Notes under the pieces: generated by a model | The model's input: only the letters and a program-made list of their open reading frames with translations | What the model was told of the DNA's origin: nothing | Databases searched by the model: none | Program-made: the position numbers and the translations under genes | From: Membranipora membranacea | Taxonomy: Eukaryota > Bryozoa > Gymnolaemata > Cheilostomatida > Membraniporidae | NCBI GenBank assembly: GCA_914767715.1 | Contig: OU612069.1 | Location: 5,270,001-5,334,000, forward strand | Direction of reading: 5' to 3' | DNA length: 64,000 nucleotides | In this document: one piece after another, positions 1-64,000 of the stretch | How positions within the stretch are numbered: position 1 is the first letter of the stretch | How the letters are laid out: every line of letters begins with the position of its first letter

Positions 1-335
1 ATTCTTAATTCTTAATTGCTGCACTAAGCAAGCAAAATACTTTATCATTGAAACGTCAAACCTGAGGTTTGTGGAGTTCCGATAAACATAATCAAGTCAT
101 GCTCCCTGGTAACATATCAGATTCAAAATCTGTTCATATGACTCTCTATGATCGAAAAACCTCATTTAATGATTTCTTTTAAACAATAATTATAAGAGTC
201 TCCATGTCTATTTGCAATGTGGTCTGATATAAGAATCAACTCTGAAACGAAACAAAGTGTCATAGAATAAATATATGCATATTTTTTCTCACCATGTTTG
301 ACACCAACTAGACTACTTACTGATTACAAGCTCAC

Positions 336-426
336 CTGTTGTTTTGATACTTGTCTGCTAGCAGATGCTGAGTCAGGTTTATCAGGCCTAGCCTATAGTC
401 GCATCCTCGCATAAGTGGCTTTTGAC
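336..426 (-). CDS. Exon 11 of the uncharacterised protein, last one visible
   Basis: This 91-nt exon lies between TTTTCAG and GTGAGC and joins exon 10 in phase 1. It encodes GQKPLMRGCDYRLGLINLTQ and the start of a helix. It ends in phase 2 at a good donor, so at least one further exon is expected. I could not find it in bases 1-330, so it probably lies left of the window. Confidence 0.6.
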
Positions 427-977
427 CTGAAAATGAATGATGGAGTTGTAGAGCGGTTCAGCAAAATCCGTTGAAAAGAACAAGATGTGAATAACAAAGA
501 TGTTTAGGTAAGTGCCTCCCCAAACATGACCGGTTAATCTCAACCTCAATCAAGCATTTATGTGAGGATGTCGTCCATCGAGATCATTATAGTTATATTT
601 GTGCCAAGGTCCAAAAACTTTGAGCTTGACCTCTGTGTCAGCTTTGTCATCAGATCATGATGGAGATGTAAAACAGAATATCTCCACTTATTCATTCTTT
701 TGTCCAGCTAATAGTGAAGCTCAATGCACCACCACACATATGACCCACAAAAAATCATGTCTTAAATCCTCTTAAATAATCATGTTGGGCATCCTTAACC
801 CAATAGTAATTAATGGTAGATGAAATAGCCTGACATGGTCGGACAACTCCAATGCAAAGATCTGCCCTACACACTGATAGCCACTATATATGTATATATA
901 TATATATGAATGACTCATTGTCCATGGTTTTTATGGGTACAATAGTGGGATATAAAATATATGACACTGTATTGCAC

Positions 978-1009
<32 letters not shown>

Positions 1010-4000
1010 GTACAATCCAGTTTTTCTGCGCTGATTAAAGAGCATTGCATTGATTCAGTATCAAGTCACCTAGGATCTTACCTGTATAGGCAGCACAAAA
1101 CTCTTTCATGGACTTCCTCAATGCCTCATTATCTATCTGCCAGTGCAGCTCTTCAAAAATCACTGCAATGACATTCTTCATATCATGGATTGGCTCACAC
1201 ATGGCAACTTTATAAAGCTCTAGATTGAGGTCTGATAGGGTGAGCCCCTCTGTTAGTAAGGCAGGTAGCTAGGTCAGACCTGTAATATAATAATAACATT
1301 GATATCACCAATGTGTAGACTAGCTGTGGGTTTGTAGGCCGATGATTTTACGATTGACATATAGTTGCAGTGTTGCTGACGGCGTTTGTTCAAAGCTTAC
1401 CTCTTAACTCCTTCGCAAGTTTAGCTTTGACCTTGTCCCTTAGCCATGTCGGTGGCACATCTCGACCTCTGCGCTCGAACTCATTGATGCACTCGTTTTT
1501 CTGTTGAAAAGATGTATAATGTTTTACAGTTACCAGTTTATTATGTACAGGAAATGTATATCATGAAATCCTAAATTGTTACAAAGCCTTTTTTTAAATT
1601 CATATTCTGATACTGATTTTATGAATCTATTGGCGGCATGATTTGTTTTCGAATAATTGGATGTTGCTTTTTGCAGGCAAGTTGTGTAACTCACCTTTTT
1701 CGAAGCTCTGAAAGAGTATTCCGGTTTCCGGTCTCCAAAATGTGTGATTCTCTCCTCTAGGCTGGAGAAATATCCGAACTTCAGACATGAGTCTGAATGC
1801 CTGAACGTCTGACAATGAGCTCTGCACCAGCAGGGATGATGGCTCTTTGGGCCTAACTGGCCCACCTCGAAGGCTCTAGCCGGTATGTCACCTGTTGTTG
1901 AGTGAAAAATTTTTGTATCTATCAAAGTTATCCATGTAATGAGACAATAAGAATCCATATTTAAGATTAGATTACCTCACAGAACCTCCCCCCTCCCCAA
2001 GGTCCACATTCTTAGGGTTTCTGTAGGCTAATCCGTGAAGTTTTGTCTCTCTGTCGCTCAATGCCGTGCAGAGTGCAATATATGGTGCACTTAAATTTTC
2101 CTCTTGTTTACAAATATTGGAAACAGTTGCATCAGCCTTCTTATATACGAGAGGCTTCATTGTCATCTAATTGTCACATATCAGATATATTTATAATTTT
2201 GTATTGTATTTACCAGCAAAGAGCCTGGGAGCGGCCCAGTATGTCCTGCCTTCAAACACCACACCATTCATGGTGGACACAATCTCGTCTATCCTTTCGG
2301 CAGTGTAATGCTGCATATCTTCTGATGAGGCTGACGATCTTCCGATCATGTGCCGATATGGCCTCTCTACCATTGCCTGAATGTTTTCCCTAAAAACATA
2401 AAGATAGCTGTACAGAGAAATTGGACACAATAGATAGATTACATATGATCGCTGGCTGGTAAGAATCTTATATAAAAGAAATCATTAAGAGCAATGAAGA
2501 ATCTGTGTTGTGTCAATAGGAACCATGAAATTTGTTGTAATGCTTAATTTTTAACTTACATTTTTGATTCTGTCTCTGTAAGGTACATGGCCTTGTCGTA
2601 GATGAACCCCACACTAATAAGGAATGTGCTGTGGCCATTGAGGGTGCTGTGGTCATGCCACACTTTCACATAGCTAGTAGTTTCCAGATCTTCTATTCTT
2701 TCTTTGATATCCCTGATGCAGTCATCGTCATTAACTTTTTCTGTAAGAGCAAAAGTACATTAATAATGTTGTTAGTAGTGCACAAAAAAAGTTCTGGCTT
2801 CATCAGCAGGGAATGCTCACTAACGCAATTGATCGAGTTTGAATATTTCAACATAGCTGCTGTTTACTTGTTTGCCAAATTAAGGGCAGTTCTAAGTAAG
2901 GCTTTTGCATCATCATCAGTTCGCAACAACAGTTATAGAGCTAGATAGAAACCTTATACCTATCTGTATGAAGAGGATATCTGGCTGATGCGGGTATAGG
3001 CTATGTTTTATTTAGAAATAACTGCTTGTTTATCGTGTCCCTCTAGCTATTTCTATTATGCTCAGTCAGTGATTTGTAGATAATATTATCAAGTTAACAT
3101 CTAAATATCTACAAGGTTAAGTTTGAATCTATATTTGGAACAGTGTTTCCGACATTGAATTTACAAGCTAACAGGGTTTTCTTCCGCCTGTAATACATTG
3201 AGATTTTCAGTTGGTGTTCAGAAATTTGTATCAGGATGACACAACTATGCCTGAAATAGGTAGCTTGCTTATTTTAGATACACTTCGTTGAAACTCGGAC
3301 CACTATTCCACCTTGTCGGATAATTCTGTCATTGCCAACTAACCTCCGCTGTCTTTGAGAATTTGTGCACATTGCTGTTGGTTCAGCTGTGACAAATCTG
3401 TTTTTTTCTCAGAATTCCCATGTTCCCCATTTGTTGCAAATGGATTTGCCTGATGACTGCTAATGATATGACTCTGCCGTAAATCTGCTTTTCTTCTTTT
3501 TGTCCATTTCTGAATGTGAACGTAGTGATCGGACAAATCGCTCGGCCAATGTTTATATCCCCACTTAAAATCCTTCTGTCTCGTTCTTTCACTGCAAATA
3601 ACCCAAATATTTACTATGCTGGGTTAGAGTATCAGACAATTATATTGGCTAAGTTGCTACGAATATCATCTTCCATTGCTCACCCATATCATATCCTTTA
3701 TTTTTTCCACATCAGGAGTTGTTGTCCTGCCCTTAACTAACCAATGTTGTAACAATTGAAGGTGGTACCCTACTGAGGATACATTTAATCAGTGTTTTCA
3801 AACTACTCTGTTCATACCTAGCTCGTCTGGGTTGAGAGTAGTGCGCATCGCAACACCATCAACTTTCCTGTACGTTGCTCTAGCTTGCTTTCTTGTATTG
3901 AAAGAGTATCCTAGAGACTTGGCATATTCTTGTATTACCTAAAAGTGTATGTTAAATTTTCCATGATTAGTTAACAGTTGGTGGTACAGTATAAAGCTAC

Positions 4001-4947
4001 GATATTTTTCCAACAATATTTAATTCTAAATGTTTTTTCTAACTGTTACAGATCTAAATAGACTTGGATGGTTTGTGGGTGTGCAGTATGTTCACAAACG
4101 ATGATATGATATATCAGGTTTGCATCAATATAATGGCAGCTGACAACCATCTCTATAAGATTTTTAACCTTTACTAATCATTACAAGTATGAGAAAAAAG
4201 GCAGGTTTTCTTACTATGATTTGCCACCCCACGCTCTACTATATAACTCAGCGGTTTCATGGGATTGATTCTAATTCTTCCCAAATATTATATTGTAATT
4301 TAAATCTTGGTAAGGATAGGACGTAGTTGCTATGATGTCATATTCTCACCTGCTCTCTATTTTTCTCTAACATCGGCCCAGCTTTGCGAGACAGTTGGGC
4401 CCACCTTCTGGCCATTTCCTTCCCTAGCTGTTTGCTGTTCGGCGATAGCTTCCTCAAATATTCAGCGACACACTGGCGATCAAAATTGTAAGACCTTAAA
4501 GGACCAATATGGCTCTTGGCACGGTGCCTTACATAAGTACAGCTCTGTCGAATCCTCAACTTTGCGTATTTGTTCATAGACAAGTTGGATGAATAGAGTG
4601 CCGTCGTATGAGCTTGCACGGACTCATCCCGCATTTTTTTTAGAAAGTTTTGCTCAATCTTCCTACGTGCTGCAGCTGAAACTTCTGGTGTTCTAACTCT
4701 AGGTGTTCTCTCGTTTACTGTTCTAATGACTATTCTAGCTGGTGTAAGTTTGTCCTTTTCTGTTGTGATGAAAAGAGCGTTTGACTTCATCAATTCGAAC
4801 TCAGGAATCATAGCACAAGCCTTACAGTCAAAGGCACTGTGTGTTGGCCTATCTTTATCTGCCATTTCATACCAGCTTGCCAAACTGAATCTATCCCTGA
4901 ACTTCCTTTGCCCTTGTTCTCGCTGCAGAAACTTTCCTCTACCCATC
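336..4947 (-). CDS. Multi-exon gene for an uncharacterised conserved protein (11 exons seen)
   Basis: I do not know a name or function for this protein. Exons, written 5' to 3' on the minus strand: 4947-4350, 3938-3818, 3736-3684, 3575-3344, 2740-2560, 2389-2214, 2102-1986, 1891-1695, 1500-1401, 1279-1082, 426-336. Each has an AG acceptor and a GT donor, and reading phases match at all ten junctions, giving about 690 residues. The pattern VWHDHSTLNGHSTFL, then YDKAMY, then GDIPARAFEVGQ, a Cys/His-rich segment, a SAP-like helical piece and CDYRLGL resembles a family I remember from predicted cnidarian, sponge and mollusc proteins, where it is common and unnamed; that match is from memory. No signal peptide or membrane segment is evident, and the N-terminus is very basic. 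Exon 10 has an in-frame TAG, so this copy may be a pseudogene. The last exon ends at a donor, so the gene probably continues beyond the left edge. Confidence 0.72.
883..1010. repeat. Two (TA)n microsatellite tracts in an intron
   Basis: Alternating TA/AT runs lie at about 885-907 and 987-1009, separated by ordinary A+T-rich sequence. Both are in the intron between exons 10 and 11 of the minus-strand gene. Short open frames across them are products of the repeat and not genes. Confidence 0.8.
1082..1279 (-). pseudogene. Exon 10 of the uncharacterised protein, with an in-frame TAG
   Basis: The exon runs from acceptor ATTACAG to donor GTAAGA (198 nt). In the phase fixed by both neighbours it reads G-L-T-stop-L-P-A-L-L, then an uninterrupted 62 codons including CEPIHDMKN and a Trp-containing helix. 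The TAG lies at 1271-1269. The next possible acceptor, directly after that TAG, would shift the frame out of the family-like reading. So either this gene is a recent pseudogene, the stop is a polymorphism or sequencing error, or the transcript ends here. Protein-like sequence after the stop argues that any loss is recent. Confidence 0.6.
1401..2102 (-). CDS. Exons 7-9 of the uncharacterised protein (Cys/His-rich and SAP-like parts)
   Basis: Exon 7 (2102-1986) ends at donor GTTCTG. A second GT seven bases further would leave an impossible phase, so the upstream donor is chosen. Exon 8 (1891-1695) encodes GDIPARAFEVGQLGPKSHH and then CWCRAHC, a small Cys/His cluster that could bind zinc. Exon 9 (1500-1401) encodes a helix-turn-helix stretch (INEFERRGRDVPPTWLRDKV) that looks like a SAP module, a DNA- or RNA-binding fold of about 35 residues; that assignment is by pattern only. 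Donors are GTGAGT and GTAAGC. Confidence 0.68.
2214..2740 (-). CDS. Exons 5-6 of the uncharacterised protein (VWHDHS core)
   Basis: Exon 5 (2740-2560, 181 nt) carries the most family-like segment, VWHDHSTLNGHSTFL followed by GFIYDKAMYLTE. Exon 6 (2389-2214, 176 nt) continues with NIQAMVERPYRHMIGRSS and ends at GTAAAT. Acceptors are CTTACAG and TTTTTAG and the donor between them is GTAAGT; phases run 1 to 2 to 1. The His/Asp/Ser-rich core is the best-conserved part in the relatives I recall, but its biochemical role is not known to me. Confidence 0.72.
3344..3938 (-). CDS. Exons 2-4 of the uncharacterised protein
   Basis: Exon 2 (3938-3818, 121 nt) has a TTTTAG acceptor and a GTATGA donor. 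Exon 3 (3736-3684) is a 53-nt exon with donor GTGAGC; it is needed to keep the frame and is the least certain. Exon 4 (3575-3344, 232 nt) encodes an aromatic stretch (FKWGYKHWPSDLSDHYVHI) followed by a basic patch and a Ser/Asn/Gln-rich tail, and ends at GTTAGT in phase 1. An alternative acceptor for exon 4 at 3592 would use another frame that meets a stop before any good donor, so I prefer 3575. Confidence 0.6.
4350..4947 (-). CDS. First coding exon of the uncharacterised protein, basic N-terminal region
   Basis: This 199-codon exon starts with ATG at 4946. The codon follows directly on an acceptor (TTAACAG then G), so an upstream 5'UTR exon is likely. The protein begins MGRGKFLQREQGQRKF and is rich in Arg and Lys. 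Around residue 40 comes a short Cys pair (CKAC), followed by a Thr/Arg/Pro-rich stretch and then a helical region with many Arg, Lys and Gln. It ends at donor GTGAGA in phase 0. No catalytic motif is recognisable. The opposite-strand reading of the same stretch is open in places but has no splice logic, so I treat it as a shadow. Confidence 0.7.
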
Positions 4948-5770
4948 CTGTTAAATATTCAATAAACCAACAATACATTGCCCTTCTAAGTACACACTAT
5001 ACCCTGACTTAATGATCTTAACTACACTTCAACTCTTACCTGAAAATCAAAATCATTATCTTGCTTCATAATCTGATCTTAATTTAGAAGCTAAATGTAC
5101 CTCTAAGGGGATGTCTGTAGCCCCAATAACAAAGTGTTTATAATATGGAAATCAGTGGCGAGGATTAAATATCATGCTAAAAAATGCTACAATATTGCAA
5201 TAAATGCTAGTTTAGGGTTCACATGATTTCAGCTGACACCAATTTTCACTAGCTGAGGTTGTGTAAATGTTAGCGAGTAACGTATTTCACTATTGAAAGC
5301 CATTGCAAAAGGCGATATTTTCTCTCAGCCTGTACTTCACTCTTCCAAGGTGACGGATAATGCTAAATACTGCAAATAGTTTCCCTCTTCGTTGGTATAG
5401 GATACGTCTTGTTAGTTCCTAATAATTCATGCAAAATGTGACATAACTCCCCCAATTACAGATATCCTTTGCAAGTTATGCTGAATTATGAAATCATATG
5501 TCCACATGTGAGTGATAAGACATCCGATTTTTTTTAACCTCTTAAATATTGATCAAAGAGATACTTTTAGCCCACCATGAATATCCAGTGTGGCCAACTG
5601 ATTGTAATCTCATAAATTCATTGGAAAGGTTTGATTTTTAATTGATATAGTTAGACTTCAGGGAAGGTACTGTGTAAACAAAAATAGTCATTTTGTTACC
5701 ATAGTTATAGAGCAGAAACTTCGGTCAAATAGTGCTACTGTATGCTCTCAATGTTTTTTTTTTTTTACAG
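4948..5770. promoter_or_regulatory. Spacer between divergent transcripts, possible bidirectional promoter region
   Basis: About 820 bases separate the first coding exon on the minus strand (ATG at 4946) from the first plus-strand exon candidate (5771). A head-to-head arrangement would place promoters of both here. I see no recognisable core promoter element, and the minus-strand ATG sits behind an acceptor, so its true transcription start is further right. This is positional inference only. Confidence 0.3.
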
Positions 5771-6260
5771 GCTTGGTTCCTGGTGGTGGCGAAGTCTCAC
5801 ATCATAAGGAAAGTCTGGTCCTGTATAGAAGCTTTGGATTAGAAACGTCAACAACGAATACCTCTATCTATTTTAGATCAGGTAATATTTGGGAATATAC
5901 AGTAGTGTTAATGTTATTTTAATGCCAGTACAATTTTTTTGCATAACCAGCTGGCACTGTCATGCAATTGGCCCAGATCATGGGGCTAGTTTATCCTTAG
6001 CCAATACCCTGGTACTTCACCAGTATATGAGAAACATAGGGGTAATCAATGTTGTATAAATTTGCCTGTTAATTGTCAGATTTGTCACCTTGTGTCAACA
6101 TCACAATCACAGAAGTAGATAGACATGGATGGTTTACTATGTTCTGCACTTTGAATTGATAGGCAGCAGTTGCTCTGTGTATTATGACTGAGCAGGTGAC
6201 ACCACCAGCTAGCTGTCAATGGATGTGCAAAGACATCTGATCTGGACGGACCTACTCAAG
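5771..6260 (+). CDS. Two candidate exons, possible 5' part of the plus-strand gene
   Basis: A strong polypyrimidine tract and CAG precede 5771. The frame is open to donor GTAATA after 5881 (protein-like: LVPGGGEVSHHKESL). A second short exon, 6213-6260, can join in phase 1 and ends at GTAAGG. I found no start codon upstream and no clean phase match to the next candidate at 7567, so these may be 5' untranslated, alternative, or part of another transcript. No family is recognised. Confidence 0.3.
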
Positions 6261-6641
6261 GTAAGGAACACATTTTCAACAGACCATTTTGGCACATAAC
6301 CAAGTTAGTTGCTGAATTCCTTGCTTACTGCTGCTTGTGCTGCTGCAGAATATGTATTAGCTTTTCAAATTGGTAATCAAAAGTCCTATACTTCCTCCTT
6401 ACCCAATAATTTACCTAGCGTTGATCATCATCTGTACCAGCACAGCAAGCATTGACTACCCATTATTGCTTCATTGGTAGGCTAATCAGCAGAGCAAACT
6501 CAAATAGACCCAAAGTGGCAAAATCATTTGATCTTTTCGCTGGCTTAGTTGCTGCTTATGGCATACATCAAAAAGCGAAGGGACCTGCTGGGTTTTTGGT
6601 GGTGAAGTTGACTGGGGTCCAGTATTACAGAGGTATCAATA

Positions 6642-6714
6642 GAGTTTGATCCATTTACCAGCGTTCGGCATTACCAGTGGAGGGGGGGGGGGCAACTCCA
6701 ATGGATAAAACTTG
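6642..6714. repeat. Truncated hairpin (foldback) element
   Basis: The left arm GTTTGATCCATTTACC and right arm CAATGGATAAAACTTG are imperfect inverted repeats, enclosing CCAGTGGAGG, a G tract and GCAACTCC. The same pieces occur in the fuller copies at 11934 and 15814, so this is a shortened member of that family. Confidence 0.5.
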
Positions 6715-7566
6715 ATTTAGGCACACTACCAAAGTTGGTATAATTCACAAGAAGACTTTTGAGGACTATTCAGATGTATAGAGCACCAACTTAAAATATT
6801 GGTATATTCCAGCATCTAGCTGCCGATAAATGCTACTGGTCACGCTGCACAGAATTACCAGTTGGTTTTATGAATGTTGTTACACAGAAATGTTAGCCAT
6901 TGCGATATATACTCTGGTCTGCGAATGGTGTGTATAACAGCTGGGTGTTTCTATGCAGATCAATAGTTACATACAATCTGAAGAGCTCTTTTGCTTTCTT
7001 TTTGCTACGTTCAAACTAGTCTTGTGTCACCTGCATCCAGGGTATATCTGCCATAAGTTCTACATTATAAAACCCTAAGTTTCTTAGATTCAAAAACTGT
7101 TGCTCTGAGAATAAAATCACTGTGGTATAACCACACAAAGCAGCAGATTTTTTCCTTCCCCTTTCACTCATGTTGAGGTCTCAGTGAACAATTACCACAT
7201 CACACCCAAAAGTTCCCTCCATATTTCATTTCATAGCCTGATTGGTGCAAATTCCCTCCCTTTATTCCTATCTATATTAAAACCATTATAGAAGAGGTTT
7301 TCTTATGCAAATCAAGTCGTTAGTCGTAAGTCACATCTAGAGGATTTGTCAAAGTTTTATAATGAGACAAAATCTCCGTGGTGCAGAGCGAAGCATTTGC
7401 AGCAAACCCCCTCCCCCCCTCCGCCACTCATAATGCAATTTTCTGGGGATTTACCAGTCATGGGAATTTTTGGTCAAAAGGTTTATGCGGGAAGGGGGAC
7501 TGATTCTGACATAGAGATGTTTGAATATATTACAGCTCTTCATGGTTTATTCTTGTTATTTTGTAG

Positions 7567-7707
7567 GTGATGAGTCCAGGAGATGCTGATAGCTTGAAGC
7601 AGCTCATTGTGAGGCACAGAGTACTGATAATCAGATATCAGATAAGACAACAGAGTCATTACTTATACAAGGCAACAAATCGGCAGCAAGATGATGTAAG
7701 ATTTGAG
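7567..7707 (+). CDS. Candidate coding exon, 47 codons, unknown product
   Basis: The exon follows TTTTGTAG and ends at GTAGGC, with an inner GTAAGA as another possible donor; both leave phase 0. It encodes MSPGDADSLKQLIVRHRVL, an Arg/Gln-rich helical stretch, and a Tyr/Leu segment. An ATG four bases in could be the start codon. It could join in phase 0 either to 8181 through the alternative acceptor TGGTAG, or to 9975. No family is recognised. Confidence 0.35.
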
Positions 7708-8174
7708 GTAGGCTTTCTGTCCAGCTGCTATCTCATAGAAAGCCCCATGTACAACATGTTTGTATTTTCTTCTTTAATGCTTTATGCTAGCCAGGTGATA
7801 CGGCGCTGCTGCCTAGTGAGCTGCGAATAATTTATATAGCATTTTTTGTTGTCTCAAAGTGTAATTGTTATAACAATTATGGCTACGGTGTCAAGTGATC
7901 TAAATTTCCTCCTCCTTCTAAAAAATGGCAATAGCTCGCATTAGAAAAGAAAACCTCAAGATTGCGCCATAAGAGTAGCATCAAATTATATTGTGAAATG
8001 GAGTATCCCACAATGCAATTTTGTTTTAGTTGTCTTCACTTGTAAGATCTAAGCAATAGCTATTTGTGATCATCCAAGGAATTCATTGTCAGAGTTATAA
8101 ACATGATAATAATCAAGTAATTGGTTAGAGGTTTTAGATTTTTCTAATACCATATCTTTGCCTGTTATCTACAG

Positions 8175-8305
8175 TGGTAGGAACAATGTTTTAATGAATG
8201 GCTCAACACATGGGAGATGGAGGTTTAAGTACATTTATTGACCAGACAGCAGAATATACAAGCACCACTCTGTCAGTAGATGATTTGCAGCTGGAGAATG
8301 AACAT
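8175..8305 (+). CDS. Candidate exon with a start codon at 8198
   Basis: The exon follows ATCTACAG and ends at GTACGT. From ATG at 8198 it reads 36 codons, MAQHMGDGGLSTFIDQ then a Thr/Ser-rich part and LSVDDLQLENEH, and leaves phase 0, matching 9975-10022. Stops upstream in the same frame make 8198 a plausible start. A competing reading begins after the internal TAG at 8180 (EQCFNEWLNTWEMEV) and stops at 8228; it would join the 7567 exon in phase 0. I cannot decide between them from sequence alone. Confidence 0.38.
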
Positions 8306-8830
8306 GTACGTTTAATTGGTAACTTAGTGTTTTTTATCCTTTTGAATTCCATTGTTATTCAAGAAATACCATAAACTTATGGCTCTCTTATACATTGAAT
8401 CTATACTCATGGCTCAAGTAAATCTCTGGTAGGAGGAAGAGGTCCAACTCTGACCCCCTCAAATGATATAAAAGTGAATCAGGGCCCACAAGAAAAAATA
8501 GCACCACAGATGTGTATTAATGGCATATCTGTTGTAATAATAGTTCTATAGGTTGACTTGGGACCTCTCATTACTATAAGCAGATCTTTTAAGTGCCCAA
8601 AGTGGGATTTGATCCAGCAACCTCTTTATCATCCGCCACCAACCACCAACCAACCAATTACCATCATGCCAATCAAATTAAACATGCTCGATCAAGATCA
8701 AATTTAACCTTAGCAACCAATTATTGTCATAGGTAAGGTGGTTATCCAGTATAATGCCCTGAGGCTACATATTTCACATTCTGCAGCATTGGCAGCTACG
8801 GGTGAGGGGGCTAAGTCCAATAGCTACAGT

Positions 8831-8843
8831 GGGGGGGGGGGGG
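8831..8843 (+). repeat. G homopolymer tract
   Basis: A run of 13 G follows GCTACAGT. It sits in noncoding sequence between two candidate exons. Similar tracts occur at about 6682, 16065, 28379, 36781, 44101, 59453 and 61770. Confidence 0.85.
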
Positions 8844-9974
8844 TCCAAAAACAGCAAGCTGCAATGCGTGGAGTCAATAATTTGTCTTTCGATTAATAAT
8901 AAACTTCATGGACTCTATTTACACTGAAAGTTTATTAAATTACATGAAAACTCAATGACACAGAGAAAGTAACATTTTTTAATATCAAACTCATGGTTGT
9001 TTTCGAAGCATGTGCAAAAAAAGCTACAATACCTGATTATTTCAGATGCTGATTCTTAAAAATTATAAGATAAGACTGATGGCTACCGGCCTTTATTGTT
9101 TGCAACGATATAATATAAGTGTATAAATTCAATTCAGTGCTTACGTAAATATTTATGAAACTTGATCTAGGTGTACATGAAAATGCTAAGACAAACATAA
9201 CTATTGAGAGGAACTTGTTGTGACTCATAACGTCACTCTGGGACTTTTACATCAACAGATTTTATATCTCTTAGCGAGCTATGAACAATAATTTACAAAA
9301 ATAAACATTGAATATTATTTGCATTGTCATCTGCATTCATTTTCATGTGGCAGAAAATGAATAATAATATTCTATCGTTATAAATTTTAACAGGGTATAT
9401 ATTATGTGTTGACAAGAATTCAAGGTTTTAAAACATCATCATTCTGGTGATTTTCAATTTATCAACCCATGGTATCGAATGTGTCGAGGAAAGTTTTTGG
9501 TAACTTATTGGCCTTGCACAGTGCACCAGATGCTGCCATAAAACTTTATATTTTCAGAAAGTGATTTGAGTAATTTGAATGAAAATAGAGTGTCACATGT
9601 CATGCAAGCTGTGTTGTTGTTGTCTGGATGAGGCTGCCACAAATGCTGCTGATGTAAAAGGCCTTATGGTTTTATCACCAGGGTCAGTGATGAAATTTTG
9701 ACCTACAAAATAAAACAACTATGTATGAATAAGAATATAAGATGATCTGCATGCAGGATGTCAACAAATGTATTTTAAGAATTTGGATAGCCATGTCGGG
9801 TTATGAAGAATTTGTAAACTAGCTGTAAATTGATGTGTTGGATGTCCAGCTTGATTAAATGAATTTTCAATACCCAAAAGTTTAATTATGTGATATGACC
9901 ATGAAAAATAATAGCAAAAGTAGTTTATTGATTGATATTGTTTCTAGGTATTCCAATGATTTCTTTCATTCCAG

Positions 9975-10022
9975 CATGATGACTCTACTGATTTGGTTGC
10001 AGCGGAAAACTTCTCACAGCTG
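9975..10022 (+). CDS. Short candidate exon, 16 codons
   Basis: The exon lies between TTCATTCCAG and donor GTAACG and reads HDDSTDLVAAENFSQL in phase 0, continuing the acidic character of the 8198 exon. The next confirmed exon of the plus-strand gene (15499) needs phase 2, so at least one exon between 10022 and 15499 has not been found. The Gypsy relic and hairpin elements lie in that gap. Confidence 0.4.
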
Positions 10023-10173
10023 GTAACGGTTACCTGGTTCTCCATAACATATCTGGTTTCTGATGGCTTTCAAAAATAGAGAGGCCGCATTAGGTAGCTC
10101 ACCAGTAGAGAATCATCTGGAAAAGAAAGAGTGAAACTCTGGTTTACTGACTCGCCGCTAATATGCCACTCAT

Positions 10174-10390
10174 GCAGTTGCTGAGGCATTCCACAGCATG
10201 AGAGAACCCAAAATCAAAAAAGTCGATATAATTTATGTAATCAATCAATACTTAGCTAGTCTTCCAACAACAGAGTGTCATGAGCAAAAGTTACTTAGCC
10301 CCATACAGCTGCTGAGGCATTTCACAGCATGAGAGTATCCAAAAATTAAAATCGAAATCAATATAATTCACACACCCAATCAATACTTGT
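10174..10390 (+). repeat. Pair of direct repeats, about 85 bp each
   Basis: CAG(T/C)TGCTGAGGCATT then CACAGCATGAGAG begins at 10174 and again at 10306, each followed by related A-rich sequence ending in CAATCAATACTT. The copies are 132 bases apart and moderately diverged, so this is a local tandem duplication in noncoding DNA. Confidence 0.7.
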
Positions 10391-11933
10391 TTCCTGTTCC
10401 TGTTATTATTTAGCCTGTGCTCTATAATTATTACAGCAAAGTCTTGGAACCTCCCCTAAACTGAAGTGTTACCCAGCTTAGAGTCAGCAACTACTTTGAG
10501 TTTTGCATCGCGTAATGCACAAAGCTGATGCTGCCCAGCACATTATTTGCTACCCATTAATGCATTGCTGCGAAACCTTGGTAAATTCATATTCTGTCAA
10601 ATCAGCTGCACAGCTGAATTTCACAATGAAGATACTCCAAGATCATGACTTTTGCGAATCTAAGTTTAGTATCATACAATTTTGAGCTGTTTGAGAACGG
10701 ATTGAACGTGGAGCTGAACTGAACTAATTCTCGGTTCACCAGCCTATATATCATTTAAATAATAACTTTGTCTGGCATCACACAAAATAACTCATGTTCT
10801 CCTTTCATCGTCAATTGATATCAACCAAATTCAGTCATTCTAATTGAATCGATCAATCGATGAATATCCGCTGAACACGATGATACACTTTATAAGCTAA
10901 ACGCCCTCAGCTTGCAGCAAGTGTCAATCTCTTCACAATTCAAAACCACAGATCGATATAAAAACTATAACTATGCATACAAAAATGGGAAAAATATCAC
11001 ACTAGAGACTATTGACAAGATAGGAGGCAACTTACCAAATTCTGGGGAGTACTGTCTGCTTCAATTACTTGACTGGCGATGAAATTAATCCTTAGAGAGT
11101 TTGCAGAGATTCGCCGAAACTGAGATGTAACATTTTTGCTAAAGAAAAAAAAAGGTGAAATATCAAAGCGGTACTTCATCTTTGGCTGGCGAACAAGCAA
11201 CTGACCACTTCATCCTAAGATGTTTGTAATAATGTTGATTCATACCTTGCATCTCGTGAAAACATTATGTAATATTTTCATTAATCCGTATCTTTTACAA
11301 TAAACTGACCGCTGAGCTCTAGCTGTTACTGTTAGTAAATAAATATATTTGATGGGAATTACGGGGAATGCCTTTGATCAGTGTTCAAGTTTTGTCATAA
11401 AGATAACATAATTATTTTATCTCTGTAGCATTGGTATAGTTTTCAAATGATAAAGTCATTTCTCGAACCCTAGTGCTCCCACTGATCTCAGACCGTTGAC
11501 AAGGTTTCAGGTTTTGAAACACTAGCGAAAGGTTGAGACAGATATTTAGGGCTTTATTAGAACAAGTTTGTTCCTTCTGTGGTGGCCGATGGATATTGCA
11601 AATGTTTGTTGTCGCGGTGCCTAAATAGTTGTTCTAGGGTTTGATATGGTGGTAAGTGGCTCTTTGCAAGCCTTAATGTTATCTAAAACCTTAGAATAAT
11701 GGTATGGAAAGATATGAGGTATATGGCTGGAAAACATTTCAACAATGACAATAATATCACTTATAACTGGTTTACACAGAGTGAATAATTAGAACCTACA
11801 ACTGGACAATTTGTGGCCTGCTGAAATCCTAAGCATGCAGCACCACTTGATATGGCGTGAACAGCAGAATATAACCCCATTTCCTTTTGATCAGGAGCAT
11901 CGCATATAATTTTTCAACAGTACCTACCTACAA
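10391..11933. other. No gene seen
   Basis: Short open frames occur on both strands but none has protein-like composition together with usable splice sites. I assign it to the large intron or spacer of the plus-strand gene. Confidence 0.5.
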
Positions 11934-12044
11934 CAAGTTTAATCCAATTGCCTGCATTCGAGTTGCTTCCTTCCACTGGTCACGCCGCAGCGTGACTAGT
12001 GGATCGGGAGCAACTCTGAATGCAGGCAAATGGACCAAACTTGG
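11934..12044. mobile_element. Hairpin element (MITE-like foldback), copy 1
   Basis: The arms CAAGTTTAATCCAATTGCC and, at the right end, GGCAAATGGACCAAACTTG are inverted complements with a few mismatches. The symmetry continues inwards through CTGCATTC and GAGTTGC to a centre near CACGCCGCAGCGTG. The whole 111 bp can fold as one long hairpin. It has no coding capacity. Copy 2 lies at 15814 and a shortened copy at 6642. Confidence 0.75.
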
Positions 12045-12349
12045 TCTAGTACCAACTCTACCCTTACTCCATGGCCTAAGTTTAAACTGGGTTTTAAAAA
12101 AGTTTTAGCCTGGATGTAATCCAGCAATCTTGTTCCTGACTGTCCTGCTGCACGGTACCACTGATCCACAACATCTGTATCAAACAGTAAAATGTAATTG
12201 AGAATCAATCAGAATTAACTTGGCAATGATGTACAAACTCTGTAGTAATGCGTCTTCCATCTATAACATACTGCACCAAGTATAACTGGTTATAGGTTGT
12301 ATAAATCAAACATTGACATTTGTGAGTGGCTAAAACTTGCAGGCTGCGA

Positions 12350-13245
12350 TGTAACCAAATTTTCTTTTGAGCAGCAGCAATGCCATTGACTGTCTGAGTG
12401 TATCATTTTTATACCATTAGACTGCCGTGTAGACCAGCTGGTATAAGGTTTGAAGCTGTGAGGTCACAAAACCATTCTGATAGAATTTAGGTGTGGGGCA
12501 GAAAGACACAACCACCCACCCACCCGATACTGTGTAATGATTGATATCCTAAACTAAAATCCCCTTCTGATGTAAGCATGCATAACAGTCAATTATTCAT
12601 GGTCCATGCTATATTGTACAAGGACCACTGCTATGAGCTGCAAATAAATAAACATGAACATTTTATCAGCCGCCAATATGATGATCTGTATTACTATTAC
12701 CATATTTTCTTTCGAACAGCATTAAGACATAAAATTTCCTGACAGCTTCAATTTATATACTGTTTGATTTAATTTTGGCTGTAGCATGTATTTTTTGAAG
12801 CTGTTGGATTATATTAGTATTTTCCAATGTCAAAAAACCTTTCTCGTAAAAAAAACAACTGTAAATGCATTCTCTTTTGGGCAGCAGCAGCATGATCATC
12901 GGCTGTCTGACAGACTAATCTAATATACCACTATATTCCCTATTGTGGATAAATTACGCTCGTATAAGTTTAGAAGACGAAAGATCAGAAAGTATTTTCA
13001 AGGCCAAATATCCATTAACTTTTGAAGTTGCCACCTCAATGGTGTTATGACTGGCAGAAGAGATGGATAAGAATTCTTAAGATAAATAGCATCATGTTTC
13101 AAATCACTAGTGAGAATTTTTGACTCGGTTAAAAAGTGGAAAAAAAATCTTACGTATAACCACATCTTATTTTGAGCAGCAGCAAGGCATCAAATCATCT
13201 GACAGCCTCAGATTTTATACTGATGAACTCCAGATTGCCTGAAGA
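12350..13245 (+). repeat. Four diverged copies of a GAGCAGCAGCA-type unit
   Basis: Related stretches begin near 12350, 12700, 12860 and 13154. Each has a T-rich lead, then GAGCAGCAGCA (or a close variant), then a CTGTCTGA/CTGACAG motif and a TTTATAC/ATATAC tail. Spacing is uneven. They could be a dispersed repeat or eroded duplicates of an exon; no member has a convincing open frame with splice sites. Confidence 0.45.
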
Positions 13246-13516
13246 TCAAGCTCATATAAATTTTGGAGCGGTGACGTATAAACATGATTTTATACGGTCA
13301 AAAAAATTTCATTCTCTGAAAAACTGCTGCCATAATATGGAGCTGAGGCAGCAGCGTTGAACAAGGGTCCTCAAGACTAAATTAGCACCAGGTTCAGACC
13401 TCCATTGATGAGTATGTGGAATTTAAGCCTCCTAGCTGGAATATTACTTTGTACTCTTTTAAGTAGAAGTTTTGGTTTTTCATTGTTTTCAGCTCAGGTA
13501 TGCCATTCATTGTGTA

Positions 13517-14850
13517 CTAATTTTCCGGGGAGATAATCGAGAGTTGACCGAGCAACCTTGTTGAAGGGGAGTAAAATAACCTCTTATATCGGTATAAGCC
13601 AATGTGACAACTGAATGTTGTGATATCCCTTGAATCAGTATGCAACGCAAATTGCGTGAAACCTTCCTTCATGTCTAATTTGCTGAAAACCTTGCTGCCA
13701 TTCATATCCTGTAATAAATCATCAACAGTCGGCATGGGATGTCTTTCCCCAATAATTGCCTGGTTTGCCCTATGCATATCAACACAAAGCCTAATATCCC
13801 CATTAGCCTTAGGTACACAAATCGAAGGTGAAATCCACTGTGTAGGCTTTGCTACTACCTCTATGATATCTGATTTAACTAGCTGTTCTAGTTTAGCCTC
13901 TACTTTACTCCTCAGTGCGCATGGAACGTGATTATATGGTTGACACACTGGAGCTACATTAGGATCTATTCCTATTTTTATATCTTTCGTTTGAATTTAC
14001 CTACGCCTGAAAATAAATTCTTAAAGTTATCTAGCAGACTACCGTAATTACTGACATTAGAATCTAAGCTATTTACTCCTACATTGTAGTCTATTTTGAT
14101 TAGTTTTAGTGCATGAGATGTATCATTACTCAACAACGATGACTGATTCCTATCTTTAATAATTATGATTTCAGCTGTTGCCAGCTGATTTCCTGCTTCT
14201 AGTTCCACATTGAAGCATCCGAACAAGTCTAAGGGCCTATCTGCAGTATACGGAAACAGTTCCAGGTCTGTCGGCTCTAATTTGACTCTAAGACCTCTTG
14301 ACACAAGTAAATCAAATGTGTCTTTACTAATCACATTGCTCTGTGAGCCAGAATCTACAAGCACATCAAGCAGAATGTTTCCTACTCTGATTTCAAGCTT
14401 GTCTAGATTAAACTTCGGCCTCATAGTTCTGCTCTGAAATGCTGCCTGACCTTGATCAGCATTTTGACTACCAGCTGACAATATAGAATGTACTTTTTTC
14501 TAAGGTTCAACACTCCTACACACAATAGCAAAATGACCTATTTTTGAGCATTTATTACACTGTTTATCCTTAGCTGGGCAGTTAGTATCACTACCAATAT
14601 GATTGGAAGAACCACACCTATAGCATGATTCAGCTGTCTTACGATTTGATGTACCTCTGTAGGATTTACCACCATTGGAGTTTTCATATCTGGGTTTTGG
14701 CTCGCCGCCACAATTTCCATGTCTAACAAATGAGCCTAATTGGTTGACACCACCTGTTGCATCGGGAAATTCATGAGCATGACTTTTAGCATTAGCGCTA
14801 GCACTAGGGTTTTGACCATTTTGACCTATTTTTGACTAACAATATAAAGT
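13517..14850 (-). pseudogene. Decayed Ty3/Gypsy retrotransposon: zinc knuckles, protease, reverse transcriptase
   Basis: Reading the minus strand from 14850, a low-complexity linker leads to two CCHC knuckles (CYRCGSSNH and CNKCSKIGH) near 14615-14520. A stop follows, then an aspartic protease with active-site DSGS near 14365, then a gap with frame change, then the first part of a reverse transcriptase (13948-13517) with the early polymerase motifs. The RT breaks off before the YxDD region. No integrase, long terminal repeats or intact Gag are seen. In-frame stops and frame changes show it is inactive. It lies in the probable intron before 15499. Confidence 0.85.
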
Positions 14851-15498
14851 AATAGATTCTAGTCTGCTTTGTGTCCCCTCAAATCATGAAGATAATCAAG
14901 AGTATGGGCGAGATACAGAACTCATGTTGTCTAATCATAACATTATCGAATTGATTCCCACAGTGGGATTTTCTTGGTTACCTGCCACTAAATTTATCTT
15001 CAATGCAGAGAGGTTTTTCCAATCTAGAGTCTCTTGCAGGAAGCCATAATACTCAAACAACACCCAGCTACCCGGATTCCCGGATACCCTGGCTTGTTGG
15101 AGTTTTAAGGCCAAAATCACAATCTGATTGTTCACTCAATGAATGAGCGATATCTGTTACGGTCTTGCTCAGAAATTGCTCCCTCATTGATGGAACCATA
15201 TACATTCTGAGTGAGCGAATTTAGGAGGGATTTTGTAGAATTGAAAGACCAAGTAAGTGCTACTTTTTATCTATGTAGTAGTGATAATTTGCTTTAGAAA
15301 AGTATTACTCATTCTAATTGAAGGACCCTCTGGCTAGAATGATAGGCCTGCCACTACCAAATTATAATTAATTGCCGCCGCGGTTTATTGAAGCCTGACA
15401 CTGGAGATCGAAGGTCCATGATGTTAACCATTAGCAGACCATTCCTCACTCTCAATATCCAGTAGCCGATGAAAACTATCACATGTTCTTATCTTTAG
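14851..15498. other. No clear gene; possible remainder of the Gypsy element
   Basis: An open frame on the minus strand (15135-14935) may be a degraded piece of Gag, but I see no family motif in it. The rest is featureless intron-like sequence leading to the polypyrimidine tract before 15499. Confidence 0.4.
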
Positions 15499-18145
15499 CA
15501 AGGATGGAGACATACCCTTAGGATATTATAATAAGGCTGCCCCTTATGACGATGATGAGGATGAGATTTGTTCCCCCAGAAGCTCAACAGATGTTATATC
15601 TAAGGGTCACCACAAACCAGTCAGCAGGTCGGCTGTCAAAACCGAGAGGCTGACTGCTGCTTCTATAGACCACGCTGAAGCAGACCACCCAGAAGCAGAC
15701 CACTTAGAAGCGGACCACCCAGTAGTAGAACATAAAGCTCTGTTAAAGGCTGTCAGCTCTACTGTCAAAAGTAGGTGAAACATTTAAATCTAAACCGATG
15801 GTCAGTACTAAATCAAGTTTAATCGATATGCCTGCCTTCGGAGTTGCTCCCATCTACTGGTCACTGCAGCATGACCAGTGGAGGGGAAGCAACTCCTAAT
15901 GCAGGCAAATAGAACAAAATTGGTATAGGCTCGTACCCACAACTCAACGTCAGGTTCTGAAAGCTCTAGACAAACCGATATTTGAATATTATTGCCATGG
16001 AAGTGTTACTGGTTGTTTAGCAATCACTGTTTTATTTTTAAATCATTTACATTATTGATTTGTGGGGGGGGGCGTCTGACGGGGGTGGAGTCGATGGAGC
16101 TCAGACTAATGTCTCTTGTCCTTATGCTATGTACAGGGGAGGCCAAAGATATCAACTTGACAGCTGATAATGTGACAGCATCCGAAGTTAAAGTGGAGAA
16201 GAAAACTCCGAAAGTAGTGGGTCCGAGCACAGCTAGTAGAGCTAAACAACCTGCTAAATCTAAAGCCAAAAGAAAGTCAACAATAAGTGAGTCATGACCT
16301 GTGTCAATATTTAATGTGTATGGTTGTGCTTTAACCTTGAGCTATTATCATATTCATATTTCAACACGATGATGTTAAACTGTTGATCACTGGTTGAGGT
16401 TGTTGAATGAACCGGCAGGGCTGTCTCTGGCAGGGGAAGGTAACAGATGGTGCTGTTACTTTGTTGAAACTGGCTAATATTTGGTCGAATTGAGAGCATT
16501 GTGGTTGGCTGAACAGCAACCTTAGGAAACAGTTTGATCCTTCAAGCTGAAAGAAAATTCTTCTCAATCTTCTTCAAACACCTGAGTTGTCCCCCATTAT
16601 AGATTTACAGGTTATAATAAATTGTGACAAATACACTTTTTTTTGAGCATATTCCCTGAATAGCCATAGAATATGTGATATGAGATAAGTCACATTAAGT
16701 ATTTGCCACAGTAAATATCTCAACCCTTAGGCGCAACTATTCCTTAAAAGTTGTTCTATATGTGTCCTGTTCAGTTGAAGTGAGTTCAAGGCCATCTAAA
16801 AAGCGAGAAATCAAGGTGAAGGAATCCTCTGTGGAGAAGATAACTCCTAATGCAAAAACTTGCTGTCCCTCAGCTACAAGCAAAATATCGACTGCAACAA
16901 GCAAGACGCCTAAAACTAAAACACCATGTAATGAACTGTATTTTTATGATAAGATAAGATTTTATTGAAACTCTCGCAGAAACTATTCGGTAGTTTTGAA
17001 CGAATAAAAGGAAAAAAAAAAATGGGGTTATTATAAAAAAGGTATTGGGGCAGGGAGGGGAAGGGTCTTTGAAGAGACTAATGCCATAATGATATCAGAT
17101 TGTTTCTGGCATGAAACCTGCCAAAAGTTTCGTTTCGATTTATTAGCTGGTCAACCGTCATTTTCACAGTTTTCTAACATGATGTTTCAGATTCAGGTTA
17201 TCGCACAGTGAGGAAGCTGTACAACGCTAACTCTGGATACAGACTAGGTAGTGATGATGATCTGAGTCAGACTTCTACATGTAGTAGTTATCCTAGTCAG
17301 GGTACGGGACACGGGCGTAAAGCCCTCAAATATAACAAGAAATCGAACAAGCTCAGGTAATTTTACATATTCTAGTCAAGGTACGGGACGTTGGCGAAGA
17401 GCCCTCAAATATAACAAGAAATCCAACAAGCTCAGGTAATTATACATCTAGTCAAGGTATGGGACGTGGGCGTAGAGCCCCCAAATATAACAAGAAATCC
17501 AACATACTTAGGTAATTATAAATATTCTAGTCAGGGTACAGGACGCGGGCGTAGAGCCCTCAAACATAACAAGAAATCCAACAAGCTCAGGTAATTATAT
17601 ATATTCTAGTCAATGTATGGGACATGGGCGTAGAGCCCTCAAACATAACAAGAAATCCAACAAGTACAGGACCCAGGTGTTGAGCCCTCAAATATAACAA
17701 GAGGATTAACAGACTCCGGGAAATGGAACTTCTTACAGTATGCTGTGCTCTTATAGGCGTGTATCACTACAACGTAAAATAAAGATATATCAATGTGTTA
17801 CAACGCTATAATTTTACAGTGTTGAGTTGTCGATTAAATTTTTTGAATGATGATCCAATGTAGCAGTGGCAATTAAGTCTGATCACAAGAACTTTCGGTA
17901 CAAATTATCAATTACTCAACACGTCTAATTATCGTCATGTCCTTAGCATGGGTCAGCATCTTTGATCTGTATGCTGGGTAGTGATATGGAGTTGTCTCCA
18001 CACAAAACAAGGGAACCTAACTTCTAGTTATTATCAAATTTGAAATGTTTTACCTGCAAACTATATATACTCACTTTACAGTAAGAAAAGAACTCTGGCT
18101 ACACCATCGAAACTGAAGGAGATTATGAATCTGATCAAGTTCTAA
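15499..18145 (+). CDS. 3' part of a gene for a basic, probably nuclear protein (5 exons to stop)
   Basis: I do not recognise the family. Exons: 15499-15770, 16137-16286, 16775-16927, 17191-17356, 18082-18145, all with AG acceptors and GT donors; phases (2, 1, 1, 1, 2) agree and lead to TAA at 18143-18145. The encoded 268 residues begin with an acidic patch (YDDDEDEICSPRSS). A short repeat of Asp-His-Pro-Glu-Ala type follows, then long Lys/Ser/Thr/Pro stretches such as KVEKKTPKVV and SKKREIKVK. It ends in a Gly/Arg/Lys region and the helix PSKLKEIMNLIKF. This composition fits a disordered chromatin- or DNA-associated protein, which is inference. Upstream exons are missing; candidates lie at 8198 and 9975. 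Confidence 0.7.
15655..15735 (+). repeat. In-exon repeat encoding DHxEA units
   Basis: Three to four copies of a 15-18 nt unit give DHAEA, DHPEA, DHLEA and DHPVV within the first confirmed exon. The unit is imperfect but in frame, so it is an expanded acidic/His repeat in the protein. Confidence 0.7.
15814..15923. mobile_element. Hairpin element (MITE-like foldback), copy 2
   Basis: It has the same plan as the element at 11934: left arm CAAGTTTAATCGATATGCC, right arm GGCAAATAGAACAAAATTGG, inner GAGTTGC and GCAACTC, and a centre at CTGCAG. It lies 44 bases downstream of the donor at 15770, inside an intron. The two copies differ by many substitutions, so they are not recent. Confidence 0.72.
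17299..17690 (+). repeat. Tandem duplication of an exon's 3' end together with its splice donor
   Basis: Units begin near 17300, 17380, 17456, 17535 and 17614 (period about 76-80 bp), with a shortened last unit near 17664. Each repeats the end of the exon at 17191-17356 (a GTGxGRxALKYNKKSNK-type reading), the donor AGCTCAG/GTAATT, and a T-rich piece ending in TTCTAG. Only the first copy can be exonic: reading through its donor meets TAA at once. The other copies are therefore intronic decoy donors or eroded exon copies. Confidence 0.8.
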
Positions 18146-20225
18146 AGCCTGACTATCCTACCATCAAGCTACGGCACTGGGTCATTCTCAGTGTTAGCAG
18201 TTATTACCTTTTTGTTGATGACCCTAATTTACTATACCTTTTTTTCATACCTTGATGTCTGAGAAATGGCACACAATCACAAACAAGTTATTTTGATGTA
18301 TTTTTTCATTGTTGACTTTTTTTTGTTATTCAAATTGTTTGCTGACATGTTGACATTTATTTTTTGGTATTCGTAATTGGTAATTTGTGTTTTTCCCTGT
18401 CCAAAAAATGTTGACAACTGTTGTTTCTAGTTTTTATCAACCTGTTTCAAATTAAAAATGATATTTAATAATACCATACAAATATCCAGGCATCCTATTA
18501 GGTGTACTGTAAAGTCTGTGTTGTGCAACAAACAGCTCAAAAATTAGTTTGAAAGTATGCAGCAATTACCTAGCTGGTCTTAAAAGGCGTCTAGTCATCA
18601 TAATCATTGATATAGTGGCATATAATCAACACTTGGTTCTTTTCTTTCAGCACAAATACTTAATAGCTCTCTTAATTTTATGTGGCAACTGTTGGATACA
18701 ACTTCAACATTGTGCAGTAACTGAGGACAGGGAAATTAGGATAATTAAACCCGAACTCCCTGCTGAGAGTAACTGTACACATAATCATTCACCTAGACCT
18801 TATCGAGCTGACGTGAGGCACTTTTTAATCTTGGGGTGACGTAAAGCCGTTGAGTTGTGCAATAGCAATGATGTATGTTATCATTGATTGGGAAATCCAG
18901 GTTTTGTTGATAATATTTGTCAGTTTCAATGATAAATGCAAATCAATTATAACCATAGATATAAAACTGGTTTCATATCTTTGATTGTAACACTATTGCT
19001 TCTGAATAATTGAATGTTGTTACTTCACTATCAAATGACTGGTTCGATACTATGGCACCATATAGTGTCTTTTCTAGGATTTTTTTTCTAGGCATATGAG
19101 AATAACCAAACTTCACTGTTTAAGTAAAATACCATCGGCTTCCAGTGAGCAACATAACCACAGGATTCAAAGTGCTACAGAGTACCGTAAATACACTCTG
19201 AACACTCCCTTGTAATGATTCAAGGTTACAAATAAGATAAGATGGTAAGAAGTTTATTGAGTTGAATGATATACATTTCTAAATAGATAATGCAAACCCA
19301 CCAAAGACTCTAGTACTTAGCATAAAACAATTTATCTGCAGTATGATGTATCTCCTGTTGTCATGGTGATTCTGAGAGGATTTGTTCAATTCTTGCATTT
19401 TTATTCTACCCTATTGAGAAATCTAGAGAAGACAGAGCGCCCCTGCCCCCCTTATAAAACTTTGGGCTTGAATCCCTGATCTAACGATCAGATTGACTTA
19501 CCATCGCGCTGATCTCCTGAGATTGCAGATTTTCTAGCTGAAAATAAAACCAAAATAACACACTGCACACAATCTGAAAATGTCTATAATAAACACACTG
19601 AACACACTGACATTGAGACTACACTATTATCATGTTTATCTCTGATCGTTAGAGGCAATTAAGAAAGAGTATCTAAGTTGAACCCGCTGATGATGGTACT
19701 TCCCTGAACATACCTAGTGAATCAAATTGAAAGTAGAAATAAAGCTATTCCAATAATCCAAACTGTTCTGAAGGGGCACTTAAAACAGGTGCTGGCGAGG
19801 GGTGTTGTAAGGCCAGTGGCAGGTGCTATATTACAGCACTCGATGTCTATATAGCAGTGTTGTGGTTGCTGTAGGGGCTGCATAAGTGCTGTAAAGCATG
19901 TCCCACATCCTACAACAGTGGCCGTACTGGGCGTACATCGGTGTTGAATTGTAAAAAGTACCTAAAATATATCCTAGCATGCACTATGGACTGCACCAAC
20001 GAATCCCTCCTCTAAATTGCTATCACATATGACTGGATGTGATGCTGTATTCCTTTGTCAATTATGATGTCTACAATGCAGTGGCTATTCCTTTTTTATA
20101 AGAACCATGTTACATGCTAGATGCCTCTGTAATTGCTCCCGATAATAAATCCATAAACATCACAAACAAACATACGCAATAATGGTGACACAGGCTGGTG
20201 AAAGTTTACTCAGACTATGAGGGAA
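18146..20225. other. 3' flank and spacer, no gene seen
   Basis: Immediately after the stop codon the sequence becomes T-rich, as in a 3'UTR. An open frame at 18549-18839 has no motif and no typical exon borders, and I do not accept it. Between 19780 and 19930 there is a GCTGT-rich patch of no clear meaning. Confidence 0.5.
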
Positions 20226-21340
20226 GCGTGCAGTATATTGAAGATGAACTAGAAGACAAATTCCTGGCAAACCTATACACTGAAAACAGAGCACCTAAGA
20301 GAAACTGCTACAACATTTCAATAGGTAAGGTACCTGAATATGATTGAAAAGATAAATAGCCAACGAGGCAACTGCGGCTGCTAAAAAGAAAAACATTGTT
20401 TTAACTGTGATTGGTAATGAAACTCTGAACTTACTTATAAGCTTGAGCGTCCAAATCAAGTAAAGGATTCCACATTTGATGCTCTTGTTACAATACTGGA
20501 TTACATTTAGAGCTGGAGTCAATGCGGTGTCGGAAGCTCTTAGGCTTGACATAAGAAATCAGTTGCCTAATGAATCTGTTTCAAATTATATTGTAGCTTT
20601 ATCAAGCTCAGCATGAATGCAGGGTTTGCTAAAGTAACTCTTCATACATCCTCTTCGTAATAAACTTATTTGTGGCCTGCATGTTAGCCAAAATGAATTG
20701 CGAGGCATTGTTGAAAGAGGGTGATGCATTAACCTAAATTATTGTGACATCTATAGACATGACAATTGGGATGTGGCACATAAGCAACCCAGCTCAAACA
20801 ATAGCCATCCGGCAGCAAGCAGCTTGCATACTGGCGTGAATAGAATGCGTCTTGAAAAACCTCATCATAGTAGAGAAACACGCATTTGCTGGTCCCCACA
20901 AGTTTGATGACTGTCAAAATGAGCACATGGTCATGATATGTAGAAATTGTTCTAAAATAGGTCATTTCCTAAATGCTGATGACCATGGCAAAAGTGATAA
21001 CTTGAGTGCTGTAGAGATGGTCTTCACGCTAGAAATCAATATCATGGCTGATCGTCGCATACCAATCAATATACCAATGAATGTTGAAGGTAAATATGTC
21101 AATTTATAGTTGGATACGGGGTGTTGTTGGTGTCTTTTATCATAAGAAACGTATACCAGTCAAAATTCAGTCATTGTAAGTTCTCTGCTTGTTTTGACTT
21201 GACATTAAATGATTATAGCGGCAATCCAGTGAAGGTTTTAGGTGAGCTTTCTTTGTTGGGTATCTATTGGGTTGTTGATCGAACTCCCAACCATTATTCT
21301 TAACTGACACTGTCCTTCTCTTCTACGGTTTCAAGCCAAA
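20226..21340 (+). pseudogene. Second decayed Ty3/Gypsy element: Gag, zinc knuckle, protease start
   Basis: Around 20377 a plus-strand reading AAAKKKNIVLTVIGNETLNL resembles the middle of Gypsy Gag. After frame changes come DSTFDALVTIL and NQLPNESVSNYIVAL, also Gag-like. Near 20940 a degraded knuckle (CRNCSKIGHF) appears, and near 21112 LDTGC marks the protease active site. Stops and frame changes are frequent, and pol is not found afterwards. The element is older or more broken than the one at 13.5 kb and lies on the opposite strand. Confidence 0.7.
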
Positions 21341-21476
21341 AACCGCATTACAGTGAACTGATAACTCTAACAGAACATTTGCCTGTCACAGAGAATATCG
21401 TATATCTACTGTTGAAGTCACAATAACAGTGAGCTTCCCAAAGTAAATAATCCGTCATTTCTGCATACGGTTTGCC

Positions 21477-21698
21477 TCACATTGGGTCCTCATCCAGTGA
21501 ACCAAAGGGACCTACTTGAGATAAAAAGAAATGCATAAAAGATGATTTTGCCTCTGGTGCGCAATGTCCCAGAATATAGAAATTGCCCTTCATGGGTGCT
21601 TCAGAGGTGTCTTTTAAACATAATTCCGGTATTCGTCCCAAAAAATCCTTCTCGAAGATGATTATCACTTTTAACAAAATAGCACAACGCCATGACAT
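21477..21698 (-). other. Open frame with weak galectin-like pattern
   Basis: A 73-codon minus-strand frame contains GNFYILGHCAPEAKSSF, which resembles the sugar-binding strand region of galectins (Gly-x-Phe-x-Ile-x-Gly, then Pro-x-Ala-Lys-Ser-Phe). The downstream HxNPRF and WGxE motifs are absent, and I see no convincing splice sites. It may be an eroded exon or chance. Confidence 0.15.
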
Positions 21699-23193
21699 GA
21701 CGTCACGCTAAAACCATGATTTTCAGAATCAGTGTTTAATCAAATTTCCAATGATATATAAAATGTTCAAATCGGTCAACATTGGAATCATAACCTTAAC
21801 GCCACCGTGTTCTGCAGTTCACTTAATTCAAATCTCTTGAGACCCAAACAAATTTGTTCTAATTAAGCAGAGATTTAAATAAGTGACATGAGAATGCATT
21901 GAGTTGAGATCTGACTCTAGGGACCAATTTTCCTTGTCTGAATTAACAGGAATTTTGCATTACAAAGTTTGAATTAACCAGCTTACACTGAACTTTCTTT
22001 TTTTCTGACTCCTTGATAGGTTTACAAAATTGACAGTCTAACAAAGTCCTTCCCTGACCATTGAATGTGTTGCAGGTAATATCCAGACTAAAGAATAATA
22101 CTACAGAGACAAATTAACCCTGCCACCATTTATTTTGCATAATCTAGCTAGAGAAAAAGAAGAATAATTAGAAATCGGAAAACATCATGTTTTAAAAAGA
22201 ATCTAACTATTGTATATGGTTAATAAAAAATGTTAAAATACTAAGTTTAAATACATATCTGAGTTCTGCCTCTCTATTAAACAAAGCATTCAAAACAACT
22301 AGAGAAAGGAACCCATCATAGAACTCTCCTTATCAAGTTAATGATAATAGTAATGTGTAGTAAGTAAAACCATAGTGGTTTGTAGAATGTCATGACAAAC
22401 TTGTCATAGGGATGTCAGTCAATCCTTGAGCATCCTATTCAAAACAAGACGCAAGTTTGTGACATTATGTGTTACCTGCGGATGTATAAATATAAATCAA
22501 GACATTAACTCAAAGAATCCAATATCTGATAGGGAAATAATCTAACCTTGTAAAATAACCTTAATCAAACTGAAGCATGATACACATGGGATTGCAGTTT
22601 AATATAGGAATGAAGCTCTACTGTCCACTCTAAGCATTATGTTGATAATAAGGTTCAGTGTGAATAGAAAATGTAAGGAGCAAAAAAACACGTGTAGACA
22701 TTTTCTATATTAGTCATTACACCAACTTGCTCCCTGAACTGATAGCAGCAGATTACTATAAAAATGGTAGAAAATATGTAGCATATGGGTGCCTTTTACG
22801 GTATAATGTTAGCTCATTGTAAGAATGTGATTGAATATGATGATGGCGCGCTATTACATTCACCAAGTACCCTTGTCTTGTTGTATGAGTGCAACCACTG
22901 TGAGAGGATGGTAGTTATGTATGTGTGACAGTCCACTTATAATACTCAGCAGACTGGACTACACGCCCCCCTCGTTTTATCTCTCTGACTTCTTTCTCTA
23001 CAAGTAGAAAAAAATCTGATAACAACAGATAGAGATTATTAAATTAGCAGATCAATTCTACTGACAGCATTCAGGATTATTTTGGATATAATTATATACA
23101 TTATGAAGTTATCGTCAGATGCCCCGCTCATCCATAATAATATCTTTAACTTGCCTCATTTATAGTACTAGTACATGAGTCAAAAATACAGTA
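21699..23193. other. No gene seen; possible 3' region of the ROCO-caspase gene
   Basis: A+T-rich sequence with no protein-like frame on either strand. If the donor at 23228 is used, one more small coding exon or a 3'UTR exon of the ROCO-caspase gene should lie here, but I could not identify it. Confidence 0.4.
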
Positions 23194-23460
23194 TCATATA
23201 AGCATCCAAATAAGAGGAGTGAGCTTACCTAGAAGTGGTTCAATCCTAGTAACCACCTGGTTTGGCACATTCGCAAACATCTCAGGTGAGTTCTGAATTT
23301 GGACTCCAGGTAGCAGATACAGTTTTCTCAGATTAGTGAATGTGCAGACAGTTTTAGGCATCTGAGAGACATAAGAGGCAGCAGTGGGAGCTGCAGCAGC
23401 ACCTCTGTTCAGGTTCTGATCTGTTCTCTCCACTCCATATCTTGTCACTGATTCTCTTAC
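23194..23460 (-). CDS. Caspase small subunit end and C-terminal tail
   Basis: After AAAATTGCAG the exon continues in phase 0 with VRESVTRYGVERTDQ, an Ala-rich loop, then QMPKTVCTFTNLRKLYLLPG. This is like the last strand of caspases, which ends near LRKKLYFxPG. About 25 further residues follow to a strong donor (CTTCTAG/GTAAGC, exon end 23229). Ignoring that donor, the frame stops at 23194-23196. Whether a last small exon exists downstream is not decided. Confidence 0.75.
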   Translation of the reverse strand, partial: VRESVTRYGVERTDQNLNRGAAAAPTAASYVSQMPKTVCTFTNLRKLYLLPGVQIQNSPEMFANVPNQVVTRIEPLLGKLTPLIWMLI

Positions 23461-26400
23461 CTGCAATTTTGATGGTTGAAAATGGTAATGCATCATCTGT
23501 AAGAGTTTGAATGACTTCATGATTGGTTAAATGATTTCAGAGAGTGTAAGGTTGAATTATATTTATGAAATATTAGAGGTGAGAATGACTCCGATCAAGA
23601 GATTTACTTCAATTGATGCATCAGTAGTTTAGAGTAAGTTGGGTTAGTCAGTTGCATTTATAGGCACTTAACCGTTTGTGTCCATGAAGAAATATCTCAA
23701 TATAACAAGGAACTTATGCAAGACTTACTATTTCAGCCAGAGATACAACATCATGCCTATGTCCCAGGGTGTATAAGGTCGCCACCAAAGCCCTGATGAA
23801 GGGTGATCCAACGCCAGGGTTCCTTGGTGCAGCAAAAGCTACAATAGAAATTACTCTATGATACATAAAAAATCCATTGACCCATTAATACCTAAGGTGG
23901 CTGTAGTCCTGCTGTAATTTTATTATGGAAGAATTCTTGAAATAATCTTCAAATGATAATACGAGGGATAGTCCCCTCTAGTGCGATGAAATCATGACTG
24001 TACTGTACTGACTGTACTGTACAACCCCAAACAACTGCCACTTCTAAACTTATATTGCTGTTTAAGCTGAATTTTTCTGCTGTTGAATACTCACAATCAA
24101 AGCTGGACTGCATAATGATCATATCTGATACAGATATGTCTTGTGTATCATTGTCCACTTCAAAGTCATTAGAACTCGGCATTGTCACAACTTGAGTGCT
24201 GCTATCAGTTTGGGGAGCTCTAACAGCTGCTGTTCCAGTAGTGAGGTCGTCTCTCAACATTTCCCGATTACCTTTTTGAAAAAACGCGGATATGATCATC
24301 AGCTGCAAGACTTAGTAGATATACTATAAGCCTGTATTGTATTGTATCACTTTCTTGATTTTATAAGCTAACTGTCTTGTTGTTTATGTCCTTTCAGTTT
24401 CAACTTCAGACATAGTGTTATAAGCTACATTCTACTTAAAAACAAAATCTGGTGCTGCTGCCTGATATTATTTCTCATTCAAGTTTAACAATACTTACTG
24501 CCAGCACATGCTTGTATGAACACAATCTTTGGTCGGCCTCTCATCACCGAGAAGTTCTTAGGAGAGATTAGATTGTAAATATCCGTTAGTCGGATGAAGA
24601 CTCTGTCAGAGCCAATAATACAGCCCTCGTCTCCATGACTGGTCAGAACGAGTACAAACGCCCCCATATGCTTGTGTACTGATTGACCGACTGGATCTGT
24701 TAACTGTGTCTCGCAGTGTATGGCTGCGATGATTTCCTAATAAAAAAAAACTTACGTAAGTCCTCCATAAAAGGTTTAGTTTCTCAAATTATTGACTGAG
24801 ATAGTTTACTGCATTGATGTCATAGAGCAGTTACCCTGGAGCGTGGTCTGATATTGTCAAGGAGGGATGATTCTATAGCCTGGTCATTCGTCACAATCAA
24901 TCGTACATGTAAACAATTCACAGATTGTAAATGTTCAGCTTACCCTTGCAGTGTAGGTTTTGTGTTCACCTACAGTAACAAACCCTAGTTTGTCAAGCAT
25001 ACACTTGATATTCTGATAGTCATGTTCAGAACCACTCCTTGTCTGGTTGTAGTCGTTAGAGACAATCAGAGCACGTCCTCGGCATTCTGTCATCTGGTAA
25101 ACAGTCTGAAAATAATCAGAAAATGAAGCCTTGATGATATTTGAACTATTTTGTTGCCTCATAAGCTTTAAGATCTGAGAATTGTACCAAGGAACTTCCG
25201 AACCACCGCTGTAATTATTCACTTCATAGACACAGCCTTCTAAGTTTGTGTGAAGACATGAAAATATCGATCAAAATCATAACAAAGTAGCAGCTTTATA
25301 AACCTGGCTTTCAGGGATTAAACTCTGATCTGCTTGTTGTGGTTCCATATCTATCTGGGGTTGCCTTCTTTTCATGATCTCCACTACATCCTGAACTTCG
25401 GACATCTGGATCTCTGGTATGCTCTGGCCAGGATCATCTGCTGTGAGAACAGGATGAGGGTCAGGTTTCACATAGTGCTTATTAGAATTTGAATTTTCTC
25501 TGCCTGTTTTCTTTTTACCGTAGAAACCAAGTTTCGCATGATTAATTCAGTAAAAGAGAGCTGTTGACTGACCTGATCCCGCAGTTGTCTCCTCCCTTCT
25601 TATGTAGTCATCAAGAATTCTGACTCCCTCCTCACTGATCTTAAGACCTGTTTGAAACAACAGCAAAAATGGCAAGGTTAGCACCCCTATTGAAACAATC
25701 ACTTGGTTAACATGCAATCCCGAAAATTAATGCTACAAATGGTAACAAATGAATTAATCAGATCTGCTGAGGCAGAGAATGATATTTTTCCATGAACTTA
25801 CATGGATATCTGAGAGGTAGCGGGACACGCCTCCTCCCATCGTTGGTGTCACATGAACAAGTCTCCTCTCCAGTGTAGGTGGTATGACGGGGCTCTGGCA
25901 GTTTGTATCTGACACGCCTGTTGAACCACTCAGGATTGACAAATGTTGCTGGTGATGACTGTTTGGTCAGTAGGCAATGAGAGCAGTAGAAGACATGGTC
26001 ATATCGAACTCCTTTCCACACAGAATCCAATTCAGATGTAAGCCGCTTCATTGTTTCTAGTTGGGTCTTCCAAGCATCGCTGATAAGCCTGGCCGGTGTT
26101 TGCGTGATGAGTGTCACTTGTTTTTCTTTCTCATTATGCAATAGATACCGCAAGACTCCGTTCATCTCTTGCACACTCGCTCCATTTATACCAGCTTCAG
26201 GTGTGTTGAATGGATTGACGCATATGTCTAGAAATCTTGCAGTGATTACATGATATACATATTGCGGAACGTTGAGGCCGTTCAGATACAGATCGACTCT
26301 CAGCTGAAGGTGATTTGTGCCTTCTGTTGGGTTTGGTATGTTCTTAGTGCTGAAGTAGGGAACGATGAACTTCTCACTGCCATCACTTTCTATAGGTCCA

Positions 26401-27723
26401 CAGATCAGGTGAAATGTTTTCAGCAGCGTGATACCAACATCAACAGGTAGTTCCGATTCATTGCTGAGCAGATTGTGAAGTAATGCAGCTCTTATGATTC
26501 CTGTGGCTTTGAAATCATTGACCATGCTGACATACTCTCTTCTGTCCACAGGTCTTCTCTTATATCTGTAGGGTCTAAATTTGGTTATGCGATGTTCCCA
26601 TGCTTGAGCATCTGCATGATCGTAAAGTGTCCTTATGACATCAGCAAGAACTGAAGGGCGATGGAATAAATAGTCACTCAGCTTCTCAACGTCCTGAAAC
26701 CACATTATTCTTCCTGCTTCTTTGACGTACTGCAAAGCATGCTCACTGTGCTTACTGAAACCTTGTATGAAGTCATAAACATAAACATAAGGCTTTTGCT
26801 CTTCAGCAGTAAGCTTATTCAGCACTTCATACCAACTACCGGGTATCTCAGTGATCAGCTTAGCCCCTGCTTCCTTCAGTGCACTCTTTAGTGATTTGAT
26901 ATCCATCTTGCTCGATGAAGCCGAGAGCTCTAGTATTGTTGTGATCAGGGGCTGTGCTCTGTCGATGAAACATGTCATAGAGAAAAATGAGCTGTCAGGC
27001 ATAGCAACACCCTCTTCTGATTGAATTACATCTAAACGCAGCTTCTCTGTTGCTGATAAAAGCTGTTTCTTCCTCAGTTTGAGGGTCTCGTTGCTAAGCA
27101 AATCACCATGAGTCAGTACGAGCACTGGTCTTCCTAGGTTTGGTTGTGATGTATATAGGTGCGCTATCCACTGGAAGCATACATCCTGAGCTGCAGCCTC
27201 TACTCCATGCGCATGTACTAAACTGTCAAACTCTGCTATATCTACCACTAGAAGTGGTACAGATTGTACTTTGGCGTTCACTTGATAGGCAAGGTGATAC
27301 ACCTCATGCCCTCCGAAATCAGTGAATACCACCTTCAATTTCTCATCAATGTCAGCCTCGCATACATTGAAGACACGTGTTGCCTCATCAAGCTTGATGT
27401 CGATATCGGAACGGGTTGTCAGCACACGCTGATCCTTCTGTACGCTCCTCACAATGCTTGTCTTTCCTGCTTTAGTCTTGCCTATGACTGTTACCGGAAT
27501 GAGTCTGAAAATGTTATCTTTTTCAGCATGAAGATCATGCAGATACTTCCTTACAGCTTCTATACCCTGTATGCAGACAGCATAGGGAGGAGATACTAGT
27601 GCTTCGCAGTCGTCACATCTGAAGGTCTTTAGCGTGCTGATATTGAAGATACTTTCAGGTATAGAGGAGAGTGACCCGTTTCTTCTAATATCAAGTACTT
27701 CCAGTTTGGTGAGTTGCCCCAGG
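23194..27723 (-). CDS. LRR-Roc-COR-caspase fusion gene (ROCO GTPase with C-terminal caspase)
   Basis: Exons, written 5' to 3': 27723-25802, 25647-25573, optional 25440-25304, 25239-24944, 24736-24499, 24271-24095, 23838-23729, 23460-23229 (or open to a stop near 23194). Without the optional exon all phases agree and give about 1,020 residues: a leucine-rich repeat, a Roc GTPase, a COR dimerisation domain, a Cys-rich tail, a linker, then caspase large and small subunits. ROCO proteins are guanine-nucleotide-dependent dimeric switches; caspases cut after Asp in cell death and immune signalling. I infer a cytosolic sensor whose GTPase module controls caspase dimerisation. The 5' end is incomplete: more LRRs are expected, and candidate LRR exons lie on the same strand at 47.7 and 54.3 kb. 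I know of ROCO proteins with kinase or death domains; a caspase partner is unusual to me. Confidence 0.85.
23729..24271 (-). CDS. Caspase inter-subunit linker and start of small subunit (two exons)
   Basis: Exon 24271-24095 encodes SNREMLRDDL after the catalytic Cys and then a Ser/Thr/Asp-rich linker with several Asp residues (PQTDSST, EVDNDTQD). These are plausible self-cleavage sites between subunits. It ends with DMIIMQSSFD, the first small-subunit strand. Exon 23838-23729 encodes SFAAPRNPGVGSPFIRALV, where APRN takes the place of the substrate-binding SWRN (the Arg is kept) and GSPFIRAL matches the usual GSxFIQxL. Phases 1 and 1 agree. Confidence 0.85.
24499..25239 (-). CDS. Caspase large subunit (two exons)
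   Basis: Exon 25239-24944 encodes a pro-segment and then the first strand of the caspase fold (MTECRGRALIVSNDYNQ). Next come the helix with EHDYQNIKCMLDKLGF and the end at GTAAGC, phase 0. Exon 24736-24499 encodes the catalytic His in VLTSHGDEGC and the catalytic Cys in IVFIQACAG. The usual pentapeptide is QACRG; the fourth residue is Ala here, and that position also varies in known caspases. Both catalytic residues being present predicts an active protease. It ends at GTAAGT in phase 1. Confidence 0.88.
25304..25440 (-). CDS. Optional linker exon that would shift the caspase out of frame
   Basis: Between CTGTTCTCACAG and donor GTTTAT lie 137 nt reading ADDPGQSIPEIQMSEVQDVV and on through a Gln/Asp/Glu-rich segment, clean in phase 1. 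Because 137 is not a multiple of three, inclusion enters the next exon in phase 0 and meets TGA after six codons; skipping it keeps the caspase in frame. It may be a regulated exon, an exon with a different donor, or a false exon. The intron after it would be only 64 nt. Confidence 0.45.
25573..25647 (-). CDS. Linker exon after COR
   Basis: This 75-nt exon (acceptor TTTCAAACAG, donor GTCAGT) joins the COR exon in phase 1 and encodes CLKISEEGVRILDDYIRREE, a probable amphipathic helix, then TTAGS. It leaves phase 1, which fits the caspase exon at 25239 directly. Confidence 0.7.
25802..27723 (-). CDS. Large exon: last LRR, Roc GTPase and COR domains
   Basis: In 640 codons it encodes an LRR unit (LGQLTKLEVLDIRRN, residues 1-15, and LSSIPESIFNISTLKTF), then a short helical linker and the Roc domain from about residue 70. 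The P-loop is GKTKAGKTS (81-89), the switch II motif DFGGHE (135-140), and the base-recognition motif THGD (204-207, in place of NKxD as is usual in this family). COR follows from about residue 280 to 590, with EIPGSWYEVLNKL at its start. After it come a CSHC pair and CSC, a possible zinc-binding tail. The exon ends at donor GTAAGT in phase 1. No stop or frame change occurs across 1.9 kb. Confidence 0.9.
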
Positions 27724-27760
27724 CGGTTTAAAAGATAAAAATATATTTACTTTCAATCAT
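27724..27760 (-). other. Expected splice acceptor without AG before the Roc exon
   Basis: The distal LRR exons are all phase 2, so the Roc exon should begin with one base before CTG-GGG-CAA, at 27723. A T-rich tract (TATTTTTATCTTTT) stands at the right place, but the two bases before 27723 are CG, not AG. The nearest upstream AG (GAAAG) would bring a TAA into frame. So the acceptor is mutated, non-canonical, or the junction lies elsewhere. Confidence 0.5.
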
Positions 27761-28075
27761 AATGAGCGTTGCCGACATGGGGATGAACTTTTAGTCATGA
27801 CTAGACAAGTGCAAGGTACAGTGAGTGGTATGGTGGGTTGGCCAAGGTTGCACAAGAAGATACAAATGTGTTGAAATTTGGGGAAAATGGCGCAGTCATT
27901 GCAGCCTCGCCCTCAAGGCACACACTATTTCGCCGCCACAATGTGGTGAGTGACTAACCCTTGTGATTTTAACCAACATTTTTAAAGCCAACTAATGACT
28001 TACTACTAAATTGTGAGTTTGTTACTTGCAACAGGGCCAAATGATATCCAGCATCACAACACCCGCTATCCCAGC
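27761..28075. other. Sequence between the ROCO exon and the first repeat block
   Basis: No coding exon is recognised. A short stretch near 28025-28078 (GGGCCAA then GCTATCCC(A/G)(G/A)CAAATT) recurs at 43810-43862, so the repeat mosaic already begins here. An LRR exon next to the Roc exon, expected in ROCO genes, is not found. Confidence 0.5.
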
Positions 28076-31000
28076 AAATTAAAAAAAAAGTTTACTTTTA
28101 TTTATTTTTCAATGTAATGCAATGTAATGTAGAATAATAAGTCATTCTTTCGTTTGTTATTTATCACTTCTGTTGTGACAGCTCATCCCCACCCTATTAA
28201 TTTGATCAAAATTGTAGCGCTGATTGTTTTTCATCCTTTTGCTAATATGCTATTCAATTTCAACCTAAGACCACCTCCAGTATGCAGTAAATTTATTACT
28301 TTGTGAGGCCTTACGTTGCATTCTAGGCTTTGGGGGTCGGGGTTACTCCCTGAACCCTGAATCGGGGGTGTGGATGGGGGGGGGGGGCTTACAGCGCTTC
28401 TCCCAAAGCTGAGATTAATTGATATTACTGTGCTGCACAGGATAGTCTACGATGGTGGCAGGTTCACATTCAAAAGCTAGAAGTCACTCTTGTTTAGGGA
28501 GCCCTGATCTGAGCAACCCTGATTGTCACAATAAACAACATGGAAAATGAATTATGGTGATCTATTGACAATATTAGTAAAATTAGTAATTCAAAGATCC
28601 TTGAACTGAGGAAATTTTAAATTTGATAGGCCACATAATCATGATAACAGCGTTATTTCGCTCTATTTTTCAGTGACAAAGTTCTCTTATTCACTTGTAA
28701 TCGGCTACATTTAGTTATTTTTACAGGATAATACACACTTGGCATCGTAACTTTCAACATAATCTTACTTGATGGAGTTGAAAGTCTCAGATTATCACTA
28801 TCAAAAAACTTGTCTTATTGACTTACTGTACAAATTATTTTTATTTTAAATTGGTACACAGTTGATTTATTATTACATGAGGTGATGAGGACTAATTAAT
28901 TTGCTAAATATAGTCTCATCAAACTGCATTTTTGTTCTGGTCGATTTTCTTGCTAATTGCCAAAAATAGATATAATTAATCACATTAATATTATGCCTTA
29001 TTGATAACTTCCCTCATACTAGGAAAGGTTGCTCCAACATAATAAAATGATAATAATAATAATGAAAATTTCGCTAGTTATAATAATGATATATGTTTGT
29101 ATTATGCACATGTATTATTGGATTAATAAGTATTGCCCCTCATGTGAATGGAAGGAGACAACTCAATAGAGCGATCAAGATTGATACAATATCTGATAGT
29201 TATTTTGTATCAAGTTTGCCCTGTAAACTTAACAAAGTTAGAAAAGGTTACAGTCCAGTAGACCTAGGATAGGTAAGATGTACTCCATCCCATAGAAAGC
29301 TAAGTAAAGTAGATATTTCATGTCAGCTTGGAAAAGCTCCTTTGGGGTATGTACTGAAATGCCGATAAACTGAAAACCCAACATTAGGAGCATAGGGCAC
29401 CATTGAAAAGTGCTGCTTTGCACCCTCAAGGATTATTACTTTCCCTAGATTTTTTATAGATCAGTTTTTGAGAATTGGCACCGGTATTGTGATATTTCAG
29501 ACAGTTTAAATGACACATAATATTATATCGAACCTAATTTCAATTCGGTAAATTGCAATTCAAATCTGTATGCAGCATTAATTTGAAGAGTTTTAAGATA
29601 TAACATCCTTTGCTGATGTCTTACTGAACATTGTTCCAGTTATGCATCTTCTAAAATACTATTTCCAAGGTGGTATAGAAACATTGCGGCAGCAGAAATC
29701 ATATCCCATTACACTCATGCTATTTGTTGAGAGGACAATCCAATGCTCTAATATTATTGGAATGAAAAGTATCACCATTATGATGAGAAAAAGCACTGAA
29801 CGTTGTGACAGTTTTATGAAAAAACATTACCACAATGCATCTCATTTTGAACATTATCAGTGGCTATGAGGTGGTTGTCACAGCATTATAAAACAAACCT
29901 CATGAGATGATCATAAAATAATGCTGTAGTGATGGAAGAACTGTGATGCTATAACATTGTTAAAATTGAATACTTTTTGATAGCATGATCATAACATCAT
30001 GAAAGTGCTAATTATAAGCTGTATTCTCACATTTAACAGTGATGTATCATCATGTCAAAAATAATTTTTGACTAATACTAAGAAGCAAAGATTCTGCTAT
30101 AACTGAATCTGAACATTGTGATTACCATTCTGTATCCTATTAGACAATAACCCAATCCTATCATTTACACACCATGTAATACTTGAAAAATTTGTATGCG
30201 ATACGATGTTACAATGTTCACCGTTTGCTGGTTTTTTGACCTTCATTTTCTAACGAGAAGTCAAACAGTTTTTAGGTTATGGAATATAGGGATCACAAAA
30301 ATTCTCAGGGATCAATATATTATTAGCATTTATAAACTTGGATTGTCAGCATTGTGATAGGTAAACTATAAAAAAATCCTTTTCTTTTATATCTACTGGT
30401 AGGTACATATAACAATTGTCTTAAACAAACTGCTCACATGGATTTGTAAATAAAAGGCAATATCTCCTTGTCTAGCATACTCAGCAAGTCGTCATGGAAA
30501 AGGTGATAAAACTGCCAACACAGGTCTCCAAAATTTATATTCACACTTCTGCTTTTGAATTTTACTAATCGCAGTCACGTAGATATGTTGGTGGTTGGTT
30601 GTTTGACTGATCTAAATACAACAGCTTTATTTTCAGTTTTAACGCTTTGTATATTTGGTATTTATTACAAGTCATTGCCATCATCTTAAGGGCAAATCCT
30701 TCACCTGTACTATTTAAATATTTACAAACATATCCAACTGTCAACAAATAGTCCATTGAAATAATGAAAGTGAAAGATTTGAAAGAGTTCCAAAAAAGTC
30801 GCCACCTCCATAAATGGGGTGCAATCATAGACTTGATTATAAACCTAGACATGACACTATATGGATAGTGAGGCACTAAGGGACTTAATTGTGGGCAACA
30901 AACGTCATTGGAAGGTGTAGAAGCAATGATGCTATCATTGATCTTCCGTCCACAATCCAGGTTTTTTAATCATAACTAGATCAATTTCGATCGGATTTTG

Positions 31001-31600
31001 AGTTTGAAAATTACAATAGATTTAGCAGCTTATCTCATTTACGGCAAAACAGATTTGGAAGTCAGTGACCTGTTACCCCACAAACTTGATATACATATAG
31101 AAAGTCTTTCGTTCTGCTACACAAAATCCACAAGAAATTTAGAAGAATAGAAACAAAAGACAGTGGATATTCTAGTTTGTATCAACTGTTGTGTCATTTG
31201 ATTGAAAGCCCAGCAATTTTGAATTCGGCACCCTATACTAGAATTGAATGTAAATGCTAATTTCATGTATTTAATTTGGCCCTCAATTCGATTCCACACC
31301 AAAATATGGAAACATAGTGATTTTGAAAAATAATTTCGATGGGCAAAAACTGTTGCTAAAAGTAATGGATAAAAATTCATGCAGCAGCAGTGAATTTTTG
31401 TCGATTGTAACTTCAATAACATCCGAAAATTAACAAGTGTTATTACTAATCCACACAATTAAATTTCATATTGATTCTGCAAGGGTTTGGTAGCTTTGGT
31501 CTTAGCCTTGTATGATATTTTTAAATATGCCTATCGTACACCATGCTCACTGAGCTAGAACTTTATCGACAGAGGACTTAGGAATAGGAGGTATAAAGTT
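28076..31600 (+). repeat. Duplicated block P, copy 1
   Basis: The block begins with AAATTAAAAAAAAAGTTTAC and ends near 31600. It matches 38818-41965 along almost its whole length with scattered substitutions and indels; shorter pieces recur at 61466-61995 and 63797-64000. It contains a G tract (28379) and a damaged version of a 96-codon frame that is open in copy 2. No recognised protein domain is present. Confidence 0.8.
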
Positions 31601-32699
31601 TCCTTAGCAAAATTTTTTGAATTGATGATAATCCAGAGTGGCAGCATTTCACTCAGGATGGTAGCATTAGAGCTGCGACAATTTAGTATCCAACAGTTTC
31701 CTCTATTCTTTTTTCTCTATGATACTTTTGAATTTTTCGCCACAAGCTGGTATTGCTGGTATGTCGGGTAGATTCAGTAGTGAATTTGCCATAAGGGCTA
31801 GGGGACTTGACCCTACCAATTTTCAGTGTGTCAATTTTGAACAACCTCTTGTTTTCAATTACCAGGTGCCCAGAGGGCCTCATTGTGAGATCGGTTGGAA
31901 TTATGAATGGATTACGCTGGTTTACTTGGTGCAATAGCCAATTGCAATAATTTTTCCCTTTGACTGCCCTTAAAGAGGATTGCATCATGATATTCCTGTG
32001 ACATAGAATAGTATGTAATGTATTTCCTATGTTTTTGCCTACAATCTGAGCAATTGACTATAGCCAACGTCACTAGGCACTGATGTTCTTCATCCTTGAT
32101 TTGGGTACACCAATCTACACATATTTAAAATTAAGACCAATAAAACGATGGTCTTTTATAAAAGACTCAGGCAATGAATTTGAGTCCATAATTGCAAACA
32201 ATATGATATGGTCTTCTACTCTATAGCTCATCTGCAGGAGTGAACTCTCACTGCAGGAGCCATCGAATATTCTCAGGGTTGACAATAACAGGATAATCTC
32301 ATTTATTTAACCCACCATACACAGACCATTTATAAGAGATTTAATAAAAGAACATTACACGGGACACTTTTTTGTGTAAATACCTAGAGATAATAATCAG
32401 CCATCACTCTATTGTTTCTTGGGGGATTAGGCATCACATCCATTGTAAATTTAATAAATGAAATTATTCTAAGAAGACCGGAGACACCTATACTTGTTTA
32501 GGTGAACAAACTCGGAGTAGTTATCACAAGATGATTTCTCAATAACAATAACAAACCCAGGTGAAATCACCTAGCAGGGTTTATGGTTATGGTTAATTTA
32601 TCACATTGGGCCTATTTTAATAATGGCAATACACAGTATATGAAACATTTATAAAGTTTGTATTCAAATGTTAACAGCTGGTAGAAATGTGTTTCCCTG
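31601..32699. other. Single-copy stretch within the mosaic
   Basis: I did not find this stretch elsewhere in the window. Overlapping open frames exist on both strands (minus 31988-31683, 101 codons; plus 31719-31937, 72 codons). Neither shows a family motif or clear splice sites, and at most one can be real. Confidence 0.4.
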
Positions 32700-35600
32700 A
32701 TCTGACAAATACTAGAGTCTAGTAGTTTTGAAATTTTCCAACATAACGCAGTGGAATTGCTGTGTGTGCCCCTGCGCGATGTGAGATGGTTGAGATACAA
32801 TGTGCTTATAGTGTTGCCTGATGTGTAAATTTGCTGTAAGGTTATCATCTGGGCAAGATACTGAAACTTGGTGGCCTGAAGCTAGAAGAGGCAAGCTCTT
32901 AAGACTTGACAAGTTATCTTACAGGTATTAACGTAATCAAGAGTGTACTCTGATCACATTAACCCCCTTCATGTGTACTGACATGCCTTAGCTAAAATAA
33001 TGAATAAATCTGCCGGTCCCTGTTTTAGAATCCCAATAATTCTCTGTCATGTGGAGGTAATTGTATCATTGTATTAGGCTGAGTGTGAGGCCTCTGTACA
33101 ATTCAATTCTTTTCATTGTTTCAACTTTTGGTAAACAAAAGAATCCTTTAAACGCTGTGCCTGATTCTTTTCAATAGATAATAAATGTAGCATGTCAGCT
33201 TGCATCCAAAGTTTATATGAGTAAACTGAGAATAAATGTTAAGAAATGCTGCATTAAATGAAGGGAAAATACGATAGAGTGACCCTAAAAGATTTATCTA
33301 TTCACAACATCACAACGAGGTCAGACAAAAAATTTGACGCTTCTAGCTTTTTTAGAAGTGCAATTTAATTGAGTCATCTGGTTAATAAAAGATAATGTTT
33401 TGCCAACATTTCATCATGTTTTATGAAATTCATGATTTTTTGCATTCATTTCGTGGATTAAATAGTAATTAAACCACCAAGCCTGGACAATAACTTTCAA
33501 TCATTTTGTGATGGTTTCTGCATCAAATTAAAAAAAATGTAGGGGGAGATAAAAAGGAAACCATATAAGTCACTGAGAAGCAGATATAACATCAAGTTGA
33601 TAACAAGATGCTGCTGTTTGTTAAGTAATTTCGAAACTCGAAATCCGATTAAAATTGATTGGGTTATGAACACAAAACCTGAATTTTAACAGTAAACCAA
33701 TGATAATATCATTGCTTACTACACCTTCCAATGACGTTGAGTCGCCCACAATTGAGTGCCTTACTTCAGCTATATGTAGTGTCCTGTCTAGGTTTATAAT
33801 TAAGTCTATGGGTGCAATTGATTATGTTACAAAAATTAATAGAAATTTGTTATCATATTTAAATTAAGGCGCAATAGTCTAGTATTTACCCTGAAATATA
33901 CAGCCTATATACTGCTCATAAAGTTGGTCACAGCTTTAGAGTGTCACAATACACAAATTAGTAATATTTACTTCTAAACTTATCCGTGATAATTTATAAT
34001 CATTTAGTTGAGGGACAAAAAATAATTCTGCTAGATATTTTGTTATCACTCGCACATACAAATCGTCTGCAAATAAGTGTAGGTATACTTTTAATCTTTA
34101 CCAGTAGGGGATGATCTAATGAAGTAATTTTCCGAACAATCAAGTAGGCCTATTGATATTTTCAATCTTGGAATATTTTTCCATAAGGTAATTGTTGTTA
34201 TTATAATTACCTAACTACGGATTTTATTACCTCTTTTTATAAAATTAATACGGAATCTTCAAGTTGGGAGATGTGGGATGGAAGTCCACAAAAGTATTTT
34301 GATATAGAAAAACAAATTATTGTGATATGGTTATTAAACTTTCGGTTAGAAGATGTGTCTTTGCCCATTTAAGCCTGCATTACAAGACTAAAATCCAATT
34401 TCTGCAGCACAATTGGAGCAATTGAATTTGTAAGAAGTTAATTCCTAATTAAGCAATATGTTGGTGTAGACTTGTGAAACAGATAGGTGTGTGAACCTAA
34501 TCTGTGCCGCCAAAAAAAATGAATTTCCAATGGTATTCATCGTATATATGTAGCAAATCGGTACATATTGAACTTAATTATTTTCAACAACTTGGACTAT
34601 GAGCATGTCTGCCAACATGTCTGACAAACAACAAAACCGTGGTAACAACAGTAATTATTTTGTCTTTTTGTCCTGTGACAGTAATTATTTTCTATTTTTG
34701 TTTTTGTAAATACTTTTTAGAGAGAAATTGCTGTAGTTTATATAATTAAGAAGGTGTAGCGGAACATCTGGCAGTTCAATGATTCAATAAAAAATCAAGA
34801 TGTGTTGATACCTTGAGTCGGTGTTGATTTTTATTTTTAAGCACTCACCACCAGGTAAGTGGCTGACAGGATACCCGACCGTCAGCCTCTGTCCATGCGG
34901 ACACAGTTGTGGGGGACAACCTGTACTGGTACAGACGGAAGGGAAACTTGTTTTAATGAACAGACCAATTTTGCTGAACAGGCGGATAGTCAAAACGGAA
35001 TGCCCAACTGCTTCAGCTTGATCTGAAGCCTTTACCGACTGGCCCCTAGTGCAATTACATTATTGCTCGCATGGTGCCTAGTTGACATTATGCTGAGAAC
35101 AGCTTGAATTAAGAGATTGTATGTCCCCGTCAAAAGTCTTCATCCACAAGAAGAGATGTTAGTGCCCGTGTAAAATTTACACAAATTTCGAGCAGTCCAG
35201 TGCTCTAAATAGCAAGATTGCTCTTGTATGATGACTGTAACGACTAAATACTTTAAAACACCACCTGTATTACTGACCCTTATATGAGCAGTCCTAAATA
35301 GACCTAGATGAGCATGCATGCAATGACTGGTTCATGTTCTAGCTTGAATTTCAAAAACCAAGCATAGCAAGCAAGCATTTGCACATTTACTACACGGCAC
35401 TTAGACGTACTTCTTGTGTTACACTTGTTTAGACAAAGAGGGGAATAAGTGACAATAAAAGCAGGTAATCCCATTATTATGTCATAAGACTGATCGGTGT
35501 AAACATCCCTCAATCTCTAGCCCACATTTGGTGATGCTCACTTCCTTTTGCCATTATTGATCTAAGCCAAGATCTTGCCAATTTGACGCTCATCGAATTA

Positions 35601-36040
35601 AGTCACAATATATCGAAACAGTCTTTGTGTATACAGAAGCTTACTGTATTAGCCGAATGAATACTGAAAAAAAGCGAAGGCTCTCAAAAATTATTGATCC
35701 TACTAATCTGTGACTTTTACTTGTACAGAGACAGCTAGAGCTTGATAGTTACATCATCACAAAATGCTGCGGTGTTTCTTAGATCAATAAATCATTGATA
35801 TACAGGCAACTGAATAGAGTGTTATATTGTGGATTTAAGGTTGGTTGTATGATGAGATCGAAACAGTCTTTTAGAAACCAGTCTGCTCAAACACCTGTTT
35901 TCGCTTGACATACTCATTCGAGAACAAACTACTGCAGCCTTTTTAGCATTCCCGTTTAAGGAGAGCAAGGTGTGAAACTGCATAAAAATGACATAAAGAG
36001 GAAGCAATCGTACTTGAAAAATAGCCAGTCTTGTCTTTTC
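32700..36040 (+). repeat. Duplicated block Q, copy 1
   Basis: It matches 55510-58700 over nearly the full length and 49490-51965 over most of it; the part from about 34850 recurs at 42025-43000. Landmarks are GCAGTGGAATTGCTGTGTGT (32749), CCTTCCAATGAC (33725), GTGGCTGACAGGATA (34859) and GAGCATGCATGCAATGACTG (35307). Its 33.5-33.85 kb portion is the reverse complement of a piece of block P. It carries a 230-bp insertion at 35627. Confidence 0.78.
35627..35856. mobile_element. 230-bp insertion flanked by an exact 15-bp target duplication
   Basis: ATCGAAACAGTCTTT stands directly before (35612-35626) and after (35857-35871) this segment. The related Q copies at 42.8 and 58.5 kb have the site uninterrupted. 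The insert begins GTGTATACAG and resembles 36612-36770, 43340-43565 and 59279-59430, so it is a mobile short repeat. A duplication of 15 bp fits target-primed or SINE-like insertion better than a cut-and-paste DNA element; that class is inference. Confidence 0.7.
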
Positions 36041-38815
36041 TCTTTACATGAGAGCTCCAATTCAGAATCGATCATTCAAACTTAATGTAGATGATCAATT
36101 GAAATGTGTGCATGATAAATATTTGTAGAGTTTCCAAAAAATTATATATGCAAAAGGAAGTTATTAAATATTAAATCAAAATCGAGTTCCCAATTTTAGG
36201 TTTTTTTCAAAAGACAGTTAATCATATTTATCCCTGTTGTCAGGGAACACCACGGCCACTGGGATTTAATAAAAAATTGAAAAGCAATAAATCAAATACA
36301 GCATAGGTGCTCAATTAGTCTGTTTCCCAATCTTTTACAACTCAGATATTTCTGTCCAGTGACCACCAATGCATTATAAGTAACACCAAACAATACTTAA
36401 CAACTCTGTCAAGGTCTGTAGGCCTATTATGATACAATACAATTCATTTAATATATGTGGTATCCAGTCATTACGAAGTGCAGTGAAGTGAAAAAGTTAT
36501 GTTTGTCATCTAACATGTCAGCTTTTTGTTGTTTGATCTCAACCAAAGTTTGTATGCAGTACATGCTTGGCACTGAGAACTTAACTCTGAATAATATTAG
36601 AAAATATGGCTGTGTATACAGAAACTTACTGTATTAGCCGAATGATTACTGAAAATAAGCGAAGGCTCTCAAAAATTATTGATCCTACTAATCTGTGCCT
36701 TTCCCTTGTACAGAGACAGCTAGAGATTGATAGTTGTATCATCAAAGAATGCAGCAGTATTTCCGTTGGAGGGGAGGGGAGGGGGGGGGGGCTCGCAGCG
36801 CCTCTGTCAAACCAAAAAACCTTGATCTCTTTAACCCAAGAGTTCATTTGGTGTTCCACTGCGCTGCACAGGATAGTCAATGATGACAGGATCACATCTG
36901 AAAGCTAAAACTCCAAACTGATTAGGAAGCCCTAACCTGAGCAACCCTGATTATCACAATAAACAACATTTTAAATGAGTTAGATTTAGATATGTTCATA
37001 ATCTTAGCAATCTTAGAAGCTGTGCCCATTTCATATTTTCTTAAGGATGTCAAATAACTCTATTTTAGTAAAAAATCTTTTCGTACTTGATAGTACATTT
37101 TAGTAATTACTACGGGATAATACACCCTAGGCATCGTAATTTTGAACTTGATATAACTAATTGGTATTGGAATTCTCAGTTTATCTTAATTTTTACCAGA
37201 AAGCGATGACGTAACGGAGTCATTTGCCCAATAATCAAGTTATTGATGTTCCTAAACTGGTTTGGCAGATCAAGCAACATTTATCAAGCTGGTCTACATT
37301 GCCATACAGAGCAGCGCCAACCTTTCTTGCACTAATTAACAACAGTCCAAGACTGTGAATATCATATTAAAACTCTGTCGATTTGATGACTGCTGGGCTG
37401 TTTCATACCTGGGGTGTATTGCTATGTAGGCGAATTGAGATTTTCAATCCAAGAATAATTCTTGCCAAAGTAATTGTTATTATTATAATTACGAAATTAT
37501 AGATTCACTTGGCTGTTTTATAAATACAGGATTTTCAAGTGGGAGATATGGAGTTAAAGTTATCACGAAAATTTTCCTGAATTAATATCACAAAACATAT
37601 TATTGTGATAAAATTATGGTTAATGTACTGTACAACTATCGGTTAGAAACGGTGTCGTTTGCTTATTTAAGCCTGCATGACAAGAATAAGTACCACTTTT
37701 AACAGCATGATAAGAGCGTTTGAATTTGTAAGAACAGGATTCCTAATTTGGCAATACGTGGGCGTAGACTTGTGATACAGATAGTAGTTTGAACTTGATC
37801 TGTGCTGCCCAAAATTGCTTATTATTATTATGATTTATTATGATATTGATTGTTCATTTGAGCCAATTGTTACATACTAAATGAACTTATTTTCAGTTGC
37901 ATAGACTATGAGCCAGCCTGCCAGCGTGTCAGACTATGAACAAAACTAATTAAGAGAGTATAGCCTCATATCTGACTGTGCATTGATACAATGGTAAATT
38001 GTTGATTTTTATTTTTAAACACCCACCCGAGGTGTGTGGCTGATGGTATTCGAAACGTTCCACATGTGTCCATGTGCCCCTTGACCATCTGTTGGACAAA
38101 TTTAACGGGACAACCTGTACTAAAAAGGCATAAGCAGATGAAAAATTTATTTTAATGGACATACAGTTTTAGCTGAATGGATAAACCAAATTGAATGGCA
38201 AATCTTTTTTCAGCTCGATGACCTCCTCCCACTTGCCCTAAATGAAATTACATTGACGGCAGAGCGTTTTTGGACTGATCAATCCAACAAGCCACCTGGG
38301 AAAGAGGTATGTGTTGGCTATACCATGAATTGGCTACATTTTTTTTATAGAAACAGAGGGGCAACAAAAAATTACATAGTATACAACATGTATTATTGAA
38401 CCTCATCAGGACAGACCTAAATAGACCAAGATCAACACCAGTCTTTGATTTGGTCAACAACCTATTTTCTCTTGACATACTTATTCGAGAACAATCTACT
38501 GCAGCCTGTCTAGCAATCCTGTATAAGGAGAGCAAGTTGTGATACTGTTGAGATATTTGAATATTAGATGTATAAAAATGACAAAAAGAGAAGGTACACA
38601 CTCAAAAATCATAACCTTGAAATAATCCTTTGAAAGTATCAAGTTAAACTTCCTCGCATTCAATCCAATTAAAATATTGTTTTGAGCAAATGCACATAAT
38701 CTAATTGACCACATGACCAGAGCAACACTTGCATCTATTAGACATGAACTGAACAAAGTTTCAAAACTAGCCTTTCCTGTAAAATTCTAATTAGGTTAAT
38801 TTTGAAACCATGGTC
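36040..38815 (+). repeat. Duplicated block R, copy 1
   Basis: It is nearly identical to 58700-61465 over about 2.8 kb; long stretches differ by only a base or two. More distant relatives lie at 43000-46970 and 52000-53330. It includes a G tract (36774-36791) with CAGCGCCTCTGTC after it, GATTATCACAATAA, CAAGTGGGAGATATGG and CACATGTGTCCATGTG. Frames of up to 117 codons exist but are not conserved as proteins between the copies. Confidence 0.8.
36774..36792 (+). repeat. G-rich tract with runs of G
   Basis: GGGGAGGGGAG followed by a long G run. The matching place in the other R copy (59437-59466) is longer, with an extra GGGGA unit. The sequence could form a G-quadruplex. Confidence 0.8.
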
Positions 38816-38817
38816 AA

Positions 38818-41800
38818 CAAATTAAAAAAAAAGTTTACTTTTATTTATTTTTCAATGTAATGCAATGTAATGTAGAATAATAAGTCATTCTTTCGTTTGT
38901 TATTTATCACTTCTGTTGTGAGAGCACATGCCCACCCTATTAATTTGATCAAAATTTTTAGCGCTGCTTGTTTTTCAATCTTTTGCTAATCTGCTAATCA
39001 ATTTCAACCTAAGACCACCTCCAGTATGCAGTAAATTTATTACAGCGCTTCTACCAAAGCTGAGAATAATTGATTTGACACTGCGCTGCGCAGGATAGTC
39101 AATGATGGCAGGTTCACATTCAAAAGCTAGAAGTCTGTTTAGGGAGCCCAAATCTGAGCAACCCTGATTGTCATAATGAACAACATGGAAAATGAATTAT
39201 GGTGATCTATTAATAATATTAGTAAAATAAGTAATTGAAAGATCATGGAACTGAGGAAATTTTAAGTTGGATAGGCCAGATAATCGTGAAAACAGCGTCA
39301 TTTCGCTCTATTTTTCAGTAACAAAGTTTTCTTCTTCACTGGTAATCGGCTACATTTAGTTTTTTTTACAGGATAACACACCCTTGGCATAGTAAATGTT
39401 AACATACTACTACTTGATAGAGTTGAAAGTCTCAGATTATCATGTCTTATTGACTTACTGTACAAATTATTTTTATTTCAAATTGGTACAGAGTTGATTT
39501 TTTATTACATGAGGTGATGAGGACTAATTAATTTGCTAAATATAGTCTCATCATACTGCATTTTTGTTCTGGTTGATTTTCTTGCTAATTGATTCAATAT
39601 CTGATAGTTATTTTGTATCAAGTTTGCCCTGTATACATAAGAAAGTTTGAAAAGGTTACTGTCCAGTAGATTTAGGATAGGTAAGATGTATTCCATCCCA
39701 TAGAAAGATAAGCAAAGTAGATATTTCATGTCAGCTTGGAAAAGCTCCATTGGGCTATGTACTGAAATGCCGATAAACTACAAACCCAACATGAGGAGCA
39801 TAGAGCACCATTGAAAAGTGCTGCTTTGCACCCTCAAGGATTATTACTTTCCCTATATTATTTATAGATCAGTCTTTGAGAATCGGCACCGGTGTTGTAA
39901 TATTTCAGATAGTTTAAACGACACATAATACTATATCATACCTAATTTCAATTCGGTAAAATCGCAATTCTAATCTGTCTGCAGCATTACTTTGAAGAGT
40001 ATTAAGAAACCACATCACTTGCTGTTGTCTTGCTGAACATTGTTCCAGTATGTTGTTATACATCTTTAAAAATACTATTCCCAAGGTGGTATAGAAACAT
40101 TGCGGCAGCAGAAATCCTATCCCATTACACTCATGCTATTGGTTGAGAGGAAAATCCAATGCTCAATATTATTGGAATGAGCATTATGATGAGAGAAAGC
40201 ACTGAACGTTGTGACAGTTTTATGAAAAAACATTACCACAATGCATTTCATTTTGAAAATTATTGGTGGCTATGAGTCGGTTGTCACAGCATTATAAAAC
40301 AAACTTCATGGGATGATTATAATATAATGCTGTAGTGATAGAAAAACTGTGATGCTATAATATTGTTAACATTGAATTCTTTTTGATAGCATGATCATAA
40401 CATCATTAAAGTGCTAATTATAAGCTGTTTTCTCGCATTTTACAGTGATGTATCATCATATCAAAAATAATGTTTGACTATTACTTAGAACCAAATATTC
40501 TGCTACAACTGAATCTGAACATTGTGATTACCATTCTGTATCCTATTAGACAATAACCCAATCCTATCATTTACACACCGTGTAATACTTGATACATTTG
40601 TATGCAAAACATTGTTACAATGTTCACTGTTTGCTGGGTTTTTGACCTTCATTTGTAACAAAAAGTCAAATAGCTTTTAGGTTATTGAATATAGGGATCA
40701 CAACAATTCCAAGGGAGCAGTATTTATTAGCATTTATAAACTTGGATTTTCAGCTTTTTGATAGGTAAACTATAAAGAATAATCCCTTTTCTTTTATATC
40801 TACTGGTAGGAACAATAACAATTGTCTTAAACAAACCTCTCTCATGGATTTGTAAATAAAAGGCAATGTCACCTTGTCTAGCATACTCTGCAAGTCCTCA
40901 TCGAAAAGGTAATAAAACTGCCAACACAGGTTTCCAAAATTTAAATTCACACTTCCGCCTTTGAATTTTATTAATCGCAGTCACATAGATATGTTGGTAG
41001 TTGGTTGTAAGACTGATCTGACTACAACAGCTTTATTTTCAGTTTTAACGCTTTTTATATTTGGTATATATTGCAGGTCATTGCCATCATCTTAAGGGCA
41101 ATTCCTCCACCTGTACCATTTAAATATTTACAAACGTATTCAACTGTCAACAAATAGTCCATTGAAATAGTGAAAGTGAAAGATTTGAAAGAGTTCAAAA
41201 AAGTTTCCACCTCTATAAATGGGGCGCAATCATAGACTTGATTATAAGCCTAGACATGACACTATATGGATATTGAGGCACTGAGGGACTTAATTGTGGG
41301 CAACGTAGCGTCATTGGAAGGTGTAGAAGCAATGTTGCTATCATTGATTTTCGGTCCACAATCCAGGTTTTTTGATCATAACTCGATCAATTTTGATCGG
41401 ATTTTGAGTTTGAATATTACAATAGATTTAGCAGCCTATCTCATTTACAGCAAAACAGTTTTGGAAGTCAGTGACTTGTTACCCCACAAACTTGATATAC
41501 ATATAGAAAGTCTTTTGTTCTGCTACACAAACTCCACAAGAAATTTAGAAGAATAGAATCAAAAGACAGTGGAAGTGGATATTCTAGTTTGTATCAACTG
41601 TTGTGTCTTTTGATTGAAAGCCCAGAAATTTTGAATTCGGCACCCTATACTAGAATTAAATGTAAATGCTAATTTCATGTATTCAATTTGGCCCTCAAAT
41701 CGATTCCACACCGAGAAATGGAAACATAGTGACTTTGAAATAGAATTTCAATGGGCAAAAATGTTGCTAAACTGAACTAATACTAAGCAAAAGTAATGGA

Positions 41801-41965
41801 TAAAAATTCATGCAGCAGCAGTGAATTTTTGTCAATTGTAACTTTGATAACATCCGAAAATTAACAAGTGTTATTATTAATACACACAATTAAATTTTAT
41901 TTAGATTCTGATAATTTTAAATATACCTATCGTATACCATGATCACTGAGTTAGAACTTTATCGA
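38818..41965 (+). repeat. Duplicated block P, copy 2
   Basis: It is a direct copy of 28076-31600, about 10.4-10.7 kb away, with small deletions (for example, the stretch holding the G tract is missing). It holds an intact 96-codon frame at 41266-41556. The block ends abruptly near 41965, where block Q sequence begins with an internal deletion. Confidence 0.8.
41266..41556 (+). CDS. 96-codon open frame inside block P, unknown
   Basis: It begins MDIEALRDLIVGNVASLEGV and is rich in Leu, Ile and Asp, with no hydrophobic signal. The matching place in P copy 1 (about 30860-31150) is broken by a frame change and stops, while its last 40 codons stay similar. The reverse complement of related sequence lies in each Q copy. 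It could be a fragment of a repeat-borne gene; I recognise no domain and am not convinced it is expressed. Confidence 0.25.
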   Translation: MDIEALRDLIVGNVASLEGVEAMLLSLIFGPQSRFFDHNSINFDRILSLNITIDLAAYLIYSKTVLEVSDLLPHKLDIHIESLLFCYTNSTRNLEE

Positions 41966-43000
41966 CATTGAGTGCCTCACTTCAGCTATATGTAGTGTCC
42001 TGTCTAGTTTTATAATTGAGTCTATGGGTAAGTGGCTGACAGGATACCTGACCGTCAGCCTGTGTCCATGCGGACACAGTTGGGGGGGGGGACAACCTGT
42101 ACTGGACCGGTATAGACGGAAGGGCAACTTGTTTTAATGGAAAGACCAATTTTGCTGAACAGGCATAGGCGGATAGTCAAAACGGAATGCCCAACATCTT
42201 CAGCATGACCCGAAGCCTTTACCGACTGGCCCCTAGTGAAATTACATTGTTGCTAGCATGGTGACTAGTTGACATTATGCTGAGAACAGCTTAAAATTAA
42301 GAGATTGTATGTGCCAGTCAAAAGTCTTCATCCAAAGGAACAGATGTTATAGCTCGTGTAAAATTTACACAAATTTGGAGCAGTCAAGTGCTCTAAAAAG
42401 CAAGATTGCTCTTGTATGATGACTGTAATGACTAAATACTTTAAAACACCACCTGTATTACTGACCCTTATTTGAGCAGACCTAAATAGACCTACATGAG
42501 CATGCATGCAATGACTTGTTCATATTCTAGCTTGAAATTAAAAAATCCAATCAAAGGAAGCAAGCATTTTCACATTTACTACACGGCACTTAGACGTACT
42601 TCTTATGTTACACGTGTTTAGACAAAGAGGGGAATAAGTGACAATAACAGCAGGTACTCCCATTATTATGTCATAAGACTGATCGGTGTAAACATCCCTC
42701 AATCTCTAGCCCACATTTGGTGATGCTCACTTCCTTTTGCCATTATTGATCTAAGCCAAGATCTTGCCAATGTGACGCTCATCGAATTAAGTCACAATAT
42801 ATCGAAACAGACTTTTAGAAACCAATCTGATCAAACACTATTTTCTCTTGACAGACTCATTCGAGAACAAACTACTGCAGCATGTCTAGCAATCCTGTTT
42901 CAGGAGAGCGAGTTGTGAAACTGAATGAAAATGACAAAAGGAGGGGGCATTCTTACTTGGAAAATAGCCAGTCTTGTCTTTTCTAATTAAATGAGAGCTC
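41966..43000 (+). repeat. Block Q tail with an internal deletion
   Basis: At 41966-42030 the sequence matching Q near 33755-33830 is joined directly to that near 34852, so about 1 kb present in the full Q copies is missing. It then follows Q closely to about 43000 and has no 230-bp insertion at the 35627-equivalent site. Confidence 0.65.
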
Positions 43001-46000
43001 CAATTCAGGATTGATTAATCAAACTTAATTGAATTGTGTGCATGATAGATATTTGTAGAGTTTCCGAAAAAAAATATATATAAGCAAAAGGAAGTTAAAT
43101 ATTAAATCAAAATCAGACTTCCCAATTTTAGGTTCTTCTCAAAAGACAGTTAGTCAAATTTATCCCTGTTGTCAGGGGAATACCACGGCCACTGGGATTT
43201 AATAAAAACACTGAAAGGCAATAAATCTATTACAAAATGGGTGCTCAATCAGTCTGTGTCCCAATCCCAATGTTTCTGTCCAGCGACCAGCAATGCATTA
43301 TAAGTAACACCAAACAATACTGAATATACTGAAAATATGACTGTGTATACAGTAGCCTACTGTATCAGCCGAATGATTACTGAAAATAAGCGAATGCTCT
43401 CATAAATGATTGATCCTACTAATCTGTGACTTTCACTTGTACAGAGACAGCTAGAGCTTGATAGTTGTATCATCACAAAATGCAAGAGTGTTTCTTAGAT
43501 CAAATAATCATTGATATACAGGCAGCTGAATAGAGTGCTATATTGTGGATTTAAGGTTGATTGTAAGAAATTTATCCCCTTGGTTTACAAGATTGTGCCA
43601 ATTTCTTACCTCAACAGGTACTTTTAAATTAATCCTTATTAATAAATGTTTTATTTGGCTTCGTGAAATATTAATAGAAGGAAAACAGAATTAACACGGT
43701 ATCAAGAAATTCGCATGTGAAGTTTTTTAATGCGAAAGTTTACAAGATCACTTTGCAGTGAGGGTAAGCCAAAGACTAACTGAGTACTACATTGATAGTT
43801 CATTACTTGCCACAGGGCCAACTGATACCTAATGTCACTACAGCTGCTATCCCGACAAATTCAATACAAATTCAACTCGACTTGTTTTTTTCAGGCATGA
43901 CCTCATCTTGGCCGACAACTGTAATGTAAAATGAGCAGTTATTCTTTTTTTTTCAGTTATCGCTTTTGTTGTTACAGCTCATGCCCTCCCAATTAATTTT
44001 TGATTGTTTTACTCGTTTGATAATTTTCCAATCAAGTTTTACCTAAAACACGCCTCCAAGACCAGTAAATTAATTAATTTGTAAGGCCCAGTTATAGGGG
44101 AGGGGGGGACTTACAGCGCCTCTGTCAAACCAAAAAAGCTTCATCTCTTTAACCCAAAAAAGTTTATTTGGTGTTCCACTGCGCTGCGCTGCACAGGATA
44201 GTCATCGATGACAGGATCACATCTGGAAGCTGAAAATCCCTCCTGATTAGGAAGCCTTAACCTAAGCAACCCTGATTATCACAATAAGCAACATTTTAAA
44301 TGATTTAGATTTATTTATGATTATAATCTTAGCAATCTTAGAAGTTGTGCCCGTTTCAGATTTTCTTAAGGATGTCAAATAACTCTATTTCAGTAAAAAA
44401 AGTGATCATACTTGATAGTAGTCGGCTACATTTTAGTAATTGCTACGGGAAATACACCCTAGGCATCGTACTTTTGAACTTGAGATGACTAAATGGTATT
44501 GGAAATCTCAGTTTATCTTACTCTTTACCAGAAAGTGATGACGATGAATGGAGTCATTTGCCCAATAATCAAGTTATTGATGTTCCTAAACTCATTTGGC
44601 AGATCAAGCAATATTTATCAAGCTGGTCTACATGGCCATACAGAGCAGCACAAACCTTTCTTGCACTAATTAACAACAGTTCAAGGCTTTGAATGCCTTC
44701 CCAAAACTCTCCTGATTTGAAGACTGCTGGCCTGATTCATACCTGGGTTGTATTGCTATTTAGGTGAAATGAGATTTTCAGTCCAAGAATATTTCTTGCC
44801 AAAGTAATTGTTATTATTATGATTACCAAATTTTAGATTCACTTAGTTGTTTTTATAAATACAGGATTTTCAAGTGGGAGATGTGGAGTGAACGCCATCA
44901 CAAATATTTTCAAGAATTAATATCAAAAAACATATTATTGTGATAAAATTATGGTTATTTAAGTACTGCACAACTATCCGGTAGAAACTGTGTCGTTTGC
45001 TTATTTAAGCCTGCATGACAAGAATAAGTACCATTTTCAACAGCATGATAAGAGCGTTTGAATTTGTAAGAACAGAATTCCTAATTTGGCAATACGTGAG
45101 TGTAGACTTGTGATACAGATAGTAGTTTGAACTCAATCTGTGCTGCCCATAATTATTTATTATTATTATGAATTTGTAGGATATTCATTCTTAATATGAG
45201 CCAATTGTTACATTTTAAATGAAATTATTTTCAGATACATAGACTTTGAGCCAGCCTGCCAGCGTGTCCGACAATCAACAAAACTAATCAGGTGGTAACG
45301 ACTGTGATAATAATTAATTTCCCTTTTTGTTTGCGGTATATACTTTTGAGAAATAAACTGCTTCAGTTACACAAATTAAGAAAGTATAGCCTCATATCTG
45401 ACTGTGCATTGATACAATGGCAATTCATTGATTTTTTTTTAAACACCCACCAGAGGTGTGCGGCTGATGGGATTCCAAACTGTCACCCCGTGTTAATGTG
45501 TCTTTTGCCCATCTGTTGGACACATTTGACGGGACAACCTGTACTGAAAAGGCATAGGCAGATGGAAAATTTCTTTTAATGGACAGATAGTTTTAGCTGG
45601 ACGGAAAGCCCAAATTGAATGGCCAATCTTTTTTCAGCTCAATGACCTCCTCCAACGTGCTCTAAATGAGATTACATTGGCGGCAAAGCGCTTTTGGACT
45701 GATCAATTTAACAACCCACCATGGAAGGAGGTATGTGTTGGGCATACCATGAATTGGCTATATTTCTTATAGAAACAGAGGGACAACAAAAAATAACACA
45801 GTATACCACCTGTATTATAAACTTTATCGGAACAGACCTAAATAGACCTAGATGAACATGCATGTAATGGCTGGTTCATGCAACATAGTCAAATATAAAA
45901 AAAACGCTCAATTCATCCTTTTATTAACTAATATGGCACTTATATGTTTTTGTGACACCCCTATTAAGAGAATAATAGGGGAATGAGTGACAAAACCGTA

Positions 46001-46970
46001 GGCTGATCAGTTTAAACATTCCTCCATCTCTAGTCCAAAATTTGTGAAACTCACATCTTTTTGCAATCATTGTTTTAAGTATCTGATGGTTATCATTTAT
46101 CAAGTCTCCCCTGCGTACTTAACAGACCTTGAAAGAAATACTCATGGTGACTCGATATGGTCAATTTAACGAACCCCCTGGGAAAGAGGTGTGTGTGTGT
46201 TGGGTAGTGCCCACATACCAAGACCTGGTTACATTTTCTAAAAACACAAAGGGGCAAATTAAAACTGTATTAAAAGTTATACAATGCACCCCTTGTTTTA
46301 CTGAACCATCATATCCAAACAGAACTAAATACACCTAAATGAACATGCATGTCATGGCTGGTTATATGCCGCAAGTTTTCAATTAAATAACCAGTCATCC
46401 TCATATTACCTACATGGCACTAAGATGTACTTCTTGTGTAACAATTGTTTAGACAAAATATAGGGGAACAAGTTCAATAAATGCAGGAACTCTCATTGAT
46501 AGGTCATAAGACTTTTCAGTTTTAACATTTCCCCACCTCTAGCCCAAATTTTAAGAGGCTTACTTAAATTTGCAATCATTGATTTAAGATTCATGTGTTG
46601 CCTATGCAACGTCAATGGAACTAAATCACAATATATTGAAGCAGTCTTTTAGAAACAAGTCTTTGGTTTGGTCAATCACTTATATTCTCTTGACATACTC
46701 ATCCGAGAACAAAATACTGCAGCCTGTCTAGCAATCATGTATTAGGAGAGCTAGTTGTGATACTGTTGAGATATTTGAATACTAGATGCACAAAAATGAC
46801 AAAAAGAGAAGGTAACGTTAATTATAAAATGTCCAGTTATGTCTATTCTCTTTACATGAGAGCTCCAATTCAGATTCGATCAATGAAACTTAATAGATGA
46901 TCAATTTTGAATTGTGTGCACAATAAATATTGCTAATATTGTCAATTTTTTAATATCAAATCGTAATATA
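43000..46970 (+). repeat. Diverged block R relatives, partly doubled
   Basis: The R landmarks appear in order: the 230-bp repeat type (43340), a G tract (44101), ATAGTCATCGATGACAGGATC (44201), CAAGTGGGAGATGTGG (44872) and CACTGATTTGC-like pieces. The 3' part then occurs twice (about 45630-46080 and 46130-46800). Divergence from R copies 1 and 4 is visibly larger than between those two. No coding gene is seen. Confidence 0.6.
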
Positions 46971-47199
46971 ATTGCATATGTATGTGCTTTCATTTTCTTT
47001 TCGCCTAATTAAATCGATGATGCACCAACTAAATTATTTGCACTTAAAACGGGAGTTCCCAATTTTGAGTTTTCCTCAAAGGAAAGTTAGTGCAATGGGG
47101 TCAGACCAATTTTGTCCTGACCTCTTTCAGCGCCGCTGTAGGGAAGCGCATCTTGCTTACTCAAAGGTACTACTGTTGTAAGCATCTGACTCACATGTT

Positions 47200-47700
47200 T
47201 GTTTCAGATATTCATTGGTATTTCTAGTCATGCAAGTTAGGTGATTCAGATGTGAAACTCAGTCTATAATTGCTGACTAAAAATATAGACTTACTATGTT
47301 AGTATAAATTTTTAATTAAATTTGTTTTCTTGTGATGCATGTTATGCGATTCAATTTGTCAGTCCATGATGACATCATTTCACTCCATCAATAAAAAATG
47401 TGGAATATTCACTAGCCTTAGCTTCTGACTGGTATAATTGTGATGCATCGATGCTCGATGCATCAAAGACAGATGTTATGACAGTATCCTATTTTGATTT
47501 TGAGTTGATTTTCTCAAACTAATTTTTCAGGGCATGTTGTCCTCAAACATTTTGACAAATTTAAGTATTTGGGAGTAATTTTAGACTAAAATATGAGTTT
47601 TAAATCCCATGTCAATGAGATTAAACAAAACCTAACCGAGTCATGGCAAACTTTAAGAGAAATCACCATACTCAGAGGGAACAAACTAGTTGTACAACAA
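47200..47700 (+). pseudogene. LINE reverse transcriptase fragment, copy a
   Basis: The plus-strand reading contains LASDWYN, then DASKTDVMTVSYFDFEL, and in another frame FDKFKYLGVILD followed by NMSFKSHVNEIKQNL. These fit the end of a non-LTR RT, where W, LN.SKT.VM and KYLGV.LD occur in this order. Stops and frame changes make it inactive. Its relatives are at 53400-53660, 62130-62420 and 63380-63680. Confidence 0.6.
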
Positions 47701-47735
47701 GTTGGATATACTACTGTTGCAAGCATCTGACTCAC

Positions 47736-47876
47736 CTCTTCGGAAGGCCAGTTAATCTACACCAACTCGCATCTATACTCTTCAACGATGGAATTTCCCC
47801 CAATCTCGCAGGTAATGTCCGTAGGCCTTCATTGTTATAAACATCTAACAACTCCAGTCCTGGCAGTTTGCAGATG
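47736..47876 (-). CDS. LRR exon A (two LRR units), candidate distal exon of the ROCO-caspase gene
   Basis: The exon lies between CACCACAG and donor GTGAGT and is 141 nt long. It is phase 2 at both ends, so it can be added or lost without shifting the frame. It encodes two 23-24-residue LRR units, ICKLPGLELLDVYNNEGL and ARLGEIPSLKSIDASWCRL, ending GLPK. The style matches LGQLTKLEVLDIRRN of the Roc exon, 20 kb downstream on the same strand. That it belongs to that gene is inferred from strand, phase and repeat type. Confidence 0.7.
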
Positions 47877-48019
47877 CTGTGGTGGATAAATAAAATAATG
47901 TTAAAATACAATGCAATACTGCTTGTCAGTTGATGGAGCAAAGACAATTGAGCAACGCATTCCATTAATAGAAGAAAATTTCGGTTTGATCAATTAACCA
48001 TGTAAGTTGTAACTATCAG

Positions 48020-48600
48020 ATATAGATAAATGTATGAATTTTAAATCTCATGTCAAAGAGATTAAATGAAACCTAACCGAATCATAGCAAAATTTGAGAG
48101 GAGACGCAAGTTTTTGAATGAAACCTTAGCTGCAGTCGTGTCCACAGGGTAAATAAACCCAAATATTGAATATAACCTTATTGCTCTAATTAATATATCT
48201 AAAAGAGTCCTAAGAGTCGATTTGTGATGTTTAAACATCATAAATCTAAATTGTCTTAAACTTAGCAAAAGCAAAAGCATATCAATTTCATCATCAAGCG
48301 GTACCATTATTTATTCCTTTTAACCGTTTTCAAACTGACTTGAATTGGTCTCACTAGTGAACTTTGGTGCCAAATTATTCAATGACTTGCCTCTGACCAT
48401 TAAGCTGTGCCCTGAGCTGAAATTATTCAAGTTAGACGTCAAAATCAAAATCAAATTTTTTGTGCAGAATTATTAAACTTTTCTACCTCAAAATACTTGT
48501 ATTTTTATTCTTCTTATTCTAAAAAATTCAACTGTAAAATCTATATATTTTACATTTTGGTTTTCCTAGTAGTTCAAGCACACTTTCATTATTTATTCTT
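48020..48600 (+). pseudogene. LINE 3' end, copy a
   Basis: After the LRR exon the LINE reading resumes (NFKSHVKEIK, repeating part of 47590-47640), then LINISKRVLRV, and near 48360 NFGAKLFNDLPLTIKLCPEL, which has the usual look of the C-terminal end of LINE ORF2. A closely related copy lies at 54580-55130. It is broken by stops. Confidence 0.55.
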
Positions 48601-49489
48601 TTGAAAAAGTCCTTGGTACCCGGATTATGGACCATATTCCCTTGACTCAGATTATCTTAATCTTCAAGAGAAAGGGATGACATTATTCGTTTGGCAGATC
48701 ACACAAAATCAGGCTGGCCTACATCGCCATAGGGAGAAGCACCAAATTTTCTTGCCCCAATAAACATCCTGAAACTCTATTGATTTGATGACCACTGGCC
48801 AAGTCATACAGTATATAGGGTATAATGCTATGTAGGCCTATTGAGATTTTCAATCCGAGAATATTTCTTGCCATAGTAATTGTTATTATTATAATATTTA
48901 ACAAATTATGGATTTACTTATTTGTTTCTATAAATGCAGTATTTTCAAGTGGGAAATGTGGAGTGGAGGTTAACATAAATATTTTCCTGAAATGATATTG
49001 AAAACAATATTATTGCGCTATGGTTATTAGAGTTATGTACAGCTTTCAGTTAGAAAATGCGCAGTTCCCTCATTTAAGCATGCAGGACAAGAATAATAAT
49101 ACCATTTTTAAGGGCGTGATTAGATCGTTGGAATTTGTAAGAACACAATTCCCATTTCAGCAATATGTGGGTGTAGACTCGTGATACAGACAGTGGTGTG
49201 AACTTGATATGTGCTGCCCAAAACGATATTCATATTTATTATCATTTTTATTTATTGTGATATTCATTGTTTATTTGAGCCAATTGTTACATATTAAATG
49301 CAATTACTTTCAGTTACATTGATTATGAGCCTGCCTGCCAGCATGTCTGAAAATCAACAAACCTACTCAGGTGGCTAAAACTGTGACAACATTTAATATA
49401 ACCTTATTGCTCTACTTAATATATCTAAAAGAGTCCTACGAGTTGATAGCAGATGTTTAAACATCATAAATCTAAATTATCTAGGTATT
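48601..49489 (+). repeat. Diverged R-like sequence
   Basis: Pieces such as GATTTTCAATCCGAGAATATTTCTTGCC-type sequence and CAAGTGGGAAATGTGG match the R family. From about 49390 a short piece related to the LINE 3' part (ATATCTAAAAGAGTCCTA) is attached. No gene is seen. Confidence 0.5.
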
Positions 49490-51965
49490 AAGGTAGGTAT
49501 TAGGTATTGAAAAAATTAAGAGTGTATTGTGATCACATTAACCCCTCTGTACTGAAATGACTTAGGTAAAATAATGAATAAATCTGCCAGACCATGTTTT
49601 AGAATCCCAATATTTCTCTGTCATGTGGAGGTTTCTAAAATCACTGGTTCTTCTATCATACCTAGGTACTCTTTATGTTCTGCTTTCACAATTAAATATG
49701 GGTTCCATTTTCATATTACGAACAAAAATCTAAGTCAGCATTCGATACTCATAATATGATATTATTTTAAGTGATGTCATGTTAGAAGACAAGACTACAG
49801 GTTCACATCAAATCTTCAGTGTGATATTAATATTGTAACACTGTATTGTGCTGAGTGTGAGGCCTCTTTACAATTCAAAGCTTTTCATTGTTTCAACCTT
49901 TGGTAAACAAAAGAATCCTTGATATGCTGTGCCTGTTTCTTTTCAATAGAGGATAAATGTAGCATGTCAGCTTGAATCCAAAGTTAATATGAGAAAACTA
50001 AGAATAAATTTTTAGAAATGTTGCATTAAATAAAGGTGAGATACGATAGAGTGACCCTAAATGATTCATCTATTGGCAACGTCACAACGAGGTCACACAA
50101 AAAAATTGACGCTTCTAGTATTTGTAGAAGTGCATTTTGATTGAGTCATCTGGTTAATAAAAGATAATTTTTTGCCAACATTCCATCATGTGTTATGAAA
50201 TTCATCATTTTTCGCATTCATTTCATTAATTGAATAGTGATTAAACCACCAAGTTTGGACAATAACTTTCAATCATTCTGTGATGGTTTCTGCATCAATG
50301 TTAAAAAATGTCGGGGGAGATAAAGAGGAAACCACATAAGTCAGTGAGAAGCAGAAATAACATCAAATTAAGAACAAGATGCTGCTGTTTGTAAAGCAAT
50401 TTTGAAACTCGAAATCCGATCAAAATTGATTGAGTTATGAAGATAACACCTGAATTGTTGACAATAAATCAATGATAATATCATTGCTTACTGCACCTTC
50501 CAATGACAATGCTTTGCCCACAATTGAGTGCCTCACTTCAGCTACATTTAGTATCCTGTCTAGGTTTATAATTAAGTCTTTCGGTGCTATTGATTATGTT
50601 ACAAAAATTAATAAAAGTTTGTTATCATATTTCAATTAAGGTGCAATAATCTAGTATTTACCCTAAAATATGCAGCCTATATCTTGCTCATAAAATTGGT
50701 CACAGCTTTAGAGTGTCACAATACACAAATTAGTAATATTTAATTCTAGACGTATCCGTAAAAATTTTTAATCATTTAGTTGAGGGACAAAAATCATGCT
50801 GCTAGATATTTTGTTATTACTCGCACATTCATATCTTCTGCATATAAGTGTAGGTAGACTCTTAATCTTTACCAGTAGGGGATGATCTAATGAAGTCATT
50901 TGCCGAACAATCAAGTAGGCCTATTGAGAATTTCAATCTCGGAATATTTTTCCAAAAAGTAATTGTTATTATTATAAATACCTAACTATGGATTTAATTA
51001 CTTATTTTTATAAGAATAATACGGAATCTTCAAGTGGGAGATGTGGGATGGAAGTCAACAAAAGTATTTTGATATAGAAAAGCATATTATTGTGATATGG
51101 TTATTAGACTATTTTGAGCAATTGAAGGGCTTTTGTTTAGTAGATGTGTGTTTGCCCATTTAAGCCTGCATTACAAGACTAAAATCCATCTTTTACAGCA
51201 CAATTGGAGCAATTGAAATAGTAAGAAGATACTTCCTAATTTAGCGATATGTTGGTGTAGACTTGTGAAACAGATAGTGGTGTGAACTTGATCACTGCTG
51301 CCAAAAAAATGAATTTCCTATTGAATTCATCGTATATATGTAGCAAATTGGTACATATTGAATTTAATTATTTTCAATAACTTGGACTATGAACCTGTCT
51401 GCTAACATGTCTGACAAACAACAAAAAACCAATAAGGTGGCAACAACAGTAATTATTTTGTCTTTTTGTAATGTGACAGTGATTATTTTTTTCTTTTTGT
51501 TTTTGTAAATTTTCTTGATAGAGAAACTGCTTTAGTTCATAAAATTAATAAAGTGTAGCGGCACATCTGGCAGTTCAATGATTTGATGAAAAATTAAAAT
51601 GTGTTGATACCTTTAGTCGGTGTTGATTTTTTTTAAGCACTCACCTCCAGGTAAGTGGCTGACAGGATACCTGACCGTCAGCCTGTGTCCATGCGGACAC
51701 AGTTGGGGGGGACAACCTGTACTGGACCGGTATAGACGGAAGGGCAACTTGTTTTATTGGACAGACCAATTTTGCTGAACAGGCATGTGCGGATAGTCAA
51801 AACAGAATGCCAAACTTCTTCAGCTTTACCGACTGGCCCCTAGTGAAATTACATTGTTGCTAGCATGGTGCCTAGTTGACATTATGCTGAGAACAGCTTA
51901 AATTAAGAGATTTTATGTGCCAGTTAGAAGTCTTCATCCATAAGAAGAGATGTTAGAGCCTGTGT
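49490..51965 (+). repeat. Duplicated block Q, copy 2 (5' truncated)
   Basis: It follows Q copy 1 from its position near 32920 and Q copy 3 at about 6.27 kb distance. It includes a 61-codon frame MNKSARPCFRIPIFLCHVEV that is also open in copy 3 (55872) but broken in copy 1. Conservation of that frame in two copies may reflect recent duplication only. It ends where R-like sequence starts near 51970. Confidence 0.7.
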
Positions 51966-53330
51966 AAAATTGCACAGGATAGTGAATGATGACAGGAGCA
52001 CATCTGAAAGCTAAAAATCCCACCTGGTTAGGAAGCCCTAACCTGAGCAACCCTGATTATCACAATAGACAACATTTTAAATGACTTAGATTTAGATATG
52101 TTTATAATCTTAGCAATCTTAGAAGTTGTGCCCATTTCATATTTTCTTAAAAGTTAGTAATTGGTAGATCATTGAACTGAGGCAGTTCTTGACATTTGAC
52201 GGGACAACCTGTACTGAAAAGGCATAAACAGATGGAAAATTTGTTTTAATGGACAGACAGTTTTAGCTGGGCGGATATACCAAATTGGATGGCCATTTTT
52301 TTTTCAGCTCAATGACCTCCTCCCACTTGCTCTAAATTAAATGACATTGGCGGCAAAGCGATTTTGGACTGATCAATTTAACAAGCCACCTGGAAAAGAG
52401 GTATGGGTTGGGTATACCATGGATTGGCTACATTTTTTATAGAAACAGAGGGGCAACAACAAATAACATAGTACACCACCTGTATTATTGAACCTTATCG
52501 GAACAGACCTAAATAGACCTAAATGAACATGCATGCAATGGCTGGTTTATGCCACAAAGTAAATATTAAAAAGCTGCTCAATTCATCCTTATATTAACTA
52601 ATATGGCACTTATATGTTCTTCTTGTGACTTGCCTTTTAAGACAATAATAGGGGAATGAGTGACAAAACAGCAGACTGATCAGTTAAAACATTCCTCCAT
52701 CTCTAACTCACATTTTGTGAGACTCACTTCTTTTTGCAATCATTGATTTAAGTTTCATATATTGCCAATGCAACGTCTATCGAACCAAGTCACAATTTAT
52801 TAAAGCAGTCTTTTTGAAACCAGTCTTTGATTTGGCCAAACACTTATTTTCTCTTGACATACTCATTTGAGAACAAACTACTGCAGCCTGTCTAGCAATC
52901 CTGTATAAGGAGAGGAATTTGTGATACTGTTGAGATAGTTGAATACTAGATGCATAAAAATGACAAAAAGAGAGGGTAATGTTAACTTTAAAATGTCCAG
53001 TTTTGTCTTTTCTCTTAACATGAGAGCTCCAATTCAGTGTTAATCAATGAAACTTAATAGATGAGCAATTTTGAATTGTGTGCATGATAAATATTGCTAA
53101 TATTGTTAAATTGTTAATATTGAATCGTAATATAATTGCATATGTATGTGCTTTAATTTTCCTTGCGCCCAATTAAATCACTGATGCACCAACTAAAATA
53201 TTTGCACTTAAAACCGGAGTTCCCAATTTTATGTTTTCCTCAAAGGAAAGTTAGTGTAATGGGGTCCTGAACTCTTTTAGCGCCGCTGTAGGGAAGCGCA
53301 TCTTGCTTACTCAAAGGTACTACTGTTGCA
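51966..53330 (+). repeat. Diverged block R, copy 3
   Basis: Shortened R sequence: CACAGGATAGTGAATGATGA (51972), CATTTGACGGGACAACCTG (52194), CTTGACATACTCATTTGAG (52854). It ends near 53330 with CAAAGGTACTACTGTTGCAAG, a piece of the intron beside the LRR exons. No gene. Confidence 0.6.
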
Positions 53331-53399
53331 AGCATCTGATTTGAAACTCAATCATTAATTGCTCACTAAAAATATAGACTTAATTTGTAAACATAATTG

Positions 53400-53665
53400 C
53401 TTAATTATTTCAATTTATCAATCCATAGTGACATTTCACTCAATCCATAAAAACGTGGAATATTCACTAGCCTTAGCTTCTGACTGGTATAATTTTGATG
53501 CATTGATAGTCGACGCATCAAAGACAGATGTTATGAAAGTCTCCTATTTTGATTTTGAGGTGATTTCTTTAACTAATTTTTTGTCCTCAATCATTCTGAC
53601 AAATTTAAATATTTAGAAGTAATTTTTGATAAAAATATGAGTTTCAAATCCAATGTCAATGTCAA
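53400..53665 (+). pseudogene. LINE reverse transcriptase fragment, copy b
   Basis: It gives the same reading as copy a, with LALASDWYNFDALIVDASKT and YFDFE, then a frame change. It breaks off at AATGTCAATGTCAATG, where the A+T-rich insertion starts. Confidence 0.55.
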
Positions 53666-53669
53666 TGCT

Positions 53670-54100
53670 GACCCTTTTTATGAGACAAAAATTGACTGCA
53701 AATATAATTTGATATTTATTATAATATATAATATAATAAATATATCATTAAAATAAAGCGAAACCATAATATTTCAGCTTCGAATTTTGAATGTTATATA
53801 AATCCAACCTGAAAATATTAATTCGGAATAAAAAATATATATTTTATGTTATTGTTATACAAAACAATTCTATATTTAGTACAATCATTTAATATATATA
53901 TGGAATTTTTTACAAAACAAACTTAGCTGTATATTCATGACACCTTCCTTCATGATACAGAAATTCATTGTGATTGATAAGGTTTTTTTTATAATTTAAT
54001 GTATTATTATTCAATTTTAATTGTATTAAAAATCAAGATTTTCCGATACCTTTTTTATATCAGCATAAAGGTCAGATTTATGGATTTCCGAATATAAAAA
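53670..54100. mobile_element. A+T-rich insertion found only in the second LRR cassette
   Basis: About 430 bases with very high A+T content (TTATAATATATAATATAATA near 53718) separate the LINE fragment from the LRR exon in this copy; the equivalent place near 47640 has no such stretch. It has no open frame of note and no inverted ends that I can define, so its class is unknown. Confidence 0.4.
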
Positions 54101-54287
54101 TCAATTGAAGTTAGCAGAAACCGAGGAGTTTTTACAGCAAGATGTCTCATCTGCTTCCTTTATGGCATATGTAAAACTTTGCAAAAGTATGGTCTCATCT
54201 GTGAATAATGAAGGGAAATTACTCAGAAAAACACAACCCTATTGTACAAAAGGTCCGATATATTACTGTTGCAAGCATCTGACTCAC

Positions 54288-54428
54288 CTGTCTGGAAGGC
54301 TGGTCAAGCCACAGCTCCAAGCCTTTATACTCTTCAATGATTGAATTTCCCCCAATTTTGCAGGTAATGTCTGTAGACCCTTATTCCCAGTAACATCTAG
54401 CGACTCCAGTCCTGGCAGATTGCAGATG
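54288..54428 (-). CDS. LRR exon B (two LRR units), candidate distal exon of the ROCO-caspase gene
   Basis: It has the same length (141 nt), phase (2 and 2), acceptor (CACCACAG) and donor (GTGAGTCAG) as exon A, 6,552 bases away. It reads ICNLPGLESLDVTGNKGL and AKLGEIQSLKSIKAWSCGL, ending TSLPD. Joining B to A restores Ser at the junction and continues the LRR spacing without error. Substitutions between A and B mostly fall on the variable LRR positions. Confidence 0.7.
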
Positions 54429-54579
54429 CTGTGGTGGATAAATAACAGAATGTTAAAATACCATGCAATACTGCTTGTCAGTTGATGGAGCAAACACAAT
54501 TGAGCAACACATTCTATTATTAGGAGAAAGTTCCAGATTGATCAATTACCCATGTAAGTTGTAACTATCAGATATAGAT

Positions 54580-55130
54580 AAATGTCTGAATTTTAAATCC
54601 CATGCCAAAGACACTTTGAGAGAAAAAGTAAGTTTTTGAATGAAACCTTAGCTGCAGTCGTGTACACAGGGTAAATAAAACCAAAGATTGAATATAACTT
54701 TATTGCTCTAATTAATATATCTAAAAGAGTCCTAACAGTCGAGAGCAGATGTTTAAACATCATAAATCTAAATTGACTTAAACTTAGCCAAGGCAAAAGC
54801 ATATCAATTTCATCATCAAGCGGTACCATTATTTATACCTTTTAACCATTTTCAAACTGATTTGAATTGGTCTCACTAGTGAAGTTTGGTGCCAAATTAT
54901 TTAATGACTTGCCTCTGACCATTAAGCTGTGCCCTGAGCTCAAATTATTCAAGTTAGACATAAAAATCCACCTTTTTGCGCAGAATTATTAAACTTTTCT
55001 ACATCATTTTACTTGTATGTTTATTCTTCGTATTCTAAAAATTTCAACCGTAATCTCTTTATTTTTTACGTTTTGGTTTTCCTAGTAGTTCAAACACACT
55101 TTCATTATTAATTCTTTTAAAAGAAATCCT
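54580..55130 (+). pseudogene. LINE 3' end, copy b
   Basis: It is closely related to 48020-48600 at about 6.5 kb distance. The reading FGAKLFNDLPLTIKLCPELK and following residues again resembles the C-terminus of LINE ORF2. Stops are present. Confidence 0.55.
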
Positions 55131-55509
55131 TGGTACCCATGTTATGGACCATATTCCCTTGACCTATTAATACTACAAGAATGAATATGCAATATATATA
55201 AGTGATTATGTGAGCATTGTGTTAATTAAGGTTGTATCCCTGTTGATCAATATTACTTTTCACAGGTTTCAAGATTATATATCACAAAGCTAGAAGATAT
55301 CCATAGATTGGTTCTCCCAAATGCAAATAATACTGATATACCTATGGCATAAAATAATTAAATTAAAAATGGCAATCAGTTGCCACAACTCTGGAAATTG
55401 GTATTGCATATCTTTTTCAGCATATCAACAACACTCTGAATCATCAAAATCAAAAATAATAGTCTGCTGTGCCTGGCCAGTGGCTTTATTTTTGTGTGCC
55501 TAATACTGT
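55131..55509. other. No gene seen
   Basis: A+T-rich link between the LINE 3' end and block Q copy 3. A short piece recurs near 62650-62710 (TATATAAGTG then TTAAGGTTGTATCCCT), which ties it to the LINE-associated sequence. Confidence 0.45.
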
Positions 55510-58500
55510 TTGCTGACAAAACACTAGAGTCTAGAAGTTTTGAAATATTACAACTTAACGCAGTGGAATTGCTGTGTGTGCCCCTGTACGAATTAATATG
55601 GTTGAGATACAATGCTTGGATGGAGCTTGAATTTGCTACTTTGTGACAGGAATTTGCGAGATCTGGTCTCTATTATCAGTGCTAATAGTGATGATGTGTA
55701 AATTTGCTGTAAGGTATGATATGGGCAGGATACTGAAACCTGGTGGCCTGAAGTTAGGAGAGGCAAGCTCATAAGACTTGACAAGTTATCTTATAGGTAT
55801 TAAAATAATTAAGAGTGTACTGTGATCACATTCACCCCTTTCATGTGTACTAAAATGACTTAGGTAAAATTATGAATAAATCTGCCAGTCCCTGTTTTAG
55901 AATCCCAATATTTCTTTGTCATGTGGAGGGTTCTAAAATTACTGGTTCTTCCATCATACCTAGGTACCTTATATATTCCGCTTTCACAATTAAATATGGG
56001 TTCCATTTTCATAACAGGAACATTAATCTAAGTCGGCATTCAATACTCATAGTCTGATATTATAAATGATGTCATGTTAGAAGACAAGAATACAGGTTCA
56101 CATCAAATCTTCATTGTGATATGAATATTGTATCATTGCATTGTGCTGATTGTGAGGCCTCTATAGAATTCAATACTTTTCTTTGTTTCAACTTTTGGTA
56201 AACAAAAGAATCCTTTATATGCTGTGCCTGATTCTTTTCAATAGAGGATAAATATAGCATGTCAGCTTGCATCCAAAGTTTATATGAGAAAACTGAGAAT
56301 AAATTTCTAGAAATGCTGCATTAAAAGAATGGAAAACACGATAGAGTGACCCTAAATGAATCTTCTTTTAGCAACGTCACAACGAGGTCACACAAAAAAG
56401 TGGACGCTTTTAGCATTTGTGGAAGTGCATTTTAATTGAGTCATCTGGTTAATAAAAGATAATATTTTGCCAACATTTCATCACGTTGTATGAAATTCAT
56501 GATTTTTTGCATTCATTTCGTGGATTAAATAGTAATTACACTGCTAAGCCTGGACAGTAACTTTCAGTCATTTTGTGATGGTTTCTGCATCAAATTAAAA
56601 AAAATGTAGGGGGAGATGAAGAGGAAACCATATAAGTCACTTAGAAGCAGAAATAACACCAAGTTGATAACAAGATGCTGCAATTTTGAAACTCGAAATC
56701 CGATCAAAATTGATTGAGTTATGTTGACAGTAAACCAATGATAATATCATTGCTTACTACACCTTCCAATGACGTTGTGTTGCCCACAATTGAGTGCCTC
56801 AATTCAGCCATATGTAGTGTCCTGTCTAGGTTTCTAATTAAGTCTATGGGTGCAATTGATTATGTTACAAAAATTCATAGAAATTTGTTATCATATTTCA
56901 ATTAAGGTGCGATAATCTAGTATGTACCCTAAAATATACAGCCTATATCTTGCTCATGAAATTGGTCACAGCTTTAGAGTGTCACAATACACAAATTAGT
57001 AATATTTACTTCTAAACTTATAACTACTGATAACTTATAATCGTTTAGTTGAGGGACGAAAAATCATGCTGCTAGATATTTTGTCATCACTCGCACATAC
57101 AAATCTTCTGCAAATAAGTATAGCTATACTCTTAATATTTACAAGTAGGGGAAGATCTAATGAAGTCATTTGCCGAACAATCAAGCAGGCCTATTGAGAT
57201 TTTCAATCTTGGAATATTTTTCCATAAAGTAATTGTGATTATTATAATTACCTAACTATGGATTTAATTACTTATTTTTATAAGAATAATACGGAATCTT
57301 CAAATGGGAGATGTGGGATGGAAGTCAACAAAATTATTTTGATATAGAAAAACATATTATTGTGATATTGATAGTAGGGCTTACGGTTAGAAGATGTGTC
57401 TTTGCCCATTTAAGCCTGCATTACCAGACTAAAATCCATTTTTTACAGCACAATTGGTGTGAACTTGATTAGTGCTGCCAAAAAAAATGAATTTACTATG
57501 ATATTCAAGAGCCTGTCTGCAAACATCTCTGACAAACAACAAAACCGATAAGGTGGTAACAACAGTATTTATTTTGTCTTTTTGTCCTGTGATGGTAATT
57601 ATGTTCTCCTTTTTGTTTTTGTAAATGCTTTTGAGAGAGAAACTGCTTTAGTTCATAACATTAAGAAAGTTTAGCGGCACATCTGGCAGTTCAATGATTC
57701 AATGAAAAAGAAGCTGTGTTGATACCTTTAGTCGGCGTTGATTTTTATTTTTAAGCACTCACCACCAGGTAAGTGGCTGACAGGATACCCGACCATTAGC
57801 CTGTGTCCATGCGGACACAGTTGGGGGGACAACCTGTACTGGACCGGTATAGAAGGAAAGGCAACTTGTTTTATTGGACAGACCAATTTTGCTGAATAGG
57901 CATGGGCGGATAGTCAAAACGGAATGCCCAACTGCTTCAGCTTGATCTGAAGCCTTTACCGACTGGCCCCTAGTGAAATTACATTATTGCTAGCAAGGTG
58001 CTTAGTTGACATTATGCTGAGAACAGCTTAAATTAAGAGATTGTATGTGCCAGTTAAAAGTCTTCATCCACAAGTAGAGATGTTAGGGCCCGTGTAAAAT
58101 TTACACAAATTTGGAGCAGTCCAGTGCTATAAATAGCAAGATTGCTCTTGTATGATGACTGTAATGACTGAATACTTTAAAACACCACCTGTATTACTGA
58201 CCCTTATTTGAGCAGACCAGAATAGACCTAGATGAGCATGCATGCAATGACTGGTTCATGTTCTAGCTTGAATTTAAAAAACCTATCATAGCAAGCAAGC
58301 ATTTTCACTTTTACTACACGGCACTTAGACGTACTTCTTGTGTTACACTTGTTTAGACAAAGAGGGGAATAAGTGACAATAACAGCAGGTACTCCCATTA
58401 TTATGTCATAAGACTGATCAGTGTAAACATCCCTAAATCTCTAGCCCACATTTGGTGATGCTCGCTTCCTTTTGCCATCATTGTTCTAAGCCATGGATCT

Positions 58501-58700
58501 TGCCAATGCGACGCCCATCGAATTAAGTCACAATATATTGAAACAGTCTCGTAGAAACCAGTCTGCTCAAACACCTACTCATTCGAGAACAAACTACTGC
58601 AGCCATTCTAGCATTCCCGTTTAAGGAGAGCGAGGTATGAAACTGCATAAAAATGACATAAAGAGGAAGCAATCGTACTTGAAAAATAGCCAGTCTTGTC
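55510..58700 (+). repeat. Duplicated block Q, copy 3
   Basis: It is the most complete relative of 32700-36040, lacking the 230-bp insertion. It includes the 18-bp near-perfect palindrome TGTGTCCATGCGGACACA (57804) and the P-related inverted segment near 56700-56890. It passes directly into R copy 4, as Q copy 1 passes into R copy 1, so Q plus R duplicated as one unit. Confidence 0.75.
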
Positions 58701-61465
58701 TTTTCTCTTTACATGAGAGCTCCAATTCAGAATCGATCAATCAAACTTAATGTAGATGATCAATTGAAATGTGTGCATGATAAATATTTGTAGAGTTTCC
58801 AAAAAATTATATATACGCAAAAGGAAGTTATTTAATATTAAATCAAAATCGAGTTCCCAATTTTAGGTTTTTTTCAAAAGACAGTTAATCATATTTATCC
58901 CTGTTGTCAGGGAACACCACGGCCACTGGGATTTAATAAAAAATTGAAAAGCAATAAATCAAATACAGCATAGGTGCTCAATTAGTCTGTGTCCCAATCT
59001 TTTACAACTCAGATATTTCTGTCCAGTGACCACCAATGCATTATAAGTAACACCAAACAATACTTAACAACTCTGTCAAGGTCTGTAGGCCTATTATGAT
59101 ACAATACAATTCATTTAATATATGTGGTATCCAGTCATTACGAAGTGCAGTGAAGTGAAAAAGTTATGTTTGTCATCTAACATGGCAGCTCTTTGTTGTT
59201 TGATCTCAACCAAAGTTTGTATGCAGTACATGCTTGGCACTGAGAACTTTACTCTGAATAATATAAGAAAATATGGCTGTGTATACAGAAACTTACTGTA
59301 TTAGCCGAATGATTACTGAAAATAAGCGAAGGCTCTCAAAAATTATTGATCCTACTAATCTGTGCCTTTCCCTTGTACAGAGACAGCTAGAGATTGATAG
59401 CTGTATCATCAAAGAATGCAGCGGTGTTTCCGTTGGAGGGGAGGGGAGGGGAGGGGGGGGGGGGGCCTCACAGCGCCTCTGTCAAACCAAAAAAGCTTGA
59501 TCTCTTTAACCCAAGAGTTCATTTGGTGTTCCACTGCCCTGCACAGGATAGTCAATGATGACAGGATCACATCTGAAAGCTAAAACTCCAAACTGATTAG
59601 GAAGCCCTAACCTGAGCAACCCTGATTATCACAATAAACAACATTTTAAATGAGTTAGATTTAGATATGTTTATAATCTTAGCAATCTTAGAAGCTGTGC
59701 CCATTTCATATTTTCTTAAGGATGTCAAATAACTCTTTTTTAGTAAAAAATCTTTTCGTACGTGATAGTACATTTTAGTAATTACTAAGGGATAATACAC
59801 CCTAAGCATTGTAATTTTGAACTTAATATAACTAATTGGTATTGGAAATCTCAGTTTATCTTAATTTTTACCAGAAAGTGATGACGTCACGGAGTCATTT
59901 GCCCAATAATCAAGTTATTGATGTTCCTAAACTGGTTTGGCAGATCAAGCTGGTCTACATTGCCATACAGAGCAGCGCCAACCTTTCTTCAACTAATTAA
60001 CAACAGTCCAAGGCTGTGAATATCATATTAAAACTCTGTTGATTTGATGACTTCTGGCCTGTTTCATACCTGGGGTGTATTGCTATGTAGGCGAATTGAG
60101 ATTTTCAATCCAAGAATAATTCTTGCCAAAGTAATTGTTATTATTATAATTACGAAATTATAGATTCACTTGGTTGTTTTATAAATACAGGATTTTCAAG
60201 TGGGAGATATGGCGTTAAAGTTATCACAAATATCTTCCTGAATTAATATCACAAAACATATTATTGTGATAAAATTATGGTTATTAATGTACTGTACAAC
60301 TATCGGTTAGAAACTGTGTCGTTTGCTTATTTAAGCCTGCATGACGAGAATAAGTACCACTTTTAACAGCATGACAAGAGCTTTTGAATTTGTAAGAACA
60401 GGATTCCTAATTTGGCAATACGTGGGCGTTGACTTGTGATACAGATAGTAGTTTGAACTTGATCTGTGCTGCCCAAAATTGCTTATTATTATTATGATTT
60501 ATTATGATATTGATTGTTTATTTGAGCCAATTGTTACATATTAAATGAAATTATTTTCATTTGCAAAGACTATGAGCCAGCCTGCCAGCCTGTCAGACAA
60601 TGAACAAAACTAATTAGTGAAGTATAGCCTAATATCTGACTGTGCATTGATACAATGATAAATCGTTGATTTTTATTTTTAAACACCCACCCGAGGTGTG
60701 TGGCTGATGGGATTCGAAACGTTCCACATGTGTCCATGTGCCCCTTGACCATCTGTTGGACAAATTTAACGGGACAACCTGTACTAAAAAGGCATTTGTT
60801 TTAATGGACATACAGTTTTAGCTGAATGGATAAACCAAATTGAATGGCGAATCTTTTTTCAGCTCACTGACCTCCTCCCACTTGCCCTAAATGAAATTAC
60901 ATTGACGGCAGAGCGTTTTTGGACTGATCAATCCAACAAGCCACCTGGGAAAGAGGTATGTGTTGGGTATACCATGAATTGGCTACATTTTTTTATAGAA
61001 ACAGAGGGGCAACAAAAAATTACATAGTATACAACATGTATTATTGAACCTCATCGGGACAGACCTAAATAGACCAAGATCAACACCAGTCTTTGATTTG
61101 GTCAACCACCTATTTTCTCTTGACATACTCATTCGAGAACAATCTACTGCAGCCTGTCTAGCAATCCTGTATCAGGAGAGCAAGTTGTGATACTGTTGAG
61201 ATATTTGAATATTAGATGTATAAAAATGACAAAAAGAAAAGTAGACACTCAAAAATCATAACCTTGAAATAATCCTTTGAAAGTATCAAGTTAAACTTCC
61301 TCGCATTCAATCCAATTAAAATATTGTTTTGAGCAAATACACATATTCTAATTGACCACATGACCAGAGCAACACTTGCATCTATTAGACATGAACTGAA
61401 CAAAGTTTCAAAACTAGCCTTTCCTGTAAAATTCTAATCAGGTTAATTTTGGAACCATGGTCAAC
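58700..61465 (+). repeat. Duplicated block R, copy 4
   Basis: It is nearly identical to 36040-38815 at about 22.65 kb distance, with differences limited to single bases and small indels, one of them in the G tract (59437-59466). The identity is much higher than between the other copies, so this is the most recent duplication or a gene-conversion pair. Confidence 0.8.
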
Positions 61466-61995
61466 AAATTAAAAAAAAAGTTTACTTTTATTTATTTTTC
61501 AATGTAATGCAATGTAATGTAGAATAATAAGTCATTCCTTCGTTTGTTATTTATCACTTCTGTTGTGACAACTCATGCCCACCCTATTAATTTGATCAAA
61601 ATTTTTAGCGCTGATTGTTTTTCATTGTTTTGCTAATCTGCTAATCAATTTCAACCTAAGACCACCTCCAGTATGCAGTAAATTTATTACTTTGTGAGGC
61701 CTTACGTTGTTCTCTAGGCTTTGAGAGTCGAGGTTCCACCCTGAACCCCGTATCGGGAGGTTGTGGGAAGGGGGGGGGGCTTACAGCACTTCTCCCATAG
61801 CTGAGAATAATTGATATGACACTGCGCTGCACAGGATAGTCAATGATGGCAGGTTCACATTCAAAAGCTAGAAGTCTGTTTAGGGAGCCCAAATCTGAGC
61901 AACCCTGATTGTCACAATGAACAACATGGAAAATGAATTATGGTGATCTATTAATAATATTAGTAACACTAGTAATTGAAAGATCATTGAACTGA
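61466..61995 (+). repeat. Block P, partial copy 3
   Basis: It starts with the same poly-A/T border as P copies 1 and 2 and follows them for about 530 bases, including the G tract at 61768, then stops near GATCATTGAACTGA. It follows R copy 4 as P copy 2 follows R copy 1. Confidence 0.75.
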
Positions 61996-61999
61996 TTTA

Positions 62000-62700
62000 T
62001 TGCAAGTATCGGAGGTGATAATAGTAACCATAAATCAATTGAATTGCAATCTGACGTTTCAGATATGAATAAGTATTTATAGTGATGCAAGTTATTTGAT
62101 TCAATCTGTCAATTGATAGTGACATTTCACTCAATCCATAAAAATTTATGGAACATTGGTTAGCCTTTGCTTCTGACTGGTCTATTTGTAATAACTTGTT
62201 ACTCAATGCATCAAAGACAGATGTTATGACCTTGTTCTATTTCGATATTGATTTGATTTTCTCAAACTTATTTATCAGGGCATGTCCTTCAAGCAGTCTG
62301 ACAAACTAAAAGCTAAAGCAATTTGAGAAAAATGAGATAAATGTATAAAATATAAACCCAATGTCAATGAGATTGAACAAATCCCAACCCAATTGGAGCA
62401 AACTTTGAGAAAAATCGTAAGTTTTTGAATGGAACGTTAGCTGCAGTTGTGTGGGCAGAGTAAATAAAACCAAAGATTGAATATTCCACTCCATTTCTTT
62501 ATTGCTCAAATGAATATATTTAAAGTAGTCTTAAGACTCAATAACAGATGCTAAAACATCATAAAGCTAAATTGACATAAACCTGAGACAAGACAAAGGC
62601 ATATCAATTCCACCATCAAGTGGTACCATTATTTATACCTCTCAACAGTTTTACAATGTATATAAGTGAATATGAAATAATAGTTAAATTAAGGTTGTAT
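62000..62700 (+). pseudogene. LINE fragment c, without the LRR exon
   Basis: The reading LAFASDWSICNNLLLNASKT then VMTLFYFDIDLIFSNLF continues through the KSHVNEIKQ-like segment (here NPMSMRLNK in a shifted frame) straight into the sequence that in copies a and b lies after the LRR exon. It therefore looks like an empty site for the LRR cassette. Frames are broken. Confidence 0.55.
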
Positions 62701-63219
62701 CCCTAACCATGTGGATTCATAATTCTTAGGTGGACCTGTGGCCGTTAATTGAGATTACTGTAATGTTGTAAGTCCGGAAAGTTAATTCAGCCAGTTGAAG
62801 CGAGAATTTGGCTTATATTCAAATTGTGTAGCTTGCTGTATGGTCATAACCTTTGTGTGTGATGCTACCATGGTTATGATAATTGTCTACACATTTTTCG
62901 TTTCTTCTTAGGATATATTTTCTTATTTACGTGTTCTGAAGCTAGCTGCTTACCAATTCTGATTCTTGGTTTGTACCTAACTTTGAGAAGCCTAGGTGAT
63001 GGCTGTGAGATATAGAGTCGTTTCATATAAAATCTTTCATTCAAGTGAGTTTTAGCAGAGAGAAAGTGTCGTTATGAATGACATTAATGTCTGTGATGTT
63101 TTTTATTACGTTCTCTCAAGCAAAGTTTTACTCTTACACTTGAGCTTTTGAGCAGGAAATCTGAGAGTAGCGACATCTTTGCGTCTTGATCTTATATATC
63201 TTTCACAGAACAAGAAGTT
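62701..63219. other. No gene seen, apparently single copy
   Basis: This stretch did not match the P, Q or R blocks by eye. No protein-like frame, structural RNA or clear repeat is visible. Confidence 0.45.
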
Positions 63220-63700
63220 TCTAGTGATGCAAGTTACGTGATTCAGATGTGAAACTCAATCTAAGATTGCTGACTAAATATATAGACTTATTATGTAAAT
63301 ACAAATGCTTATTTAAACTTGTTTTCTAGTGATGCATGTTATGCGATTCAATTTAATAATCCATTTTGACATTTCACTCCATCCATAAAAAATGTGGAAC
63401 ATTCATTAGCCTTGGCTTCTGACTGGTATAATTGGGATGCATTGATACTCGATGCATCAAAGACAGATGTTATGACAGTCTCCTATTTTGATTTTGAGTT
63501 GATTTTCAAATTTTTCAGTTAATTTTTCAAGGCATGTTGTCCTCAAATATTTTGACAAATTTATATATTTAGGAGTAATTTTAGATACAAATATGAGTTT
63601 TAAATCCCATGTCAATGAGGTTAAACAAAACCTAACCCAGTCATAGCAAACTTAAAGAGAAATCACCATACTCAGAGGGAACAAACTAATTGTGCAGAAA
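63220..63700 (+). pseudogene. LINE reverse transcriptase fragment, copy d
   Basis: It is closely related to 47200-47690 over the whole length (GTGATGCAAGTTA, GACTGGTATAATTG, GATGCATCAAAGACAGATGT, GTCAATGAGGTTAAAC), followed by the same intron piece and an LRR exon remnant. It is disrupted by stops. Confidence 0.6.
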
Positions 63701-63735
63701 GTCTGATATACTACTGTTGCGAGCAGCTGACTCAC

Positions 63736-63797
63736 CTGTCTGGAAGGCTGGTCAAGCCACAGTCCCATGCCTTTATAATCTTCAATTATCGAATTTG
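63736..63797 (-). pseudogene. Broken third LRR exon
   Basis: The donor GTGAGTCAG and the last 20 codons match exon B (AWDCGLTSLPD), but the reading contains a TAA (I-R-stop-L-K). The sequence switches to block P at about 63797, so the first half and the acceptor are lost. The donor is still intact. Confidence 0.7.
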
Positions 63798-64000
63798 GTT
63801 GCGGCAGGTTCACATTCGAAAGCTAGAGGTCCCCCCTGTTTAGGGAGCCCTAATCTGAGCAACCCTGATTGTCAAAACGATCAACTTTGAAAATGAATTA
63901 TGGTGATATATTAATAATGTTAGTAAAATTAGTAATTGAAATATCATTGAACTGAGGAAATTTAAAGTTTCATAGGCCACATAATCATGAAAACAGCGTC
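63797..64000 (+). repeat. Block P, partial copy 4, to the window edge
   Basis: From GGCAGGTTCACATTCGAAAG onward it follows P copy 1 from about 28458, up to the end of the window. It cuts into the LRR exon remnant, so P sequence was inserted or joined there after that exon existed. Confidence 0.7.

What the first reader, a model, noticed from the sequence alone, without database searches (positions are those of the whole stretch)
23194..27723. A ROCO GTPase fused to a complete caspase
Seen directly: one continuous 1.9-kb exon with LRR, Roc (GKTKAGKTS, DFGGHE, THGD) and COR, followed on the same strand by exons encoding both caspase subunits in a consistent phase. Known: ROCO proteins usually carry kinase, death or no effector domains, and Roc-COR drives GTP-dependent dimerisation; initiator caspases are activated by dimerisation. 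Inference: this protein could be a one-polypeptide sensor-executioner, where nucleotide state or LRR ligand binding brings caspase domains together without an adaptor.
Basis: partly seen in the sequence, partly recalled or inferred. Interest (0 to 1): 0.88.

Follow-up and report, generated by a model that had tools for sequence, protein, structure and literature searches.

The report
Bryozoan immune-like GTPase–caspase gene family
A gene in a sea-mat bryozoan joins a leucine-rich-repeat GTPase switch to a complete cell-death protease in one predicted protein, and it is one of a very large family of such genes in that animal, so this colony-forming animal may use many one-piece sensor-and-killer proteins.

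Summary
On the minus strand a 1.9-kb LRR-end–Roc–COR exon is followed by exons for a complete caspase, in one reading frame. Two corrections: exon 25440–25304 was missed, and the caspase begins at 25105, not 25239. Contig sizes match Membranipora membranacea, a bryozoan. All 69 Roc-COR exons scored in one capped search have a caspase exon 0.5–3.1 kb downstream on the same strand; none has one on the other strand within 8 kb, 1 has one upstream, and shifted controls average 2.3 of 69. Fourteen further divergent loci bring the total to at least 83. A predicted Watersipora protein (P0043) has the same order in one chain; an amphioxus prediction (P0052) combines the same domains. LRR exons are symmetric cassettes, and a caspase module was swapped between ROCO backbones. 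GTPase motifs, the His/Cys dyad and both S1 arginines are kept. Best reading: single-chain LRR sensor–GTPase switch–caspase proteins; activity is inferred, and no transcript was read. The window's own copy has CG instead of AG at the Roc exon's 3' splice site, so it may be impaired.

The parts
54288..54428 (-). LRR cassette exon (141 nt, phase 2-2, about two LRRs: ICNLPGLESLDVTGNKGLQTLPAKLGEIQSLKSIKAWSCGLTSLPD)
   Evidence: similar exon about 5.1 kb (L020) and 4.6 kb (L026) upstream of the Roc exon in paralogs
47736..47876 (-). LRR cassette exon (141 nt, phase 2-2; ICKLPGLELLDVYNNEGLRTLPARLGEIPSLKSIDASWCRLTGLPK)
25802..27723 (-). Exon A: last LRRs, Roc GTPase, COR, Cys/His motif (FYCSHCLL..CSCD); phase 2 in, phase 1 out; 3' splice site reads CG in this copy
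25573..25647 (-). Exon B: linker (..ISEEGVRILDDYI..)
   Evidence: similar exon in divergent paralogs
25304..25440 (-).
24944..25105 (-). Exon D: start of caspase large subunit (RGRALIVSN, TRSGS with first S1 Arg)
24499..24736 (-). Exon E: caspase large subunit with catalytic His (SHGDEG) and Cys (QACAG)
24095..24271 (-). Exon F: inter-subunit linker and start of small subunit
23729..23838 (-). Exon G: small subunit, second S1 Arg (APRNPGVGSPFI)
23229..23496 (-). Exon H: end of small subunit (LRKLYLLPG)
22915..22997 (-). Exon T: terminal exon with stop TAA
   Evidence: found in 9 of 12 other chromosome-5 copies (8 whole, cut short in L010; outside the fetched stretch in L013, L016, L020)

Best explanation
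This is one gene of a large bryozoan multigene family that encodes, in a single chain, an LRR ligand-sensing domain, a Roc-COR GTPase switch with a C-terminal Cys/His motif, a short linker, and a complete caspase. Shown by sequence: the architecture, its linkage across the genome, the kept catalytic and specificity residues, LRR cassette exons, and one exchange of caspase modules between backbones. Inferred: an LRR ligand (microbial, self or stress-derived) changes the nucleotide state of Roc, COR brings two chains together, most likely in the nucleotide-free or GDP state as in bacterial Roco, and the paired caspase domains self-activate and cut after Asp, giving cell death or inflammatory processing without a CARD/DED adaptor. 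The family would act as an adaptor-free, single-protein counterpart of an inflammasome or apoptosome.
For: 69 of 69 scored Roc-COR exons have a caspase exon 510-3093 bp downstream on the same strand; 0 on the opposite strand within 8 kb, 1 on the same strand upstream; 1000 random shifts give mean 2.25, maximum 8 of 69 (from 27, 89, 99, 108). Linkage holds where Roc-COR identity to the window is only 29-57% (8 loci). Linker exons B and C and their phases recur in divergent paralogs. Exon A ends in C followed by K, E or R in 20 of 20 aligned rows that reach the site (window and 19 relatives), as expected from a T|GT(A/G)AG donor in most, so the gene goes on 3' (inferred from protein letters). 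P0043 of Watersipora subatra is one predicted protein with the whole order including B and C. The AlphaFold model of P0043 matches LRRK1, C. tepidum Roco and LRRK2 over LRR-Roc-COR. Best PDB sequence match of the caspase is CED-3; His, Cys and both S1 Arg align. His and Cys are present in all 24 ROCO-linked Membranipora copies printed; the p10 Arg in 28 of 28 rows. The window and 11 other chromosome-5 copies have open frames over 1030 codons; pN/pS is 0.68 (exon A), 0.28 (linker), 0.48 (caspase).
Against: No transcript was read here. The window copy lacks the AG acceptor of exon A, so this copy may not join LRRs to Roc correctly. P0043 and P0052 are gene predictions; P0043's Roc is below Pfam's cut-off (20.5 against 27). 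The caspase half of the AlphaFold model has low confidence. Before the divergent caspase was used as a query, only 26 of 69 Roc-COR exons had a caspase hit nearby. Some copies may be pseudogenes; two of eight sampled caspase loci (L033, L037) matched only the N-terminal part of exon A and one (L036) none. pN/pS of 0.68 in exon A is weak constraint. Nothing tests ligand, nucleotide state or proteolysis.
Confidence: 0.62

Rival explanations
1. Two neighbouring genes: a ROCO gene ending after COR and a separate downstream caspase gene, kept together by tandem duplication.
For: No RNA evidence was read here; linkage alone could be inherited by duplication in tandem arrays.
Against: Linkage persists at 29-57% identity and in all 69 scored loci; donor-like letters after COR in 20 of 20 aligned rows; linker exons with matching phases between COR and caspase; one continuous predicted protein in Watersipora.
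Confidence: 0.04
2. The caspase is a regulatory or scaffold module, active as a heterodimer partner or decoy, and the ROCO part mainly localises it; the output is not cell death.
For: Many copies and some divergent caspases (L040, L041 type, 15-27 bits per exon to PF00656) suggest varied activity; non-death roles of caspases are common (recalled).
Against: Catalytic His and Cys are kept in the 24 copies printed and in L040 and L041, and the p10 Arg in 28 of 28 rows; pN/pS 0.48 in the caspase part.
Confidence: 0.2
3. The window copy itself is a decaying paralog: the family is functional but this member is not.
For: CG instead of AG at the exon A acceptor, seen in 0 of 12 other chromosome-5 copies; seven window-only residues; one LRR exon remnant at about 63.8-63.7 kb carries a stop.
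Against: All frames from A to T are open; a single-base assembly error or allele is possible; a downstream AG exists at 27699-27698, though out of frame with the LRR exons.
Confidence: 0.35

Closest known systems
Watersipora subatra predicted 'MFHAS1 homolog' (P0043, 1105 aa)
   Same: LRR, Roc-COR region, Cys/His motif, B/C linker and PF00656 caspase in one chain; Roc-COR 32% identical
   Different: Another bryozoan; automatic annotation only; named after MFHAS1, which has no caspase (recalled)
Branchiostoma belcheri predicted 'MFHAS1 homolog' (P0052, 1210 aa)
   Same: LRR, Roc, COR-A/B and a full caspase in one predicted chain
   Different: 21-24% identity in Roc-COR, 31-39% in caspase D+E; shared origin or convergence is unresolved
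Amphioxus 'LRRs-caspase' hybrid genes (PMC2575513, passages read)
   Same: LRRs joined directly to a caspase, proposed as a direct link from recognition to apoptosis
   Different: 'ROC' and 'COR' occur 0 times as whole words in its main text; the amphioxus caspase paper PMC3196919 also has 0 occurrences of LRR or ROC (passages)
MFHAS1/LRRK/DAPK Roco proteins
   Same: Roc-COR core, with LRRs in LRRK and MFHAS1
   Different: Carry kinase, death domain or no effector; 'caspase', 'protease' and 'peptidase' occur 0 times in the two Roco reviews searched (PMC6337361, PMC6320773; passages)
Placozoan ROCO genes (as told in PMC11378527 section 14)
   Same: ROC-COR next to LRRs and cell-death domains (CARD, death domain); at least 17 genes
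   Different: Adaptor domains rather than a caspase are named
Brown-algal ROCO genes (PMC11378527, abstract and sections 11 and 14 read)
   Same: Large repertoire; LRRs on symmetric phase-2 exons; proposed immune receptors
   Different: One LRR per 72-nt exon, 9-47 genes per species, LRR-ROC-COR only; here about two LRRs per 141-nt exon, at least 83 loci, caspase after COR
CED-3 and vertebrate apical caspases
   Same: Catalytic and S1 residues; best PDB sequence match is CED-3
   Different: They have CARD/DED prodomains and need adaptors (recalled); here Roc-COR takes that place

Membership tests
Roco (Roc-COR) GTPases | Roc G domain with P-loop, DxGG and THxD motifs | tested here: met
   GKTKAGKTS, DFGGHE, THGD; Pfam Roc 28.5-29.4 bits over cut-off 27; motif consensus recalled
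Roco (Roc-COR) GTPases | COR domain directly after Roc | tested here: met
   Pfam COR-A on the window only 19.1-20.6 bits, below 35.3; but 98%-identical P0001 lists PF16095, and the fold of homologue P0043 matches Roco and LRRK structures
Roco (Roc-COR) GTPases | GTP binding and hydrolysis | not testable with these tools
   needs purified protein
Caspase (C14A) | Catalytic His/Cys dyad (SHG, QACxG) | tested here: met
   SHGDEG, QACAG aligned to CED-3; kept in 24 of 24 ROCO-linked copies printed
Caspase (C14A) | Two arginines of the S1 (Asp) pocket | tested here: met
   TRSGS and PRN aligned to CED-3 TRNGT and WRN; residue roles recalled
Caspase (C14A) | Large and small subunits both present | tested here: met
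   exons D-E and F-H; PF00656 profile 1-204 of 233, 93 bits
Initiator caspase | Death-fold prodomain (CARD/DED) | tested here: not met
   no such Pfam match in the window model, P0043, P0052 or the N-terminal exons of three paralogs; the window gene's own N-terminus was not found
NLR / inflammasome sensor | NACHT or NB-ARC NTPase | tested here: not met
   the NTPase is Roc; no NACHT/NB-ARC match in the sequences scanned
MFHAS1 orthologue | orthology to vertebrate MFHAS1 | tested here: inconclusive
   no tree with vertebrate MFHAS1 was made; named non-bryozoan animal hits are 20-22% identical in the search listings; unlike MFHAS1 (recalled) a caspase follows

The most novel reading that the evidence does not exclude
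Membranipora has a diversified repertoire of at least 83 single-chain LRR-GTPase-caspase receptor loci. Recognition parts (LRR cassette exons) and execution parts (caspase modules) are both reshuffled by recombination, so they form a receptor system for immunity or colony self/non-self recognition that triggers caspases without adaptors.
Probability: 0.4. Interest if true: 0.88.

Novelty: new variant of a known kind. Interest (0 to 1): 0.77.

Why it matters
Roco proteins are best known through LRRK2 in Parkinson's disease, and how Roc-COR state controls an effector is debated (PMC6337361, passages). A natural fusion to a caspase, an enzyme class whose activation by dimerisation is well understood (recalled), would give a direct readout of that switch. 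It would also be an animal precedent for recognition and execution in one protein without CARD/DED adaptors. And it may be the largest Roco repertoire among those in the papers I read (brown algae: 9–47 genes), in a colonial animal where recognition and cell death matter.

Tried and rejected
The first strict LRR scan found nothing; it assumed the wrong phase. Retrocopies as natural cDNA: C11:3048919 lies in a 2462-aa frame, but introns follow COR, so it is not a processed copy. No relatives in genome contigs or viral contigs. A full-length protein search weighted to the COR end and caspase found only P0001 (it missed relatives that searches found, so it was insensitive). L033 and L037 match only the N-terminal part of exon A; L036 has caspase but no Roc-COR in 2.9 kb. 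Loci L001, L002, L005, L007 and L008 (3.2–3.8 kb each, short flanks) showed no Roc-COR. My first pairing script with all caspase types used trimmed caspase lists and gave 0 upstream and shift mean 1.82, maximum 7; one search repeats it with all listed hits on C1, C3, C5 and C11 and is the one cited. Papers: no title or abstract shown by searches names a Roc-COR–caspase fusion in animals; lists were cut, and supplements could not be read. PMC8195603 (passages and section 10) and PMC9334734 and PMC2246300 (passages) did not name one either in what I saw.
Full report
What was checked. The finding names one minus-strand exon with LRR, Roc and COR followed by exons for a caspase. The open frame 27746–25758 contains GKTKAGKTS, DFGGHE and THGD. 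Pfam gives Roc above its cut-off (29.4 bits against 27) and COR-A below it (20.6 against 35.3); two downstream frames match Peptidase_C14 (42.5 and 21.4 bits, cut-off 21.4).

Gene model. Comparison with divergent copies in the same genome changed it: L004, L006, L025 and L028 share an exon B (..SIT..G...LD.YL.. or close to it), an exon C stretch ending at a phase-0 donor (in L025, B and C are in one frame), and in L025 and L028 a caspase start equivalent to window 25105; three further copies show the same order, with exon C much less alike. The corrected model is A 27723–25802, B 25647–25573, C 25440–25304, D 25105–24944, E 24736–24499, F 24271–24095, G 23838–23729, H 23496–23229, T 22997–22915. 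The eight junctions from the end of A to T are GT-AG and in phase. Of 12 other near-identical copies on chromosome 5, all 12 keep the lengths of exons A–G and the GT and AG letters from the end of A to the start of H (H is cut off in L016; T is outside the fetched stretch in L013, L016 and L020 and cut short in L010). The spliced model gives PF00656 at 93 bits and Roc at 28.5.

A flaw in this copy. The 3' splice site before exon A reads CG in the window and AG in 12 of 12 other chromosome-5 copies. The next AG (27699–27698) would shift the frame relative to the LRR exons, whose phase is 2. The window copy may therefore be impaired, or the base may be an allele or an assembly error.

LRR part. 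Two intact LRR exons of 141 nt, both phase 2–2, lie at 47876–47736 and 54428–54288; a degenerate piece with a stop lies near 63.8–63.7 kb. The region 29–61 kb holds self-repeats of 87–96% identity (11 pairs over 600 bp). In three compact paralogs an N-terminal exon (KYRVWYRHTGEE.. and similar) without a Pfam match is followed by several LRR exons, then A and the caspase exons; that N-terminal exon was not found in the window.

Host. The genome holds 339,339,785 bases in 18 contigs. Nine contig lengths (C1, C2, C3, C5, C6, C8, C9, C10, C11) equal the chromosomes of those numbers in Membranipora membranacea GCA_914767715.1 (abstract in listing and passages of PMC10290214; the paper gives 21 scaffolds). 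The window is then chromosome 5 (OU612069.1), 5,270,001–5,334,000.

Family-wide test, from the caspase side. PF00656 finds 145 matches in the genome (140 of 515 candidates scored). I fetched 20 loci picked by hand from those hits: 20 of 20 have the Roc-COR exon upstream on the same strand, with Roc-COR identity to the window of 93–98% for 12 and 29–57% for 8. Of the eight short loci returned, L003, L004 and L006 show the link and five do not (short flanks).

From the Roc-COR side. A search with the Roc-COR exon scored 69 of 338 candidates; all 69 matched at 45% identity or more. With the hits alone, 26 of 69 had a caspase within 4 kb downstream. I then read the DNA after two of the 43 others (L040, L041), found divergent caspases, and searched with one of them. 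With every hit that searches list on the four chromosomes concerned (299 hits; say that more are not listed), 69 of 69 have a same-strand caspase exon 510–3093 bp downstream (median 701); 0 have one on the other strand within 8 kb; 1 has one upstream on the same strand, probably that of the preceding copy; 1000 random shifts give mean 2.25 and maximum 8 of 69. The query for the last list was chosen after seeing two failures, so 26 of 69 is the figure before that step and 69 of 69 after it. Adding the disjoint loci L004, L006, L021–L025, L027, L028, L032, L034, L035, L038 and L039 gives at least 83; in several of these only part of the Roc-COR exon lies in the fetched stretch.

Other species. 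Twenty close relatives of exon A (28–98% identity) came from contigs of 1.7–9.6 kb. In all 20 aligned rows that reach the end of COR (window and 19 relatives; P0018 stops short), the sequence reads P-C followed by K (9), E (10) or R (1), which is what an unspliced T|GT(A/G)AG donor would give in most; this is inferred from protein letters. A later search found P0043, a predicted Watersipora subatra protein of 1105 aa with LRR, the Roc-COR region (Pfam Roc 20.5 bits, below cut-off), linker B/C and caspase (116.6 bits), and P0052, a predicted Branchiostoma belcheri protein of 1210 aa with LRR, Roc, COR and caspase (168.1 bits). Two other Watersipora predictions (P0039, P0040) end before the caspase. 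Thus the architecture exists in databases under the name 'MFHAS1 homolog'. No title or abstract in the ten paper searches names it. PMC2575513 (passages) reports amphioxus 'LRRs-caspase' hybrids; 'ROC' and 'COR' occur 0 times in its main text.

Structure and residues. AlphaFold on P0043 is confident for LRR-Roc-COR and poor for the caspase half, whose alignment was thin (mean pLDDT 69). Foldseek's best hits are LRRK1, C. tepidum Roco and LRRK2. The caspase's best PDB sequence match is CED-3; the alignment pairs SHGDEG/SHGEEN, QACAG/QACRG, TRSGS/TRNGT and PRN/WRN. The role of the two arginines in the Asp pocket is recalled. His and Cys are kept in all 24 ROCO-linked Membranipora copies printed, and the p10 Arg in 28 of 28 rows (four of the divergent type).

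Evolution. Roc-COR and caspase distances correlate (r = 0.69, 12 sequences, 0 of 5000 permutations as high), but two loci break the pattern. L024's Roc-COR is 69% identical to L021–L023 and 32% to L026, while its caspase is 76% identical to L026 and 46–48% to L021–L023 (L026 and L027 contribute exon E only). Forcing the caspases of L021–L024 into one clade is rejected (AU p 5e-5), as is joining L024 and L026 in Roc-COR (AU p 2e-43); these groups were named after seeing the data. So a caspase module was exchanged between ROCO backbones at least once.

Mechanism. Shown by sequence: a single coding unit by genome comparison, kept catalytic residues, cassette-like LRR exons, module exchange. Inferred: LRR binding alters Roc-COR, which sets caspase proximity. 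No death-fold domain was found by Pfam in what was scanned, so an adaptor-free design is likely but not proven.

Scale. Brown algae, described as having more ROCO genes than other species, have 9–47 (PMC11378527, section 14), with 72-nt phase-2 LRR exons and alternative splicing (section 11). Membranipora has at least 83 Roc-COR loci followed by caspases. The number of working genes is unknown.

Verdict. It is a new variant of known kinds (Roco and caspase), remarkable for scale and modularity.

Noticed in passing
window 13517-14835 minus: Remains of a retroelement: reverse transcriptase part (26.9 bits, cut-off 29.6) and zinc knuckle (20.3 bits, cut-off 20.8); described only.
   Followed up: no
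window 29180-61690: Self-repeats of 87-96% identity, up to 3.15 kb long, in the stretch that also holds the LRR cassette exons.
   Followed up: partly
L024, L026 (C9:639000-648999; C3:23283500-23293499): Caspase module shared between unrelated ROCO backbones.
   Followed up: yes
L040, L041 (C5:5458800-5462799; C3:19047550-19051549): A second, divergent caspase type (MTHGKAG or MSHGTAG; QACQ) follows other ROCO exons, interleaved on chromosome 5 with the window's type.
   Followed up: yes
L033, L037 (C10:12125500-12128399; C9:227900-230799): Caspase loci with only the LRR/N-terminal part of exon A upstream: shortened or decayed forms.
   Followed up: no
L021, L022, L027, L029, L030: Conserved N-terminal exon of about 85 aa (YRVWYRHTGEE...GDNSITHL) ahead of the LRR exons; no Pfam match in the three scanned.
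   Followed up: partly
C11:3048919, C11:2957942, C3:14198711, C1:30534588: Roc-COR exons inside very long open frames (1634-2462 aa), so an LRR array may be on one exon there.
   Followed up: partly
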